From an uncultured Actinomycetes bacterium (GTDB lineage Bacteria; Actinomycetota; Acidimicrobiia; Acidimicrobiales; RAAP-2), in NCBI GenBank assembly GCA_903860745.1, contig CAIORQ010000040.1, positions 1 to 64,000 on the forward strand: DNA of 64,000 nucleotides, read 5' to 3'. Under the pieces are notes generated by a model, which was given only the letters and a program-made list of their open reading frames with translations, was not told where the DNA came from and did no database searches. A program made the position numbers and the translations under genes. Of this stretch, positions 1 to 64,000 are shown piece by piece. Position 1 is the first letter of the stretch, and each line of letters opens with the position of its first letter.

Positions 1-2
1 GG

Positions 3-794
3 CTGGGCGTCGAACTCGGCGTGCGCTCGTCGAGCCGGCAGCACCTCTCGGACAACCTCCACCGCGTCCTCAGCGGAGACGCGCAGCCGGTCGAGACGTC
101 GCTGCTGGCACGCTACGTGCGCCGTGGTTTCGCCAGTTACGGCCAGTATTGGGCCGAGGGGGCCAAGTTGCCGGCGCTCTCGCACGAGACGATCACCTCG
201 CGCTTTCGCATCGCCGAGGGACTCGAGCACCTCGAGGAGGCGCACGCCCGCGGCCAGGGAGTGGTGATCGCCCTGCCCCACGTGGGATCGTGGGAGTGGG
301 GCGGGGCGTTCATCGCCTCCCTGGGCATGCCGATGACGGCGATCGCCGAGGAGCTCTCGCCACCTGCGCTCTTCGACTGGTTCAAGGCCAAGCGCGAGTC
401 GATCGGCATCCACATCGAGGCCCTCAACGCCGAGGCCAGCTCGAAACTGCTCAACGTCCTCAAGTCCGGCGGTGTCGTGGGACTGCTCTGCGACCGTGAC
501 ATCGCCGGAGGAGGCGTCGAGGTCGACTTCTTCTCCTCGCGGGTGACCTTGCCCGGTGGCCCCGCCACCCTGGCGCTGCGCACCGGGGCAACTCTCCTGG
601 CCGCCGCCTGTTACGCGGGACCGGGACGCGACCACTTCGCCGTGGTCACGCCTCCCATCGAGGCACTTCGAGAAGGTCGACTGCGCGAGGACGTGACCCG
701 CGTGACCCAGGCGGTGGCCCGCGAGCTCGAGGACCTCATCCGGCGCGCGCCGGAGCAGTGGCACGTGCTCGAGGAGAGGTTCGGTCCTGCGTGA
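3..794 (+). CDS. patA: Phosphatidylinositol mannoside acyltransferase (LpxL/HtrB-like), 5' end outside window
   Basis: Membrane-associated acyltransferase that transfers a fatty acyl chain to phosphatidylinositol mannoside. The reading frame is open to the left edge, and the sequence just before the GTG at 21 still reads as plausible protein, so the true start lies upstream. The HX4E catalytic motif of the lysophospholipid acyltransferase family is visible as HVGSWE (His87/Glu92 counted from 21), followed by a GLLCDRD segment. The next gene, a pimA-like mannosyltransferase, overlaps its stop (GTGA), which is the classical patA-pimA pairing of actinobacteria. The family is clear; the exact acceptor is inferred from context. 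Confidence 0.82.
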   Translation: MGVELGVRSSSRQHLSDNLHRVLSGDAQPVETSLLARYVRRGFASYGQYWAEGAKLPALSHETITSRFRIAEGLEHLEEAHARGQGVVIALPHVGSWEWGGAFIASLGMPMTAIAEELSPPALFDWFKAKRESIGIHIEALNAEASSKLLNVLKSGGVVGLLCDRDIAGGGVEVDFFSSRVTLPGGPATLALRTGATLLAAACYAGPGRDHFAVVTPPIEALREGRLREDVTRVTQAVARELEDLIRRAPEQWHVLEERFGPA

Positions 795-1903
795 GGGTCG
801 AGTTCTCTCGAGTGACGCTGGTCTCGCCCTACGCCCTCGACGTCCACGGCGGGGTGCAGGAGCAGGTAGTGGCGATGAGTCGCGAACTGTCGCGCCGCGG
901 GACGCAGGTACAGATAGTGGCGCCCCACTCGTCCGATCGCCAGTCCTACGACACACCGGCGCTCATCGATCGTTTGGGGCCGCTGATCAGCGTTGCCGCG
1001 AACGGGTCGCGGGCGCCACTGACCTTGTCGGCGAGGGCGTCGGCGCAGGCCTTCGAGCGCGTGCGCGACTTCGATCCCGATCTGGTCCACTTCCACGAAC
1101 CCTTCGCGCCGCGGGTGGGATGGCGCACCCTGCGGGCGCATTGGCGTCCGGCGGTGGGGACCTTCCACCGCAGCGGCGAGGGTCCGGCGGTGTCATTGGC
1201 GGCTCCCCTCCTGCGACGCTGGTCGCGGCACCTGGACGCCGCTGCAGCGGTTTCGACCCACGCGGCGGCGACGGCGCGGCGTTCCTGCGGTCTCGATCCC
1301 GTCGTGTTGTTCAACGGATTCGAACTGGAACGGTTCGCCGAGTTCGCTCGTGAACGCCAGGCGACGACGACGATGGTGGTCCTGGGGCGCCTCGAGGAGC
1401 GCAAGGGCGTCGCCACCGCGATCGACGCGCTGCGCCGGCACAACGATCGCGTTCGCGGCGACTGGCGCCTGGTGGTGGTCGGTGACGGCCCGGACCGAGC
1501 GGCCCTGCAACGCCGCGCCGGCGCGAGCGACGTCGTGTTCATAGGCGCAGTGTCGGACGAGGAGAAGCGTCGCTGGTATCGACGTGCCGACGTGGTGGTG
1601 GCTCCGGCCACGCACGGTGAGTCCTTCGGACTGGTGCTGCTCGAGGCGATGGCCTCGATGACGCGGGTCGTCGCCAGCGACATCCCGGGGTACCGAGACG
1701 CCGCGGGCGGCCACGCGGTACTCTTCGCGGCCCGGGACCCCGCCGCCCTCGAAGCGGCCATCGTGGCGGCCCTGGGCAGCCGCGACGAAGCGACCCTCGA
1801 GAGCGCTCGCGAATACGCCCGAGGCTGGTCGATGTCCACCCTCGTCGATCGCTACCTCGACCTCTACCGGGTGGCACGCCGGGAATTCGCAGGCCTGGAC
1901 TAG
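791..1903 (+). CDS. pimA: GT4 glycosyltransferase, phosphatidylinositol alpha-mannosyltransferase type
   Basis: Predicted GDP-mannose-dependent transferase adding the first mannose to phosphatidylinositol at the inner membrane face. The 370-aa protein shows the GT-B layout: an N-terminal glycine loop (DVHGGVQEQ), a C-terminal segment starting near EERKGVATA, and the EX7E nucleotide-sugar motif in HGESFGLVLLEAM. GTG 791 is chosen because it overlaps the patA stop as GTGA and starts right at the first conserved strand; an upstream start at 758 would only add residues encoded inside patA. The assignment rests on GT4 motifs plus operon context. Another GT4 mannosyltransferase is the main alternative. 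Confidence 0.8.
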   Translation: MRVEFSRVTLVSPYALDVHGGVQEQVVAMSRELSRRGTQVQIVAPHSSDRQSYDTPALIDRLGPLISVAANGSRAPLTLSARASAQAFERVRDFDPDLVHFHEPFAPRVGWRTLRAHWRPAVGTFHRSGEGPAVSLAAPLLRRWSRHLDAAAAVSTHAAATARRSCGLDPVVLFNGFELERFAEFARERQATTTMVVLGRLEERKGVATAIDALRRHNDRVRGDWRLVVVGDGPDRAALQRRAGASDVVFIGAVSDEEKRRWYRRADVVVAPATHGESFGLVLLEAMASMTRVVASDIPGYRDAAGGHAVLFAARDPAALEAAIVAALGSRDEATLESAREYARGWSMSTLVDRYLDLYRVARREFAGLD

Positions 1904-1906
1904 CCT
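1901..1906 (+). promoter_or_regulatory. Putative leaderless -10 box
   Basis: TAGCCT lies six bases before the ATG at 1913 and shares its TAG with the pimA stop codon. The spacing fits transcription starting at the ATG itself. Confidence 0.4.
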
Positions 1907-1912
1907 GAAGGG

Positions 1913-2815
1913 ATGGCCACACAGCAACGTTCGCGCACGCGGCGCCACTCGCCCTCGCGTCAGCGCGGCCCGCGACACGTCGAAGCGGTCCTCGACCCGA
2001 CCTGGCGCAACCCCTACGCGCCCACGCCCGAGGAGCGGGCGGGACACCTCGAAGCCCTGCACCGCTTCGCGCTCAAGCGCAAACGCCTCGAGATCGCCCT
2101 GGCTGGGCTGGTCGTCGTCGCCCTGGCAATGGGCGCCGTCGCGTCGCCCTGGCTGATCGTGGTGGCGCTGCTCGTGGCGGCGCTGGTGTTCCTCGACGTC
2201 CGTCGTTCGATGGCGGCCATCGAGGGCCGAGGCACGGAACTCGCCTCCCTGATGCAGGCGACCTTCCAGCCCGGGGGCACCTCGAAGGACCGCCAGCGTC
2301 TCCTGACGGTGCTGGACCGTCTCACGGCGACCTTCGGCGTCGACGCCGTGAGCGCCTTCATCGTCGATGACGCCGGCTACAACGCCGCGCTCGTCCCGAG
2401 CGGCACGGGCTTCAACCTCTTCGTCACCAATTCGCTCATGGCCGACTTCGAGCTCATCGAACTCGAGGGGGTCGTCGCGCACTGCCTGGCGCGCCAACGC
2501 ATGGGTACCCTGGCCCGCTTGAGCGCCTCGGCAATGGTGAACGCCTCACCCTCGGCGCGACGGGAGCTGGCGGGAGCCGGCGTGACCTACCGGGCGGACG
2601 AGGTGGCCGCCGCGGCCATTCGCTACCCCCTGGGACTCGCGGGCGCCCTGCGAAAGTGCGCCGCACAGGTGGTGTCGCCGTCGTCGTTCTTCGCCACGCC
2701 GACCTACGACCGGTGGCGCTACGTGTGGTTCGACGTGTATCGCGACCGCGCGACACGAGACCTGTCTGACCTCGACGACGTCGAGTTGCGCGCCCTGGCC
2801 CTCGAGGAGTGGTAG
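1913..2815 (+). CDS. Membrane-anchored M48-like protein with degenerate zinc site
   Basis: 300-aa protein with a basic N-terminus and a hydrophobic hairpin at about residues 61-94. The C-terminal domain resembles M48 (HtpX/Ste24-type) metallopeptidases: a stretch ending GFNLFVTNSLM, then LEGVVAHCLARQ at residues 184-195, where active members have HExxH, and later YRADEVAAAAIRYPLGLAGALRK, matching the E-x-x-AD...P.gLa.AL helix. Here the HExxH glutamate is Cys191, the second His is Arg, and the downstream zinc-ligand Glu is absent, so peptidase activity looks lost. It lies between pimA and pdxS, where mycobacteria carry different genes. Function unknown; the M48 relationship is my reading of motif order. 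Confidence 0.7.
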   Translation: MATQQRSRTRRHSPSRQRGPRHVEAVLDPTWRNPYAPTPEERAGHLEALHRFALKRKRLEIALAGLVVVALAMGAVASPWLIVVALLVAALVFLDVRRSMAAIEGRGTELASLMQATFQPGGTSKDRQRLLTVLDRLTATFGVDAVSAFIVDDAGYNAALVPSGTGFNLFVTNSLMADFELIELEGVVAHCLARQRMGTLARLSASAMVNASPSARRELAGAGVTYRADEVAAAAIRYPLGLAGALRKCAAQVVSPSSFFATPTYDRWRYVWFDVYRDRATRDLSDLDDVELRALALEEW

Positions 2816-2829
2816 GCGGGGTCGCCGAG

Positions 2830-2835
2830 TAGGCT
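2830..2835 (+). promoter_or_regulatory. Putative -10 box of pdxS
   Basis: TAGGCT is seven bases before the pdxS ATG. A GGAGG also lies in this spacer, so leaderless and leadered initiation cannot be separated by eye. Confidence 0.35.
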
Positions 2836-2842
2836 GGAGGCC

Positions 2843-3739
2843 ATGACTTCAGCCCTTTCCCCCTCCACCGTCGGTTCCGCCCTCGTCAAGCGGGGCCTGG
2901 CCGACATGTTGCGCGGCGGCGTCATCATGGACGTGGTGAACCCCGAGCAGGCCAAGATCGCCGAGGACGCGGGAGCGGTGGCCGTGATGGCGCTGGAGCG
3001 GGTCCCCTCCGATATCCGTCGTGACGGCGGGGTGGCGCGGATGAGCGATCCGCAGATGATCCAGGAGATCCAGGCCGCCGTGACCATTCCGGTGATGGCC
3101 AAGGCCCGCATCGGGCATTTCGCCGAGGCGCAGATCCTTCAAGCCCTCGACGTCGACTACATCGACGAGTCCGAGGTGCTGACGCCGGCCGACGAGGAGA
3201 ACCACATCGACAAGTGGGTCTTCACGGTCCCCTTCGTCTGCGGTGCCACCAACCTCGGAGAGGCGCTTCGCCGCATCGCCGAGGGTGCCTGCTTGATCCG
3301 TTCCAAGGGCGAGGCCGGAACCGGCAACGTCGTGGAGGCGGTCCGCCACCTGCGAACCATCAACGCCCAGATGCGCCGACTGGCCAGTGCCGACGCGGCC
3401 GAGCTCTTCGCGCTGGCCAAGGACCTCCAGGCCCCCGTCGCCCTGGTCCAGGAAGTGGCCGCGACCGGGAAGCTGCCGGTCCCGCTGTTCTGCGCCGGAG
3501 GAATCTCGACCCCGGCCGATGCGTCACTGGTTCTGCAACTCGGCGCCGAGGCGGTCTTCGTGGGTTCGGGCATCTTCAAGAGCGAGGACCCGGTGCGCAT
3601 GGCCAAGGCCATCGTCGAGGCCACGACGCACTACGAGGACGCCAGCATCGTGACGAAGGTCTCGACCGGCCTGGGTGCCGCGATGCGCGGGGCCGAAACG
3701 GCCACGTTGGAGACCCGTCTGGCCGAGCGCGGCTGGTAG
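2843..3739 (+). CDS. pdxS: Pyridoxal 5'-phosphate synthase, lyase subunit
   Basis: PdxS condenses ribose 5-phosphate, glyceraldehyde 3-phosphate and ammonia into PLP; the ammonia comes from PdxT through a tunnel. The 298-aa length is typical. Residues matching the known Bacillus active-site set are visible: Asp30 (MDVVNP), Lys87 (VMAKARIGH), Lys155 ([10 protein letters not shown]), and the phosphate loop CAGGIST. The TAG stop overlaps the GTG start of pdxT by one base, so the two subunits are probably translationally coupled. The cytosolic PdxS12-PdxT12 complex is expected. Confidence 0.96.
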
Positions 3740-4332
3740 TGCGCGCCGTCGGGGTGCTCGCCCTCCAGGGCGACGTGCGAGAGCACGTGACGACCCTGGA
3801 GAATCTGGGCGTGACCGTGCGGCGCGTGCGCACGCCGGGCGACCTCAATGGCGTGAGCGGTCTGGTGATTCCCGGGGGGGAGTCCACGACGATGAGTCGA
3901 CTCCTGATGACCTCAGGGCTCCGCGAGCCCTTGCAGTCGCTGATCACCGGCGGTTTCCCGGTTTTGGGGACCTGCGCGGGGCTGATCATGCTCGCTCGCG
4001 AGGTTCTCGACGGCCGAGCAGACCAGTGGAGCTTCGGAGCCATCGACGTGACGGTGCGTCGCAACGGCTACGGGCGTCAGATCGCCAGCTTCGAGACGCC
4101 GATCGACGTTCTGGGTAGCGGCACCGTGCCCGGGGTCTTCATCCGCGCTCCGCGCATCGTGCGCTGGGGCGAGGAGGTCGTCGTCCTGGCGTCCCACGAC
4201 CACGGTGACGGGGCTCACCCCGTTCTGGTGCGCCAGGGCAGCGCCTGGGGATGCTCCTTTCACCCGGAACTCACCAGTGACGTCACGGTGCACGGCCTGT
4301 TCCTCGACGCCCTGGCGGAAGCGTTACGATGA
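3739..4332 (+). CDS. pdxT: Pyridoxal 5'-phosphate synthase, glutaminase subunit
   Basis: Class I-type glutamine amidotransferase that releases ammonia for PdxS. The 197-aa protein begins [12 protein letters not shown]. It has the oxyanion/substrate loop PGGESTTM (45-52), the nucleophile Cys79 in GTCAGL, and the C-terminal HPE catalytic motif. The GTG at 3739 overlaps the last base of the pdxS stop, which decides the start over a long upstream extension encoded in another frame of pdxS. The gene is followed after 28 bases by yebC. Confidence 0.95.
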   Translation: MRAVGVLALQGDVREHVTTLENLGVTVRRVRTPGDLNGVSGLVIPGGESTTMSRLLMTSGLREPLQSLITGGFPVLGTCAGLIMLAREVLDGRADQWSFGAIDVTVRRNGYGRQIASFETPIDVLGSGTVPGVFIRAPRIVRWGEEVVVLASHDHGDGAHPVLVRQGSAWGCSFHPELTSDVTVHGLFLDALAEALR

Positions 4333-4360
4333 CTACGCCCTAAATCGGGCAGGAGGAAAC

Positions 4361-5110
4361 ATGTCCGGCCATTCGAAGTGGGCGACCACGAAGCACCGCA
4401 AGGGTGCCAAAGACTCAGCGCGCGCCAAGGTCTTCGCCAAGTTGATCCGTCAAGTCGAGGTCGCCGCCCGCGAGGGCGGGGGAGACCCGGCGGCCAACGC
4501 CAGTCTTCGCACCATGTTCCAGAAGGCTCGCGAGGCCTCGGTGCCCATCGACACCATTGAACGCGCCATCAAGCGCGGAACGGGCGAACTCGAGGGCGTG
4601 CGCTACGAGGCCATCTCCTACGAGGGCTACGCCCCCGGCGGCGTGGCGATCATCATCGAGACCTTGACCGACAACCGCAACCGCACGGGTGCCGAGATCA
4701 AGCACCTGCTCTCGAAGAACGGCGGCAACATCGCCGAGCCGGGGGCGGTGTCGTGGCAGTTCGACCGCAAGGGGATCCTCGAGGTCAAGGGTCCCCTCGA
4801 CGAGGACCAGCTCCTCGAGTGGGTGCTCGAGGCCGGCGGCGAGAACTTCACTTCCCAGGGCGAGAACTTCGTCGTCACGACCGACCCCCAGGAACTGGCC
4901 GCGGTGCGCGACGCCCTCGAAGGCTTCGGTCTCACGGTGCTGAGCGCCGACCTCACCCTGGTCCCCCAGAACCTGGTCCCGGTCGAGGACGAGAACGAGG
5001 CGAAGAGGGTGTTGCGTCTGATGGACGCCATCGACGACCACGACGACGTGCAGAACGTCTACGCCAACTTCGACATCTCCGACGAGATCCTCGCCAACTT
5101 CGAGGAGTAA
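4361..5110 (+). CDS. yebC: YebC/PmpR family translational or transcriptional regulator
   Basis: 249-aa member of the YebC family (TACO1-like), known either to bind DNA or to relieve ribosome stalling. The family start SGHSKWATTKHRKG is intact, as are AREGGGDP and the later YEGYAPGG...TDNRNRT segment. A strong AGGAGGA Shine-Dalgarno (4351-4357) fixes the ATG at 4361; the frame is open upstream inside pdxT but that part is not homologous. The position between pdxT and ruvC matches the order in many actinobacteria. Confidence 0.93.
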   Translation: MSGHSKWATTKHRKGAKDSARAKVFAKLIRQVEVAAREGGGDPAANASLRTMFQKAREASVPIDTIERAIKRGTGELEGVRYEAISYEGYAPGGVAIIIETLTDNRNRTGAEIKHLLSKNGGNIAEPGAVSWQFDRKGILEVKGPLDEDQLLEWVLEAGGENFTSQGENFVVTTDPQELAAVRDALEGFGLTVLSADLTLVPQNLVPVEDENEAKRVLRLMDAIDDHDDVQNVYANFDISDEILANFEE

Positions 5111-5137
5111 TTCCCTTCGAGCACCCGGGTGGCGCTA

Positions 5138-5143
5138 TAGAAT
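5138..5143 (+). promoter_or_regulatory. Putative leaderless -10 box of ruvC
   Basis: TAGAAT (inside TATAGAAT) ends seven bases before the ruvC ATG, and no Shine-Dalgarno sequence is visible. This suggests that the ruvCAB operon starts with a leaderless transcript. Confidence 0.5.
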
Positions 5144-5150
5144 CGAACAC

Positions 5151-5660
5151 ATGTTCGTACTCGGCATCGACCCCGGTCTGACGCGGTGTGGGTTCGGGCT
5201 GGTCGAGGGGTCCTTCGAGGGCCCCGAGTCGATGCGCGCCCTGCGTGCCGGGGTTCTCGAGACCGACGCCACCTCGCGGGTGGAGGATCGACTCACGCAG
5301 ATCCACGACGACCTGGCCGCCCTGCTCGACGAGGCGCGCCCCGACGCGGTGGTGGTCGAGCGCGTCTTCTTCCAGCGAAACGCCCTGACCGCCATCCCCG
5401 TGGCCCAGGCGAGCGGCCTGGCGATCGCCCTGGCCGGTTCCCGGGGACTCGACGTGCGCCAGTTCACGTCCCAGCAGGTCAAGCTCGCGGTGACCGGTTA
5501 CGGAGCGGCGTCCAAGACCCAGGTCCAGGAGATGGTGGCGCGCCTGCTCGGACTCGCCCAGGTGCCCCGACCCGCCGACGCCGCCGACGCTCTCGGACTG
5601 GCGATCACCTACTTCGCCACCGAGCGGATCGAACGTCGCTACGCCCAGGTGCCCTCATGA
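5151..5660 (+). CDS. ruvC: Crossover junction endodeoxyribonuclease RuvC
   Basis: Holliday-junction resolvase acting with RuvAB to nick symmetrically across the junction. The 169-aa length is normal. All four acidic active-site residues can be placed: Asp7 (GIDPG), Glu70 (VVVERVFF), Asp143 and Asp146 (PADAADALGLAI). The stop overlaps the ruvA start as ATGA, giving a tight ruvC-ruvA-ruvB operon. Confidence 0.97.
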   Translation: MFVLGIDPGLTRCGFGLVEGSFEGPESMRALRAGVLETDATSRVEDRLTQIHDDLAALLDEARPDAVVVERVFFQRNALTAIPVAQASGLAIALAGSRGLDVRQFTSQQVKLAVTGYGAASKTQVQEMVARLLGLAQVPRPADAADALGLAITYFATERIERRYAQVPS

Positions 5661-6220
5661 TCGGCTGGCTCCGTGGCCGGGTGCTGTGGTGCGAGACCAC
5701 CGGCGCGGTCGTCCTCGACGTCAACGGGGTCGGCTACGAGGTCCAGGTGGCCACGGGCGAGGTCCTGCGCAGCGGTGAGGAGATCGACCTGTACATCTTC
5801 ACCCAGGTCCGCGCCGACGCGATCGTCCTCTACGGCTTCGAGTCCTTGGAGGATCGCGAGTTCTTCTCCCTCCTGCTCGCCACGCCCGGCGTCGGGCCCT
5901 CCACGGCGCTGGCGGCGCTGAGGACCATGCCCGTCGAGGAGTTGCGCCGCGCCATCGACGAGGGCGACGTCAAACGTGTCGCCCAGGTGCCCGGGATCGG
6001 GAGCAAGACCGCGAGTCGCATCGTGTTGGAGCTCAAGGGCAAGCTCGTCGAGGTGCCCGCCAAGGAGAGCGCACCACCGCGCGCCAGCGACATCGAAGAG
6101 GCCCTGCGGTCCCTGGGCTACGCCGCCGTCGAGATCCGCGACGCGCTCGAGGGCGTGGACCTGCCCGACGACGAGTCCACGGCCCTGCGCGTGGCCCTGC
6201 AACGTCTGGGACGACGATGA
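5657..6220 (+). CDS. ruvA: Holliday junction branch migration protein RuvA
   Basis: Junction-binding subunit that loads RuvB. The 187-aa protein has the N-terminal OB fold (MIGWLRGRVL, VNGVGYEVQV), the paired helix-hairpin-helix region (LATPGVGPSTALAAL and VPGIGSKTASRIVLELK), and a C-terminal domain that would contact RuvB. ATG 5657 overlaps the ruvC stop; the TGA stop overlaps the ruvB ATG. A longer in-frame extension upstream is only ruvC antiframe. Confidence 0.97.
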   Translation: MIGWLRGRVLWCETTGAVVLDVNGVGYEVQVATGEVLRSGEEIDLYIFTQVRADAIVLYGFESLEDREFFSLLLATPGVGPSTALAALRTMPVEELRRAIDEGDVKRVAQVPGIGSKTASRIVLELKGKLVEVPAKESAPPRASDIEEALRSLGYAAVEIRDALEGVDLPDDESTALRVALQRLGRR

Positions 6221-7260
6221 CCCGTCGCGAGGTGGAGGTCGGGGCGCTCGAGGACCTCCACGTCGTGACGCCGCTGGCCAGTGAGGTCGAACGCCGCTCC
6301 GAGGCCACCCTGCGGCCCGCGTCGCTGGCCGACTTCGTGGGCCAGCGCGAGCTCGTCGGGCATCTCGCCATCGTCCTGGGAGCCGCCCGCACGCGCGGCC
6401 AGAGCTCGGACCACCTGCTCTTCGCCGGGCCACCCGGACTGGGCAAGACCTCCCTGGCGAGCATCGTGGCCCACGAGATGGGCTCAGGTCTGCGGGTGAC
6501 CTCGGGACCGGTCCTCGCCCGACCCGGGGACCTCGTGGCCCTGTTGACCGATCTCCAGGAGGGCGAGGTCCTCTTCATCGACGAGATCCATCGACTCTCG
6601 CGCGCCGTGGAGGAGGTCCTCTATCCCGCGATGGAGGACCGACGCCTCGACGTGATGATCGGACGGGGCCCCTCGGCCCGATCGATCCGTCTCGACCTGC
6701 CGGCCTTCACCCTGGTCGGTGCGACGACCCGGACCGGGCTGGTGGCCGCGCCGTTGCGCGACCGCTTCGGCTTCGTGGGACAGCTCGACCTCTACGAGGT
6801 GGATGAGCTGCGCCAGATCGTCACCCGGTCGGCCGGCCTGCTCGACGTCGCGCTGCGCGGTGACGCCGCCGGGGTGATCGCCGCTCGGGCCCGCGGTACC
6901 CCGCGAATCGCCAACCGCCTGCTGCGACGGGTGCGCGACGTGGCGTCGGTCGGCGGACATCTCGAGGTCGACGCCGGCTTGGCCGGCGAGGCCCTGGACC
7001 TGTTCGGCGTGGACGAACACGGCCTCGACAAGATCGACCGACGGATCCTCGGTCTGCTGTGCGGTCAGTTCGCCAGCCTGCCCGTGGGCCTCACGACCCT
7101 CTCACACGCCTGTGGCGAGGAGCCCGCCACCATCGAGGACGCCTACGAGCCCTACCTGTTGCGCGAAGGCTTCCTGATCCGCACCCCGCGCGGCCGGGTC
7201 GCCACCGACAAGGCCTACGCCCACCTGCGCCTGTCGCGTCCCGGTGGGGGCTTGGTCTAA
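6217..7260 (+). CDS. ruvB: Holliday junction DNA helicase RuvB
   Basis: AAA+ motor for branch migration. The 347-aa protein shows FVGQREL, Walker A GPPGLGKT with Lys77, Walker B LFIDEIH, a VGATTRTG sensor segment, GTPRIANRLLRRVRD (sensor 2) and the C-terminal winged helix ending in the PRGR region. The start overlaps the ruvA stop (ATGA). It is the last gene of the ruv operon; 55 bases separate it from yajC. Confidence 0.97.
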   Translation: MTRREVEVGALEDLHVVTPLASEVERRSEATLRPASLADFVGQRELVGHLAIVLGAARTRGQSSDHLLFAGPPGLGKTSLASIVAHEMGSGLRVTSGPVLARPGDLVALLTDLQEGEVLFIDEIHRLSRAVEEVLYPAMEDRRLDVMIGRGPSARSIRLDLPAFTLVGATTRTGLVAAPLRDRFGFVGQLDLYEVDELRQIVTRSAGLLDVALRGDAAGVIAARARGTPRIANRLLRRVRDVASVGGHLEVDAGLAGEALDLFGVDEHGLDKIDRRILGLLCGQFASLPVGLTTLSHACGEEPATIEDAYEPYLLREGFLIRTPRGRVATDKAYAHLRLSRPGGGLV

Positions 7261-7279
7261 GTCCGCTTGCCGGAGCGAG

Positions 7280-7285
7280 TAGGGT
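7280..7285 (+). promoter_or_regulatory. Putative -10 box of yajC-secDF
   Basis: TAGGGT lies about 30 bases before the yajC ATG, leaving a short leader that contains a GGAGG Shine-Dalgarno at 7303-7307. This is a leadered promoter, unlike most in this window. Confidence 0.35.
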
Positions 7286-7315
7286 TTCTGTGGTCTATCG
7301 ACGGAGGAAACACCC

Positions 7316-7690
7316 ATGTTGTTCGAAGTGGCCACCACATCATCCAAGGGCGGCAGCCCGCTCATCATCATCATCTACGTGGTGCTCTTCGGGGGGCTCT
7401 ACTTCTTCTACCTGCGTCCGCGCAGTCGCCGTCAGAAGGCGGCGCGCACGACCTCTCGTCAGGTGGAGATCGGCGACCAGGCCCGCACTATTGGCGGGCT
7501 GATCGGCACGGTCGTCAATCGCACCGACGAGGCGGTCACCCTGCGCACCGCGAGTGGCGTGGAGTTGGACTTCATCCCCTCGGCGATCGCCGGACGCCAC
7601 GTGCCGCCCGGGGCCGAGGTGGCGGAGCCTGCCGAGGGTGAGAGCCACGCGGACGGCGAGGAGCACTCGAGCGAGGGCGACGACAAGTAA
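7316..7690 (+). CDS. yajC: Preprotein translocase accessory subunit YajC
   Basis: Small inner-membrane partner of SecDF. The 124-aa protein has one transmembrane helix (about residues 15-32, IIIIYVVLFGGLYFFYLRP) followed by the conserved cytoplasmic GDQARTIGGLIGTV core, and an acidic Glu/Ser/His-rich tail. GGAGG seven to eight bases upstream supports the ATG. The TAA stop shares a base with the secD ATG. Confidence 0.93.
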   Translation: MLFEVATTSSKGGSPLIIIIYVVLFGGLYFFYLRPRSRRQKAARTTSRQVEIGDQARTIGGLIGTVVNRTDEAVTLRTASGVELDFIPSAIAGRHVPPGAEVAEPAEGESHADGEEHSSEGDDK

Positions 7691-9216
7691 TGGCGGCACC
7701 CGCAGCATCGCGTAAATCCTTGATCGTCAGCCTCCTGTTGACGATCGTGATCGGTCTGGGCTCCTTCGCCGCGACCTTGTCGCTCGGCTGGGGCCCCAAG
7801 CTGGGACTCGACCTGGCGGGTGGCCTCTCGGTCGTCTACCGACCCGCCACCTCCGCCACCCAGGCGCAGCTCGACGAGGTCGTCACCATCTTGAACGACC
7901 GCATCAACGGCCTGGGCGTCTCGGGGGCCGAGGTCAACGTGCAGGGCAAGAACGTGGTGGTCAGCGCCCCGGGGGTCACCGACGCCCGCCAGATCCTCCA
8001 AGAGATCGGCCAGACCGCGCAGCTGTTCTTCCGTCCCGTGCTGTGCATCGTGGCTCCCGCGGCCAAGGACGCGAAGCCCATCGCCGCCTCCAAGATGCCC
8101 GCCTGTGGTGGGGCCTACGCCATGACCGAGGCCAACCTCGCCGTGAACCCCAACAACTCGGCGTCGGGATTCTCCTCCAACACGCCCGGGACCGACCCGA
8201 AGTACGCCAAGATCGCCACCACCGCGCCGACCGACGACAACGCGACCACCCCCTACGTCATCTTGCCCACCCTGGGCGACCCGCCGTCCTACCGCTCGCT
8301 GCTTGGCCCCGTCGAGCTCACCGGCACCGCCATCGGCAAGGCCTTCGCCACCCAGAACCAGGTCGGTGCCTGGGTGGTGGACTACACCCTGACGGGAGCC
8401 GGCAGTCCCAAGTGGGACGCCGTCGCCAAGGAGAACTTCCATCAGGCGCTCGCCATCGAGCTCGACGGCGTGATCCAGTCGGCCCCGCTCATCCAGCCGA
8501 CCCAGACCACCTTCACGAGTTTCGGAGGACAGGGGGAGATCTCGGGCAGCTTCACCGAGAACTCCGCCAAGAGACTGGCCCTGGCCATGGAGTTCGGCGC
8601 CCTGCCGGTGCGCCTGGTGCCCCTGACGACCCAGACGGTGTCTCCGACCCTCGGCCACAGCGCCCTGGTGGCGGGACTGGGCGCCGGCATCGCGGGTCTG
8701 GCACTCGTGCTGCTCTACGTGATCGCGTACTACCGTGCACTGGGCCTGGTGATCGTGCTCGGCCTGGGCGTCACGGCCGCGCTGCTGTGGGCGATCATCT
8801 CGGCGCTGGGCCATACCGCCTACGCCCCGACCTTCTCGCTGGCGGGTGTCACGGGTCTGATCGTCTCGATCGGCATCACGGTGGACAGCTATATCGTGTA
8901 CTTCGAACGATTGAAAGACGAGGCCCGAGCAGGGCGCACCGTACGCACCTCGGTGGACCGCGGTTTCAAGTCGGCCTGGCGCACGGTGTTGGCCGCGGAC
9001 ACGGTGAGTCTTCTCGCGGCCGTGCTGCTGTACCTCATCGCCGTCGGTGACGTCCGCGGCTTCGCCTTCTTCTTGGGTCTGTCGACCCTCATGGACGTCT
9101 TCATCACCTGGTACTTCACCAGACCCCTGGTGATCCTGCTCGGACGTCGCGACAAGCAGAGCTCTTCGGCCCTCTCGATGGCCGCCGGCATGTACGCAGG
9201 AGGCGCCCATGAGTGA
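7690..9216 (+). CDS. secD: Protein translocase subunit SecD
   Basis: RND-family membrane protein that with SecF uses the proton gradient to pull secreted proteins across the membrane. The 508-aa protein has an N-terminal helix, the SecD signature KLGLDLAGGLSVVYRP, a large extracytoplasmic domain, and five C-terminal helices including GLIVSIGITVDSYIVYFERLKDE. The middle region (about residues 120-200) is Ala/Asn/Thr-rich and looks lineage-specific. It overlaps the 3' end of yajC by one base and secF by eight bases. Confidence 0.96.
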   Translation: MAAPAASRKSLIVSLLLTIVIGLGSFAATLSLGWGPKLGLDLAGGLSVVYRPATSATQAQLDEVVTILNDRINGLGVSGAEVNVQGKNVVVSAPGVTDARQILQEIGQTAQLFFRPVLCIVAPAAKDAKPIAASKMPACGGAYAMTEANLAVNPNNSASGFSSNTPGTDPKYAKIATTAPTDDNATTPYVILPTLGDPPSYRSLLGPVELTGTAIGKAFATQNQVGAWVVDYTLTGAGSPKWDAVAKENFHQALAIELDGVIQSAPLIQPTQTTFTSFGGQGEISGSFTENSAKRLALAMEFGALPVRLVPLTTQTVSPTLGHSALVAGLGAGIAGLALVLLYVIAYYRALGLVIVLGLGVTAALLWAIISALGHTAYAPTFSLAGVTGLIVSIGITVDSYIVYFERLKDEARAGRTVRTSVDRGFKSAWRTVLAADTVSLLAAVLLYLIAVGDVRGFAFFLGLSTLMDVFITWYFTRPLVILLGRRDKQSSSALSMAAGMYAGGAHE

Positions 9217-10342
9217 CACCTCACTCAGCACACCCGAGAAGAAGATGAGCGGGTTCGGTCGTCTCTACCACGGACTCACCACCGTCGACTTCGTCGGACG
9301 CAAGAAGATCTGGTTCACCGCCTCCGTGATCATCATCTTGATCGGACTGGGCTCGCTGAGCGTGCGCGGTTTCAACCTGGGCATCGACTTCAAGGGGGGT
9401 AGCTCCTGGGAGGTGCAGACCACGCACTCCTCGGTCGCGGCCATGACCTCGGCGGCCGAGAAGGCGGGACTCTCGAACCCCACGGTCACCGAACTGGGCG
9501 GCAAGACCTTCCAGGTGACCGCCGACCTCAACAGCCTCTCCGCCGCGCAGCAGCAGAGCGTGACGACGGCGGTGGTGGACGCCTTGGCCAAGGAGGCGGG
9601 AGTCGCCGCGACCGCTGTGTCGACGGCGAGCGTCGGACCCACCTGGGGCGGACAGGTGACTCACCGAGCTCTGGAGGCGCTGCTGTTCTTCTTCTTGGCG
9701 GTGGTGCTCTACATCTCCTTCCGCTTCGAACCGAAGATGGCCCTGGCGGCCTTCATCGCGATGATCCACGACCTCCTGGTGACGGTGGGGGTGTATTCCC
9801 TCTTCGGCTTCCAGATCACCCCGGACACGGTGATCGCGATCTTGACGATCCTGGGTTATTCGCTCTACGACACCGTGGTCGTCTTCGACCGCGTTCGCGA
9901 CAACGCGACCAGTTCGACTGCGGTGCTCAAGACCGGGACGATGACCTACAGCGAGATGGTCAACCTGTCGATGAACCAGACCCTGGCCCGTTCGATCAAC
10001 ACCTCGCTCGTGGCGATCCTGCCCGTGATGGCGGTGCTGCTGGTCGGTGCCGACCTCCTGGGCGCGACGACGCTGCAGAACTACGGCCTGGCCCTCTTCG
10101 TGGGCCTCATGAGCGGTGCCTACTCGTCGATCTTCATCGCCAGCCCGTTGCTGGCGATCATGAAGGAGCGCGAGCCGCGCTACCGGGACCTGGCCGCGCG
10201 CGTGGCGCGCAGCGAGCACCGCACCTTGACGCCCCAGGCCGCCGCACTCTTGGTCACCGACGTGACCGGTCGCAGCGGCGCTTCGGCACGCCGTCCGGTC
10301 ACCACGGTCACCCCCCGAGCCCGCAAACAGAAGCGCCGTTGA
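9209..10342 (+). CDS. secF: Protein translocase subunit SecF
   Basis: Partner of SecD. The 377-aa protein has TM1, then the GIDFKGGSSWEVQ signature, a periplasmic domain, and five helices with the conserved ILGYSLYDTVVVFDRVRDN and the NQTLARSINTS segment. The C-terminus is a long basic tail (SARRP...RKQKRR). It begins inside secD by eight bases. The adjacent relA has its own promoter, so the sec operon probably ends here. Confidence 0.96.
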   Translation: MSDTSLSTPEKKMSGFGRLYHGLTTVDFVGRKKIWFTASVIIILIGLGSLSVRGFNLGIDFKGGSSWEVQTTHSSVAAMTSAAEKAGLSNPTVTELGGKTFQVTADLNSLSAAQQQSVTTAVVDALAKEAGVAATAVSTASVGPTWGGQVTHRALEALLFFFLAVVLYISFRFEPKMALAAFIAMIHDLLVTVGVYSLFGFQITPDTVIAILTILGYSLYDTVVVFDRVRDNATSSTAVLKTGTMTYSEMVNLSMNQTLARSINTSLVAILPVMAVLLVGADLLGATTLQNYGLALFVGLMSGAYSSIFIASPLLAIMKEREPRYRDLAARVARSEHRTLTPQAAALLVTDVTGRSGASARRPVTTVTPRARKQKRR

Positions 10343-10346
10343 CGCA

Positions 10347-10352
10347 TAGGCT
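10347..10352 (+). promoter_or_regulatory. Putative leaderless -10 box of relA
   Basis: TAGGCT ends six bases before the ATG at 10359, with no Shine-Dalgarno. This decides ATG 10359 over the TTG one codon earlier. Confidence 0.45.
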
Positions 10353-10358
10353 GATTTG

Positions 10359-12569
10359 ATGGTCAGTCTCACGTCGCGCTCGACGGTCGATCCGGCCCTC
10401 GAGGGCTCGGTGGAGCGTATCATCGCGCGCTTTCGCGAACACCACGAGGGCGGCGACGTCGCGCTGATCCGTCGGGCCGGCATCGTGGCAATCAACGCGC
10501 ACGAGGGACAGTTGCGCCGTACCGGCGAGCCCTACGTGACCCACCCCATCGCCGTCGCCGACATCACCGCCGACCTGGGTCTCGACGAGATGACCATCGC
10601 GGCGGCGCTCCTGCACGACGCGGTCGAGGACACCGGTGTCACCAACGAGTGGATCATCGAGGAGTTCGGGGAGAAGGTGGCCGCGGTCGTCGACGGGGTT
10701 ACCAAACTCGACCGCCTGGAGTTCGACTCCAAGGAGGCCCAGCAGGCCGCCACCATCCGCAAGATGTTCATCGCGATGGCTCAGGACTGGCGCGTGCTGC
10801 TCATCAAGCTGGCCGACCGCCTGCACAACATGCGCACGATCTCGGTGATGCCGATGGCCCGTCAGCGCGCCATCGCCCAAGAGACGCTGGACGTCTACGC
10901 CCCCTTGGCCCACCGTCTCGGCGTCCAGCAGGTCAAGTGGCAACTCGAAGACCTGAGCTTCGCGACCCTGCACCCCAAGCGCTACGCCGAGATCGAACAG
11001 ATGGTCGCGGCGCGCCAACCCGAGCGCGAGGCCTACCTCCTGGACGTGATGGGCGTCTTGAGCGACAAGTTGCGCAGTTTCGGCATCAACGCCGAGGTCA
11101 AGGGTCGCCCCAAGCACCTGTGGAGCATCTACGAGAAGATGGTCGTCGGGGGCAAGGAGTTCGACGACATCTACGACCTCGTGGGTCTGCGGGTCATCGT
11201 CGACGACGACCGTGACTGCTGGGCGGTGCTCGGCGCCATCCACGCCCTGTGGTCGCCGGTGCCCGGTCGCTTCAAGGACTACATCAACTCCCCGAAGTTC
11301 AACCTCTACCAGTCGCTGCACACCACGGTCATCGGGCCCAAGGGCAAATCCGTCGAGGTCCAGGTGCGCACCCACGAGATGCACCGGCGCGCCGAGTTCG
11401 GGGTGGCCGCTCACTGGAGCTACAAGGAGGGCGCCTCCAATCGCGAGATCCAGTGGATGCAACGCCTGGCCGACGTCCACGAGGAGGAGCCGGACCCGAT
11501 CGCCTTCCTCGAGGCGCTCAAGCTCGACCTCGGCCAGGACGAGGTCTACGTCTTCACACCCAAGGGTCGGGTCGTGGCCCTCATCGAGGGTGCGACGACC
11601 ATCGACTTCGCCTACGCCGTGCACACCGAGGTGGGCCATCACTGCGTCGGCGCCAAGGTCAACGGTCGACTGGTGCCTCTGGAGACCGTCCTGCACTCCG
11701 CCGACGTGGTGGAGATCATCACCTCGAAGAACTCCTCCGCGGGTCCGTCGCGCGACTGGCTCAACTTCGCCCAGTCCTCACGGGCCAAGTCCAAGATCCG
11801 TCAGTGGTTCCAGCGCGAACGCCGCGAGGACGCCATCGAGGGAGGTCGCGAGGAGCTGACCCGGGCCCTGCGCCGCGAGGGCCTGCCCATCGCCACCTCG
11901 CTGTCCTCGAGCGCGTTGGAGGCGGTGATCGCCTCGCTCAATCTCGAGAACTTCGAGGCCCTGTTGATGGCGATCGACTCGCACCAGATCTCCGCCCTGG
12001 CGGTCGTCCAGCGCCTCGCGCGCGAGCTACACGGGGGAGACGCCGAACAACTCCCCACGACCGTCACGCGGGCCCCGCGCAACACCCGCACGACGCGACG
12101 CGGGGCCGGGGTCTACGTCGAGGGGCTCGACGACGTGATGATCCACCTCGCGCGATGCTGCTCTCCGGTGCCCGGGGACTCCATCATGGGCTTCATCACC
12201 CAGGGTCGCGGCGTGTCGGTGCACCGCGACGACTGCTCCAACGCCGTGGCGCTGGCCCACCGCCTCGGCGAGCGGATCATCGACGTCGAGTGGGACGGCA
12301 CGACCCACGGACAGTACCGCGTCGCCCTCGAGGTGATGGCCTTCGACCGGGCGCGTCTGTTGTTGGACGTGTCCAAGGTGGTCGCCGAGTACCACCTCAA
12401 CATCATCTCGAGTTCCACCGCGACCTCGGGCTCGCGCATCGTGCGCATGCTCTTCGACGTCGAACTGGTCGACCCGAGTCACCTCTCGAGCCTGCTGTCG
12501 GCCCTCAAGGGCGTCGACGGCGTCTTCGACGCCTTCCGCCAGAACCCGGGACACCACAAGACCTCATGA
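10359..12569 (+). CDS. relA: Bifunctional (p)ppGpp synthetase/hydrolase (Rel)
   Basis: Controls the stringent-response alarmones. The 736-aa protein carries, in order: an N-terminal HD hydrolase domain (LLHDAVEDTG), the synthetase domain with the bifunctional-type RFKDYI motif and the YQSLHTTVIGP...EVQVRTHEMH substrate loop, a TGS domain (VYVFTPKGRVVALIEGATTIDFAY), a zinc-finger/helical region with CCSPVPGD, and a C-terminal ACT domain. Both catalytic domains look intact. The stop overlaps the hisS start (ATGA), linking alarmone synthesis to a tRNA synthetase gene. Confidence 0.96.
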   Translation: MVSLTSRSTVDPALEGSVERIIARFREHHEGGDVALIRRAGIVAINAHEGQLRRTGEPYVTHPIAVADITADLGLDEMTIAAALLHDAVEDTGVTNEWIIEEFGEKVAAVVDGVTKLDRLEFDSKEAQQAATIRKMFIAMAQDWRVLLIKLADRLHNMRTISVMPMARQRAIAQETLDVYAPLAHRLGVQQVKWQLEDLSFATLHPKRYAEIEQMVAARQPEREAYLLDVMGVLSDKLRSFGINAEVKGRPKHLWSIYEKMVVGGKEFDDIYDLVGLRVIVDDDRDCWAVLGAIHALWSPVPGRFKDYINSPKFNLYQSLHTTVIGPKGKSVEVQVRTHEMHRRAEFGVAAHWSYKEGASNREIQWMQRLADVHEEEPDPIAFLEALKLDLGQDEVYVFTPKGRVVALIEGATTIDFAYAVHTEVGHHCVGAKVNGRLVPLETVLHSADVVEIITSKNSSAGPSRDWLNFAQSSRAKSKIRQWFQRERREDAIEGGREELTRALRREGLPIATSLSSSALEAVIASLNLENFEALLMAIDSHQISALAVVQRLARELHGGDAEQLPTTVTRAPRNTRTTRRGAGVYVEGLDDVMIHLARCCSPVPGDSIMGFITQGRGVSVHRDDCSNAVALAHRLGERIIDVEWDGTTHGQYRVALEVMAFDRARLLLDVSKVVAEYHLNIISSSTATSGSRIVRMLFDVELVDPSHLSSLLSALKGVDGVFDAFRQNPGHHKTS

Positions 12570-13837
12570 GCACCTTCCAGGCCCCCATCGGCACGCACGA
12601 CGTACTGGCCCCCCAATCCGCCCTCTGGGAGGGACTGGTGGCGACCTTCGCCCAGTACGCCTACCGCTACGGCTTCACGCTCGCCGTCACGCCCATGTTC
12701 GAGGAGATCGGCGTGTTCAATCGGGGCATCGGCGAGCACAGCGACGTGATGACCAAGGAGATGTACGTCTTCACCGACCGCGGGGAGCGCACCTACGCCC
12801 TGCGTCCCGAGGGTACCGCCTCGGTGGTGCGGGCCTTCGTCCAGCACCAGCCCGTGACCCCCTACAAGGCCTGGTACGTCACGCCCGCCTTTCGCTACGA
12901 GCGTCCCCAGGCGGGGCGTTACCGTCAGCACCACCAGCTCGGTGTCGAGGCCCTCGGCAGCGACGACCCGGCGATGGACGTCGAGGTCATCGCCCTGGCC
13001 TGGCGCTTCTACGAGGCCCTGGGCCTCACCCGCGTGCGCCTCCTGATCAACTCCATGGGGCACGCGGAGTGTCGTGCTCGCTACGTCGAGGTCCTGCGGG
13101 GCCACCTCGACGAGCACCGTGAGCAGCTCTGTGACGAGCACCGCGCGTCGTGGTCCACCAACCCCTTGCGCGTGCTCGACTGCAAGCGCGACGCCTGCGT
13201 CGCGGTCACCAACGACGGACCGTCCCTGCCCGACTTCTTGTGCGCCGACTGCGCCGCGCACTTCGCCGCGGTGCGCGCGGGCCTCGCCAGCCTCGGCATC
13301 TCCTCGACGCTTCAGCCACGGCTGGTGCGGGGCTTCGACTACTACACCCGCACCACCTTCGAATTCGTCGCCGACGCCCTGGGTTCGGCCCAGAACGCCA
13401 TCGGTGGGGGAGGCCGCTACGACGGTCTGACCGAGCAACTCGGGGGCAAGCCCACCAGCGGCATCGGCTTCGGATCGGGTATCGAGCGACTGCTACTGGC
13501 CCGCGAGGCGGAGGGATTGACGTCGAACCTGATCAACAGGTCTATCGACGTCTTCATCGTCGACACGACCGGTGGCGCGGAGGCCACGGCGCTCGCGGAC
13601 CAACTGCGCCGGGCCGGCTTCGCGGTCGAACGGGCCTACGACGCGCGGTCGATGAAGTCCCAGATGAAGGCGGCGGATCGCTCGGGAGCGCGCGTCGCGC
13701 TGCTCGTCGGTCCCCAGGAGCTCGAGGCTGGCCAGATTACGATGAGAGACCTGAGAAGCGACGACTTCGAGACCGCCCAGCGACGCGTCGAGCGTGCGGG
13801 GTTGGTCGCGACGCTGCGCGAGCACCTGAGCAAGTGA
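12566..13837 (+). CDS. hisS: Histidyl-tRNA synthetase
   Basis: Class II synthetase, 423 aa. Motif 2 is seen in the FRYERPQAGRYRQHHQ segment, the histidine loop in LVRGFDYYTRTTFEF, and motif 3 in GFGSGIERLLL; the GGGGRYDGL glycine run is intact. The C-terminal anticodon-binding domain follows. The ATG overlaps the relA stop. aspS starts seven bases after its stop, forming a relA-hisS-aspS-rarA run. Confidence 0.96.
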   Translation: MSTFQAPIGTHDVLAPQSALWEGLVATFAQYAYRYGFTLAVTPMFEEIGVFNRGIGEHSDVMTKEMYVFTDRGERTYALRPEGTASVVRAFVQHQPVTPYKAWYVTPAFRYERPQAGRYRQHHQLGVEALGSDDPAMDVEVIALAWRFYEALGLTRVRLLINSMGHAECRARYVEVLRGHLDEHREQLCDEHRASWSTNPLRVLDCKRDACVAVTNDGPSLPDFLCADCAAHFAAVRAGLASLGISSTLQPRLVRGFDYYTRTTFEFVADALGSAQNAIGGGGRYDGLTEQLGGKPTSGIGFGSGIERLLLAREAEGLTSNLINRSIDVFIVDTTGGAEATALADQLRRAGFAVERAYDARSMKSQMKAADRSGARVALLVGPQELEAGQITMRDLRSDDFETAQRRVERAGLVATLREHLSK

Positions 13838-13844
13838 AGAGACC

Positions 13845-15584
13845 ATGAGCGAGAACTACGAATCGACCAGCATGCGTGACCTCCTGTGTGGGTCGGTGGA
13901 CGCCTCCCTGATCGGCCGACGACTCAGCGTCTGTGGCTGGGTGTCCAAGCGGCGCGAGCACGGTGAGCACCTCGCTTTCCTCGACCTGCGCGACCGTTCG
14001 GGCGTGGTTCAGGCCGTGGTCGAGGGATCGGTGGACGTGCGCAGCGAGTACGTGCTTCGCGTCACCGGCACGGTGTCGCGTCGTCCCGAGGGCACGGTGA
14101 ACGACCGCCTGGCCACCGGGGAGGTCGAGCTCACCGACTGCGAGGTGGAGGTCCTCTCGGCCGCGGAGCCGCCGCCCTTCCAGATCGACGAGCGCTCCGA
14201 CGTCGACGAGCAGGTCCGGCTGAAGTACCGCTACATCGACGTGCGCCGCGAGAAGATGCAGCGCAACCTGCGCCTGCGTGCCGTGGTCAACGCCACGATG
14301 CGCTCGGCGATGATGCGACAGGGCTTCTGCGAGGTGGAGACGCCCCTGCTGTGGGCGCCCACCCCCGAGGGCGCCCGCGAGTTCGTGGTGCCCTCACGGC
14401 TGCACACCGGCGAGTTCTACGTCTTGCCCCAGAGTCCCCAGATCGCCAAGCAGCTCCTGATGGTCGGTGGTTTCGACCGCTACTTCCAGATCGCGCGCTG
14501 TCTGCGCGACGAGGACCTGCGCGCCGACCGCCAGTTCGAGTTCACCCAGCTCGACGTCGAGGCCAGTTTCGTGGGCCAGGAGGACGTCTTCGCCTTCGTC
14601 TCCGAGGCCGTGCTCGACGCCGCCGAGGCCGCCACCGGGCATCGCCCCGAACCGATCGCCACCATGACCTGGGCGCTGGCCCTCGACCTCTACGGCACCG
14701 ACAAGCCCGACCTGCGCTTCGCGATGGTGATGCAGGACCTCTCCGAGGCCTTCGCCCGGACCGAGGTCAAGGCCTTCGCCGCGCCCACCGTCAAGGCCCT
14801 GAGGGTGCCCGCGGGAGCGGAGTACACCCGTTCGCGCCTCGACGCGCTCACCGAGCACGCCAAGTCGCTCGGCGCCAAGGGCCTGGCGTGGTTCCGCGTG
14901 ACGTCCGAGGGGCTCGACTCGCCGCTGGCGCGCTTCCTCAACGCCGCCGAGTCCGCCGCCATCGCTTCGGTCGACGGCGCGCAGGTGGGCGACCTCGTGC
15001 TGGTCGTGGCCGACGAGTACGAGCCGGCCTGCAAGGTCCTGGGCGCGCTGCGCCTGGTCATCGGGGCACCGCCGGTCAGCCAGGGGCCGCACCGCTACAT
15101 CTGGATCACCGAGTTCCCGCTCTTCGAAGGAGTCGACGACGACGGCAACCTGGTCTCGGCGCACCACCCCTTCACCATGCCCCACCTCGACGACCTCGAC
15201 CTGATCGACACCGACCCCCTCAAGGTCCGCTCCCAGTCCTACGACCTCGTGCTCAACGGGTGGGAGCTGGGCAGCGGTTCGGTGCGCATCCACCGCGCCG
15301 ACATCCAGTCGCGGATCTTCGCCGCCCTCGGGATCACCGAGGAGGAGGCCCAGAACCGCTTCGGCTTCTTGCTGGGCGCCTTCAGGTACGGCGCACCGCC
15401 GCACGCGGGCTTCGCGGTGGGTATCGACCGTCTGGTGGCCATCTTCGCGGGCGAGGACAACATCCGCGAGGTCATCGCCTTCCCCAAGACCCAGTCCGGG
15501 ACGGACCTCATGACCGGCGCGCCCAAGAACATCACCGAACGCCAGGTCCGCGACCTTCGCCTGCGCTTCGCCCCCAAGGGGTAG
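13845..15584 (+). CDS. aspS: Aspartyl-tRNA synthetase (bacterial GAD-containing type)
   Basis: 579-aa class II synthetase with an N-terminal OB anticodon-binding fold (CGWVSKRREHG...FLDLRDRSG), motif 1/2 region (RYRYIDVRREKMQRNLR; RCLRDEDLRADRQFEFTQLD), a GAD insertion and motif 3 (GFAVGIDRLVAIFAG). The length and insertion are those of the bacterial rather than the archaeal form. Whether it also aspartylates tRNA-Asn cannot be judged from this window. It starts at ATG 13845 and its TAG abuts the rarA reading frame. Confidence 0.95.
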   Translation: MSENYESTSMRDLLCGSVDASLIGRRLSVCGWVSKRREHGEHLAFLDLRDRSGVVQAVVEGSVDVRSEYVLRVTGTVSRRPEGTVNDRLATGEVELTDCEVEVLSAAEPPPFQIDERSDVDEQVRLKYRYIDVRREKMQRNLRLRAVVNATMRSAMMRQGFCEVETPLLWAPTPEGAREFVVPSRLHTGEFYVLPQSPQIAKQLLMVGGFDRYFQIARCLRDEDLRADRQFEFTQLDVEASFVGQEDVFAFVSEAVLDAAEAATGHRPEPIATMTWALALDLYGTDKPDLRFAMVMQDLSEAFARTEVKAFAAPTVKALRVPAGAEYTRSRLDALTEHAKSLGAKGLAWFRVTSEGLDSPLARFLNAAESAAIASVDGAQVGDLVLVVADEYEPACKVLGALRLVIGAPPVSQGPHRYIWITEFPLFEGVDDDGNLVSAHHPFTMPHLDDLDLIDTDPLKVRSQSYDLVLNGWELGSGSVRIHRADIQSRIFAALGITEEEAQNRFGFLLGAFRYGAPPHAGFAVGIDRLVAIFAGEDNIREVIAFPKTQSGTDLMTGAPKNITERQVRDLRLRFAPKG

Positions 15585-15586
15585 CC

Positions 15587-16918
15587 ACGTCACTCTTCGA
15601 CGACGCCAGGGCCCAGCGCCTGCGCGCGACGGCGCCCCTGGCCGAGCTGTTGCGACCGCGAAGCCTCGACGACATCGTCGGCCAAGACCACCTGGTGGGG
15701 CCCGGCTCGGCGCTGCGCACGATGGTGGAGGCGCGTCGACTCACCTCGATGATCTTCTGGGGTCCCGCGGGCACCGGCAAGACCACCCTGGCGCGGATCG
15801 TCGCGGCGTCCGCCGGCTACGCCGCCGAGAGCGTGTCGGCGGTGTCCAGCGGCGTCAAGGACGTGCGTGAGTCCCTGGAGCGCGCGCGCCAGCGTCTGGG
15901 AGAGCGCGGACAGTCGACCGTGCTGTTCATCGACGAGGTGCACCGCTTCAACAAGTCCCAGCAGGACCTGTTGTTGCCGGCCACCGAGTCGGGTGAGATC
16001 GTGCTGATCGGCGCCACCACGGAGAACCCCTTCTTCGAGGTGAACGCGGCGCTGATGAGTCGCACGACCCTGTGGCGCCTGCGGCCCTTGGGCGAGGCGG
16101 ACCTGCGGGTGCTGATCGGGCGCGCGAGTTCCCTGCGCCAGGCCGAGATCGCCGCCGACGCCATCGAGGCCCTGGTCGCCAGCGCCGACGGCGACGCGCG
16201 CTCGATGCTGACCACCCTGGACACGGCACTGATCCTGGCCCAGGGGGCTGGTCCGGGCGCGACGGTGGTGACGCGCGAGCACGTCTCGGCGGCCCGCGAC
16301 GGACGCCTCGTGCACCAGTCGCGCGACACGCACTACGACCAGGTCTCCGCGCTGATCAAGTCGCTGCGGGGATCGGACCCCGACGCCGCCCTCTACTACC
16401 TGATCTCGCTGCTCGAGGCGGGGGAGAGTCCGCGCTTCCTGGCGCGGCGTCTGGTCATCTTGGCGTCGGAGGACATCGGCATCGCCGATTCGCAGTCGCT
16501 GGTGGTGGCCGAGGCCGCCGCGCGCGCCGTGGAGTTCGTCGGGCTGCCCGAGGCGCGACTCACCCTGGCTCACTGCGCGATCCACCTGGCCCTCGCCCCC
16601 AAGAGCAACACTGTGACCCGGGCCCTGGGTGCGGTGAGCGACGCGGTGCGCTCGGGGGGCGCCGAGGTGCCCCGACACCTTCGTGACGCCCACTACTCGG
16701 GCGCCCAGCAACTGGGGTTCGGTGAGGGCTACGTGTACCCTCACGACGTCGCGGGAGGCTGGGCCGACCAGCGCTACCTGCCCGAGGAACTGGGCGACCG
16801 TCGCTTCTTCGAACCCACGGCCTACGGTGACGAGGCCCGCCTGGTGCGCGATTGGCGCCGCCGTCGCGGCGAGGGCGATCTGGACGACGGGGCTGGTGAC
16901 GCTGCGCCGGTAGAGTGA
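15587..16918 (+). CDS. rarA: Replication-associated AAA+ recombination protein A (RarA/MgsA)
   Basis: AAA+ ATPase acting at stalled replication forks. Domains in order: RPRSLDDIVGQDHLVGPG, Walker A WGPAGTGKTT, Walker B LFIDEVHRFNK, IGATTENPF, and the C-terminal tetramerisation/winged region with SLLEAGESPRFLARRLVILASEDIG. The family's N-terminal segment (SLFDDARAQRL) is present right after the aspS stop, but no ATG, GTG or TTG precedes it in frame for over 1 kb. The only candidate with a Shine-Dalgarno (AAGGGG, 15576-15581) is an ACG at 15587, taken here as the start; TTG 15650 would lose the conserved N-terminus. The gene identity is sure, the start is not. Confidence 0.88.
   Translation, partial: TSLFDDARAQRLRATAPLAELLRPRSLDDIVGQDHLVGPGSALRTMVEARRLTSMIFWGPAGTGKTTLARIVAASAGYAAESVSAVSSGVKDVRESLERARQRLGERGQSTVLFIDEVHRFNKSQQDLLLPATESGEIVLIGATTENPFFEVNAALMSRTTLWRLRPLGEADLRVLIGRASSLRQAEIAADAIEALVASADGDARSMLTTLDTALILAQGAGPGATVVTREHVSAARDGRLVHQSRDTHYDQVSALIKSLRGSDPDAALYYLISLLEAGESPRFLARRLVILASEDIGIADSQSLVVAEAAARAVEFVGLPEARLTLAHCAIHLALAPKSNTVTRALGAVSDAVRSGGAEVPRHLRDAHYSGAQQLGFGEGYVYPHDVAGGWADQRYLPEELGDRRFFEPTAYGDEARLVRDWRRRRGEGDLDDGAGDAAPVE
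16911..16916 (+). promoter_or_regulatory. Putative leaderless -10 box of alaS
   Basis: TAGAGT lies inside the end of rarA, seven bases before the GTG at 16924. It supports 16924 rather than the GTG at 16915 as the alaS start. Confidence 0.4.
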
Positions 16919-16923
16919 AATCC

Positions 16924-19473
<2,550 letters not shown>

Positions 19474-19477
19474 CGTC

Positions 19478-19891
19478 GTGGCGCGGATCCTCGGGATCGA
19501 TCCCGGCACCCGCCGCTGCGGCGTGGCGTTGACCGATTCGGCCGAGACGATGGCGTTCCCGCGTGAGGCCCTGGCCTACGACACGGACTTCGTCCCGCGC
19601 GTGGCGCGACTCGCCGCCGAGGAGGCCGTGGAACTCGTCGTCGTCGGGCGCCCCGTGGCCCTGTCGGGCGCCGCCACGCAGAGCACCAGCTTCGCCGACG
19701 AGCTCTTCGAACGCCTGAGCGAGCACCTGGCGCTACCGGTCGTGCAACACGACGAGCGCCTGACCACCGCCGCGGCACAGCGATCGCTCTCCGAGGCCGG
19801 CCACCGGCTCAAGGACCACCGTTCGCGCATCGACTCCGCCGCGGCGGTGGTCATGCTCCAGCACTACGTGGACGCCCGCAATGCGCACTAG
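19478..19891 (+). CDS. ruvX: RuvX/YqgF family Holliday-junction-resolvase-like nuclease
   Basis: 137-aa RNase H-fold protein linked to 16S rRNA 5' end maturation and possibly recombination. The motifs ILGIDPGTRRCGVAL, VVVGRPVALSG, DERLTTAAA and DSAAAVVMLQ carry the expected acidic residues. It starts at GTG 19478 after alaS and overlaps mltG by 11 bases. Confidence 0.92.
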   Translation: MARILGIDPGTRRCGVALTDSAETMAFPREALAYDTDFVPRVARLAAEEAVELVVVGRPVALSGAATQSTSFADELFERLSEHLALPVVQHDERLTTAAAQRSLSEAGHRLKDHRSRIDSAAAVVMLQHYVDARNAH

Positions 19892-20879
19892 AGCGTTGGC
19901 CAGGGCGCTGGGCGCGCTGGGCGCGCTGGCGGTCGTGCTGGTCGCCTGGTTCGCGCTGCAGTACTACCCGATCGGGGGATCGGGGCGTGAGGTGCTCGTC
20001 ACCGTCCATCCGGGCGACTCGATGGCGACGATCGCCGGCGAACTGCACAGCGCGGGCGTGTTGAGCTCGGCCCTCGCCTTCCGGCTGGACAGTCTCGTCG
20101 AAGGCGCGCCCCTCGTCACGCCGGGCGTCTACGAACTGCGCCAGGGGGCCACCTTCTCGTCCATCCGTTCGATCCTGAGCGACCTGCCCAACGTGCCCCA
20201 GGTGGACGTCACGGCCGGCCTCACCCTCAAGGAGATCGCCGCGAGCATCGCCGACGACGAGGGCGACAACTTCGCGACGGCCTTCCTCGCCGACGCGACC
20301 CAGGCCGCCCGGGTCAGCAGCTATCACCTCAACGGCTCCCTCGAGGGGCTCATCGGTGTGGGGAGCTACCTCATCACCCCGGGTGAGACGCCCGCGCAGC
20401 TGCTCGCAGCCATGCAGACGAGCTTCGCCGACGCCGCCGCCGACGCGACGCTGACGCCCGCGAGCAGGCTCGACGGGCTCAACGCCTACCAGCTGGTCAT
20501 CGCCGCCTCCATCGTGGAGAAGGAGGGCTACTACCCCCAGAACATGCCCAAGGTGGCGCGCGTCATCCTCAACCGCTTGGCGAAGGGGATGCCCCTGCAG
20601 ATGGATTCGACGGTGCTCTACGCCCTGGGGCTCGACGGGGGGAAGGTGACGCCCGCGATGCTGAGGACCCGCTCGCCCTACAACACCTACTTGAACCTCG
20701 GTCTGCCGCCCACGCCGATCTGCGTGGTGTCGGCCACGGCGCTGTCGGACATGCTCCATCCTCCCGTCGGCAGCTGGCTCTATTTCGTCCTGGTGGACAA
20801 GCAGGGCGACATGGCCTTCTCCGACACCTACGCCGAGCAGCTGGCCGAGGAGGCCCGCGCGGCCAAGGCGGGTGTCTGA
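19881..20879 (+). CDS. mltG: Endolytic murein transglycosylase MltG
   Basis: Inner-membrane lytic transglycosylase that cuts nascent peptidoglycan and terminates strand elongation. The 332-aa protein has an N-terminal signal-anchor (about residues 8-28), a LysM-like region and the YceG catalytic domain with ASIVEKEG (the catalytic Glu region), VARVILNRLAKGMPLQMDSTV and SPYNTYLNLGLPPTPI. ATG 19881 overlaps the end of ruvX; the stop shares a base with the aroE ATG. Confidence 0.93.
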   Translation: MRTRALARALGALGALAVVLVAWFALQYYPIGGSGREVLVTVHPGDSMATIAGELHSAGVLSSALAFRLDSLVEGAPLVTPGVYELRQGATFSSIRSILSDLPNVPQVDVTAGLTLKEIAASIADDEGDNFATAFLADATQAARVSSYHLNGSLEGLIGVGSYLITPGETPAQLLAAMQTSFADAAADATLTPASRLDGLNAYQLVIAASIVEKEGYYPQNMPKVARVILNRLAKGMPLQMDSTVLYALGLDGGKVTPAMLRTRSPYNTYLNLGLPPTPICVVSATALSDMLHPPVGSWLYFVLVDKQGDMAFSDTYAEQLAEEARAAKAGV

Positions 20880-21661
20880 TGCAGTGGCGTCTCGGGGTGG
20901 CGGGCTCGCCCATCGAGCACTCACTCTCGCCGCAGCTGCACATGGCCGGTCTCGCGCTCGCGGGCCTGACGGGCACGTCGCGGCGCTTCGAACTGCGTGA
21001 GGACCAGGGGAGCGAACTGCGGGCCCTCTTCGGCAGCGAGGTGGACGCGCTGTCGGTGACGATGCCCCTCAAGTCGGTGGGGGCCACGCTCTGCGACGAG
21101 CTCGACGCCGCCGCGCGCGAACTCGGCGTGGTCAGTTCGATGCTGTGGCGCGACGGGAAGCTCTGGGGCGCCACGATGGACGGCCAGGGATTCGTCGATT
21201 CGTTGCGGGGTTGCTACTCCTTCGACTTCGCCCACGCCCACGCCGTGGTGCTCGGGGCCGGGGGAGCCGCGCGAGCCATCGTCGGCGCGCTGGTGGACGC
21301 GGGAGTGCAGTCGGTCTCGGTGCTCGGGCGCACCGAGTCCAAGGTGGCCGACCTCGTCTCGCGGTGGAACAACGTGACCGGTGAGATGGTGCTCTACCGG
21401 CCCGTGGACCTCATCGTCAACACGACGCCGGTCGCGAGTCGTGTCGCCGACGCCGCCGTGATGCAGGGCGTCTCGCGTGACACGGTGGCCGTGGACATCA
21501 CCTACGACCCGCGGCGCTCGCCCTGGCTGGCCCTGCACGAGGACTACGGCTGCCGATCGCGCAACGGCCTGGCGATGCTGGCCTACCAGGCGGCCCGTCA
21601 GATGAACTGGTGGTGGGACCTCGACCTCGACGGCGCGGAGCTCTTGAAGGCGATCTCGTGA
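20879..21661 (+). CDS. aroE: Shikimate dehydrogenase family protein
   Basis: NADP-dependent reduction of 3-dehydroshikimate in aromatic amino acid synthesis. The 260-aa protein has the shikimate-binding start GVAGSPIEHSLSP, the MPLKS catalytic lysine loop, the Rossmann GAGGAARAIV and the NTTPV segment. In the substrate region the usual N-T-D is read as GATMDGQGF, with Asp conserved. TGATG overlap with mltG; GTGA overlap with the following SEDS gene. Confidence 0.9.
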   Translation: MQWRLGVAGSPIEHSLSPQLHMAGLALAGLTGTSRRFELREDQGSELRALFGSEVDALSVTMPLKSVGATLCDELDAAARELGVVSSMLWRDGKLWGATMDGQGFVDSLRGCYSFDFAHAHAVVLGAGGAARAIVGALVDAGVQSVSVLGRTESKVADLVSRWNNVTGEMVLYRPVDLIVNTTPVASRVADAAVMQGVSRDTVAVDITYDPRRSPWLALHEDYGCRSRNGLAMLAYQAARQMNWWWDLDLDGAELLKAIS

Positions 21662-22800
21662 GCGACCTGCTCAACGCCCACGGCGTGTCGCTGCACCGCC
21701 CCAGCGAGCACATGGACTACAGCCTGGCGATCGCCTTGACGCTACTGGGCCTCTTCGGAGCCTTCATGTCCTACAGCGCGACGAAGGTGGCGCTGGTCGA
21801 CGCGGGGTACAACCCGCACTACTACATCGAGCGCCAGGGCGTCTTCGTGCTCATCGGCATCGTCGTCATGCTGGTCCTGGCCCGACTGGACTACCGGCGT
21901 CTCGAGGTGCTGGCCACGCCGCTGTACGTCTTCTCCTTCTTCGCCCTGGCGGGGGTGTTCGTGGTGGGCAAGAGCGCCCTGGGCGCCCAGCGCTGGTACA
22001 GCTTCGGCCCCCTGCAGATCCAGCCCAGCGAGTTCACGGTCCTGTTCATCATCTTGGCGGTGGCGACCTTCTGCGAACGCCGCAACCAGGGGCTGCGCAT
22101 GTACGACGTGACGCGTCTGCTGGTGATGGCCATGGCCCCGCTGGCGTTGATCTTCCTGCAGCCCGACCTGGGCACCTCGATCATCATCGTGCTGGTGGTG
22201 GCCGGGATGATGGTGGTCGCGGGGATCCCGCCACGCTTCATGGCCTTCCTCACCATCGTCGGCTCCATCGGTCTGGTGGCGGCGGTGTACCTGGACCTGC
22301 TCAAGAAGTACCAGGTGGAGCGCTTCACCTCCTTCATCAACCAGAACTCGAACAACTCGGCCATCTCCGCGCTCCTCTACGAGGTCCACAACGCCAAGGC
22401 CGCCATCGGCGCGGGTGGTCTCTGGGGGGCGGGTGTCTTCAACGGTCTCCAGACCGTGCTGGGCTTCGTGCCCGAGCAACGCACGGACTTCATCTTCACC
22501 GCGATCGGCGAGCAACTCGGCTTCGTCGGCGCCGCCTCGGTGATCCTGCTCCTGGGTTTCATCGGCTGGCGCATGTGGGTGACGGGACGACGCGCCAAGG
22601 ACACCATGGGACGCCTGCTGTGCATCGGCATCTTCATCTTCTTCGCCTTCAGCTGTTTCGAGAACATCGGCATGACGATGGGCATCATGCCCGTGACCGG
22701 CATCCCGCTGCCGCTGCTGAGCTACGGCGGGTCGGCGGCGCTGGTCTTCTACTCGGCCGGCGGCGTGGTCCTGTCGGTGTCACGACGTCTGGGGAATTGA
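21658..22800 (+). CDS. rodA: SEDS peptidoglycan polymerase (RodA/FtsW family), copy 1
   Basis: 380-aa polytopic membrane glycosyltransferase that polymerises lipid II. About ten hydrophobic helices; the family motifs GAQRWYSFGPLQIQPSE, QPDLGTSI, FVPEQRTDFIFTAIGEQLG (containing the catalytic-loop Asp) and the PVTGIPLPLLSYGGSA signature are intact. GTG 21658 overlaps the aroE stop. No class B penicillin-binding protein partner is adjacent. RodA versus FtsW cannot be settled from sequence alone; RodA is favoured because it follows mltG rather than sitting in a dcw cluster. Confidence 0.85.
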   Translation: MSDLLNAHGVSLHRPSEHMDYSLAIALTLLGLFGAFMSYSATKVALVDAGYNPHYYIERQGVFVLIGIVVMLVLARLDYRRLEVLATPLYVFSFFALAGVFVVGKSALGAQRWYSFGPLQIQPSEFTVLFIILAVATFCERRNQGLRMYDVTRLLVMAMAPLALIFLQPDLGTSIIIVLVVAGMMVVAGIPPRFMAFLTIVGSIGLVAAVYLDLLKKYQVERFTSFINQNSNNSAISALLYEVHNAKAAIGAGGLWGAGVFNGLQTVLGFVPEQRTDFIFTAIGEQLGFVGAASVILLLGFIGWRMWVTGRRAKDTMGRLLCIGIFIFFAFSCFENIGMTMGIMPVTGIPLPLLSYGGSAALVFYSAGGVVLSVSRRLGN

Positions 22801-22808
22801 GGTCGACC

Positions 22809-23222
22809 ATGGCTGGGGACACCGTCAACTTCCGAGTGGTCCGGGTGGCGTCGGTGGACTACGACTTCTCGGCGGGGGCCGCCGTCGTGCACCTTCGCGA
22901 GGCGGAGGCCCCGGGACGGTCCCTGTGGCTGCCCGTGGCGCTCCCCGACGCGACCGCGATCTTCCAGGCCTCCCAGCGAATCGTGGGACGGCGGCCCACC
23001 AGTAGCGAGCTGACCGCCACCTTGTTGCGCGAGCTCCAGGCCGACATCATCGCCGCGCGCATCGTGCGGGTCGACGGCGGCGTGTACTACGCAGAGCTCG
23101 ACGTCATGAGCACTCGGGGCCGCCGCGTGCTCGACTGTCGGCCCAGCGACGCCATCACCCTGGCCCTGCGCCAGATCGTGCCGGCGCCGCTGCTGGTGGC
23201 CGAGACGATCCTGGCGGGTTAG
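22809..23222 (+). CDS. Bifunctional nuclease family protein (DUF151/BFN)
   Basis: 137-aa protein of the DUF151 family, whose plant member has DNase and RNase activity; bacterial function is poorly known. The hallmark ARIVRVDGGVYYAELDV...RVLDCRPSDAITLALR is present. It starts eight bases after the rodA stop and may share its transcript. Its stop codon overlaps the stop of the opposite-strand SEDS gene by four bases. Confidence 0.85.
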   Translation: MAGDTVNFRVVRVASVDYDFSAGAAVVHLREAEAPGRSLWLPVALPDATAIFQASQRIVGRRPTSSELTATLLRELQADIIAARIVRVDGGVYYAELDVMSTRGRRVLDCRPSDAITLALRQIVPAPLLVAETILAG

Positions 23223-24586
23223 TCGAAGCTGATCGCGACGATCTCGCCGCCGCGTCGCTCGGTGTTGTTCTCATGGCTGATGCGCAGCAGCAGCGCCACG
23301 ATGAGGTAGTTGGCGAAGAGCGAGGATCCGCCGTAGGCCATGAAGGGCAGGGTGATCCCGGTGAAGGGGACGAGGCGCAGGACCCCGGCCATGATGAAGA
23401 AGGCCTGTAGCCCGATCGTCGCGGTGAGGGCGGTCGCGGTGAGGCGGACGAAATCGGAGTGCGAGCGCTGGGCGATGCGAAAGCCCTCACCGACGAAGAC
23501 CGCGAAGAGGCTCAGGATCAAGATGATGCCGATGAAGCCCAGTTCCTCGGCGAGGGTCGCGAAGATCATGTCCGAGGAGATCTCCCCGACGTAGGCGCCC
23601 GAGTGTCCCAGGCCGAGCCCCGTCCCGAAGACGCCACCGGAGCTGGTGAAGATCCACGCGTAGGCCAACTGGCTCGAGTGGCTGAAATTGGCCACGGACC
23701 AGGGATCCAACCAGATACTGACGCGCTGGTGGACCTGGGGGAAGAACTTGTAGGCGGCGGCGCCGCCCGCGGCGAACAGCACCAGGCCGAGGGCCACGTA
23801 GGACTTGAGACCCGTGGTCACCCACAAGAGGGCGAAGAACAGCGCGAACAACAACATGGCGAAGCCGATGTCGTTCTCCCCCCCGAGGATCATCAGGGCC
23901 ACGCCCCAGGCGACGAAGATCGGCACGATGACCCGCGGCGGGACGATGAGTCGACCCCCCACTCGTTGGGTGGGGGTGGACAACAGCTCGCGGTTCGCCG
24001 CGAAGTACGAGGCGAAGAAGAAGACCAGCAGGATCTTGGCGATCTCGATGGGCTGGAAGGAGAGGGGCCCCAGGGCCACCCACAGTCTCGCGCCGTTGAT
24101 GTTCTCCCCGAAGTGCGGGATGAGCGGCAGCAACATCAAGATGATCGCCCCGGTGAGGGTCAGGTACCGGTATCGGTCGAGGTCGCGCACCGAGCGCACC
24201 AGCTTCAGGGTCGCCACGACGATGACGGCGCTGACGACGAACCAGAAGGCCTGGAGGCCCGCGTGGGCGGGGTTCCATCGGGCGATCTCGACGTAGCCGA
24301 TGCCGTTGAGGAGAGTCGCCACCGGCAACAGGACCTGGGAGGAGAAGGGGACGTAACGGCGGATCGCCAGGAGCATCGCCACCGAGACGACGATGATGCC
24401 GCCCAAGAAGACGTCCAGTCGCGGTGGCAGACGGCCCTTGGTCGCGAGGTTCATCAAGACGTAGAAGGCCGTGACGATGAACCAGGCCACCACCATGAGT
24501 CCCAGTTCGGTGGAACGAGAACGTGACGGTTGCGTGACGTTCTCACCCTCCAGAGCCACGGTTTCGCTCCGCTGGTGTCTCGCCAC
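23219..24586 (-). CDS. SEDS peptidoglycan polymerase (FtsW/RodA family), copy 2
   Basis: 455-aa polytopic membrane protein with the longer N-terminal region seen in actinobacterial RodA/FtsW proteins that sit with pbpA. Family motifs: GARLWVALGPLSFQPIEIAK, GENDIGFAML, YVGEISSDMIFATLAEELGFIG (catalytic-loop Asp) and FTGITLPFMAYGGSS. About twelve helices are expected. The GTG start is preceded by a TACTGT box at a six-base spacing. It is convergent with the DUF151 gene and divergent from ppk1, and no transpeptidase gene is next to it. Its role (elongation, division or a specialised wall function) is open. Confidence 0.85.
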   Translation of the reverse strand: MARHQRSETVALEGENVTQPSRSRSTELGLMVVAWFIVTAFYVLMNLATKGRLPPRLDVFLGGIIVVSVAMLLAIRRYVPFSSQVLLPVATLLNGIGYVEIARWNPAHAGLQAFWFVVSAVIVVATLKLVRSVRDLDRYRYLTLTGAIILMLLPLIPHFGENINGARLWVALGPLSFQPIEIAKILLVFFFASYFAANRELLSTPTQRVGGRLIVPPRVIVPIFVAWGVALMILGGENDIGFAMLLFALFFALLWVTTGLKSYVALGLVLFAAGGAAAYKFFPQVHQRVSIWLDPWSVANFSHSSQLAYAWIFTSSGGVFGTGLGLGHSGAYVGEISSDMIFATLAEELGFIGIILILSLFAVFVGEGFRIAQRSHSDFVRLTATALTATIGLQAFFIMAGVLRLVPFTGITLPFMAYGGSSLFANYLIVALLLRISHENNTERRGGEIVAISFD

Positions 24587-24592
24587 GTTGCC

Positions 24593-24598
24593 ACAGTA
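24593..24598 (-). promoter_or_regulatory. Putative leaderless -10 box of SEDS copy 2
   Basis: TACTGT on the minus strand is six bases before the GTG at 24586; no Shine-Dalgarno is seen. Confidence 0.4.
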
Positions 24599-24645
24599 GT
24601 CGTAGCATTGTTCGAAACGCAGAACCCATCAGAAAGCGCAGTTCC

Positions 24646-26718
24646 GTGACCTTCGACCTCACCGCATTCGGCCCCGAGCGATTCTCGAGTCGCGAGCTCT
24701 CGCGTCTGGAGTTCGGGGCTCGTCTCTTGGACCTCGCCGACGACAAGGGTCTGCCGATCCTGGAACGATGCAAGTTCATCGCGATCTTCGCCGACATGAT
24801 CGACGAGTTCTTCCAGGTGCGGGTGGTCAGCCTCGAGGACAAGGTGGCCGCCGGCGTGCAGACGCCCTCGGTGGACGGCGTGCGACCGCGCCAGCAGCTC
24901 GCCGACATCCGTGAACGGGTGCAGTCCCTGGTGGAGCGCCAGGACCGCCTGGTCCTGGACGTCCTCCTGCCCGAGCTCGCCGAGGCCGACATCGAGATCG
25001 TCAAGTACGCCAACGTCGGCGACGACGAGCGCCGCGACCTCATCGACTACTTCGAACAGCACGTCTACCCGGTGTTGACGCCCCTGGCGGTGGACCCCGG
25101 TCACCCCTTCCCCATGATCTCCAACCTCTCGCTCAACATCGCGGTCACGGTGTCGGATCCCGTCTCGGGCGAGGAGCGCAACGCGCGGATTAAGGTGCCC
25201 AGTTCTCTGCCGCGGTTCCGTCGGGTGGGCCACGGTCGATGGGTGCTGCTCGAGGACCTGATCATGTCCAACCTCACCCATCTCTTCCCGGGCATGACCG
25301 TCGGCCGGGCGGACCTGTTCCGGGTCACGCGCAACGCCGACCTCTCGCTGGACGAGGACGAGGCCGACGACCTGCTGGTGGCCCTGGAGGTGGAGCTTCG
25401 CCGGCGGCGTTTCGGCGAGGCGCTGCGCGTCGAGATCCAAAGCGGCATGTCACCGGACTTCCTCGAGCTCCTGGTCTCGCAGTTGGACCTCGACCGATCC
25501 AACGTCTACGTGACCGACGCCCCGCTCGGCCTTCACGACTTCTGGAGCCTCTACGGCATCGACCGTCCGGAGCTCAAGGGTGAGGGATGGTCGCCCTTGA
25601 CACCGCCACGCCTGCTCGACGGCGACCACGTCGGCGACGTCTTCGCCGCGGTGCGCGACGGCGACATCCTCCTGCACCACCCTTACGAGTCCTTCAGCGA
25701 CTCGGTGGAGATGTTCATCGACCAGGCCGCGCGCGACCCCGACGTGGTGGCCATCAAGCAGACCCTCTATCGCACGTCGGGCGACTCACCGATCGTGGCG
25801 TCGCTCATCCACGCGGCGGAGCAGGGCAAGCAGGTCGTGGCGCTCGTGGAGCTGAAGGCGCGCTTCGACGAGGCCGCCAACATCGAGTGGGCCAAGGCCC
25901 TCGAAGACTCGGGCGTCCACGTGGTCTACGGGATCGTGGGGCTCAAGACGCACTGCAAGACGGCCCTGGTGGTGCGCAACGAGGGTGACGTCACGACGCG
26001 CTACGTGCACATCGCTTCGGGCAACTACAACTCCAAGACCGCTCGCAACTACGAGGACTTCGGGCTGCTCACCTGCGACCCGGCCATCACGCGTGACGTC
26101 GGTGAGCTCTTCAACTTCCTCACGGGTTTCTCCAAGAACGGCAACTACGACAAGATCGTGGTGAGCCCCTTCTTCGTGCGCGAGCGCATCGTCGCGTTGA
26201 TCGCCAGCCAGCGGGACCGCGGCAGCCAGGGTCGCATCCTGATGAAGACCAACGGCCTGACCGACCCGACGGTCATCGACGCCCTCTACGAGGCCTCCCA
26301 GGCGGGCGTCGAGATCCGTCTCGAGGTGAGGACCCTGTGCTGCCTGCGTCCCGGCGTCGCGGGACTCTCGGAGAACATCACGGTGCACTCTCTCGTGGGG
26401 GAGTTCCTCGAGCATTCGCGGGTGTTCATCTTCGGACGTCCGGGGGAGGAGGGCTTCTCCCTCTTGATGGGTTCGGCGGACATGATGGAACGCAACCTCG
26501 ATCGCCGCGTCGAGGTCCTCGTGCCCATCGAGACCGCCGCTCTGCAGGACGAGCTGCTCGACACCTTCGAGATCACCTGGCGTGACGACCGGTACAGCTG
26601 GGTGCTGGGTACCGACCGGCGCTGGCGGCGCCTTCAGTCGGTGAACAACTTCTCGGCCCAGTCGGAGTTCAAGCGTCGGGTGACGCAGCGGTCGCGTTCC
26701 CTGTCGTTGCATCCTTGA
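24646..26718 (+). CDS. ppk1: Polyphosphate kinase 1
   Basis: Reversibly makes polyphosphate from ATP. The 690-aa protein shows the N-terminal domain (SRELSRLEFGARLL), the head domain, and the two PLD-like catalytic domains with HHPYESF, QTLYRTSGDSPIV, the RYVHIASGNYNSKTARNYEDFGLLTCD segment carrying the autophosphorylated His, and SADMMERNLDRRVEVLVPI. The GTG at 24646 precedes the conserved start; no good Shine-Dalgarno is visible. The last 50 bases overlap the opposite-strand flippase-like gene. Confidence 0.95.
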   Translation: MTFDLTAFGPERFSSRELSRLEFGARLLDLADDKGLPILERCKFIAIFADMIDEFFQVRVVSLEDKVAAGVQTPSVDGVRPRQQLADIRERVQSLVERQDRLVLDVLLPELAEADIEIVKYANVGDDERRDLIDYFEQHVYPVLTPLAVDPGHPFPMISNLSLNIAVTVSDPVSGEERNARIKVPSSLPRFRRVGHGRWVLLEDLIMSNLTHLFPGMTVGRADLFRVTRNADLSLDEDEADDLLVALEVELRRRRFGEALRVEIQSGMSPDFLELLVSQLDLDRSNVYVTDAPLGLHDFWSLYGIDRPELKGEGWSPLTPPRLLDGDHVGDVFAAVRDGDILLHHPYESFSDSVEMFIDQAARDPDVVAIKQTLYRTSGDSPIVASLIHAAEQGKQVVALVELKARFDEAANIEWAKALEDSGVHVVYGIVGLKTHCKTALVVRNEGDVTTRYVHIASGNYNSKTARNYEDFGLLTCDPAITRDVGELFNFLTGFSKNGNYDKIVVSPFFVRERIVALIASQRDRGSQGRILMKTNGLTDPTVIDALYEASQAGVEIRLEVRTLCCLRPGVAGLSENITVHSLVGEFLEHSRVFIFGRPGEEGFSLLMGSADMMERNLDRRVEVLVPIETAALQDELLDTFEITWRDDRYSWVLGTDRRWRRLQSVNNFSAQSEFKRRVTQRSRSLSLHP

Positions 26719-27727
26719 GCGGGCCGCGGCGGAACTGCAGAGAGGCGTACGCCGCTCCGCCGATGGGGATGGGGATCCAGAAGTTCACCAGTCGGTAGGC
26801 GAGCACCGCGAGGATCGCCTGGCTGTGGGGCACCCCGAAGCCGACCAGGGTGGGGATCAGCACGCCCTCGACGACCCCGAGGCCGGCCGGCGTCACCGGG
26901 ATGGCCGCGAGGACGTTGGCCAGACCGTAGGCCACCAGCAGGTCGACGGGCGAGACGACCGTGCCGAAGGACCAGATGAAGACCCACAGGCAGGCGGCGT
27001 CGAGCAACCAGTTGAGGGAGGCCCAAACGAAGGCGAACCACAGCGTCCGTCGCGACGAGATCAACAGGTTGATGCGCGCGGCGACCTTGGCGAGCACCTC
27101 GGACACCTTGTCGGGGTTGATCGCGGGAAGTCGCCGCGCCGCGCCGCGCAACCAGGCGTCGGCGTGGCGCTGACCGCGGGTGATCAACATGACCGTGCCG
27201 AAGAAGGCCAGCAGCAAGAAGACGCCGGCGAGGGCCGCGAAGCCGTAGCCGGGGTTGAAGCCGTTCAGCGGCACCGACACGACCAGGGCCAACCAGAAGA
27301 TGATGTTCAACACGACCGCGGAGCCGGCCCCCTGGGCGGCCAGGCCGAAGGCGCTGGTGTCCTTGGGGACGCCGAGCTCGGAGAAGATCCGATAGGCCAG
27401 TGCTCCCGACGGCGCCGCACCACCCGGGACCACGTGGCCGATGGCCAGGCCCGCCAGGTTGACCCGCAAGATGTTGAAGCGGTTGGGCGCGTGGGGGTAG
27501 AGCACGGCTCGGGTCAGCTCCACGTAGGCGTAGATGGCCGCGATCTCGAACACCACGGCGAGGACCACCAAGAAGGGGTTCAGCAGGGCCAGTAGGTGCA
27601 GGGAGTGGCGCGCGGAGGCGAACTGGGGGACGACCAGATACTCGAAGACGAACACCAGGCAGCCCAGGCTCAAGATGATGCGGATCTCTCGCGGCATGGA
27701 GAAGCGCCGTTTAGGTGAGTCGGTCAT
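26669..27727 (-). CDS. UPF0104 / LPG-synthase-type integral membrane flippase-like protein
   Basis: 352-aa polytopic protein of the family that includes the flippase half of MprF and YbhN. Conserved features: GLAIGHVVPGGAAPSGALAYRIF near residue 95, and the C-terminal YGLANVLAAIPVTPAGLGVVEGVLIPTLVGFGVP...LAYRLVNFWIPIPIGG. Roughly eight transmembrane helices, and no aminoacyl transferase domain is attached. It is divergent from a polyprenol mannose synthase, which suggests, but does not prove, a role in envelope glycolipid handling. Confidence 0.82.
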   Translation of the reverse strand: MTDSPKRRFSMPREIRIILSLGCLVFVFEYLVVPQFASARHSLHLLALLNPFLVVLAVVFEIAAIYAYVELTRAVLYPHAPNRFNILRVNLAGLAIGHVVPGGAAPSGALAYRIFSELGVPKDTSAFGLAAQGAGSAVVLNIIFWLALVVSVPLNGFNPGYGFAALAGVFLLLAFFGTVMLITRGQRHADAWLRGAARRLPAINPDKVSEVLAKVAARINLLISSRRTLWFAFVWASLNWLLDAACLWVFIWSFGTVVSPVDLLVAYGLANVLAAIPVTPAGLGVVEGVLIPTLVGFGVPHSQAILAVLAYRLVNFWIPIPIGGAAYASLQFRRGPLKDATTGNATAASPDA

Positions 27728-27801
27728 AAGAATCTCTCGAAGAGTTGATCACGAGCGCCGACCGGACGCGTGGCGCATTGGGTCAGTCTACGTCACACCG
27801 G

Positions 27802-27807
27802 TAGAAT
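27802..27807 (+). promoter_or_regulatory. Putative leaderless -10 box
   Basis: TAGAAT ends six bases before the ATG at 27814. There is no Shine-Dalgarno in this 86-base divergent gap. Confidence 0.5.
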
Positions 27808-27813
27808 CCGGGG

Positions 27814-28548
27814 ATGCGTCTCCTCGTGGTGCTGCCCACGTACAACGAAGCACCCAACGTGCAGGCCATGCTGCGAGAGTTGCGTGCGACGGTCCCCGAG
27901 GCCACCATCCTGGTGGTGGACGACGCCAGTCCCGACGGCACGGCGGACCTGGCGCGCAGGGTCGGGAGGGACCTCGGCCAGGTCGAGATCCTCGCCCGTG
28001 AGGGCAAGGGCGGGCTCGGTGGCGCGTATCGCAGCGGCTTCGCGTGGGGTCTGGAGAGGGGCTTCGACACCTTCGTGGAGATCGACTGCGACTTCTCGCA
28101 CGATCCGCGCGTCCTGCCGCGACTGCTCGCGGCGGCCGTCGACCACGAGGTCGTGATCGGGTCGCGCTACGTGGACGGCGGGACGATCCCGCGCTGGAAG
28201 CTGTCCCGGCGACTCCTGTCACGCGGCGGCAACCAGTACGCCTCGGTGATGCTGGGACTCAAGGTGGCGGACTCGACGGCGGGCTACCGCATCTATTCGA
28301 GCTCGGCGCTGGAGAAGATCGACTTCCGTTCGGTCACCGCCGACGGCTACGGATTCCAGATCGAGATGACCTACCGAGCCCGACGCGGCGGCGCCAGCAT
28401 CACCGAGGTGCCGATCTCCTTCAGTGACCGCGAGAAGGGTGAGTCCAAGATGAGTTCGTCCATCGTCGTCGAAGCGCTGTGGCTCGTCACCAAGTGGGCC
28501 CTGACCCGGCCCTTCGACCGCTCGCTAAATCCGGTCCAGCAGCACTGA
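27814..28548 (+). CDS. ppm1: Polyprenol monophosphomannose synthase (GT2)
   Basis: 244-aa GT2 enzyme making polyprenyl-phosphate mannose, the donor for extracytoplasmic mannosylation of glycolipids and proteins. Motifs: LPTYNEAPNV, VVDDASPDGTADLA, GKGGLGGAYRSGF, the DCDFSHDP metal site, IGSRYVDGGTIPRW and the terminal EGESK-like EKGESKM. It lacks C-terminal membrane helices, as in soluble Dpm1-type enzymes. Together with patA-pimA it supports an actinobacterial mannolipid envelope. The 3' end overlaps menF (convergent) by 24 bases. Confidence 0.9.
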   Translation: MRLLVVLPTYNEAPNVQAMLRELRATVPEATILVVDDASPDGTADLARRVGRDLGQVEILAREGKGGLGGAYRSGFAWGLERGFDTFVEIDCDFSHDPRVLPRLLAAAVDHEVVIGSRYVDGGTIPRWKLSRRLLSRGGNQYASVMLGLKVADSTAGYRIYSSSALEKIDFRSVTADGYGFQIEMTYRARRGGASITEVPISFSDREKGESKMSSSIVVEALWLVTKWALTRPFDRSLNPVQQH

Positions 28549-29754
28549 GCTCATCACGCTGGCGAGCTTGTCGCGGGTCTCCTCGCGCTCGGCGATGGGG
28601 TCGGACTCGCTGACGATGCCGGCGCCCGCCCAGGCCTCGAAGTGCGGCCCCTCGACCAGCACGCCGCGGATCCCGATCCAGAACTCGCCGTCACCCGTCT
28701 GGTCGATCCACCCGACGGGTCCCGCGTAGTGTCCGCGGTCGAAGGGCTCGAGGCGCTGGAGGAGCTCGTAGGCCGGAACGCGCGGTAGGCCGCCGACGGC
28801 CGCCGTGGGGTGCAGGAGCTCCAGGAGCGTCAAGGCGTCGGGTGCGGTGTGGACGTCGTCGTGTCCGCGGATCCACGTGCCCAGGTGGGCCACCGTGCGC
28901 AGGGTGACGATGGAGGGGGCCGGGTCGGCCGAGATGTCCTCGTAGTAGCGGCCCAGGGTGGTCACGACGTCGTCGACCAGGACGCCGTGTTCGTGCAGGT
29001 TCTTGGCGCTGCCCAGCAACCAGGCGTGGTAGTCGACCGGGTCCACGTCGGGGGGGATGGCGATGGTTCCGGCCAGGGGATGACACGTGACGTCGCCCCC
29101 GGCGCGGCGCACCAGCAGTTCGGGGCTGGCTCCGACGTAGCGCCGCCCGTCCGTGGTCGGCAGGCCGTAGATGGTGCACGAGGGCTCGCGTCCTCGCAGG
29201 CGCTGAGCCACGGCGCCGCAGTCGATGGGGTGCAGCACGTGGCCCTGGATGGCGCGCGCCAGCACCACCTTGTCGATCTCCTTGCGTCGCAGGAGCTCCA
29301 CCGCGGCGGCCACGTGGTGGGCGTACTCCTCGGGCGAAGGGCGATAGGTGACGCTGGAGGCCATCTGGGGCTCCTGGACCGCCTGGACCTCGGCGTCGAG
29401 GAGCGCTCGCCAGTCCTCGCCGTCGGCCGCGGTGATCCACGTGCCCTCGGCGCTCTGGGTGACCAGGTAGCGAGGCACGTCGAGGCGACTGGCGGCGTCG
29501 CGGTTGAAGGGGAGCGACCCGAGGGCGACGACCCCGGATCCCGAGGGACCGTCATCGCCACGCAGCGGCAACGACGTCAGCTGCTCCAGCAGACCGGTGG
29601 TCTCGCTGATGCCCCGGGGGAGCTCCAAGGAGTGCACCACGCCGCCGAAACCCACGCGCAGCACGTCGGGGGAGTCGAGGAGCCAGCCCGATCGAGCGCC
29701 CAGCGTACGCAGCGCGGACGGGGCGAGGGCGTCGATGCGCCGTCGGGTGAACAT
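28525..29754 (-). CDS. menF: Isochorismate synthase (MenF/EntC family)
   Basis: Converts chorismate to isochorismate, the first step of menaquinone synthesis. The 409-aa protein has the chorismate-binding domain: EIDKVVLARAI, ASPELLVRR, CHPLAGTI, LHPTAAVGGLPR, and GHYAGPVGWIDQTGDGEFWIGIR with AGAGIV. The ATG at 29754 overlaps the menG stop (TGATG), preferred over the in-frame GTG one codon upstream. The neighbouring menG argues for menaquinone rather than siderophore synthesis. Confidence 0.9.
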   Translation of the reverse strand: MFTRRRIDALAPSALRTLGARSGWLLDSPDVLRVGFGGVVHSLELPRGISETTGLLEQLTSLPLRGDDGPSGSGVVALGSLPFNRDAASRLDVPRYLVTQSAEGTWITAADGEDWRALLDAEVQAVQEPQMASSVTYRPSPEEYAHHVAAAVELLRRKEIDKVVLARAIQGHVLHPIDCGAVAQRLRGREPSCTIYGLPTTDGRRYVGASPELLVRRAGGDVTCHPLAGTIAIPPDVDPVDYHAWLLGSAKNLHEHGVLVDDVVTTLGRYYEDISADPAPSIVTLRTVAHLGTWIRGHDDVHTAPDALTLLELLHPTAAVGGLPRVPAYELLQRLEPFDRGHYAGPVGWIDQTGDGEFWIGIRGVLVEGPHFEAWAGAGIVSESDPIAEREETRDKLASVMSSVLLDRI

Positions 29755-30446
29755 CACACGCTCCTGGTCGCGATGAACTGTTGGGAGAGGCCCCCCATCA
29801 CGCGCCGGTGGTTCACCGCGGTGAAGCCCGAGGCGTTCAACATCTCGACGATCTCTCGGGTGGGCGGGAGATAGGCCGTCGACCTCGGGAGGTAGTGGTA
29901 GGCGGCCCGGTCCGAGACCAGGGATCCGATGAAGGGCACGACGCGACGGAACCAGATTCGAAAGCCGGTGCGCAGCAGTCCCTTCTCGGGCTCGGCCACC
30001 TCGAGCAGAGACAAGCGACCACCGGCACGCAGCACGCGGGCCATCTCGTCGAAGGTCGCGGCGAGGTCCGTGAAGTTCCGCAGGGCGTAACCGCAGGTCA
30101 AGCCATCGAAACTACCGCTGGTGAAGGGCATGGCGGAGGCGTCGGCCTGCACCCGCCGCGGCATCTGGCGACCCGCGTGCAGCATGCCGTAGCTCAGATC
30201 GGTGGCGATGGCGCGTTGACCCTGTCGTTCGAGCTCACGGGTGAAGTCGCCCGTGCCCGCCGCGACGTCCAGCACGAGACTGTCCGGCGGCAGTCGCAGG
30301 TCCGCCACCGCCCGGCGTCGCCAGCGCCCGTCGAGACCGAAGGTCATCATCTTGTTGACCATCTCGTAGCGTCCGGCGATGGCGTCGAACATCGCGCGCA
30401 CCGCGCGGGTCTTGTCCTCACCGGTAGGCAGGGCTGCGTCGCTCAC
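29754..30446 (-). CDS. menG: Demethylmenaquinone methyltransferase (UbiE/MenG)
   Basis: SAM-dependent C-methylation, the last step of menaquinone synthesis. The 230-aa protein has AMFDAIAGRYEMVNKMMTFG, the SAM loop LVLDVAAGTGDFT, and the family signature GYALRNFTD...EMARVLRAGGRLSLLE. GTG 30446 overlaps the stop of the upstream MaoC gene (GTGA); an upstream in-frame extension is not homologous. The order MaoC-menG-menF forms a tight operon. Confidence 0.93.
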   Translation of the reverse strand: MSDAALPTGEDKTRAVRAMFDAIAGRYEMVNKMMTFGLDGRWRRRAVADLRLPPDSLVLDVAAGTGDFTRELERQGQRAIATDLSYGMLHAGRQMPRRVQADASAMPFTSGSFDGLTCGYALRNFTDLAATFDEMARVLRAGGRLSLLEVAEPEKGLLRTGFRIWFRRVVPFIGSLVSDRAAYHYLPRSTAYLPPTREIVEMLNASGFTAVNHRRVMGGLSQQFIATRSV

Positions 30447-30901
30447 TGCGGATGCCAGCGATAGAGGATCTGGGCCACGCAGGCGGGCTTGGCGGCGCCG
30501 CGCTGCTCGAGGCTGACGTCCAGGGTGATCTGCCAGGCCTCGCCGACGGCTTCCACCCCGGTCACGGTGGCCCCCAGTCGCACCTCGCTCCCGCTGGGGA
30601 CCGGCGAGACGAAGCGGACGCGGTTCAGGCCGTAGTTGATGCGGGCCCCGGGCAGATCCACCACCAGGACCTGGTTCAAGAGGGCGGGGATCAGCGAGAG
30701 GGTCAAGTAGCCGTGGGCGATGGTCGTGCCGAAGGGTCCGTCCGCGGCGCGCACGGGATCGACGTGGATCCACTGGTGGTCACCCGTCACCTCGGCGAAG
30801 CCGTCGATCATCCCCTGGGTGAGCGTCGTGTAGTCGGAGTAGCCGAGGTGCTGACCCACGAGGGCGGCGACGTCGTTGACTGAGTGAATTCTGTGTGACA
30901 C
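30443..30901 (-). CDS. MaoC-like (R)-specific enoyl-CoA hydratase
   Basis: 152-aa single hot-dog protein with the hydratase-2 motif DHQWIHVDPVRA...FGTTIAHG, where Asp and His are catalytic, followed by the LIPALL and RFVSPVPSGSEV segments. Family members hydrate short enoyl-CoA or act in fatty acid and PHA metabolism; the substrate here is unknown. GTG 30901 has a GGGGAGG Shine-Dalgarno eight bases upstream. It is the first gene of the operon with menG and menF; a link to quinone synthesis is possible but unproven. Confidence 0.85.
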   Translation of the reverse strand: MSHRIHSVNDVAALVGQHLGYSDYTTLTQGMIDGFAEVTGDHQWIHVDPVRAADGPFGTTIAHGYLTLSLIPALLNQVLVVDLPGARINYGLNRVRFVSPVPSGSEVRLGATVTGVEAVGEAWQITLDVSLEQRGAAKPACVAQILYRWHPQ

Positions 30902-30917
30902 GCTGACCTCCCCGTCA

Positions 30918-30923
30918 ACCTTA
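30918..30923 (-). promoter_or_regulatory. Putative -10 box of the MaoC-menG-menF operon
   Basis: TAAGGT on the minus strand is followed by a short leader that contains GGGGAGG before the GTG at 30901. Confidence 0.3.
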
Positions 30924-30961
30924 CCGGGGCGAGCGCGGTGCCCCGTCACCTCCAAGGGGCC

Positions 30962-30967
30962 TAAACT
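30962..30967 (+). promoter_or_regulatory. Putative leaderless -10 box
   Basis: TAAACT ends seven bases before the ATG at 30975, without a Shine-Dalgarno. Confidence 0.45.
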
Positions 30968-30974
30968 CCTGCTC

Positions 30975-31679
30975 ATGAGCGACCACCCCGCCTACGAGGA
31001 GCATCATCGCCAGATCTCCGAAGGGTGGATCCGGGCCGCCATCTTCGGGGTGAGCGACGGACTGGTCACCAACACCTCGTTCATGCTGGGCTTCGCGGGG
31101 GCCTCGCCGGGACACAACGTCGTGCGCCTGGCCGGCGTCGCCGCGCTCATCGCCGGGGGGTTCTCGATGGGTAGCGGCGAGTACCTGTCGATGCGTGCGC
31201 AAAAGGAGTTGCTCGAATACGAGATCAACGTCGAGCGTCGGTCCATCGAGGAGGACCCCGAACAGGAGCGCCACGAGTTGCGCGAGATGTTCATCAACCG
31301 CGGCATCGATTTCGAGCTGGCCGACCGACTCTCGGTGGACCTCATGCGCGACCCGGAACTGGCGTTGCAAACCCACGTGCGCGAGGAGCTCGGAGTGGAT
31401 CCCTCGGCCACGGGTTCGCCGTGGGCGGCGGCCGTCTCGTCCTTGGGCGCCTTCGCGATCGGCGCCTTCGTCCCACTGCTGCCCTGGCTGTGGTCGAGCA
31501 CCGGTAACGAGGTCTGGTGGTCCGTCGGCTTCGCCGGGGTCGCCTCGGCCGGGGTGGGCGGCGCCATCGGGAGTTTCACACGTCGCGGCACCATCAAGTG
31601 GTCCGCGCGCCAAATGGTGGTCACCGGACTGGCGGCCGTGGTGACCTTCGTGGTGGGTCGCCTCGTCGGCACCCACTGA
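30975..31679 (+). CDS. VIT1/CCC1 family iron/manganese transporter
   Basis: 234-aa membrane protein. The first helix region GVSDGLVTNTSFMLGFAG and the GGFSMGSGEYLSM segment are the family hallmarks; a glutamate-rich cytoplasmic metal-binding loop (ELREMF..., residues about 80-110) and three C-terminal helices follow. It is expected to export or sequester Fe2+/Mn2+. It is a single transcription unit between the divergent MaoC operon and the convergent mshD. Confidence 0.9.
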   Translation: MSDHPAYEEHHRQISEGWIRAAIFGVSDGLVTNTSFMLGFAGASPGHNVVRLAGVAALIAGGFSMGSGEYLSMRAQKELLEYEINVERRSIEEDPEQERHELREMFINRGIDFELADRLSVDLMRDPELALQTHVREELGVDPSATGSPWAAAVSSLGAFAIGAFVPLLPWLWSSTGNEVWWSVGFAGVASAGVGGAIGSFTRRGTIKWSARQMVVTGLAAVVTFVVGRLVGTH

Positions 31680-31695
31680 GGATCCCCGGGGCGGC

Positions 31696-32541
31696 TCAGT
31701 CGAGGCCGGGTCGGACGAATCGCAGCAACTGGTCTTCGCGCTCGAGCGTGAAACCGAAACTGCCGTAGAGGAGCTGGGCGTTCAAGTTGTCGGCGTCCAC
31801 GAAGAGGATGGCGCGCTGGACACCTCGCAACTTCAGCGAGGCGAGTCCCTGGGACAACATGACGCGACCCAGGCCGCGTCCCTGGAACTGGGGATCGACG
31901 GAGATGACGTAGATCTCGCCGAAACGTTCGGGGTAGAGCTCGTGGACCTTGGTCCAGCACGACGCCGCGATCCGACCTCCCATCTCGAGTAGCAGGAACC
32001 CGGAGGGGTCGAACCACGGCTCACGGATCCGCGCCTCCAGGTCGTCGTGCAACCACGCACCCTGTTCGGGATGGTCGGCGAAGGCCGCGTTGTTCTGAGC
32101 CAGCCAGCCAGCTTCGTCGTAGCCGGCCACGAAGGTGCGCAGGGTCGCACCGTCGGGGACGGGCACCTCGGGCGCCGGGAGCACGAGCGAGAGCAGTTGG
32201 AGCGTCCGTACGACGTTCTCCAGGGAGCGATCGGCGTCGCGGGTCCACCAGTCGACGACCTCGTGAGTCTCGAGTACGAGGTCGAGGAGGAGCTCGTCGA
32301 ATCTACCACCGCACATCTCGAGGGTGGCGTGTCGTCCACCCTGCACGAGGGCGTACTGCGCCAGCACGCCGCCGTCACGTTCGAGCCAGTGCTCGCCTCG
32401 CCAACCGTGCACGACGCTGCGTCGGCGGGTCTCGTCGAGCGCTTCGCGCCCCAGAGCGGTCTCGGTGCGATTGATCAGGTCGAGGACCTCGAGGCGCTCG
32501 GCGGCGCTGAGCGCAGCGGTGCACTGCCACGTCGGGTCCAT
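31696..32541 (-). CDS. mshD: Mycothiol synthase (GNAT acetyltransferase)
   Basis: Acetylates Cys-GlcN-Ins with acetyl-CoA, the final step of mycothiol synthesis. The 281-aa protein has two GNAT domains. The second shows AQNNAAFADHPEQG, EPWFDPSGFLLLE, CWTKVH, the acetyl-CoA loop VDPQFQGRGLGRVML and FVDADNLNAQLLYGSFGF, all characteristic of MshD. The N-terminal domain is degenerate as usual. A TAATCT box six bases before the ATG suggests leaderless transcription. It is a useful marker for an actinobacterial host. Confidence 0.92.
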   Translation of the reverse strand: MDPTWQCTAALSAAERLEVLDLINRTETALGREALDETRRRSVVHGWRGEHWLERDGGVLAQYALVQGGRHATLEMCGGRFDELLLDLVLETHEVVDWWTRDADRSLENVVRTLQLLSLVLPAPEVPVPDGATLRTFVAGYDEAGWLAQNNAAFADHPEQGAWLHDDLEARIREPWFDPSGFLLLEMGGRIAASCWTKVHELYPERFGEIYVISVDPQFQGRGLGRVMLSQGLASLKLRGVQRAILFVDADNLNAQLLYGSFGFTLEREDQLLRFVRPGLD

Positions 32542-32547
32542 GCTTGA

Positions 32548-32553
32548 AGATTA
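32548..32553 (-). promoter_or_regulatory. Putative leaderless -10 box of mshD
   Basis: TAATCT on the minus strand ends six bases before the ATG at 32541. Confidence 0.45.
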
Positions 32554-32566
32554 CTGTCCGACGCCT

Positions 32567-32761
32567 TCAGACCCGGCGGGCTGCCCGGTTGAGTCGCCGC
32601 AGCAGCGCTCCGATGGTGCGTTCGGCGGCCACCAACTCGCTGTAGACGTCGTTGTCGAGCGAGGGCCCCTCGTGCTCGACGAGCGCGGTGATCCGCGCAG
32701 CGATGTCGCCCAGGGAGGACGTGATGGTGTTGAGTTCGGTGGAGGTCGACACGGACAACAT
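32567..32761 (-). CDS. Small hypothetical protein, 64 aa
   Basis: Unrecognised small acidic/helical protein, reading SVSTSTELNTITSSLG, then ARITALVEHEG, ending RRLNRAARRV. It is the only minus-strand frame here with protein-like composition; the other long frames in this stretch are shadows. AGAAGG lies just before the ATG at 32761, which suits the in-frame GTG at 32752 even better. It sits between mshD (same strand, 25 bases downstream) and the divergent ygfZ, and may be cotranscribed with mshD. Confidence 0.55.
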   Translation of the reverse strand: MLSVSTSTELNTITSSLGDIAARITALVEHEGPSLDNDVYSELVAAERTIGALLRRLNRAARRV

Positions 32762-32809
32762 TCCTTCTGGCGGCGCGACACGCCGCGTGGACGAATACTG
32801 TAATGGTCC

Positions 32810-33535
32810 ATGGACCCCGCACTCGCCGCCCCCGCCGACCGCCCGGTGACGTGGTGCGTCGTGGAGGCCCGGGGCGATCAGGCGCAGAGCTTCCTGCAGG
32901 GGCAGTTGTCCTGCGACGTGGGCGCGCTCGGAACCCTCGACGGCATCCCCGGGCTCCTGCTCGAGCCCTCGGGCGAGGTGGTGACCTCGCTGCGCTGCGT
33001 TGACCACCCCCTCGGCGTAGACCTGATCGTCCGCGCGGAGATGGCCGACGTCGTCGTCGCACGCCTTCGGCGTTTCCTGCTGCGTACGCGCTGCAGTGTG
33101 GAGGTCGGCGCGCCGGTGCCCGGCGACTACGGGAGCGTCTCAGCCCAGGTGGCCTCCGGCGCCCCGGGGCCAGCCGAGTTCGCCCGTCGGCTCACCCCGC
33201 ACAGTTTCGGCGCGCGCTTCGTCGCGCAGAACGTGTCGTTCACCAAGGGCTGCTTCACCGGTCAGGAGCTGGTGGGTCGCCTCGACGCCCGCGGCGCCTC
33301 GACGCCCTTTCGACTCGCTCGCCTGAGCGGCGGCGACCTCGACGCCGTCGTCCACGTGGCGGCGTCCGCCGGTCCGAGCGGGGAGCGGGGCTTGCAGGGG
33401 GTGAGCACCCTGTGGTGCGACGAGACGGTTCACGCCCTGGGCATCGTGCACCGCAGCCTGCTCGGCGAGCGCACCAGCGCGCTGATCGAGGGAGTGACGG
33501 TCGAACTGCTCCACGGCGCCGCGTCCGCCAGTTAG
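32810..33535 (+). CDS. ygfZ: Folate-binding YgfZ/GcvT-like protein
   Basis: Tetrahydrofolate-dependent protein helping assembly or repair of certain Fe-S proteins. The 241-aa protein shows FLQGQLSCDV near the N-terminus and the signature KGCFTGQELVGRLD, containing the conserved KGCxxGQE cysteine. A TACTGT box is eight bases upstream of the ATG. A divergent promoter region with the 64-aa gene is likely. Confidence 0.87.
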   Translation: MDPALAAPADRPVTWCVVEARGDQAQSFLQGQLSCDVGALGTLDGIPGLLLEPSGEVVTSLRCVDHPLGVDLIVRAEMADVVVARLRRFLLRTRCSVEVGAPVPGDYGSVSAQVASGAPGPAEFARRLTPHSFGARFVAQNVSFTKGCFTGQELVGRLDARGASTPFRLARLSGGDLDAVVHVAASAGPSGERGLQGVSTLWCDETVHALGIVHRSLLGERTSALIEGVTVELLHGAASAS

Positions 33536-33556
33536 CCTCTCTCGCAGGAGGTGCGT

Positions 33557-34204
33557 GTGCGGCTGGACACCGAAGGTCTGTTCATCCAGGTGTCGGGAAT
33601 CACCTCGGAGGCCGACGCCCTCTTCGCGGTGGCCCTGGGGGCCGACGCCGTCGCCTTCGACTTCGCACCGACGCCGCGCCAGGTCTCCACCTCGGTGGTC
33701 CACGACATCGTCCGGCGGCTCCCGCCGAGCGTCGTGACCGTCGGCTGCTTCCAGTCCGAGATGCCCGAGAGAGTCGTGGAGATCACCAACACCCTCGGTC
33801 TGAGCGTCGCCCAGGTCGGCGGCGCGATGTCCTCGTCGTCGCTGCGCTACGTCTCCGAACGGGTGCGCACGGTCGTGCGTTCGGTGCGCACGCCCCAACA
33901 GGCCTACGCCCACGACGTCGACGAGGGCGTCGATTACCTGCTCTTGCCGGACTCCGACCAGTCAGAGGACCTCGAGAACTGCCGCGGCGTCCTCAGTGAC
34001 CCGTTGGTGTTGCGTCCGCTCATCGCTTCGGGGCTGGGGCCGGCGACGGTGGCCGAGTTCGTCGAGCTCTACGGCGTGTGGGGCGTCGATGCGCTCGGCG
34101 CCATCGAGAGCGCTCCCGGCGTCAAGGACGCCGTCAAGATGGGCGAGTTCATCGCCCGCGCCCGTGAGGCCTGGCGGCGCAAGGCGGACGCCGCAGCGGG
34201 CTAG
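33557..34204 (+). CDS. Phosphoribosylanthranilate isomerase-like (beta/alpha)8 protein with altered active site
   Basis: 215-aa protein resembling TrpF: GLFIQVSGITSEADALFAVALGADAVAF...SPRQ-like TPRQVS start, a middle AQVGG strand and a C-terminal RPLIASGLGPATVAEFVE strand. The catalytic Cys of TrpF (KICGxT) is Ser here (QVSGIT), and the GGTG phosphate-binding element and the LLLD aspartate are not recognisable (LLLPDSD). Classical PRA isomerase activity is therefore doubtful. An AGGAGG with a five-base spacer supports GTG 33557 over 33551. It follows ygfZ; no other trp gene is near. Its function is unknown. Confidence 0.7.
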   Translation: MRLDTEGLFIQVSGITSEADALFAVALGADAVAFDFAPTPRQVSTSVVHDIVRRLPPSVVTVGCFQSEMPERVVEITNTLGLSVAQVGGAMSSSSLRYVSERVRTVVRSVRTPQQAYAHDVDEGVDYLLLPDSDQSEDLENCRGVLSDPLVLRPLIASGLGPATVAEFVELYGVWGVDALGAIESAPGVKDAVKMGEFIARAREAWRRKADAAAG

Positions 34205-35400
34205 GCGCGGTAGCGGCGGAACACGACGCTACCGTTGTGACCGCCGAAACCGAAGGAGTTCGACAAGACGACGTCGATCTCGGCGGCGCGAGGTTCGCCG
34301 ATTACGACGTCGAGGCCGATCTCGGGGTCCACCTGCGTGGTGCCGGCCGTGGGCGGGATGCTCTGGTTCAGGAGCGACAGCACCGAGACCACGCCCTCCA
34401 GCGCCCCGGCGGCGGCCAGGGAGTGGCCCAGGTGCCCCTTGACCGAAGTGACGGGGGGGACGTCGTCGCCGAAGACGTGGCGCATGGCGATCGACTCCGC
34501 GAGGTCGTTGAGCGGCGTGGAGGTGCCGTGAGCATTGATGTGCGACACCTCCGACGCCGTGATCGCGGCGTCGGCCAGGGCGATCTCCATCGAGCGGATG
34601 GCGCCCGAACCCTGTGGGTCCGGTGCGGTGATGTGGTAGCAGTCCGCGGTGGACGCCGCGCCGATGACCTCGGCGAGGATATTGGCGCCACGCGCCACGG
34701 CGTGTTCCCACTCCTCGAGGACCAGGACCCCGGCGCCCTCGCCCATGACGAAGCCGTCACGGTTGACGTCGAAGGGACGCGAGAAGTCGGTGTTGGACAG
34801 CGCGGTCATGTTGCGGAAGCCCGACTCGGCGATCTCGACCATGACGGCTTCCGCGCCGCCGGCCACGGCCACCGTCGAACGTCCAGACGCCACCATCCGG
34901 GCGGCATTGCCGATGGCGTGGGTGCCCGCGGCGCAGGCGGTGGTCACCGTCTCACAGGGTCCCCCGAGTCCGAAGCGCATCGAGACGTTCGCGGTCGCGG
35001 CGTTGGGCATCATCATGGGCACCATGAAGGGCGAGACCCGCGATGGTCCCTTCTCGTTGAGCACCCGCACCTGCTCCAGCACCGTCTGGAGTCCGCCGAT
35101 TCCGGTGGTGACCACGCAGCCGGCGTCGAGGATGGGGCCCTCGAGACCGCTCTGGCGCCAGGCTTCGTCCGCGGCGATGAGCCCGTACAGGGTGAAGGGG
35201 TCCAGACGTCTCAGTTCCTTCACGCCACCGATGTGATCGGCGTTGAAGGGCGCGAGGCGTTTGGACTCCGGAGCAACGTCCTTTTGGAGGGCCTGCCACA
35301 GTGCGTCGACGCCGACGCCGGCGCACGACAGGGCCCCCAGTCCGACGACCGCGACCCGGCGACCCTGGAGTGGTCCCGACGAGGTGACCGCGACTTGCAC
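34201..35400 (-). CDS. fabF: 3-oxoacyl-ACP synthase II
   Basis: Elongating condensing enzyme of type II fatty acid synthesis. The 399-aa protein has the nucleophile Cys156 in TACAAGTHAIG, the two active-site histidines in INAHGTSTPLND and VKGHLGHSLAAAG, and the glycine-rich end NSFGFGGHN. GTG 35400 shares a base with the acpP stop. It is the last gene of the fabD-fabG-acpP-fabF operon and convergent (4-base overlap) with the PRAI-like gene. Confidence 0.95.
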   Translation of the reverse strand: MQVAVTSSGPLQGRRVAVVGLGALSCAGVGVDALWQALQKDVAPESKRLAPFNADHIGGVKELRRLDPFTLYGLIAADEAWRQSGLEGPILDAGCVVTTGIGGLQTVLEQVRVLNEKGPSRVSPFMVPMMMPNAATANVSMRFGLGGPCETVTTACAAGTHAIGNAARMVASGRSTVAVAGGAEAVMVEIAESGFRNMTALSNTDFSRPFDVNRDGFVMGEGAGVLVLEEWEHAVARGANILAEVIGAASTADCYHITAPDPQGSGAIRSMEIALADAAITASEVSHINAHGTSTPLNDLAESIAMRHVFGDDVPPVTSVKGHLGHSLAAAGALEGVVSVLSLLNQSIPPTAGTTQVDPEIGLDVVIGEPRAAEIDVVLSNSFGFGGHNGSVVFRRYRA

Positions 35401-35639
35401 TACAGCTTGGCGTAGATGAGTTCGAAGGCCTCGCCGACCGTCTTGATGTCCTTGAGCTCGTCCTCGGCCACCTCGATGTCGAAGGTCTCCTCGAGCGCCA
35501 TGACGAGCTCGACCAGGTCGAGGCTGTCCGCGCCCAGGTCGTCGGCGAAGGAGGCCTCGAGGGTCACCTGCGACGGCTCTACGGCGAGCACCTCGACTGC
35601 GTTCTCTGTGAATTTGGCGAGCGCTTCGCTACGGTCCAT
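35400..35639 (-). CDS. acpP: Acyl carrier protein
   Basis: 79-aa acidic four-helix carrier. The phosphopantetheine attachment site is Ser39 in ADSLDLVELVM. An AAGGGG Shine-Dalgarno lies nine to ten bases before the ATG at 35639. About 60 bases of untranslated sequence separate it from fabG, the largest gap in the operon. Confidence 0.96.
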   Translation of the reverse strand: MDRSEALAKFTENAVEVLAVEPSQVTLEASFADDLGADSLDLVELVMALEETFDIEVAEDELKDIKTVGEAFELIYAKL

Positions 35640-35700
35640 GGTTTCTACCCCTTGTGTATGTCTCGGACAATGCTAGCCAAAACGCGCGCCGGAGCGAGCC

Positions 35701-36405
35701 CTAGAGCCCCATCGCGAGGCCGCCATCGACGGCGATTACCTGACCGGTCAGGTAGGCGGCGGAGTTACTGGCGAGGAACCCGACAACTCCAGCGATATCG
35801 GCGGTGGTGCCCACGTGGCCCATCGGGATCAACTTGGTCATGTCGTCGCTGGTCGCCCCGAGGTCCGCGGTCATCTCGGTGTCGATGAAACCCGGCGCGA
35901 CGACGTTGACCGTGATGGCGCGTCCCGCCACCTCACGCGCGAGGGACCTCGCCAATCCGACCATGCCGGCCTTGGCCGCCGCGTAGTTGGCCTGGCCCGG
36001 CACGCCGTAGAAGGGGCTGATGGAACTGATGAAGACGATGCGTCCACGCCGGGCGCGGATCATCGAGGACAGGACCGAGCGCGCGCAGTAGAACGCCCCG
36101 TCGAGGTTGGTGGCCAGAACTTCGCGCCACTGCTGGTCGCTCATGCGCATCGCCAGGCCGTCGCGCGTGATGCCGGCGTTGGCCACGAGCACGTCGACGG
36201 GACCGTGCGCCGCGATGGCCGCCTTGACCGCTTCGCTGACCGCCTCGGAGTTCGACACGTCCACGGCGAGGGACATCGCGCAGCCCTCGGGAGCGGTGCC
36301 CGCCCGGGACAGGCCCACGACCGCGTCGCCCAGGTCGATGAAGGTCTGGGCGATGGCCGCGCCGATCCCTCGACTGGCTCCGGTGACGATGACGTGTCGG
36401 CTCAT
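35701..36405 (-). CDS. fabG: 3-oxoacyl-ACP reductase
   Basis: NADPH-dependent SDR of fatty acid synthesis. The 234-aa protein has the cofactor loop TGASRGIG, NAGIT, and the catalytic set Ser128, Tyr141 and Lys145 (ISSISPFYG...NYAAAKAG). ATG 36405 overlaps the fabD stop as ATGA. No fabH is in the operon, so initiation must be encoded elsewhere or use another enzyme. Confidence 0.94.
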   Translation of the reverse strand: MSRHVIVTGASRGIGAAIAQTFIDLGDAVVGLSRAGTAPEGCAMSLAVDVSNSEAVSEAVKAAIAAHGPVDVLVANAGITRDGLAMRMSDQQWREVLATNLDGAFYCARSVLSSMIRARRGRIVFISSISPFYGVPGQANYAAAKAGMVGLARSLAREVAGRAITVNVVAPGFIDTEMTADLGATSDDMTKLIPMGHVGTTADIAGVVGFLASNSAAYLTGQVIAVDGGLAMGL

Positions 36406-37325
36406 AGAAGGATCTCCTGGATCTCCAGCGGTGTGAGGGGCGAGATCTGGCGTTCGAAGTCCCGGATTCGCTTGGTCAGCCCGGTCAGGACGCCCGCGGG
36501 CGGCATCTCCACCGTCCAACGGACCGTTTCGGGCAGGGCGAGTGTGGCGTCGAGGAACTGCACCGGGGAGGTGAGCTGGCGCGAGAGCAGCTCGCGCCAC
36601 TCCTCGGCGCTCGAGTGCGCCCTCGCGTCGACGTTGGCGATCACGACGTGGTCGGTCTCTCCCCAGCGGGCCGACGCGAGGGCCGCGTCGAGAAGGTGCT
36701 GGGCGCCGGCCATGAGGGGCGAGTGGAAGGCTCCGCCCACGGCGAGGGGCGTGGCCCGTCGCCAGCCCAGTTCGCGGTGACTGGCCAGCACGTAGTCCAG
36801 ACCGCCCCGGGTACCGCTCAACACGATCTGTCCCGTGCCGTTGATGTTGGCCACCCAGGCGTCGGTCAAGCCGTAGAGGTTGTCGCGAGCCTCCTCGTCG
36901 CCACCCATCACCGCGATCATCGATCCCTCGATCTCCTCGGCGGCCTGGGCCATCGCCGCACCGCGAACCGCGATGAGGCGCGCGCCGTCGTCGACGCTGA
37001 GCAGGCCCGAGGCGACCAGGGCGGAGAACTCGCCCAGCGAGTGACCAAGGAGGTAGCGGGGACGAAGTCCCCGATCGAGCAGTTCGTGGTAGCCGACGAG
37101 GGACAGGGCGAAGGTGGCGATCTGGGCGCGGTCGGTACGCACCACGTCCTCGTCGCTGGCCTCGAGCAGGAGTTGGGCGACGTCGATGTCGGCGGCGTCG
37201 GAAATGCGATCCACGAGTGACCAGTGAGCGCTGTCGCGCCAGGGCAGGCCCGCGCCACCCACCAGTGAGCCCTGGCCGGGGAAGAGGGCCACCAGGTCGT
37301 CGCGTAGAGGGAGTGAATGTGTCAT
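36402..37325 (-). CDS. fabD: Malonyl-CoA:ACP transacylase
   Basis: Loads malonyl groups on ACP. The 307-aa protein has the FPGQGSL start, the nucleophile Ser96 in GHSLGEFSA, Arg in the following IAVRGAAMAQAA, and the catalytic His in GGAFHSPLM. ATG 37325 is seven bases after a TACCTT box; the in-frame sequence further upstream is the tRNA-Leu gene, not protein. It is the first gene of the fab operon. Confidence 0.94.
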   Translation of the reverse strand: MTHSLPLRDDLVALFPGQGSLVGGAGLPWRDSAHWSLVDRISDAADIDVAQLLLEASDEDVVRTDRAQIATFALSLVGYHELLDRGLRPRYLLGHSLGEFSALVASGLLSVDDGARLIAVRGAAMAQAAEEIEGSMIAVMGGDEEARDNLYGLTDAWVANINGTGQIVLSGTRGGLDYVLASHRELGWRRATPLAVGGAFHSPLMAGAQHLLDAALASARWGETDHVVIANVDARAHSSAEEWRELLSRQLTSPVQFLDATLALPETVRWTVEMPPAGVLTGLTKRIRDFERQISPLTPLEIQEILL

Positions 37326-37332
37326 GGACTCA

Positions 37333-37338
37333 AAGGTA
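37333..37338 (-). promoter_or_regulatory. Putative leaderless -10 box of the fab operon
   Basis: TACCTT on the minus strand is seven bases upstream of the fabD ATG and only six bases beyond the mature 3' end of tRNA-Leu(CAA). Confidence 0.4.
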
Positions 37339-37344
37339 ACAGCG

Positions 37345-37427
37345 TGCCCGGGGCGGGACTCGAACCCGCACGCCCTCTCGAGCAAAGGATTTTGAGTCCT
37401 CCGCGTCTGCCATTCCGCCACCCGGGC
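37345..37427 (-). tRNA. tRNA-Leu (anticodon CAA)
   Basis: 83-nt class II tRNA: acceptor GCCCGGG pairs with CCCGGGC, a long variable arm (TGCTCGAGAGGGC region), TPsiC loop GTTCGAG, and anticodon loop CTCAAAA giving CAA, decoding UUG. The CCA end is not encoded. A TAGGGT -10 box lies ten bases upstream (37438-37443), within the divergent gap shared with menC. Confidence 0.95.
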
Positions 37428-37437
37428 TGCGGGAGAC

Positions 37438-37443
37438 ACCCTA
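37438..37443 (-). promoter_or_regulatory. Putative -10 box of tRNA-Leu(CAA)
   Basis: TAGGGT on the minus strand ends ten bases before the mature tRNA 5' end. It lies back-to-back with the menC box at 37455. Confidence 0.4.
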
Positions 37444-37454
37444 GCAGCGAGCCG

Positions 37455-37460
37455 TAGTGT
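37455..37460 (+). promoter_or_regulatory. Putative leaderless -10 box of menC
   Basis: TAGTGT ends seven bases before ATG 37468 and decides this start over the GTG at 37459. Confidence 0.45.
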
Positions 37461-37467
37461 GGGGACG

Positions 37468-38511
37468 ATGAGACTGCGCCTATGGCGGTACGAGATGTCC
37501 CTTCGTTCGCCGATCCACGCCGCGCGACAGCGTCACGACTCCCGCAGCCATCTGTTCCTCGAGGTCGACCAGGACGCGGTCACGGGCCTGGGCGAGATCT
37601 CGCCCCAGCCCTTCACGCTCAACGGAGACCCGGGCGTGGACGACGTCCTCGCCGAACTCGTCTCCTTCAATCTGCCCCAGCTGCTCGAGATCCACCGTCG
37701 TGAGGGCCTCGTGCCGCAGTGGGCCCGCGTGACCCACCTCACCGGGTCTCGACCCGCCAGCCGCTTCGCTGCGGCGCTGGTCGAGATGGCGGTGCTGGAC
37801 TGGCAACTTCGATCCGAGGGCCGCTCGATCGAGGATCACTGGCCCGCCCGATTCACGACCCCCGAGCAGGTCACCGTCTCGCTCCTCGACGACAACCCCT
37901 GGGCGACTCGTGACGCCGCGCAGATTCGTGCGAAGGTCTCCGCCGTGGCCGTGACGTCGTCACGTTGGCCGGAACTCGCCGCGCTCGGCCGGCCCGTGGT
38001 CCTCGACTTCAATTGCTCGGCGCCAGACGCGGGTGCCGTCGTGGACCTGGTGGACGCTGCGCGCCGTCACGTGGTCGTGGCCGCGGTGGAGCAGCCCTTC
38101 GGCGTCGGCAACCTCGTGGAACACGCCCGGCTGGCCGAGATGCTGGACCTGCCTCTGTCGCTGGACGAAGGGGTCCGCCAACGCCGCGACATCGACCAGA
38201 TCTCGCGTTACCGAGCCGCGCGTTGGGTCTGTGTCAAGCCGGCGCGCGTCGGCGGTTTCGCCCAGGCTCGCACCCTGATCGAGCTGGCCGGTTACCGGGG
38301 CCTCGAGGTCTATCTGGGAGGCTTCTTCGAATCTCCGCTCGCCCGACGGGCGAACCGCACGCTGGCCCGCCACCTGGTCAGTCGCCCCAGCGACATCGGC
38401 GAGAGCCCGATCGACGCCCACGACGTGCTCGTGCCCACCGCGGGGGGCCTGGGATTTCGAGTCGGTCCGGCTCTGGAGGCGATGACGCCTCTCGTCAGCC
38501 TCGTGTCGTGA
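37468..38511 (+). CDS. menC: o-Succinylbenzoate synthase-like enolase superfamily protein
   Basis: 347-aa enolase-superfamily protein, probably the dehydratase that forms o-succinylbenzoate in menaquinone synthesis. Visible features: GLGEISPQPF in the capping domain, metal ligands in VVLDFN, AVEQPF and SLDEGV, the barrel lysine in CVKPARVGG, and GGFFESPLARRANR near the end. The KxK motif on strand 2, whose second lysine is catalytic, is not clear (IRAKVSAVAV). MenF and MenG are in the same window, supporting the role. Another acid-sugar or racemase member is less likely. Confidence 0.7.
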   Translation: MRLRLWRYEMSLRSPIHAARQRHDSRSHLFLEVDQDAVTGLGEISPQPFTLNGDPGVDDVLAELVSFNLPQLLEIHRREGLVPQWARVTHLTGSRPASRFAAALVEMAVLDWQLRSEGRSIEDHWPARFTTPEQVTVSLLDDNPWATRDAAQIRAKVSAVAVTSSRWPELAALGRPVVLDFNCSAPDAGAVVDLVDAARRHVVVAAVEQPFGVGNLVEHARLAEMLDLPLSLDEGVRQRRDIDQISRYRAARWVCVKPARVGGFAQARTLIELAGYRGLEVYLGGFFESPLARRANRTLARHLVSRPSDIGESPIDAHDVLVPTAGGLGFRVGPALEAMTPLVSLVS

Positions 38512-38518
38512 GCGGACT

Positions 38519-38524
38519 TACACT
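38519..38524 (+). promoter_or_regulatory. Putative leaderless -10 box
   Basis: TACACT is seven bases before GTG 38532, giving the small coiled-coil gene and possibly pdtaR their own promoter just after menC. Confidence 0.4.
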
Positions 38525-38531
38525 CGAGACA

Positions 38532-38828
38532 GTGGGACCACGTTCGCAACAGCGACACCTCGAGGACGTTCAGCGGCGTTTGATGGCCGCACGCGAATCC
38601 CTGAAGGTACTCGAGGAGCAGGTGGCGGTGTGGAACGAGGCTCTCGACGACGCGCGGATCCGCTCCCTGGTCTCGGAGACCCCGCTGGTTACGGCAGAAT
38701 ATAACGAACTGTCCAAACACGTAGTGGCGGCGAACGCCGAGATGATCCGGCGATCCAACGAAGTGCAGAGCCTCACGGCCGAGCGGGATCGGCTGCTGCG
38801 CGAATTACCGAAGGAAGATAATGGATAA
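38532..38828 (+). CDS. Small coiled-coil protein upstream of pdtaR
   Basis: 98-aa unrecognised protein, strongly helical and charged: heptad-like stretches RRLMAARESLKVLEEQVAVW and EMIRRSNEVQSLTAERDRLL predict a coiled coil. The start is either GTG 38508 (overlapping the menC stop) or GTG 38532 (seven bases after a TANNNT box); the latter is used. Its end overlaps the pdtaR ATG by eight bases, so translation is coupled. A structural or partner role for the response regulator is a guess. Confidence 0.7.
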   Translation: MGPRSQQRHLEDVQRRLMAARESLKVLEEQVAVWNEALDDARIRSLVSETPLVTAEYNELSKHVVAANAEMIRRSNEVQSLTAERDRLLRELPKEDNG

Positions 38829-39390
38829 GCGCGTAGTGATAGCCGACGACGAGTCGATCATCCGACTGGACCTCAAGGAGATCCTCGAGGGCGACGGATA
38901 CCTGGTGGTCGGCGAGGCCGCGACGGGCGACGACGCGCTCGAGTTGATCCGCTCCCTGGAACCGGACCTGGCCCTGTTGGACGTGAAGATGCCGGGTATC
39001 GATGGCATCGAGGTGGCTCAGGCCGTCAAGGGAGGTCCGACCAAGGTCGTGCTGCTGACCGCGTTCTCCCAGCGGGCCCTCATCGAGAGCGCCCGGGAGG
39101 CCGGCGTGGTCGCGTACTTGGTCAAGCCCTTCCGCTCCAGTGAGATCCTGCCCAAGCTCGCCGCCATCGTCAATCCGGCCTCGGTGGCGCCGGACGTGCC
39201 CGAGACCCCCGGCGTCGACGACAAGATCGAGACCCGCGAGATCGTCCAGCGGGCCAAGGAGACCCTGATGCGGGAGCGAGGCCTCGACGAGCCGGCGGCC
39301 TTCGAGATCATCCAGCAGTCGGCCATGCGCGGTCGCACCAGGATGCGCGACATCGCCCAGCAGATCCTGAAGGGTGAATTCGTTGGCTGA
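38821..39390 (+). CDS. pdtaR: ANTAR-domain response regulator (PdtaR-like)
   Basis: 189-aa response regulator. The receiver domain has acidic Asp9/Asp10, phosphoacceptor Asp54 (LLDVKMPG), the Thr of LLTAFS and Lys of VKPF. The C-terminal ANTAR domain (about 130-187; ETLMRERGLDEPAAFEIIQQSAM...RMRDIAQQIL) binds RNA hairpins to allow antitermination. The mycobacterial homologue also lies beside polA. GAAGGA precedes the ATG. No cognate histidine kinase is adjacent. It overlaps the polA start by 17 bases if polA uses GTG 39374. Confidence 0.92.
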   Translation: MDKRVVIADDESIIRLDLKEILEGDGYLVVGEAATGDDALELIRSLEPDLALLDVKMPGIDGIEVAQAVKGGPTKVVLLTAFSQRALIESAREAGVVAYLVKPFRSSEILPKLAAIVNPASVAPDVPETPGVDDKIETREIVQRAKETLMRERGLDEPAAFEIIQQSAMRGRTRMRDIAQQILKGEFVG

Positions 39391-42016
39391 GGCCACCGAC
39401 CAGCGGCCGCTGTTGCTGTTGGACGGCATGTCCCTGGCCTTTCGCGCCTTCTTCGCGCTCTCCACCGACATCGCCACGTCGAGTGGCTTGGTCACCAACG
39501 CCCTGCACGGCTTCGCTTCGATGTTGCACTCCCTCGTTCGAAGTCAGTCGCCGCGGGCGCTGGCCGTGGCCTTCGACCTGCCGGGCGGGACCTTTCGGGA
39601 CGCCATGACCGATGATTACAAGGGTGGCCGGGCCGAGACGCCCCCGGAGATCGAGCATCAGTTCGACCTGATCCGCACGATGTGCGAGGTCTTGCACATC
39701 CCGGTGCTGGGCGTGCCCCAGTTCGAGGCCGACGACGTCTTGGCCACCCTGGCCACCTGGGGGCGCGACGCGTCCATCCCGGTGGTGGTCGTGACGGGGG
39801 ACCGCGACTCCTTCCAACTGGTCGAGGACCCCTTCGTCCGGGTTCTCTACAACCGTCGCGGGGTCTCGGACTACTCCCTCTACGACGAGGCGGGCATCAT
39901 CGAGCGCTGCGGCGTGGAACCGGCGCGTTACGCCCTGCTGGCGGCCCTGCGCGGCGACGCCTCCGACAACCTTCCCGGCGTGCCCGGGGTGGGGGAGAAG
40001 ACCGCCGCGAAACTCCTGGCCACCTACGAGGATTTCGACGCCCTCTTCACCCATCTGGACGACCTCACGCCCAAACTCCGCGAGAACCTCGCCACCTACG
40101 AGAACCGCGCTCGCCAGAACGAGAAGGTGATGCGCCTGGTGCGCGACGTGCCCCTCGACTTCACCCTCGACAGTCTCACCCTGGGCGGCTGGAATCGCTC
40201 CGAGGTCGCGGCCTTCTTCGACCGTTTCGAGATGAACTCCATGCGCACCCGCTTCGAGAAGTTGATGAGCGAGGGTCTGCTCGGGGCCCCGGCGCGAACC
40301 GAGGACCCTCCCGCGGCCCAGCCGACGTTGGCCGATCCCGTGTTGGCGCAACGCTGCTCGTCACTGGGCGAAGTCGTGGCTGACGCCGAGTTCCTCACCG
40401 TCCTTCGCCGAGGTGCGCGCATCGCCGTGCTCGACGAGGACCGCGCACGGGTGGCCGTGGGTGAGTTGGCCGACTTCTTCGAGGTGGTGGGCCACCGGCC
40501 CGTGGCCGGTCACGACGTCAAGGGTCTGTACCGGGCGGCCTTCGAGCGCGGACTCACGCTCAGCGAGCCCCTCGACGACACGGCCATCATGGCCTTCCTC
40601 GTCGACGCCACCAGCGGGCGCTACGACCTCGCCGACGTGGCCCATCGGTTCCTGGGCGAGACCATCGCGCCGGCCGCCGCCTCGCTCTTCGACGAGAACG
40701 CTGATGACGATTCGCTGGCCCGCGAGGTCTCGGTGGTGGCCCGACTGCGCACCGTGCTGCGTTCGGAGATCTCGCGCTGGGAGCTCGACGGGCTCTACTC
40801 AGGGGTCGAACTCCCCCTGGTGGCGGTGCTGGCTCGGATGGAGGCCCGGGGGATCTGCGTCGACGTGGAGATGTTGCGCACGATCTCCGCGGAGTTCGCC
40901 GCGGAGGCCCGGGAGCTCGAGCAGCGTATCCAGGCCGTGGCCGGCCACGAGTTCAAGGTCAATTCGCCCCAACAGCTCCAGACCGTGCTGTTCGGCGAAC
41001 TCGGCCTGACGCCGGGCAAGAAGATCAAGACCGGCTACTCCACCGACGCGACGACGCTCGAGTCGATCGCCCACCAACACGAGATCGTCCCGTTGATCCT
41101 GCGTTTTCGAGAGGTGGAGAAGCTGCGCTCCACCTACGGCTCCACGCTGATCGACTCGGTGGGCCCCGACGGGCGCATCCACGCCTCCTTCCAGCAGACC
41201 GTCGCACGCACCGGGCGACTCTCCTCGGAGAACCCCAACCTGCACAACATCCCGGTCCGATCGGCCGAAGGGCGACGCCTGCGGTTCGCCTTCGTCCCCT
41301 CGCCGGGGTGGACCTTGGCCGTGGCCGACTACAACCAGATCGAACTGCGGATCCTGGCCCACTTGAGCCAGGACTCGGGTCTGTTGGCGGCCTTCGAGAG
41401 CCACGAGGACGTCCACCGCACCATCGCGGCGTCGGTGTTCGGCGTGTCGCGAGAGGACGTGACCCACGAACAGCGCGAGCAGGCCAAGGCCGTGTCCTAC
41501 GGGCTGGCCTACGGCATGGAGGCCTTCGGACTGTCCCAGCGCCTGGCGATCCCGGTGTCGGCCGCCAAGGAGATCATGGACAAGTACTTCGCGGGCTTCC
41601 CGACCCTGCGGCGCTACATGGACGACACCATCAAGGAGGTGCGTGCCAAGGGATACTCGCGCACGGAGTTCGGTCGCATCCGGCCCTTCCCGGACCTGGC
41701 CACGTCCAGCGGACCCCAGCGCGCGGCGGCCGAGCGACAGGCCATGAACGCCGGCATCCAGGGATTGGCCGCGGACATCTTCAAGTCCGCGCTCGTACGA
41801 CTGGACCACCGCCTGAACGACGAGGGCCTCGAGGCGCGACTCATCTTGCAGGTCCATGACGAAGTCCTGGTGGAGGCCCCGCCCGCCGAGACCCAACGCG
41901 TCGAAGCGGCGATCCTCGAGGCCTTGACCCAGGTGGCCCACTTGAGCGTGCCCCTCGAGGTCTCGCTGCACTGGGGCGATTCCTGGGCCGCGGCGAAGGG
42001 TAGTGGGTCAGTTTGA
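39374..42016 (+). CDS. polA: DNA polymerase I, with C-terminus extended by transposon sequence
   Basis: 880-aa Pol I. It has a 5'-3' nuclease domain (AFDLPGGTFR, VTGDRDSFQL, GDASDNLPGVPGVGEKTA) and a central 3'-5' exonuclease-like domain lacking a recognisable DxE carboxylate motif, so proofreading is probably absent. The polymerase domain has motif A (ADYNQIELRILAH), motif B (QAKAVSYGLAYGM) and motif C (LQVHDEVLVEAP). The start is GTG 39374 or TTG 39383. The gene originally ended Lys-Gly-stop, as shown by the GGCTGA left at 45048. A transposon inserted after the Lys codon at 41998, and its left inverted repeat now encodes Gly-Ser-Gly-Ser-Val-stop. The enzyme should be functional. Confidence 0.95.
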   Translation: MNSLAEATDQRPLLLLDGMSLAFRAFFALSTDIATSSGLVTNALHGFASMLHSLVRSQSPRALAVAFDLPGGTFRDAMTDDYKGGRAETPPEIEHQFDLIRTMCEVLHIPVLGVPQFEADDVLATLATWGRDASIPVVVVTGDRDSFQLVEDPFVRVLYNRRGVSDYSLYDEAGIIERCGVEPARYALLAALRGDASDNLPGVPGVGEKTAAKLLATYEDFDALFTHLDDLTPKLRENLATYENRARQNEKVMRLVRDVPLDFTLDSLTLGGWNRSEVAAFFDRFEMNSMRTRFEKLMSEGLLGAPARTEDPPAAQPTLADPVLAQRCSSLGEVVADAEFLTVLRRGARIAVLDEDRARVAVGELADFFEVVGHRPVAGHDVKGLYRAAFERGLTLSEPLDDTAIMAFLVDATSGRYDLADVAHRFLGETIAPAAASLFDENADDDSLAREVSVVARLRTVLRSEISRWELDGLYSGVELPLVAVLARMEARGICVDVEMLRTISAEFAAEARELEQRIQAVAGHEFKVNSPQQLQTVLFGELGLTPGKKIKTGYSTDATTLESIAHQHEIVPLILRFREVEKLRSTYGSTLIDSVGPDGRIHASFQQTVARTGRLSSENPNLHNIPVRSAEGRRLRFAFVPSPGWTLAVADYNQIELRILAHLSQDSGLLAAFESHEDVHRTIAASVFGVSREDVTHEQREQAKAVSYGLAYGMEAFGLSQRLAIPVSAAKEIMDKYFAGFPTLRRYMDDTIKEVRAKGYSRTEFGRIRPFPDLATSSGPQRAAAERQAMNAGIQGLAADIFKSALVRLDHRLNDEGLEARLILQVHDEVLVEAPPAETQRVEAAILEALTQVAHLSVPLEVSLHWGDSWAAAKGSGSV
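41991..41998. repeat. Target site duplication, left copy
   Basis: CGGCGAAG directly precedes the transposon end at 41999. The same eight bases directly follow its other end at 45040, marking a real transposition event. Confidence 0.95.
41999..42016 (+). repeat. Left terminal inverted repeat
   Basis: GGTAGTGGGTCAGTTTGA, identical over 18 bases to the reverse complement of 45022-45039. It holds the new polA stop (plus strand, TGA 42014-42016) and the transposase stop (minus strand, TGA 42010-42008). Confidence 0.95.
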
Positions 42017-42874
42017 TTCCAGCAATTCTGCGATCTCCCAAGTTGACCACACGTGATCGGCTTTGCCAGCCGCCATTGCAGGCGTAGTGGGCGTGCCGAA
42101 CTTCTTGGTTAACGTCTGGTGGGGACGAGCGAAGTTGTAGTACATAAAGTGCAGGCTGACCGCATGGGCGTGGTTCTCGATCTTCTTGGAGAATCCGTTG
42201 GTGAGACGTGTGAATCGGCGCATCCCCATCCGCATGGTGAGGTTCTGGCGCTCGACGTATGAGGTCGAAACCAACTTCGGGTCGGGGTTGCCGACGATGA
42301 CCCGCTTCTCAATACCGGTGCAGGTCGCGGGGCTGTAGGTGTGCTCGGGGCTGTGCGTGGCACCGCTTGAGAGCGTTCCGTAATTCTTGTGCAACATGGC
42401 GAAGTCAACGCCGTCAGCACCGAAGAGAGGCTCAATGACCGTGAGGTAGGGCTTGTGGCCGTCGGTTGTCAATTGCACGCGGTTCTTGAGGCGCGAGTGC
42501 AAGTCCTTCAAGAAGAAGTAGGCGTCCTTGCTGGTGCGCTCGCCGACCAGCCACGACGGGACCAATTTGGTGTCAGCGTCGATGGCCGTCCAGGTCCACA
42601 CATCTCCGTAACCAGGGGTGCCGACGAACTCTTCGGGCACGTTCTTCTGCTTGGAGTAGCAGAATGACCAGATTTCGTCGCACTCGATTCGCGTGGAGTC
42701 GAGGTTGCGAAGTGTCATGTCCTGGAAGTCAGCACAGACTTGCCCGAGATCGGCCAAAAGCTTGACGATGGTGTTCTTGGCGACCCCCGTCACGCGCACC
42801 GTAGACCTGATAGACATTCCTTCAACCAGGCAAGAAATCACCTGGCTCCTGCGCTGTGTACTCAACTGGTTCAT
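42008..42874 (-). CDS. IS1-family transposase (single-frame, ISMhu11-like)
   Basis: 288-aa DDE transposase in one frame, unlike classical IS1, which needs a frameshift. It has an N-terminal helix-turn-helix (residues about 18-43), then Asp66 in IECDEIWSFCY, WTWTAIDADTKL, Asp138 in QLTTDGH and Glu208 in SYVERQNLTMRM, followed by RRFTRLTNGFSKKIENHAHAV. This pattern is typical of proteins annotated as IS1-family transposases. MNQLSTQRR at 42874 matches the usual family start; in-frame ATGs at 42883 and 42904 are alternatives. The stop lies inside the left inverted repeat. No interruption is seen, so it may be active. Confidence 0.9.
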   Translation of the reverse strand: MNQLSTQRRSQVISCLVEGMSIRSTVRVTGVAKNTIVKLLADLGQVCADFQDMTLRNLDSTRIECDEIWSFCYSKQKNVPEEFVGTPGYGDVWTWTAIDADTKLVPSWLVGERTSKDAYFFLKDLHSRLKNRVQLTTDGHKPYLTVIEPLFGADGVDFAMLHKNYGTLSSGATHSPEHTYSPATCTGIEKRVIVGNPDPKLVSTSYVERQNLTMRMGMRRFTRLTNGFSKKIENHAHAVSLHFMYYNFARPHQTLTKKFGTPTTPAMAAGKADHVWSTWEIAELLESN

Positions 42875-42943
42875 ACTGACCATTGTAAAATTCGGGTGTG
42901 ACATCAAAAGGTCAGTTTGGACGTGAAAGGGCTGGTCAGTATG
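42872..42943. repeat. 10-bp inverted repeat over two divergent start codons
   Basis: CATACTGACC (42872-42881) and GGTCAGTATG (42934-42943) are perfect inverted copies; the match extends to 11 bases as TGGTCAGTATG read outward on each strand. Each arm contains an ATG: the transposase ATG 42874 (minus) and the 136-aa gene ATG 42941 (plus). A shared operator or shared initiation region is possible. Confidence 0.7.
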
Positions 42944-43351
42944 TACGTTGAATGGGCGCTGCCTTGTGCCGACATTGAGGACGACGACCGAGGATTCACA
43001 ATAACTGGAGCGGGCCAATCCGGGTTTGATGCCACCAATGAGGAGGGACCCTTTGACTTGCCCGTCCGGCTACTGGTCTGTCTCCGATATGAACCCGGTG
43101 ACGAGAATGGAGGTACCTACACTTTTTGGGCGCAAGCCCATGGGCCGGACGGACCTCAACCTCACGAGGCTTATTCGATGGACTATCCCGCGAAGAATGC
43201 TCACTCCCTGGTACCTATCGAGCGCAAATACCTATGGTTCGCAGTCATTGTTGCAGTGCTATCGGGCGGACACTACAGAATCGTGTTAGCAGACGACATT
43301 ACTGAGAGATATCAGGCTGATCTGTTCGTTGCCGCCTTACCATCCCTTTAA
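42941..43351 (+). CDS. Hypothetical transposon passenger protein, 136 aa
   Basis: Unrecognised soluble protein starting MYVEWALPCADIEDDD and ending DLFVAALPSL, with FDLPVRLLVCLRY and LWFAVIVAVLSGGHYRIVLADD as likely beta strands. No catalytic motif or signal peptide is evident. AAAGG is about ten bases before the ATG. It is divergent from the transposase, with both start codons inside an inverted repeat. Its 3' end overlaps the small minus-strand gene by 53 bases. A regulator or structural protein of the element are both possible. Confidence 0.65.
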   Translation: MYVEWALPCADIEDDDRGFTITGAGQSGFDATNEEGPFDLPVRLLVCLRYEPGDENGGTYTFWAQAHGPDGPQPHEAYSMDYPAKNAHSLVPIERKYLWFAVIVAVLSGGHYRIVLADDITERYQADLFVAALPSL

Positions 43352-43493
43352 CCGACGCGACGGGTGTGGGCTTGAAGTCGATCAACTTCAGTCGAATCAC
43401 GTCCTTAGCGGGCGCGTCATGACGCGACGTCGCCTCGGCCACTACTGCGAAGGCGTTGGAGTTGGTGTCACGGGGCTTTGAGGTCTTCTTCAT
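43299..43493 (-). CDS. Small hypothetical passenger protein, 64 aa
   Basis: Unrecognised basic protein starting MKKTSKPRDTNSNAFAVVAEA. Its ATG overlaps the stop of the 47-aa gene upstream (ATGA), and AAAGAAG lies just before it, so it is probably translated by coupling. The N-terminal half resembles short proteins common on mobile elements, but I cannot name a family; the C-terminal half may be altered. It is convergent with the 136-aa gene. Confidence 0.45.
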   Translation of the reverse strand: MKKTSKPRDTNSNAFAVVAEATSRHDAPAKDVIRLKLIDFKPTPVASVKGMVRRQRTDQPDISQ

Positions 43494-43633
43494 TGGCGCT
43501 TCTTTCGCTCGGTGTCCACTCGACAGACTTCGATCATGTACTCGTCGTCGGTCAGTTGAGGGTAGGCGTTTCGAGGACAACCGGCGGGGGACCAGTCACC
43601 CTTACGGACGGGTGGAAGATTCAATTCGATCAT
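43490..43633 (-). CDS. Very small hypothetical passenger protein, 47 aa
   Basis: 47-codon frame starting MIELNLPPVRKGDW, with two cysteines (19 and 37), an acidic TDDEYMIEV segment and a basic end ERKKRQ. An AGAAAGG Shine-Dalgarno sits about nine bases before ATG 43633. Its TGA overlaps the ATG of the 64-aa gene. The two form a minus-strand pair divergent from the methyltransferase gene. No function can be assigned. Confidence 0.45.
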   Translation of the reverse strand: MIELNLPPVRKGDWSPAGCPRNAYPQLTDDEYMIEVCRVDTERKKRQ

Positions 43634-43683
43634 TGAAATTGCCTTTCTCTCGAGCCTGTCCGTTGCGCCCTTAAATCAAATTC

Positions 43684-43714
43684 TACACCCGAGAAATGCG
43701 CAATGTACACCCGA
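43684..43714. promoter_or_regulatory. Direct repeat in divergent control region of the RM genes
   Basis: TACACCCGA occurs at 43684-43692 and again at 43706-43714, 22 bases apart (about two helical turns), in the 133-base gap between the small minus-strand operon and the methyltransferase gene. The layout suits an operator; the binding protein is unknown. Confidence 0.45.
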
Positions 43715-43754
43715 TTGCGTGCGATCAAAACCTCGTCGCGTCACAGTCGCCGAC

Positions 43755-43760
43755 TACTCT
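43755..43760 (+). promoter_or_regulatory. Putative leaderless -10 box of the methyltransferase gene
   Basis: TACTCT ends six bases before ATG 43767 and there is no Shine-Dalgarno. It supports this start over an in-frame start at 43719. Confidence 0.45.
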
Positions 43761-43766
43761 AAAACC

Positions 43767-44465
43767 ATGCCCAGGAAGCCACGCATCCTCGATTTATTTT
43801 GTTGCGCAGGTGGGGCAGCGATGGGATATTACCGGGCTGGATTCGACGTAGTTGGCGTAGACATCGACCCCCAACCCAACTACCCCTTTGCCTTCATCCA
43901 AGCAGACGCGTTAACTCTCGATTCTGACCTTCTCGATTCGTTCGACGCAATTCATGCTTCGCCTCCGTGCCAGTCGTACTCCGATCTAGCAAAGCGAAAT
44001 GGCAATGCCCACGAATGGCCGCGACTCATCGAACCAGTGCGCGAGATGCTTGTTAGGACCGGAAAGCCCTACATCATTGAAAATGTTGAGGGCGCTCCCC
44101 TCATTGACCCCGTGGTTCTTTGTGGCACTATGTTCGAAGATTTGCGCGTGATTCGACACAGATTATTCGAGTCTGATCTCGACCTTTGGGCACCTGACCA
44201 CCGGCGTCACCCTCTCGTGTTCACGCACGACAAACGTAAGGCCCACTACGGAAAACTCGACCAGGATGTTTCCTACGTTCAGGTCACTGGTGGTGGGAAT
44301 TGCTCGATTCGCAACGCTCGAAGCGCAATGGGAATCGACTGGATGACCAAGGCCGAACTCAATGAGTCAATCCCACCGGCGTACACGCACTATCTCGGCC
44401 TTCAACTGATGGCGTACCTCGAAACTGTTGGTGCCGAATCGACTGAAATTCGAGTCAATGCCTAG
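43767..44465 (+). CDS. DNA (cytosine-5) methyltransferase of a transposon-borne RM system
   Basis: 232-aa C5 methyltransferase. Motif I is DLFCCAGGAAMGYYRAGF (residues 9-26), motif IV holds the nucleophile Cys68 in SPPCQSYSDL, and motif VI is ENV (105-107). RHRLFES may be motif VIII, and GLQLMAYL at the end is part of motif X. It is short because the target-recognition region is small, so its target sequence cannot be predicted. The HNH endonuclease gene begins inside its last codons (8-base overlap), indicating a co-expressed pair. Composition differs from the host genes. Confidence 0.9.
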   Translation: MPRKPRILDLFCCAGGAAMGYYRAGFDVVGVDIDPQPNYPFAFIQADALTLDSDLLDSFDAIHASPPCQSYSDLAKRNGNAHEWPRLIEPVREMLVRTGKPYIIENVEGAPLIDPVVLCGTMFEDLRVIRHRLFESDLDLWAPDHRRHPLVFTHDKRKAHYGKLDQDVSYVQVTGGGNCSIRNARSAMGIDWMTKAELNESIPPAYTHYLGLQLMAYLETVGAESTEIRVNA

Positions 44466-45030
44466 CGCCAAGGACAAGCTTCGAGCGTTCTTCCTCGACA
44501 ACATTGGAACGGTTGTCACGAATAACCAACTAAAAGACGCCGCTGGTGACGTGACTGAGTGGGCACGCCGAGTCCGCGAGCTTCGAGAGAAGGAGAGTTG
44601 GCCGATTCTCACCCATCACGATCTTGATTCGCTAAAACCTGGTGAGTATTTACTACGCGAGCAGCCACCAACTAAACCCAATGTGACGTTCGCAAGAACC
44701 ATCTCCGCAAAGATTCGAGCCGAGGTTCTTGACCGAAATGGATTCACTTGCCAGATGTGTGGTTTGACCCCTGGGGAGATTGACCCCGAGACCGGGCGCA
44801 AGGTTCGACTCCATATCGGTCATATCGTGGACGACTCCCACCAAGGCACCGTCGAACTCTCCAATCTCCGCGCGCTTTGTTCAACCTGCAATCAGGGAGC
44901 CAAGAACATAACGGCCGAGAAACCAACGACGATTTGGCTCCTAACTCAAATCCGCCGTGCGGGGCGAGAAGAACAGTTAGCCGTTTATCGTTTTCTTCGG
45001 ACCAAGTTCGAAGATACGAATTCAAACTGA
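44458..45030 (+). CDS. HNH restriction endonuclease partner
   Basis: 190-aa protein with an N-terminal winged-helix-like domain (residues 5-67, LRAFFLDNIGTVVTNNQL...WARRVRELR), as in many Type II HNH enzymes. The C-terminal HNH domain has zinc cysteines 98, 101, 141 and 144, His119/His122 in HIGHIVDD and Asn136 in LSNLRALCSTCN. Downstream of the methyltransferase, it most likely cuts the same unmethylated site. The start ATG 44458 overlaps the methyltransferase end. The last codons Ser-Asn-stop are supplied by the right inverted repeat. Confidence 0.87.
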   Translation: MPSAKDKLRAFFLDNIGTVVTNNQLKDAAGDVTEWARRVRELREKESWPILTHHDLDSLKPGEYLLREQPPTKPNVTFARTISAKIRAEVLDRNGFTCQMCGLTPGEIDPETGRKVRLHIGHIVDDSHQGTVELSNLRALCSTCNQGAKNITAEKPTTIWLLTQIRRAGREEQLAVYRFLRTKFEDTNSN

Positions 45031-45039
45031 CCCACTACC
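45022..45039 (-). repeat. Right terminal inverted repeat
   Basis: Reverse complement reads GGTAGTGGGTCAGTTTGA, identical to the left end. It contains the stop of the HNH gene (TGA 45028-45030). Confidence 0.95.
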
Positions 45040-45047
45040 CGGCGAAG
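45040..45047. repeat. Target site duplication, right copy
   Basis: CGGCGAAG, followed by GGCTGA, the original last codon and stop of polA. Confidence 0.95.
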
Positions 45048-45150
45048 GGCTGAACTCGTTGTCTGATAGGCTTTTTAGCCTGGGTTGACACCGGTAGCCC
45101 AGTCCCAACCGTCTAGTTGGCCCCGGTGTGGTCGTTTGAAAGTAGTAAGT
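45048..45150 (+). promoter_or_regulatory. Displaced polA 3' end and rpsA leader region
   Basis: Starts with the orphaned GGCTGA of polA. A short palindrome AGGCTTTTTAGCCT (about 45068-45081) and a CCAAC-GTTGG hairpin (about 45106-45120) follow. TTGACA at 45085 could be a -35, but no good -10 is spaced correctly. The region must contain the rpsA promoter or its 5' leader; I cannot place it exactly. Confidence 0.35.
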
Positions 45151-46551
45151 ATGTCGGAAGGCTCCAGCCTCCTCTCTCCCGTTCAGATGGGAACCTTCGA
45201 CGCCGAGGGAAACTACGTTCCCCGCGTCATCACCGAAGACAACATGGTCGGCGTCGACCTCACCGATCTGGTGGGGAACTCCGTCCTCGAGTTCGAAGAC
45301 GGTGACCTCGTCACCGGGACCGTTGTCAAGATCGACCATGACGAGGTGCTCCTCGACATCGGTTTCAAGTCCGAGGGCGTGATCCCCGCTCGCGAGCTGT
45401 CGATCCGCAACGACGTCGATCCCTCCGAGGTCGTGTCACTGGGCGAGAAGGTCGAGTGCCTCGTCCTGCAGAAGGAGGACAAGGAGGGCCGCCTGGTCCT
45501 GTCCAAGAAGCGCGCGCAGTACGAGAAGGCCTGGGCCAACATCGAGGAACTCAAGAACCGCGACGAGATGGTCAAGGGTGTCGTCATCGAGGTCGTCAAG
45601 GGCGGCCTCATCGTCGACATCGGTCTCCGCGGCTTCCTGCCGGCGTCCCTGGTCGAACTGCGTCGCGTGCGTGAGCTGCAGCCCTACATCGGCAAGACCG
45701 TCGAGGCCAAGATCATCGAGTTGGACCGGAATCGCAACAACGTCGTCCTCTCGCGGCGCGCGTGGCTCGAGGAGACGCAGAAGGAACAGCGCGGCGACTT
45801 CCTCAACAACCTCAAGCCCGGCGAGCGCCGACACGGCGTCATCTCCTCGGTCGTCAACTTCGGTGCCTTCGTGGACCTGGGCGGCATGGACGGCCTCATC
45901 CACGTCTCCGAGCTCAGCTGGAAGCACATCGACCACCCCAACCAGGTGGTGGCCGTGGGCGACGAGGTCGACGTCGAGGTCCTGGACGTGGACTTCTCCA
46001 AGGAGCGCATCTCGCTGTCCCTCAAGGCGACCCAGTCCGACCCGTGGCAGGTCTTCGCCGACGGCCACGCCGTCGACCAGCTGGTGTACGGCCGCGTGAC
46101 CAAGTTGGTCCCCTTCGGCGCCTTCGTGCAAGTCGGCGACGGCATCGAGGGTCTGGTGCACATCTCCGAGATGGCCGCACACCACGTCGAGTCACCGGAC
46201 CAGGTGGTCACGGCCGGTGAGGAGTTGTGGGTCAAGATCATCGAACTGGACACCGCACGTCGTCGCATCTCGTTGTCGATCAAGCAGGCCGCCGAGGGTG
46301 GCGAGGTCTCCGAGGAGTACCGCGAGGCCTTCGGCAGCCACGCCTACGACACGGAAGGCAACTACATCGGTGGCTTCGAGTACGGCGAGTTCACTCCCGA
46401 GACCGAGGCCCAGGCCGCGTGGGCGGAATACGCCACCGAGGCCGTGGCCAAGTCCGACGACGAGACCGCCGTCGACGAGACCGCCGTTGAAGAGGCCGCC
46501 GTCGAGGCGGGGACCGACGAGGCCCCCGCTGGCGAAGACGCTGCCAACTAG
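45151..46551 (+). CDS. rpsA: 30S ribosomal protein S1
   Basis: 466-aa S1 with four S1/OB repeats: GDLVTGTVVKIDHDEVLLDIGFKSEG, DEMVKGVVIEVVKGGLIVDIGLRGF, GERRHGVISSVVNFGAFVDLGGMDGLIHVSEL and DQLVYGRVTKLVPFGAFVQVGDGIEGLVHISEM. An acidic Ala/Glu-rich tail follows. It binds mRNA on the small subunit. Four repeats is the usual actinobacterial size. Only a weak GAAAGTAGT precedes the ATG. A strong hairpin follows the gene. Confidence 0.95.
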   Translation: MSEGSSLLSPVQMGTFDAEGNYVPRVITEDNMVGVDLTDLVGNSVLEFEDGDLVTGTVVKIDHDEVLLDIGFKSEGVIPARELSIRNDVDPSEVVSLGEKVECLVLQKEDKEGRLVLSKKRAQYEKAWANIEELKNRDEMVKGVVIEVVKGGLIVDIGLRGFLPASLVELRRVRELQPYIGKTVEAKIIELDRNRNNVVLSRRAWLEETQKEQRGDFLNNLKPGERRHGVISSVVNFGAFVDLGGMDGLIHVSELSWKHIDHPNQVVAVGDEVDVEVLDVDFSKERISLSLKATQSDPWQVFADGHAVDQLVYGRVTKLVPFGAFVQVGDGIEGLVHISEMAAHHVESPDQVVTAGEELWVKIIELDTARRRISLSIKQAAEGGEVSEEYREAFGSHAYDTEGNYIGGFEYGEFTPETEAQAAWAEYATEAVAKSDDETAVDETAVEEAAVEAGTDEAPAGEDAAN

Positions 46552-46563
46552 AGCTGTCACCCG

Positions 46564-46601
46564 CACAACCCGCCGGTACCGTCGTGGTCCGGCGGGTTGT
46601 G
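46564..46601 (+). terminator. Hairpin terminator after rpsA
   Basis: A perfect 13-bp stem (CACAACCCGCCGG / CCGGCGGGTTGTG) with a 12-base loop, starting 12 bases after the rpsA stop. No T-tract follows, as is common in GC-rich actinobacteria. Confidence 0.75.
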
Positions 46602-46644
46602 TGCTGTCCGGCACCTCGGTGACCTGATGTCACAGCCCACTGGG

Positions 46645-46650
46645 TACCGT
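46645..46650 (+). promoter_or_regulatory. Putative -10 box of coaE
   Basis: TACCGT is six bases before ATG 46657. GGAGGG also touches the ATG, too close to be a good Shine-Dalgarno. Confidence 0.3.
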
Positions 46651-46656
46651 GGAGGG

Positions 46657-47253
46657 ATGAGACGGATCGCGTTGGCCGGCGGCATCGGGGCCGGCAAGTC
46701 CACGGTCGTCGACCATCTGCGTGGACGCGGATTCGCGGCCGTCGACGCGGACGAGGTGTACCGCGACCTGACCCAGGCCGGGCAGCCGGTACTGGCCGTC
46801 CTGGTCGACGCCTTCGGCTCAGCGATCCTGACGCCCGACGGTGCCCTGGACCGTCCGTTCCTGGCCGCGGTGGTCTTCGACGACCCCACGGCGCTGGCGC
46901 GGCTCAATGCGATCACCCACCCCGCGGTGGCAGTCGAGATGCGACGGCGTATGGACGAGGCATCGGGAGCCGCGGTCTTCGCGGCGATCCCGCTCTTCGG
47001 GGCGCAGCATCGCGACTCACTCGCCCTGGACGAAGTCTGGGCCATACAGGTGGATCCCGAGGTGGCGATCGACCGACTGGTGCGCCAACGCGGCATGTCG
47101 GCGCAGGAAGCGCGTCAGCGCATCGCCGCCCAGATGGGCAACGAGGAGCGCGCAGCCCTGGTCGACGAGGTCATCTGGAACGACCGCGACCGCGAGTCCT
47201 TGTTGGGACGCATCGACGAACTGTTGAGGGAACGTGGACTCGATGAGCACTGA
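46657..47253 (+). CDS. coaE: Dephospho-CoA kinase
   Basis: Last step of coenzyme A synthesis. The 198-aa P-loop kinase starts MRRIALAGGIGAGKSTVV (Walker A), with VDADEVYRDL and the lid region RLVRQRGMSAQEARQRIAAQM. It lacks the C-terminal GrpB-like extension found in mycobacterial CoaE. It overlaps uvrB by 11 bases and lies 55 bases after the rpsA terminator. Confidence 0.94.
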   Translation: MRRIALAGGIGAGKSTVVDHLRGRGFAAVDADEVYRDLTQAGQPVLAVLVDAFGSAILTPDGALDRPFLAAVVFDDPTALARLNAITHPAVAVEMRRRMDEASGAAVFAAIPLFGAQHRDSLALDEVWAIQVDPEVAIDRLVRQRGMSAQEARQRIAAQMGNEERAALVDEVIWNDRDRESLLGRIDELLRERGLDEH

Positions 47254-49264
47254 GTTCCTCGTTGAGTCACCCTTTCGACCCTCCGGGGACCAGCCGGCGG
47301 CCATCGCGGCGCTGGCCGACGGCGTGCGCGACGGGCTGCGGTACCAGACCCTGGAGGGCATCACCGGCAGCGGCAAGACGGCCACCATCGCCTGGCTGGT
47401 CGAGCAGGTGCAGCGTCCCACGTTGATCCTCGAGCCCAACAAGTCCCTCGCCGCGCAACTCGCCTCGGAACTCAAGGAGATGCTGCCCTCGAACCGGGTC
47501 GAGTTCTTCGTCTCCTACTACGACTACTACCAGCCCGAGGCCTACATCCCGCGTACCGACACCTTCATCGAGAAGGACAGCGCCGTCAACGAGGAGATCG
47601 ACCGTCTGCGACACTCGGCCACCTCCTCGCTGCTGACCCACCGTGACACCATCGTCGTGGCCTCGGTCTCGTGCATCTACGGTCTGGGCTCGCCCCTGGA
47701 GTACCGGGACCGGATGCTGCGACTCGAGAAGGGCGCGGTCCACGACCAGCGAGGCCTACTGCGACGCTTGGTCGAGATGCAGTACAGCCGCAACGACCTG
47801 CTCGTCGACCGCGGGACCTTCCGACTCAAGGGTGACACGCTCGAGTTGCAGCCGGCCTACTCCAACGAGGCCGTGAGGGTCTCCTTCTTCGGCGACGAGA
47901 TCGAGGAGATCGCCTTCTTCAACCCGGTCACCCAGGAACAGCGTGGCGCCGTCGACGACGTCACCATCTTCGCGGCCTCGCACTACGCCACCAGTTCCGA
48001 GACCCTGCACCGGGCTTGTCGCAGCATCGAAGAGGAGTTGCGCGAGCAGTTGAGCCTCTTCGACCGCGAGGGCAAGCTCCTCGAGGCCCAGCGTCTGCGC
48101 TCGCGCACCGAGCACGATCTCGAGATGCTCGAACAGACGGGGGTGTGCGCGGGCGTGGAGAACTACTCGGCCCATCTCGACGGCCGTTCGCGCGGCGAGC
48201 GTCCCTTCACCCTGCTCGACTACTTCCCCTCCGACATGCTGGTGGTCATCGACGAGTCCCACGTGGCGGTGCCCCAGATCCGCGGACAGTACGCCGGCGA
48301 CCGTTCGCGCAAGGAGACGCTGGTGGAGCACGGCTTTCGCCTGCCGAGCGCACTCGACAACCGGCCGCTCAACTTCGAGGAGTTCATGGGGATCGTCCCC
48401 CAGATCGTCTTCGTCTCGGCGACGCCCGGACCCTACGAGATCCAGGTGTCCGACCAGGTGGTGGAGCAAGTCATCCGTCCGACGGGCCTGCTCGACCCCG
48501 TCGTGACCGTGGTGCCCACCAAGAACCAGATCGACGACCTGCGAGGACGTCTCGACACGGTGATCGCGCGAGGTGAACGCGCGCTCATCACCACCTTGAC
48601 CAAGCGCATGTCAGAAGACCTGACGAACTTCCTGGTCAAGGCGGGCTATCGGGTCCAGTACCTGCACAGTGACATCGACACCGTCCAGCGAATCGAGATC
48701 CTGCGGTCGCTGCGCCTGGGTGAGTTCGACATCCTGGTGGGCATCAACCTGCTGCGCGAGGGCCTCGACCTCCCCGAGGTCTCGTTGGTGGCGATCTTGG
48801 ACGCGGACAAGGAGGGTTTCCTGCGATCGCGGTCGGCCCTGGTACAGACCATCGGACGCGCGGCGCGCAACGCCAACGGCGAGGCCGTCTTGTACGCCGA
48901 CCAGATCACCGACTCCATGCGTGAGGCCATCTCCACGACCGAACGCCGTCGACTGATGCAGATCCGTTACAACGAGGAGCACGGCATCGTGCCGGTGACC
49001 ATCACGAAGAACATCGCCGACATCCTTGGCCGCCTGCGATCGGAGTCGGCCCCCGAGCCGACGAATCGGGTGCACGGCATCTCCTCACTCGAGACGGTGG
49101 CCTCCGACGACCTCACCCTGGAGATCGCTCGCGTCGAGGACGCCATGCTCGCGGCCGCCGCGGAGCTGCGCTTCGAAGAGGCGGCGGCCCTGCGCGACTA
49201 CCTCCACACCCTCCAGATCCAGGGCCTCGGCGAGGACGTGCGGCGCCTGGACCTCGAGGCCTAG
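47243..49264 (+). CDS. uvrB: Excinuclease ABC subunit B
   Basis: Damage-verifying helicase-like subunit of nucleotide excision repair. The 673-aa protein has Walker A GITGSGKTATIAW, the beta-hairpin region SYYDYYQPEAYIPRTDTFIEKD, DESHVAVPQIRG, helicase motifs (HSDIDTVQRIEILRSLRLGEFDILVGINLLREGLD, QTIGRAARN) and the C-terminal UVR domain (FEEAAALRDYL). ATG 47243 matches the family start; a GTG nine bases upstream is possible. Confidence 0.96.
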   Translation: MSTEFLVESPFRPSGDQPAAIAALADGVRDGLRYQTLEGITGSGKTATIAWLVEQVQRPTLILEPNKSLAAQLASELKEMLPSNRVEFFVSYYDYYQPEAYIPRTDTFIEKDSAVNEEIDRLRHSATSSLLTHRDTIVVASVSCIYGLGSPLEYRDRMLRLEKGAVHDQRGLLRRLVEMQYSRNDLLVDRGTFRLKGDTLELQPAYSNEAVRVSFFGDEIEEIAFFNPVTQEQRGAVDDVTIFAASHYATSSETLHRACRSIEEELREQLSLFDREGKLLEAQRLRSRTEHDLEMLEQTGVCAGVENYSAHLDGRSRGERPFTLLDYFPSDMLVVIDESHVAVPQIRGQYAGDRSRKETLVEHGFRLPSALDNRPLNFEEFMGIVPQIVFVSATPGPYEIQVSDQVVEQVIRPTGLLDPVVTVVPTKNQIDDLRGRLDTVIARGERALITTLTKRMSEDLTNFLVKAGYRVQYLHSDIDTVQRIEILRSLRLGEFDILVGINLLREGLDLPEVSLVAILDADKEGFLRSRSALVQTIGRAARNANGEAVLYADQITDSMREAISTTERRRLMQIRYNEEHGIVPVTITKNIADILGRLRSESAPEPTNRVHGISSLETVASDDLTLEIARVEDAMLAAAAELRFEEAAALRDYLHTLQIQGLGEDVRRLDLEA

Positions 49265-49268
49265 CGGG

Positions 49269-49274
49269 TAGATT
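49269..49274 (+). promoter_or_regulatory. Putative leaderless -10 box of uvrA
   Basis: TAGATT ends six bases before the uvrA ATG in the 16-base uvrB-uvrA gap. No LexA-type box was recognised here. Confidence 0.4.
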
Positions 49275-49280
49275 TCATCC

Positions 49281-52118
49281 ATGGCGTCGACGATCCGGGT
49301 TCAAGGCGCTCGCGTCCACAACCTCAAGAACCTGTCGGTGGAGATTCCCCGGGACCGGCTCGTGGTGTTCACCGGGCTGTCGGGATCAGGGAAATCCTCG
49401 CTCGCCTTCGACACCATCTACGCCGAGGGCCAACGTCGCTACGTCGAGAGCCTCTCGGCCTACGCCCGACAATTCCTCGGTCAGATGGACAAGCCCGACG
49501 TGGAGTTCATCGAGGGTCTGTCCCCGGCGATCTCGATCGACCAGAAGACCGCCTCGCGGAACCCCCGCTCCACGGTGGGGACCATCACCGAGATCCACGA
49601 CTACCTTCGACTGCTCTTCGCGCGCATCGGTGTTCCCCACTGCCACGTCTGCGGGCGACCGGTCACGCGTCAGACACCCCAGCAGATCGTCGACCTGGTG
49701 CTCGCCCGCGAGGACGCGGGAAGATTCCTGGTCCTGGCCACGGTAGTCGAGGGTCGCAAGGGTGAATACTCCACCCTCCTCAACGAGTTGGCCGGCCAGG
49801 GCTTCAGCCGCGTCCGGGTCGACGGGGTGGTCCACGAATTGTCCCAACGCGAGGAGATCGCGCTGGCGCGCTACGAACAGCACACCATCGACGTGGTCCT
49901 GGACCGTTTGACGGTCAAGAGCGCCAATCGTCAGCGACTCACCGAGTCGGTGGAGGCCGCGCTGAAGCTCACCAAGGGCCTCGTCTCCTTCCTCTTCGTC
50001 GACAGCGGCGAGTTGGTGCAGTACTCGGAGAAGATGGCCTGCACGCACTGCGGGATCAGCTTCACCGAGCTGGCTCCGCGCGACTTCTCCTTCAACTCGC
50101 CCTACGGAGCGTGCCCGACCTGCACGGGCTTGGGCACGCGCTTCGAGGTGGACCCCGACCTCGTGGTGCCCGACCCGACCCTCTCGCTGGCCGAGGGCGC
50201 CCTCGCGCCGTGGGGTGGCGCGCGCTTCAAGTACTTCGAACGTCTGGTGGCGGGCATCGCGGAGCTGGGCGGTTTCGACGTGAACACGCCGTGGAACAAG
50301 CTCAGGGCCAAGGACCGCCGACTCATCCTCAACGGCGTCGAGAAGAAGTCGGTCCCGGTGAAGTTCCGCAACCGCTACGGGCGGGTGCGCACCTACGAGA
50401 CGACCTTCAACGGCATCGTCGAATGGCTCGAGCGCAAGCGCAACGAGGCGGACGGGGACTGGTCGCGTGAACAGGCCGAACAGTTCATGCGCGAGGTCGA
50501 GTGCACCGCGTGCCGGGGCCAGCGACTCAAGCCGGAGGTCCTGGCGGTCACCGTGCACTCCCACAACATCGCCGAGATCAATTCGATGACCATCGACGAG
50601 GCCATCGCCCTCTTCTCGACCCTGGAGCTCAGCGAGCGCGAGACGACGATCGCCCGCCAGGTCGTCAAGGAGATCATCGCCCGCCTCACCTTCTTGATGG
50701 ACGTGGGCCTCGACTACCTCACCCTCAGCCGAGCCTCGGCCACGCTCTCGGGGGGCGAGGCCCAGCGCATCCGCCTGGCGAGCCAGATCGGCAGCTACCT
50801 CGTCGGCGTCCTCTACGTGCTCGACGAGCCCTCCATCGGCCTGCACCAGCGCGACAACCGTCGTCTCATCGCCACCCTCGAGCGCCTGCGTGACCTCGGC
50901 AACTCGGTCATCGTGGTCGAGCACGACGAGGAGACCATCCGCCTGGCCGACTTCATCGTGGACATCGGGCCGGGTGCCGGAGAGTTCGGCGGCGAGGTGG
51001 TGCACGCGGGCACCTACGAGGACCTCCTCAAGAACTCGAACTCCTTGACCGGTCAGTACCTCTCGGGGGTTCGCTCCATCGAGATCCCCGCCGTGCGCCG
51101 CCCCGGCGACGGCAAGCACCTCATCATCAAGGGTGCTCGCGCCAACAATCTGCGCAACGTGACGGTGAAGGTCCCGCTGGGCAAGTTCGTGGCCATCACC
51201 GGCGTGTCGGGTTCGGGCAAGTCGACCCTGATCAACGGCATCCTGCTCGCGTCGCTGGAACGCCAGATCAACCGGGCCAAGACCACGGCGGCCGAGCACG
51301 ACACCATCACCGGCGTCCAGTACCTCGACAAGGTGGTGGCCGTCGACCAGCAGCCCATCGGACGCACGCCGCGCTCCAATCCCGCGACCTACACCGGCGT
51401 CTTCGACAAGGTCCGCAAGCTCTTCGCCGAGGTCTCGGAGTCCAAGGTGCGCGGTTACCAGCAGGGCCGCTTCTCCTTCAACGTCAAGGGGGGGCGCTGC
51501 GAGGCCTGCGCCGGCGACGGCACGATCAAGATCGAGATGCACTTCCTCCCCGACGTCTACGTCAACTGCGAGACCTGCGGGGGGGCACGCTACAACCGCG
51601 AGACCCTGGAGATCAAGTACCGGGGCAAGTCCATCGCCGACGTCTTGGACATGCCCATCTCCGAGGCCCTCGAGTTCTTCGACCGTCAGCCGGTCATCCT
51701 CCGTCACATCCAGGCCCTGATGGACGTGGGGCTGGGCTACGTGCGACTCGGCCAACCCGCGCCCACGCTCTCGGGCGGCGAAGCCCAGCGCGTCAAACTG
51801 GCCACGGAGTTGGCGCGTCGCCCCACCGGACACACCCTCTACGTGCTCGACGAGCCGACCACGGGTCTGCACTTCGAGGACGTCAACCGCCTGCTTCACG
51901 TGTTGCACCGACTGGTCGACCAGGGCAACACCGTCTTGACGATCGAGCACAACCTCGACGTGGTCAAGACAGCGGACTGGGTGATCGACCTCGGCCCCGA
52001 CGGAGGGCGTCGCGGGGGCGTCGTGGTGGGGGAGGGGACCCCCGAGGAGATCTCCCAGCTCGCGACGGCGACCGGACAAGTGCTGCACGAGGTGCTGATG
52101 GGGCACCCGAGGACCTAG
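49281..52118 (+). CDS. uvrA: Excinuclease ABC subunit A
   Basis: Damage-sensing ABC ATPase, 945 aa. Two nucleotide-binding domains: Walker [13 protein letters not shown] and [12 protein letters not shown]; signature motifs [13 protein letters not shown] and [13 protein letters not shown]. Zinc modules include CHVCGRPV and CEACAGDG...[10 protein letters not shown]. The end follows the standard form without a long tail. The TAG shares a base with the uvrC GTG, placing uvrB, uvrA and uvrC in one collinear block. Confidence 0.97.
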
Positions 52119-53983
52119 TGTTCGCCAAGCCGTCGGGGATCCCTCGTCAGAGCGGCTGCTACCTCTTCAAGAACGCCCACGACACGGTGATCTACGTCGG
52201 CAAGGCCAAGTCGCTGACCCAGCGGCTGTCGAGCTACTTCCAGCGCTTCGACGCCCTGACGCCCAAGACCCAGGCCCTGATGGAGGAGGCCACCTCGGTC
52301 GAGTGGATCGTCACCCCCTCCGAGACCGACGCGCTCGTCCTCGAGAACGAGTTGATCAAGGCCAACCAGCCGCGCTACAACATGCGCCTCAAGGACGACA
52401 AGAGCTTCCCCTACGTGGCCATCGACGCGCGCAGCGACTTCCCCGTTCCCTACATCACCCGCTCCAAGCACCAGCGTGGGGTTCGCTACTTCGGCCCCTT
52501 CGTCGACGTGCGAGCCCTGCGTCACACCATGGACGAACTGCTGCAGACCTTCCCCCTGCGCTCGTGCACGCAGCACAAGTACGACTACCAGCAACGCCTG
52601 GGACGGCCCTGCCTCCTCTACGACATCCACAAGTGTTCGGGCCCCTGCGTGGGCGCGGTGGACGTCGCCGGCTACGCCCAACTCGTCTCGTCGTGGGCCC
52701 GTTTCTTCGAAGGCGACGTGCGCGAGCTGCGTCAGCTGCTCACTCGACAGATGAACGACGCGGCGGCCCAGCAGCACTACGAGGCGGCGGCCAAGGCCCG
52801 AGACGCCCTGGCGGCCCTGGAACGCGCCGCCAGCGACCAGAGCATCGTGCTCGACGACCACACCAATCTCGACGCCATCGCCGTCGCCACGCAGGGTGGA
52901 CGGGCCGCCCTGGTGCGCTTCCGGGTTCGCCATGGTCGCATCATCGGAAGAACGGTCCACCTCATCGACCGGTCCATGGACGAGGACGACGCCGAGATCG
53001 TCGAGGCGGCCCTGCCCGAGCTCTACGACGACCCCACGTCGATACCGCCGGTGCTCATCGCGAACGAGACCATCGCGGCGTCCGAGGTCACCGTGGCCTT
53101 CTTGAACGAGCGCCGCGGTCGCCCGGTACAGGTCCTCGCGCCCCAGCGGGGGCGCCGGCGTCGGGTGCTCGAATTGGCGCACGCCGACGCCACCGCGGTG
53201 ATCGACCGCGACTCCCTGCGGCGCCAGAGCGACCACAACGTTCGTTCGCGCGCCCTCCAAGAGATCGGCGCCGCGCTGGGTCTCGCCCAGCCGCCCTTTC
53301 GCATCGAGTGCTTCGACATGAGTCACCTCCAGGGCACGAACTACGTCGGTTCGATGGTCGTCTTCGAGGACGGTCTGGCCAAGAAGAGTGACTACCGCCA
53401 CTTCAACGTCAAGGAGATGCTGGGCAACGACGACGTCGGCGCCATGGAGGAGGTCGTGCGACGCCGTCTGGGCTACTGGCACGAGGAACAGGCCCAGAGC
53501 AAGTTCCGTCGCGCCAACCTGATCATCATCGACGGAGGCCTGCCCCAGTTGCACGCCGCCCAGAAGGCCGCGAGCTCGCTGGGACTGGCCGAGCAGGTGG
53601 AGTTCGTCGCCTTGGCCAAACGTGAGGAACTTCTGTACCGACCCGGCTCCTCCGTGCCGATCGCGCTGGACCGGGGATCGGAGAGCCTGTACCTGGTCCA
53701 GCGCATCCGCGACGAGGCGCATCGCTTCGCCATCTCCTTTCACCGCTCCAAGCGGGCCAAGTCCATGGTGGCGACCATCCTGGACGGAGTTCCGGGACTG
53801 GGCCCCAAACGACGCGAGCGGCTCATGGTCGAACTCGGTTCGTTGGACCGCTTGCGCGGCGCGACGCTCGACGAACTTCGCGCGCTCGAGTGGTTGCCCG
53901 ACGCGGTGGCCCAGAACATCTACGATCGAGTACGCGCCCCCGGTGCGCCTCGGCTAGCGAAGGGAACCCGCCGCGATGACTGA
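52118..53983 (+). CDS. uvrC: Excinuclease ABC subunit C
   Basis: Dual-incision nuclease of excision repair. The 621-aa protein has the N-terminal GIY-YIG domain (GCYLFKNAHDTVIYVGKAKSLTQRL), a UVR helix (QQHYEAAAKARDALAALE), the RNase H-like C-terminal nuclease (FDMSHLQGTNYVGSMVVFEDG, IIIDGGLPQLHAA, HRFAISFHR) and terminal helix-hairpin-helix motifs (VPGLGPKRRERL). GTG 52118 follows directly on the uvrA stop. It overlaps rapZ by eight bases. Confidence 0.96.
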   Translation: MFAKPSGIPRQSGCYLFKNAHDTVIYVGKAKSLTQRLSSYFQRFDALTPKTQALMEEATSVEWIVTPSETDALVLENELIKANQPRYNMRLKDDKSFPYVAIDARSDFPVPYITRSKHQRGVRYFGPFVDVRALRHTMDELLQTFPLRSCTQHKYDYQQRLGRPCLLYDIHKCSGPCVGAVDVAGYAQLVSSWARFFEGDVRELRQLLTRQMNDAAAQQHYEAAAKARDALAALERAASDQSIVLDDHTNLDAIAVATQGGRAALVRFRVRHGRIIGRTVHLIDRSMDEDDAEIVEAALPELYDDPTSIPPVLIANETIAASEVTVAFLNERRGRPVQVLAPQRGRRRRVLELAHADATAVIDRDSLRRQSDHNVRSRALQEIGAALGLAQPPFRIECFDMSHLQGTNYVGSMVVFEDGLAKKSDYRHFNVKEMLGNDDVGAMEEVVRRRLGYWHEEQAQSKFRRANLIIIDGGLPQLHAAQKAASSLGLAEQVEFVALAKREELLYRPGSSVPIALDRGSESLYLVQRIRDEAHRFAISFHRSKRAKSMVATILDGVPGLGPKRRERLMVELGSLDRLRGATLDELRALEWLPDAVAQNIYDRVRAPGAPRLAKGTRRDD

Positions 53984-54818
53984 TGTCTTGTTGGTGACGG
54001 GCATGTCCGGCGCGGGCCGTTCCACCGTGTCGACCGCCCTGGACGACCTCGGCTGGTTCGTGATCGACAACTTGCCCCTGGAGCTGATCGTGCGGGTCGG
54101 CGAACTGGCGTCGGCCGGTTCCAAGGACGCCGCGGGCGTGGCCTTCATCGTCGGGCGCTCGGGCCGCGCCCAGGCGGACGCCCTGCTCAGCATCAAGGCC
54201 GAGCTCGAGGCCATGCACGAGAGCGCCAAGCTCCTCTTTCTCGACGCGCCCGACGACGTGTTGATCCATCGCTACGAAGGCACGCGGCGGCGCCACCCCC
54301 ACGAGGCGGCCACGCTCGCCGACTCCATCGCCCAGGAGCGCCAGCAGCTCCAGAAGATCCGTGACAGCGCCGACATCATCATCGACACCGGGACGATCAA
54401 CACCAACCAGCTGCGCTCGCGGATCTCGGAGATCTTCATGCCCAGCGACGTCGGAGGACTACGGGTCTCCATGATGTCCTTCGGCTTCTCCAACGGGCTG
54501 CCCCGCGACGTCGATCTGGTCTTTGACGTGCGCTTCCTGCCCAACCCCCACTGGGTCGACGAGTTGCGACCCAAGACCGGTTTGGACGAAGCGGTGGCCT
54601 CGTACGTCTTGAACCAGGAGGAGGCCCAGCACTTCCTGCACGACGTCGTGGCCATGCTGGAATGGCAGATCCCGGCCTTCGCGAAGGAGGGCAAGTCCTA
54701 CCTGACCATCGCCATCGGCTGCACCGGCGGGCGTCACCGCTCGGTGGCCATCGCCGAGGAGATCCGCCGGCGCCTGGGCCTGCGCAACTCGGTCTTCCAC
54801 CGCGACATCGCTCGATGA
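53976..54818 (+). CDS. rapZ: RapZ/YvcJ family nucleotide-binding protein
   Basis: 280-aa P-loop protein with the family-specific Walker A GMSGAGRSTV and VIDNLPLELI, MMSFGFSNGLPRDVDLVFDVRFLPNPHW, and the C-terminal AIGCTGGRHRSVAIAEEI. In enterobacteria RapZ senses GlcN6P and targets GlmZ RNA; the role in actinobacteria is less clear. The order uvrC-rapZ-yvcK is conserved widely. The stop overlaps the yvcK ATG. Confidence 0.93.
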   Translation: MTDVLLVTGMSGAGRSTVSTALDDLGWFVIDNLPLELIVRVGELASAGSKDAAGVAFIVGRSGRAQADALLSIKAELEAMHESAKLLFLDAPDDVLIHRYEGTRRRHPHEAATLADSIAQERQQLQKIRDSADIIIDTGTINTNQLRSRISEIFMPSDVGGLRVSMMSFGFSNGLPRDVDLVFDVRFLPNPHWVDELRPKTGLDEAVASYVLNQEEAQHFLHDVVAMLEWQIPAFAKEGKSYLTIAIGCTGGRHRSVAIAEEIRRRLGLRNSVFHRDIAR

Positions 54819-55690
54819 GGTTCGTCGCCATCGGTGGCGGCCACGGGACCGCGGTCACCCTGAGGGCGTTGCGCGGACTCGACCCCGACGTCACCGGCGT
54901 CGTCTCGGTGGCCGACGACGGCGGCTCCACCGGACGCCTGCGAGCGCTCCTCAACGTCGCCGCGGTGGGGGACCTTCGCAAGTGCCTCGTGGCCCTGGCC
55001 GATCCGCACAACCCCCTGGCCCAGGCCTTCGACCACCGTTTCACGGCGGGGGAACTGGCGGGGCACGCCGTGGGCAACCTCTTCCTGGTCGGTCTGATCG
55101 ACGCCACCGGCAACCTCGAGGCGTCCGTGGACGCCGCCGCCGAGGCGCTCGGAGTGCACGGCACCATCGTGCCGGCCAGTCGAGAGGGAGTGGTCCTGGT
55201 CGCCCGCCACGACCAGGGGATCACCCGCGGTCAGACGGCGGTGGCGAAGGTGGGCGCGATCCACTCCATCAGCCTCGACCCTCCTTCACCGCCGGCCCCG
55301 GCGAGGGCTCTCGCCGCGATAGCCGCCGCGGACGCCATCGTGATCGGTCCGGGCTCCCTCTACACCAGTGTGGTGGCCGCCTGCGTGGTGCCCGACATCA
55401 ATCGGGCGCTCGCCCGGAGCCGGGCCCGAAGGATCTACGTGGCCAACCTGCGCGCCGAGGAGCCCGAGACCAAGGGATTCTCGCTCCAGGACCACCTCGA
55501 CGTCCTGGAGCGCCACGGCGTGCACCCCACCGACGTGCTGGTCGACGACGCGAGCCCCTTCGCACAAGAGCCCTGCAGCGTCCACACGATCGTCACGTCG
55601 CTGACCTCGCGAAATCCACTGGTCCACGATGTGCCAAAATTGAGGGCGGCAGTCAAAGAGGCCTGCTCCACCCCCAACCGAGATGAATGA
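54815..55690 (+). CDS. yvcK: YvcK/CofD-like gluconeogenesis factor
   Basis: 291-aa UDP-sugar-binding protein of the YvcK family, linked to cell-wall and carbon regulation. Motifs: [53 protein letters not shown], and [24 protein letters not shown] 54815 overlaps the rapZ stop. In most actinobacteria whiA comes next; here gap follows directly after ten bases. Confidence 0.93.
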
Positions 55691-55700
55691 GGAGACCACA

Positions 55701-56708
<1,008 letters not shown>

Positions 56709-56711
56709 TCC

Positions 56712-57847
56712 GTGACGGCCCCCCTGCCCAGTTACGACCGCTGGGAGCTCGCCGGCAAGCGGGTTCTCGTGCGCGTCGACTTCAACACCCCGGTCGCCGA
56801 AGTGGACGGGCGCCTCGAGGTCACCGACGACTTCCGCATCCGCGCCACGCTGCCCCTCTTCGAGGAGCTGCTGGCGAAGGGCGCGACGGTGGTCGCCTGC
56901 ACCCACTTCGGGCGACCCAAGGGCCAGGTCGTCGAGAAGTACTCCGTCGCCCCGGTCCGCCGGCGCCTGGCCGAGCTCTGTCCGGGCGTGGAGCTGCTCG
57001 AGAACCTTCGCTTCAACCCCGGCGAAGAGGCCAACGACCCGGTCTTCGGCGCCTCGCTGGTCGAGGGCTTCGACTACTACATCAACGAGGCCTTCTCGGC
57101 CTCGCACCGGGCCCACGCCTCGATCATGATCCCCCCGACGCTGATCCCCAGCGCCGCGGGACCCAACCTCCAGCGTGAGGTCGCGACCCTGTCGTCGCTG
57201 CTGGAGGACCCGGCGAGGCCCTTCGTGGCGATCGTCGGCGGCGCCAAGGTCAAGGACAAGCTCGGCATCGTCAAGGTGCTCTCGCAGAAGGCGGACCAGG
57301 TCATCGTGGGCGGCGGCATGGCCTACACCTTCGAGGCCACCCAGGGACGCACCATCGGCTCGTCGCTCTTCGACGCGTCCTACCTCGAGGTCTGCGCCGA
57401 GCTGATGGAGGGCGACAAGATCGTCATTCCCTCCGACGCCCGCGGACTGCCCGTCGGCGCGCCCTTCGGCGCCGGTGGTGACGAGGCGGTGCTCGAGTGG
57501 GGTGAGGACATCCCCGACGGCTTCCAGGGCCTCGACATCGGTCCGGCTACGGTCGCGACCTTCAGCCAGATCATCGCCGACGCCGCCACGATCCTGTGGA
57601 ACGGGCCCATGGGTGTCTTCGAGGACCCGCGACTGAGCTACGGCACCGAGGCGGTCGCCCGGGCCGTCGCCGCGTCGAACGCGGTGTCGGTGATCGGAGG
57701 AGGTGACTCGGTGTCGGCCATCCAGGGCTACGGTCTCGAGGACGAGGTCAGCTTCGTGTCGACCGGTGGGGGAGCGAGCCTCGAATTCGTCGAGCTCGGC
57801 GACCTGCCGGGGCTGGCCGCTCTGCGCGAGGGTGCGGGGAGCCCGTC

Positions 57848-57851
<4 letters not shown>
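56712..57851 (+). CDS. pgk: Phosphoglycerate kinase
   Basis: ATP-forming glycolytic kinase. 379 aa, slightly short. Visible: KRVLVRVDFNTPV, THFGRPKG, ENLRFNPGEE, IVGGAKVKDKLG, LWNGPMGVFEDP and the nucleotide loop GGGDSVSAIQ. The usual NDAFGTAHRAHAS reads NEAFSASHRAHAS, a small departure in a conserved loop. It starts at GTG 56712 three bases after gap; the stop overlaps the tpiA GTG. Confidence 0.95.
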
Positions 57852-58624
<773 letters not shown>

Positions 58625-58636
58625 TCGGAGGTCGAG

Positions 58637-58867
58637 ATGTTCACGTGGTCATTCATAGTCATTGAGGCGGCCTCGGCGATAGCTCTCATCTTCCTGGTGC
58701 TCCTGCACTCGGGTCGCGGTGGCGGCATCTCCGACCTCATGGGTGGTTCGGTCAACTCGATGGCGGCCGGTTCCACGGTCGTCGAGCGCAACCTCGACCG
58801 CATCACCATCGCCGTGGCGCTCGTGTTCACCTTCGCCACCTTGACTCTCGACCTGCGACTCCAGTAG
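58637..58867 (+). CDS. secG: Preprotein translocase subunit SecG
   Basis: 76-aa membrane protein with two helices (about residues 4-23 and 53-72) and the linking LHSGRGGGISDLMGG segment typical of SecG. A GGAGG Shine-Dalgarno is eight to ten bases before the ATG. Part of the SecYEG channel. Confidence 0.92.
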   Translation: MFTWSFIVIEAASAIALIFLVLLHSGRGGGISDLMGGSVNSMAAGSTVVERNLDRITIAVALVFTFATLTLDLRLQ

Positions 58868-58872
58868 GTTCC

Positions 58873-60546
58873 GTGGTCCCTCGCGGATCCGGTCGACGCG
58901 TCGCCCTGGTCACGGTGGTCGCCGGTCTCGTCGTCGTCGCCTCCGTCCTGCTCGCCTACCGCTCGCCGCGCCCCACGCCGGGGCCCGCCGACCCGGCCTC
59001 CTCGAGCCTGACCCTGGACCTGCCGGGACCGATCAACGCCTGCAGCGTCCTCAACCCGTCGGCCTCGGCGACGACCACGGCGATCTTGGACCTGGTGCGC
59101 CCCTCGGCGTTCTTGACCGGCCCCACCGACATCCTCTTCGGAGAAGGTGGGGCGATCGCGTCGGCCGAGTTGGTGTCCCTGCACCCCGAGACCGTCGTCT
59201 ACACCGTCGACCCCAAACTGACCTGGAGCGACGGGCACCGATTCAGCGTGCGCGACCTGGTCGCGTGGTGGCACGCCGCGCGCGCCGTGCCCAGCATCGC
59301 CGACGACGGCTACCGCCACATCGCCTCGATGGTGGTGGGCAAGAAGGCCCTGTCGGTCACCGTGGTCTTCTCCCACGACTTCGCCGACTGGAACCTGCTC
59401 TTTCGCGACGTCAACGAGGCCGGCGTGACGTCGTCGTGCGACGTCGGGAACCTCACCCGGCAGCCCTCGCTCGGCCCCTACGACGTCGAGAGCGCCTCCA
59501 CGTCGCGAGTGGTCCTGATCTCCAATCCGCAGTGGACGGCCAACTACAACCGTTTCCATCGGGTCATCATCGTCACCGACGCCGACCTGTCCAACCACGA
59601 CGCGACCTACTTCGTGCGTTACTCGCCGGTGGCCACCCGGGCACTCGTGGACAACCTGGTCGCCCACCCCCGGTTCCAGGGACGATTCGGCAACTCCAGC
59701 GACATCGAGGAGATGACCTTCAGTCCCCACGACGCCCTCACCGCCAACCCGGCGATGCGCACCGCCCTGTCGTGGCTCTTGGACCGCCGCCAGATCCTCG
59801 CCAAACTCTTCGGCACCTTCACCTTCACGCCCGCGGTGCCGACGTCCGCCCTCTTCTCCCAGGGTCAGTTCGACTATCCGCCGCGAGTCAAGGGAATCAG
59901 GGCCACCAGTCGTGACGCGGCCCTCGTGAGCGCCAACGTCGACTGTCGTAGTTGTGCCGAGACCATCTTGCGCCGCAGCGGCTACCAGCGCACGGGGCAG
60001 GGTTGGCGTGATGCGTCTGGCGCCACCCTCAGCGTCATCGTCGCGGTCGGACCCTCGAGCCTGGACCACGCGACTGCGGCACTCGTCGAGGCCGAGTGGG
60101 AGACGCTCGGGGTCGAGGCGAGCGAGCTCGACGCGGCCACCGAGGTGCAGGCCGCCTCCATGGCCGCCGCCGGGACCGCGGACGTCGCACTCTTCGAGCG
60201 ACCGACCTCCACGACGCCGTGGTGGGCTGGGCGCTCCTGGGACGGTCCTGGCTCCACCGACGCCTACACCTCGGGCGTCACCCCGGCGAAGGTCAACTCC
60301 CTCTTCCAGTTGGCGCAGAGCACCTTCAATCCCGCCACCGCCGACCTCAGTTGGCTGAAGATCGACCAACTGCTCCTCCACGACTTCTGGGTTCGCCCGC
60401 TGTACACCGTGCCGTCGCTCACCGTGTGGTCACAGGACGTCGCCAATGTCGTGCCGTCGCTGTCGCTCAACGGTCTGGTGGACCAGGTCAGCGACTGGGG
60501 CATCACACCCGCGACGGCGACGTCGACGACCTCGACCGTCGGCTAA
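58873..60546 (+). CDS. Family 5 extracellular solute-binding protein, membrane-anchored
   Basis: 557-aa protein with an N-terminal signal anchor (about residues 9-29) and no lipobox cysteine, so it is probably tethered by the helix or secreted. The body resembles SBP_bac_5 peptide/nickel-binding proteins: WSDGHRFSVRDLVAWWHAAR, LGPYDVESAS, the ALSWLLDRRQIL and LLLHDFWVRPLY segments. No ABC permease or ATPase is adjacent, so its partner is elsewhere or it has another role. GTG 58873 follows secG by five bases. Confidence 0.8.
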   Translation: MVPRGSGRRVALVTVVAGLVVVASVLLAYRSPRPTPGPADPASSSLTLDLPGPINACSVLNPSASATTTAILDLVRPSAFLTGPTDILFGEGGAIASAELVSLHPETVVYTVDPKLTWSDGHRFSVRDLVAWWHAARAVPSIADDGYRHIASMVVGKKALSVTVVFSHDFADWNLLFRDVNEAGVTSSCDVGNLTRQPSLGPYDVESASTSRVVLISNPQWTANYNRFHRVIIVTDADLSNHDATYFVRYSPVATRALVDNLVAHPRFQGRFGNSSDIEEMTFSPHDALTANPAMRTALSWLLDRRQILAKLFGTFTFTPAVPTSALFSQGQFDYPPRVKGIRATSRDAALVSANVDCRSCAETILRRSGYQRTGQGWRDASGATLSVIVAVGPSSLDHATAALVEAEWETLGVEASELDAATEVQAASMAAAGTADVALFERPTSTTPWWAGRSWDGPGSTDAYTSGVTPAKVNSLFQLAQSTFNPATADLSWLKIDQLLLHDFWVRPLYTVPSLTVWSQDVANVVPSLSLNGLVDQVSDWGITPATATSTTSTVG

Positions 60547-60549
60547 ACT
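60544..60549 (+). promoter_or_regulatory. Putative -10 box of tRNA-Leu(GAG)
   Basis: TAAACT, overlapping the preceding gene's stop, lies eleven bases before the mature tRNA 5' end. Confidence 0.4.
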
Positions 60550-60560
60550 CTGAAGTCCAC

Positions 60561-60646
60561 GTCGAAGTGGCGAAATGGCAGACGCGCCAGCTTGAGGGGC
60601 TGGTGCCCTTTGGGGCGTGCGGGTTCAAGTCCCGCCTTCGACACCA
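60561..60646 (+). tRNA. tRNA-Leu (anticodon GAG), CCA encoded
   Basis: Class II tRNA: acceptor GTCGAAG pairs with CTTCGAC, anticodon stem CCAGC/GCTGG around loop TTGAGGG giving GAG (CUC/CUU codons), a long variable arm, TPsiC loop GTTCAAG, discriminator A and an encoded CCA at 60644-60646. The 3' 22 bases are also the last codons of the opposite-strand serine recombinase gene, so this tRNA is the probable attachment site of the element to its right. Confidence 0.95.
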
Positions 60647-62055
60647 ACATTCTCCGAGTGCTTGAGACCCACTTCACCGGGCAGGACAATTAGCGGGGGG
60701 CTTCCGGCAATTGTGATCTCGAAGTGCTCAGGGAAGACGACGATTGATTGGATGAAATTGTCGATCAGGATTCGGCGTTCCTGGTCCGTCGCGGCCTTCC
60801 AGATCATGTCCACGTCGAGGGTCTCCAGAATCTTGGCGACCTCTTCGAACTTCGCTTCCAGTTCAGTCGCCTGACGTTTGGCTCCCGCCTCCAAGCGTGC
60901 TTCCTCGGTGGCGGCCCGGATTGAGGCCTCGATGCGACTCTCCGCCTCCTGGAAGCCGTCCTCACTGATCTTGCCCTTGAAGTAAAGGTCGAGGAGTTTG
61001 CGACGATCCTCGGTGAGTTTCGCGAGCGTCGCGGGCCTGGCGCGGCGGGTCCCGGCCGCCGTCGCCGGCGCCACCGTGCCCCGCCCGGCCAGGTTCCGGC
61101 GTATCGCGTCACGCAGGTTCTCATCCTCGCGAATCAGGCGCAGACCCAGCAACATGGCGCGTTGCAGGCCAAGGTTGGAGCGACCCGGGACGTCGCATCC
61201 CGCGCCTCGGTGGTAACAGCGATAGAGCAGTTGGCCTTGGCCGTTCTGTGCGACGACCATGCGCCTTCCACACAGACCACAGAAGACGTGGCCGGACAGT
61301 ACGTCGTTCGACCGGCGAGTGCCGGTGCGGTTGTGGCGATTGGCGGCGTTCCACTCGGTCTCGGTGACGATGCCCTCGTGCTGGCCCACGTACCAGGTGT
61401 CGTTGAGCAGGACCTCGCCCAAGTAGATGCGTGAGTGGATGATGGTGCGCGCCAGTGAGTAGTTGATCCCCGTCGCCTCGGCGATCTTGGGGAAGGAGAG
61501 TCCCTCCGCTCTCAGTCGAAAGACCTCACGGACCCGCGCGGCGTCGCTGTTGACGACGAGGTGTCCGTCCACGATGTCGTAGCCGGTCTTGGGCCGATTG
61601 ACCCACTTGCCCTCCTTGACGGCCCGCTGGGTGCCCATGCGGACGTTCTCGGAGAGTTGCTCGCGGAAGTACTGCGCGAATGTACCCAGGATGTTGTAGA
61701 ACATCCGACCCGCCGCCGTGGAGAGATCGAGGTTCTCGGTGACCGAGTGCAGCGCGACCCCGTGCTCGCCGCACACGTCGGCCAGCAGGATCAGGTCGGA
61801 GAGATTTCGTGAAAGCCGGTCAAGTCGCCAAACCAGTAAATGGCTGACGTGACCCGCCTGCACGGCAGCGAGTACTTGCTGAAGACCGGGCCGCTCCAAG
61901 TTCTTGCCGGACTTGCCGGGATCGGTGACCACAGTGACCTCGCCAAGATCGCGCAATTGCGCGTAGAGCCGCAAACGGTCCGTCTGGCCCTCGATCGAGA
62001 AGCCCTCCTCGGCTTGTTCCTCGGTCGAGACTCGACAGTACGCGAGTGTGAGCAT
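60625..62055 (-). CDS. Large serine recombinase (integrase)
   Basis: 476-aa site-specific recombinase. The N-terminal resolvase domain has catalytic Ser10 in YCRVSTEEQ and the arginines of WRLDRLSRN. A recombinase domain follows (KTGYDIVDGHLV...INYSLARTIIHSRIYLGEVL), then a zinc ribbon (FCGLCGRRM...YRCYHRGAGC) and a C-terminal coiled-coil region. ATG 62055 is chosen because GGGAGGA lies four to five bases upstream; an ATG at 62073 is possible. The last seven codons lie inside the tRNA-Leu(GAG) gene. It probably integrates or excises the element carrying it. Confidence 0.9.
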   Translation of the reverse strand: MLTLAYCRVSTEEQAEEGFSIEGQTDRLRLYAQLRDLGEVTVVTDPGKSGKNLERPGLQQVLAAVQAGHVSHLLVWRLDRLSRNLSDLILLADVCGEHGVALHSVTENLDLSTAAGRMFYNILGTFAQYFREQLSENVRMGTQRAVKEGKWVNRPKTGYDIVDGHLVVNSDAARVREVFRLRAEGLSFPKIAEATGINYSLARTIIHSRIYLGEVLLNDTWYVGQHEGIVTETEWNAANRHNRTGTRRSNDVLSGHVFCGLCGRRMVVAQNGQGQLLYRCYHRGAGCDVPGRSNLGLQRAMLLGLRLIREDENLRDAIRRNLAGRGTVAPATAAGTRRARPATLAKLTEDRRKLLDLYFKGKISEDGFQEAESRIEASIRAATEEARLEAGAKRQATELEAKFEEVAKILETLDVDMIWKAATDQERRILIDNFIQSIVVFPEHFEITIAGSPPLIVLPGEVGLKHSENVGVEGGT

Positions 62056-62185
62056 GAAGTCCTCCCGGTCCATGGTCGTCGTCCCCCATGGCAATGCGCG
62101 TGGCGATCGCGACGAGGACGCTGGCAACCAAATCGTAATCCGGCGCCACCAAATAGCGGGCGACGGCCTCGACGGTGGCAATCAT
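62056..62185 (-). other. Rep-integrase junction; possible short coupled ORF
   Basis: An ATG at 62185 overlaps the stop of the replication-protein gene (ATGA) and opens a frame starting MIATVEAVARYLVAP. The first 35-40 codons look protein-like, but the frame then runs through the integrase start to 61820 as low-quality sequence. It may be a small excisionase-like gene, a frameshifted remnant, or chance. Confidence 0.3.
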
Positions 62186-63237
62186 GCGGCGCTCCAGGCC
62201 TTGGTCTTGGCGGCCACGCGATCCTCCATTGCAATGCCCGAGTCGTCGATCCAGGACACCGCCTCGATAAACACCCTGTCGAGGATCGATTCGAGATCAT
62301 GGTTGTTGGTGATCGCGCCGAAACTCGACAGGTAGCCCACCAGCCCCGGCATGATGTGCGCGAGTTCCCCGGCGCGTTGGGACTTGTAGAGTCGCGCGAT
62401 GCCCCAGTCGGTGCAAGAGATCGACGCTCGACGCACCGCCAACCAGTCCGCATCAATCGGCCAGCGTGACTTGGTCTGGTCATCGGTCGGCACTCGCAAC
62501 GACAGCCATTCTTCGGTCAAGTGAACCCACAACGCGCCGACGGCGTCGAGCAGTTGCTCCGGAGTAGTGAGGCCGAACTGCCGCAACGCTTCGCGACCGA
62601 GTTCGAATTCGACGCGAACGACGGGTTGGGTCGGATCGTAGTTGCCCCACATCTCGCGCCAATAGAAAGCGCGGGACTCTTCGAGCTCGATGGTCTTGTC
62701 GTAGAGGCGAGCGCAGATCGTACCGGTGCTCCGACGACCAAAGCGAAGTCCGTTGAAGGTCTCGTCATCCTCATCGGTAGTGCGCTTCTTGGCACGCGAA
62801 ATGAAGCGATGGCGATCGTCTCCCGAGATGGTCAGCCCCTGGAAGTCGGCGAAGAGGTCCGCACGACGGACGCTTAGTTGCACGAATTTGCACTCGGCTT
62901 CCAAGATGTCGCGGAACCAGCGAACGGCTTCATCAGGTCGGAGTGAGTGAATAAATTCGGCCCGAGGTTGAACAAAGAACGCGGGAAGGTGGCCGCCTGG
63001 GGAGACGCCGATCATTCCATTGGGATGATCCAGACGGAAACGGTACTTAAGAACCCCAAAGGACTGGACCTGGAAAGTCTCCCCACCGAACTCGAAATCG
63101 ACGGGAGATTCAATCAGTTGGGCACGTTGGCGGGCCTCATGGAGCCGGTCGATCAGTGAGTCAGAGAGATGTGCCCGGCCCGACAAATAGACGGCATCGA
63201 CCCCGGACACGAGTTCTCGCACCTGGGTCTGTTCCAC
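62182..63237 (-). CDS. Putative replication initiation (Rep_trans-like) protein
   Basis: 351-aa protein. The segments VSGVDAVYLSGRA, FVQLSVRRADLFADFQG, GTICARLYDKTIELEES and VVRVEFELGREALRQFG match the pattern of rolling-circle replication initiators found on actinobacterial mobile elements: a DxxxD-type strand, a YDKxxE catalytic region and a VxRVEFxxxRE strand. GTG 63237 is the first good start. Upstream of the integrase, it suggests an integrating, plasmid-like element. Family assignment is by motif reading only; an unrelated conserved phage protein is possible. Confidence 0.55.
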   Translation of the reverse strand: MEQTQVRELVSGVDAVYLSGRAHLSDSLIDRLHEARQRAQLIESPVDFEFGGETFQVQSFGVLKYRFRLDHPNGMIGVSPGGHLPAFFVQPRAEFIHSLRPDEAVRWFRDILEAECKFVQLSVRRADLFADFQGLTISGDDRHRFISRAKKRTTDEDDETFNGLRFGRRSTGTICARLYDKTIELEESRAFYWREMWGNYDPTQPVVRVEFELGREALRQFGLTTPEQLLDAVGALWVHLTEEWLSLRVPTDDQTKSRWPIDADWLAVRRASISCTDWGIARLYKSQRAGELAHIMPGLVGYLSSFGAITNNHDLESILDRVFIEAVSWIDDSGIAMEDRVAAKTKAWSAA

Positions 63238-63494
63238 GTGTCAATTCTGGATGCCCCCTGTAACATCGCCTCTCTCACGCCCCATTTGGAGAAGTGTGAA
63301 TTATCCCCATGCAGTTTGAGGGTGCTGTGATACAGGGGACGCACCCATTTCCTTTTCTGGAACTTGGAATGGTTGCTGAGAAATACTTCTATTTCATATG
63401 GACAAATCAACATTTTGTTTCGGAATAGCCATCACACGCTTAGAATTCGCCCAATGATCGCTTTGTCCGATCGATCCGGGGGGCAGTTCAAGTA
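63238..63494. other. Low-GC intergenic region between rep-like gene and PAS gene
   Basis: 257 bases, markedly more A/T-rich than the host. It contains the inverted repeat CCCCTGTA (63255-63262) / TACAGGGG (63331-63338) with a 68-base spacer. It should hold the promoters of the divergent rep-like and PAS genes; no clear TANNNT box at leaderless spacing is seen for either. It could also contain a replication origin. Confidence 0.4.
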
Positions 63495-64000
63495 ATGAAT
63501 GCAATCAACGCACAAACTCTCATTCATGCTGAATTGTACCAACGAGTCCTCTCTGGTGAATTCCTCGACGATCTGCGGACGGGCGTCATGCTCTTTGACG
63601 CTGACGGCATTGCCGTCGACAGCAATAAAGCCTCTACCGAATTGCTGGGTGCTGCACCGCACCAGTTAAGGGGCAAGATTCCCATCGATATGCCCATGGG
63701 CACCGTGCGCGAAGACGGTTCACTACTGCCTCTCGCCGAGCATGCCTCCGCACGTGCACTGCGAACGGGCGAGCCCTGCTACGGCCTGATCGTGGGGGTC
63801 GATGGTCCAGAACGATCGCGGCGGTGGCTGTCGGTGGATAGCTATCCGCTCGTGGTCGATGGTGCGATTAAGGGTGCCGTCGTATGTTTCGATGACATCT
63901 CCGACCAATGGAAGCAGCAACACCTGCTGCAATTACTCTCCGAGGTTAACCGAATCGTGATGTTCGCCTCCGATGACATTGATCCCCTGCAACACCTCTG
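63495..64000 (+). CDS. PAS-domain signalling protein, 3' end outside window
   Basis: An open frame from ATG 63495 runs to the right edge (168 codons seen). The N-terminal half is a PAS domain: FLDDLRTGVMLFDADGIAVD, ASTELLG, GAVVCFDDISDQ. A second segment begins LLQLLSEVNRIVMFASDD, like the start of a GAF sensor domain. An output domain (kinase, GGDEF/EAL or other) is expected beyond the window. Base composition is lower in GC than the core genes. No Shine-Dalgarno is evident at the ATG. Confidence 0.75.
   Translation, partial: MNAINAQTLIHAELYQRVLSGEFLDDLRTGVMLFDADGIAVDSNKASTELLGAAPHQLRGKIPIDMPMGTVREDGSLLPLAEHASARALRTGEPCYGLIVGVDGPERSRRWLSVDSYPLVVDGAIKGAVVCFDDISDQWKQQHLLQLLSEVNRIVMFASDDIDPLQHL

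Follow-up and report, generated by a model that had tools for sequence, protein, structure and literature searches.

A large serine recombinase (LSR) gene that ends inside a tRNA-Leu gene very probably runs, in the free element, through its own attachment site (attP), such that integration would split the gene and leave the native C-terminus at attR. The integrase lies in a 64,000-nucleotide stretch of an uncultured Acidimicrobiia contig, which we call the window. Taken jointly with the split gene, the element that carries it is, with the same high probability, a small integrative replicon. The overlap with the tRNA, a duplicated core, a far tail in the integrase's own frame, synonymous codon variation within that tail, and tandem arrays in relatives all argue at the sequence level for this reading.

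In the window, the integrase converges on an intact tRNA-Leu(GAG) and reads into it (Table 1). The earlier note had described the last seven codons as opposite-strand tRNA sequence, which is accurate when the stop is taken as one of the seven; the other six are sense codons, and all lie wholly inside the tRNA. The protein has Resolvase (PF00239, 1.3e-39), Zn_ribbon_recom (4.1e-07) and Recombinase (5.8e-06) domains. PF07508 and PF13408 both exceed their cut-offs, giving the protein the Recombinase and zinc-ribbon combination of the LSR class, and its Resolvase domain has the catalytic serine motif YCRVST, with S10 invariant in 7/7 aligned sequences, as expected of an LSR. The catalytic, recombinase and zinc-ribbon regions all precede the core. 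The structure model of the integrase is of low confidence (pTM 0.31), and no functional claim is built on it; it includes a long helix at 365-412, and residues 464-476 of the integrated form have pLDDT below 50.

Table 1. Features of the integrase locus and its element (window positions unless marked as contig positions)
Feature	Position	Strand	Basis or remark
Chromosomal flank, solute-binding protein gene	58873..60546	+	adjoins this tRNA-Leu in relatives
tRNA-Leu(GAG), intact	60561..60646	+	ARAGORN; Rfam RF00005 at 60561-60643, 54.9 bits
Overlap of LSR and tRNA: six sense codons (GVEGGT) and TGA stop, antisense of tRNA acceptor/T-arm	60625..60646	-	22 nt, stop included
attL core CCTTCGACACCAAC, 14 nt: tRNA 3' end and two bases	60635..60648	+	
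Large serine recombinase (integrase), 476 aa as read when integrated	60625..62055	-	ORF, Pfam, PHROG integrase 1.2e-91; ATG at 62055, stop 60625-60627
Replication initiator, rolling-circle type (Rep_trans-like), 351 aa	62182..63237	-	just upstream of integrase
PAS-GAF-HD (HD-GYP-like) gene start, 520 aa in full	63495..64000, on to contig 65057	+	ORF, Pfam
Far tail	contig 65137-65188		beyond window

The element integrated at the tRNA-Leu 3' end, now part of attL. An exact 14-nt copy of CCTTCGACACCAAC, representing attR, lies outside the window at contig positions 65189-65202 (L004 5189-5202), on a contig of 68,245 bp that extends 4.2 kb past the window. Integration at this tRNA, as the earlier note had proposed, is borne out by the duplication of the tRNA 3' end 4.5 kb away and by element boundaries and tandem arrays in relatives. 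From this attL/attR anatomy, the window LSR appears to be a recombinase that would act on attP and attB. The integrated element measures about 4.55 kb and comprises the LSR, a rolling-circle-type Rep and the PAS-GAF-HD gene. It sits before an older relic element, a degraded recombinase 3' part following the attR copy on the contig. Just past that relic (contig C40, about 65929-66519; L004 5929-6519) is a secreted-looking frame with collagen-like Gly-X-Y repeats.

The predicted fold of Rep may resemble that of Rep_trans initiators: the best Foldseek hits of its model (pLDDT 68) are 4cij and 4cwc (RepDE), the former with probability 1.00 and E 5.2e-06, but at TM scores of only 0.33-0.46 for 4cij and 0.28-0.46 over the two together. 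Here, Rep lies beside an integrase and its sequence match to Pfam Rep_trans (E 0.014, 15.5 bits) is under the cut-off of 29.6. Rep homologs occur in 16/45 stretches searched, the window included. AICE profiles combine an FtsK/SpoIIIE-type transfer protein with RepSA, RepAM or Prim-Pol, as set out in portions of Ghinet 2011 (PMC3218068). This combination does not occur among the three main ORFs between the cores, and no conjugation gene was identified among the element's main ORFs.

The window protein is present in 22/395 genomes of the class (E <= 1e-30) and in 19/99 genomes of the genus (E <= 1e-40). The class search gave 26 match places. A tRNA-Leu lies convergent at the recombinase end in 14 of these, window included; 2 have tRNA-Ala or tRNA-Val and 10 have no called tRNA. 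This recurrence, like the duplicated tRNA 3' end, is a sign that the overlap goes beyond chance. Among the 14, one anticodon is called AAG (L013) and one frame is broken 73 nt before the tRNA (L015), and two of the ten places lacking a called tRNA (L021, L022) still show tRNA-Leu-like sequence. Two further loci with strong PF07508 scores, L101 at tRNA-Leu(GAG) and L104 with no called tRNA, apparently belong to another LSR group and share the VGGGT ending.

Using the solute-binding gene as a marker for the relatives' sites with and without an element, we found that this gene and the tRNA-Leu stay paired in the genus (tRNA included in 26/30 loci fetched). The window's type of recombinase, whole or in part, lies beside the tRNA-Leu in 8/26 such loci, counting the window, over an available flank of 66 to about 1,400 nt. 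Sites free of this recombinase within that flank, of the kind the earlier note had suggested looking for, were found as well. At L038, L047, L051 and L058 no recombinase was found in the flank at the tRNA, yet these sites retain lone far arms with W-R-[L/I/M] tails, which are likely scars of lost elements. At L062 (G099), where the intact tRNA-Leu occupies 67-153, a further copy of its 3' end lies about 30 bp downstream, near the contig end. Five matches to the C-type far-arm tail (L309, L311-L314) lie on other contigs of a single genome, G084, with no recombinase detected in the stretch by tblastn; the core followed by W-R-L-x-x-W occurs only in L312 (twice) and L313 among them.

The final 10-20 nt of the tRNA recur 4-12 kb away in the window genome, G378, G001, G022, G084, G026, G161, G186 and G056. 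Core copies are also found in G348, G817, G420, G435 and others, and tandem arms in several, namely G001, G056 and G420. When the far arm is joined to the core, the integrase frame continues without a stop into W-R-[L/I/M] and then ends, the stop falling 3 to 22 residues past the Trp in 20 tails. For the window, the reconstructed attP would read HSENVGVEG and then, across the junction, LTCTISDWRLSAWVRG and a stop, where the integrated form reads HSENVGVEGGT and a stop. The tails are known from reconstructed attP sites or from tandem or relic junctions, and two junctions show the read-through naturally, with no joining on our part: a 146-aa frame of the older relic on the window contig, ending in VGVEGLTCTISDWRLSAWVRG, and a frame in G056 ending in SCRRAEETDIHWRLRPWAAAS. 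Both start from a partial recombinase 3' end and fall short of a whole, intact gene. We found no free circle or phage genome holding a complete and undisturbed integrase gene that ends in a W-R-L tail.

We compared the frame of the motif with that of the integrase in 18 integrases with a second core copy, 16 at tRNA-Leu and 2 at a tRNA-like 3' fragment (G832, L097). In 14/18, the nearest second copy has the motif in the integrase's own frame (13/17 from one scan requiring a second core copy of at least 9/11 nt, plus G186 from attP reconstruction). This is the arrangement expected of a self-splitting integrase, with attP inside the coding sequence and the gene divided on integration, and it points to such a gene here. 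The four exceptions are G412, with the motif in another frame, and G052, G832 and L097, with no motif at a copy that may be there by chance. For G141, G142, G443, G825 and L032, no second core copy was found within the stretch available. Integrases away from tRNA genes gave further own-frame cases: G157a (in two pieces), L035 (with a looser core accepted) and the second element of G420, whose nearest copy is degenerate (HWSRV) and whose second-nearest copy was counted instead. Discordant among them are G258, with the motif in another frame, and G402, with a copy that has no motif; no core copy was found for G404, G430 and G054.

Where the motif occurs in any frame, it is in the integrase's own frame in 14/15 cases, or 17/19 when integrases away from tRNA genes are included. 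As background, W[RK][LIM] occurs in a single given frame at 402 of 57,000 positions (0.7%). The binomial probability for 17/19 is 6e-7 on the assumption of independence, which related rows do not satisfy. The tandem array of G420 provides an internal comparison. Its order is tRNA, VGG-type integrase, VGG-type tail, VSE-type integrase, VSE-type tail, and for both elements the far arm matches the frame of its own integrase and not that of its neighbor.

The family reads the antisense tRNA in all three frames, giving VGxGGT and a stop, VSEGGLEPP or CRRGDLNPH. Own-frame tails follow each of these (9 VGG, 3 VSE and 2 CRR of the 14), and in a tree the VSE rows and the CRR rows each fall on one side of a branch with 99/97 support, so that changes of core frame seem to be matched by changes of tail frame. 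An own-frame tail in relatives, over three core frames, argues that attP lies within the integrase gene. The codons of the tail point the same way. In 20 own-frame tails, the distance from core to Trp is 8 to 13 codons and the Arg is encoded by all six of its codons (CGG9 CGA4 CGC3 AGG2 AGA1 CGT1); the next residue uses both Leu boxes (CTT5 CTC4 CTG4 ATC3 TTA2 TTG1 ATG1). A second Trp follows in the pattern xxW in 14/20 tails, all six exceptions belonging to the VSE group. These 20 tails were chosen by the motif, several from one genome, which makes the motif residues a given, while the codons and the later Trp are independent of the choice. The synonymous variation thus indicates conservation at the level of the protein.

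The earlier note had suggested that the C-terminus of the integrase is created or conserved by its integration site. The first part stands in a limited sense: the present C-terminal residues are indeed supplied by the tRNA. That a meaningful C-terminus is created or conserved there is not supported: the three reading frames give unrelated tails. We considered conservation of the tRNA-encoded tail itself and rejected it on the strength of those three frames, and one group has no stop in the T-loop. The tail that is conserved is W-R-L, which comes from the opposite end of the element, would be removed by integration, and is not encoded by the tRNA.

We propose the following course of events. In a free circle, whose existence we infer, the integrase gene would continue past a core of about 11-14 nt that duplicates the tRNA-Leu(GAG) 3' end, and would stop after the conserved W-R-[L/I/M] tail on the other arm of attP. 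Recombination of attP with attB at the acceptor-stem end of the tRNA would keep the tRNA whole and split the integrase gene. About 1,400 nt of the gene would remain at attL, and its reading would continue into the antisense tRNA as far as a stop, which in the window group would be the TGA supplied by the antisense T-loop. The true C-terminal codons would move to attR and tRNA-encoded residues would take their place; excision would reunite gene and tail. The enzyme made before insertion would then differ from the one made afterwards. We expect that the W-R-L tail is translated and of consequence, and that its loss would alter integrase activity, most likely toward a stable integrated state. By analogy with the suicidal integrases of archaea, lost integration competence or a bias in direction is the natural hypothesis. 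More tentatively, and at clearly less than even chances in our estimation, the split may act as an integration switch, in which the tailed free form is competent for integration and the tail swap turns the enzyme off or redirects it. Direction would then be fixed with no directionality factor or alongside one; many LSRs that read into other tRNA or tmRNA genes may do likewise with other tails.

Could the far-arm motif be simply an attP DNA element, a recombinase half-site or a site for a directionality factor, that happens to be read in frame, with the integrase ending at any stop? LSRs bind attP arms, so conserved DNA near the core is to be expected, and the bases next to the core are similar between elements. 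This explanation is nonetheless highly improbable given that the conserved residues draw on every one of the six Arg codons and on both Leu boxes, that the Trp lies at a variable distance from the core, and that the motif frame follows the cognate integrase in 14/15. We also regard it as quite improbable that this is an ordinary LSR element at a tRNA whose overlap is an accident of no consequence. The placement of the known functional regions upstream of the core fits such an accident, and the poorly modeled residues at the end of the integrated form may be dispensable. An accident would, however, leave unexplained both the conservation of a far-side tail through synonymous codon change and the coupling of its frame to that of the integrase.

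Rather more weight, though still on the unlikely side, goes to the possibility that the second core copy on the window contig belongs to the older degraded element and that the right end of the window element lies elsewhere. The recombinase relic adjoins the copy, and an integrase 97% identical to that of the window (L031/G441) has a different junction. On the other hand, the arm shares the frame of the window integrase, the 4.55 kb spacing resembles that of relatives (4.1-4.8 kb in G001, G084, G186 and G056), and the first arm agrees in frame with whichever integrase is nearer the tRNA in G420, G056 and G348. The near-identical integrase reads into tRNA-like sequence and stops there, as do seven others with a tRNA-like junction (L201, L203, L207, L210, L214, L215, L084), ending in VGxGPT and a stop or similar. 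A repeat of this kind, GGGTTYACGTCGGSCCTYCGACAC, which resembles the tRNA 3' part and contains a short hairpin by eye, occurs with at most one mismatch in 24/99 genus genomes, up to 4 per genome; its reversed control has no hit in the 99. It lies near 1750-1773 in L031, near 3671-3694 in L033 and at 1501-1524 in L254, and tblastn places a recombinase 3' part beside it in 7/30 loci fetched. L031 and L033 had been considered as circular free forms; they show no terminal overlap, and their common junction is the dispersed tRNA-like repeat. The repeat junction may be another type of arm or a secondary target. With such a junction in a 97% identical integrase, the window attR may not be the sole possible partner arm, and this is the main weakness of the split-gene account for the window's own element.

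SSV1-type archaeal integrases use tRNA genes. These "suicidal" enzymes resemble the proposed arrangement in having the recombination site within the integrase gene, which is split on integration, as described in sections of an archaeal review (PMC8371274). They differ in belonging to the tyrosine family and in losing their catalytic part; the window integrase is bacterial, belongs to the serine family and would lose only a short C-terminal tail. Those sections describe self-disrupting recombinases as exclusive to archaea and argue that the complete integrase gene behaves like a directionality factor (PMC8371274). Integrases crossing attP are noted, in the accounts available to us, for SSV and for Myxococcus phage Mx8, whose IntP likewise extends across attP; IntP is treated there among the tyrosine-family integrases, whereas here a serine recombinase has a conserved far-arm tail. 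Self-splitting is thus known for archaeal tyrosine integrases and for Mx8 IntP, and no serine integrase gene crossing attP or split on integration turned up in our searches of open-license literature. Serine recombinases at tRNA genes are themselves on record: Ghinet 2011, in the portions available, describes eight Mycobacterium AICE serine recombinases at one tRNA-Leu, calls such cases rare, and includes phage phiRSM1 at tRNA-Ser (PMC3218068). Those portions mention neither overlap nor gene splitting, and the word "overlap" is absent from the main text as available (PMC3218068). The word "tRNA" is likewise absent from the available main text of Durrant 2022 (PMC10083194).

Serine integrases are standard genome-engineering tools, prized for one-way integration. 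If the gene is split as we propose, integrases of this natural family would rewrite their own C-terminus on integration. That would offer a direct handle on the control of direction, and integrases taken from integrated copies would bear the wrong C-terminus, lacking the native tail. The serine family would join the known self-splitting integrases and, together with Mx8, bring bacteria into their range.

Close relatives were sought among phages and plasmids, and none emerged. The 105 matching phage records are all below 60% identity, the top-ranked at 28%, and none of 15 matching plasmid records covers 80% of the query. Viral contigs were scanned with the window integrase (3 loci), the G022 type (1), the B type (none) and alignment A1 (36). 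No W-R-L was present in any of the C-termini read, which covered 22 of the 37 loci from the G022-type and A1 scans, nor in L097; the frame of L268 runs past the contig edge beforehand, and the remainder are mostly distant LSRs, where the tail is not expected.

At other tRNA targets, second copies measure 12-17 nt for Thr, Glu and G035 and are longer in G133. In longer stretches, copies of 46 and 48 nt appear for Lys (G581) and Ala GGC (G022), and no clear att copy was found for Val, Met, Ser, Pro, Arg and Ala CGC. No frame was found on tail reconstruction for Glu and G133. Tails could be rebuilt only for tRNA-Thr (G676) and another Leu-type LSR (G035), both without W-R-L, and we therefore do not extend the split tail to integrases at other tRNAs. 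The overlap itself is common. In a PF07508 sample from the class and phylum, made up of best-scoring matches and not drawn at random (58 loci fetched, 5 not assessable), 23/53 assessable loci overlap a tRNA or tmRNA convergently. By rough arithmetic, a random gene end would do so in about 0.1% of cases. Two of the 23 frames reach no stop within the stretch. On this survey, serine recombinases that read into tRNA genes seem to be widespread across the phylum and not exceptional. The targets are Leu, Val, Ala, Lys, Ser, Glu, Arg, Met, Asn, Ile, Pro, Tyr and tmRNA. Many of the sampled recombinase tails carry a G[FLI]EP-like motif, which we take to be the antisense T-arm.
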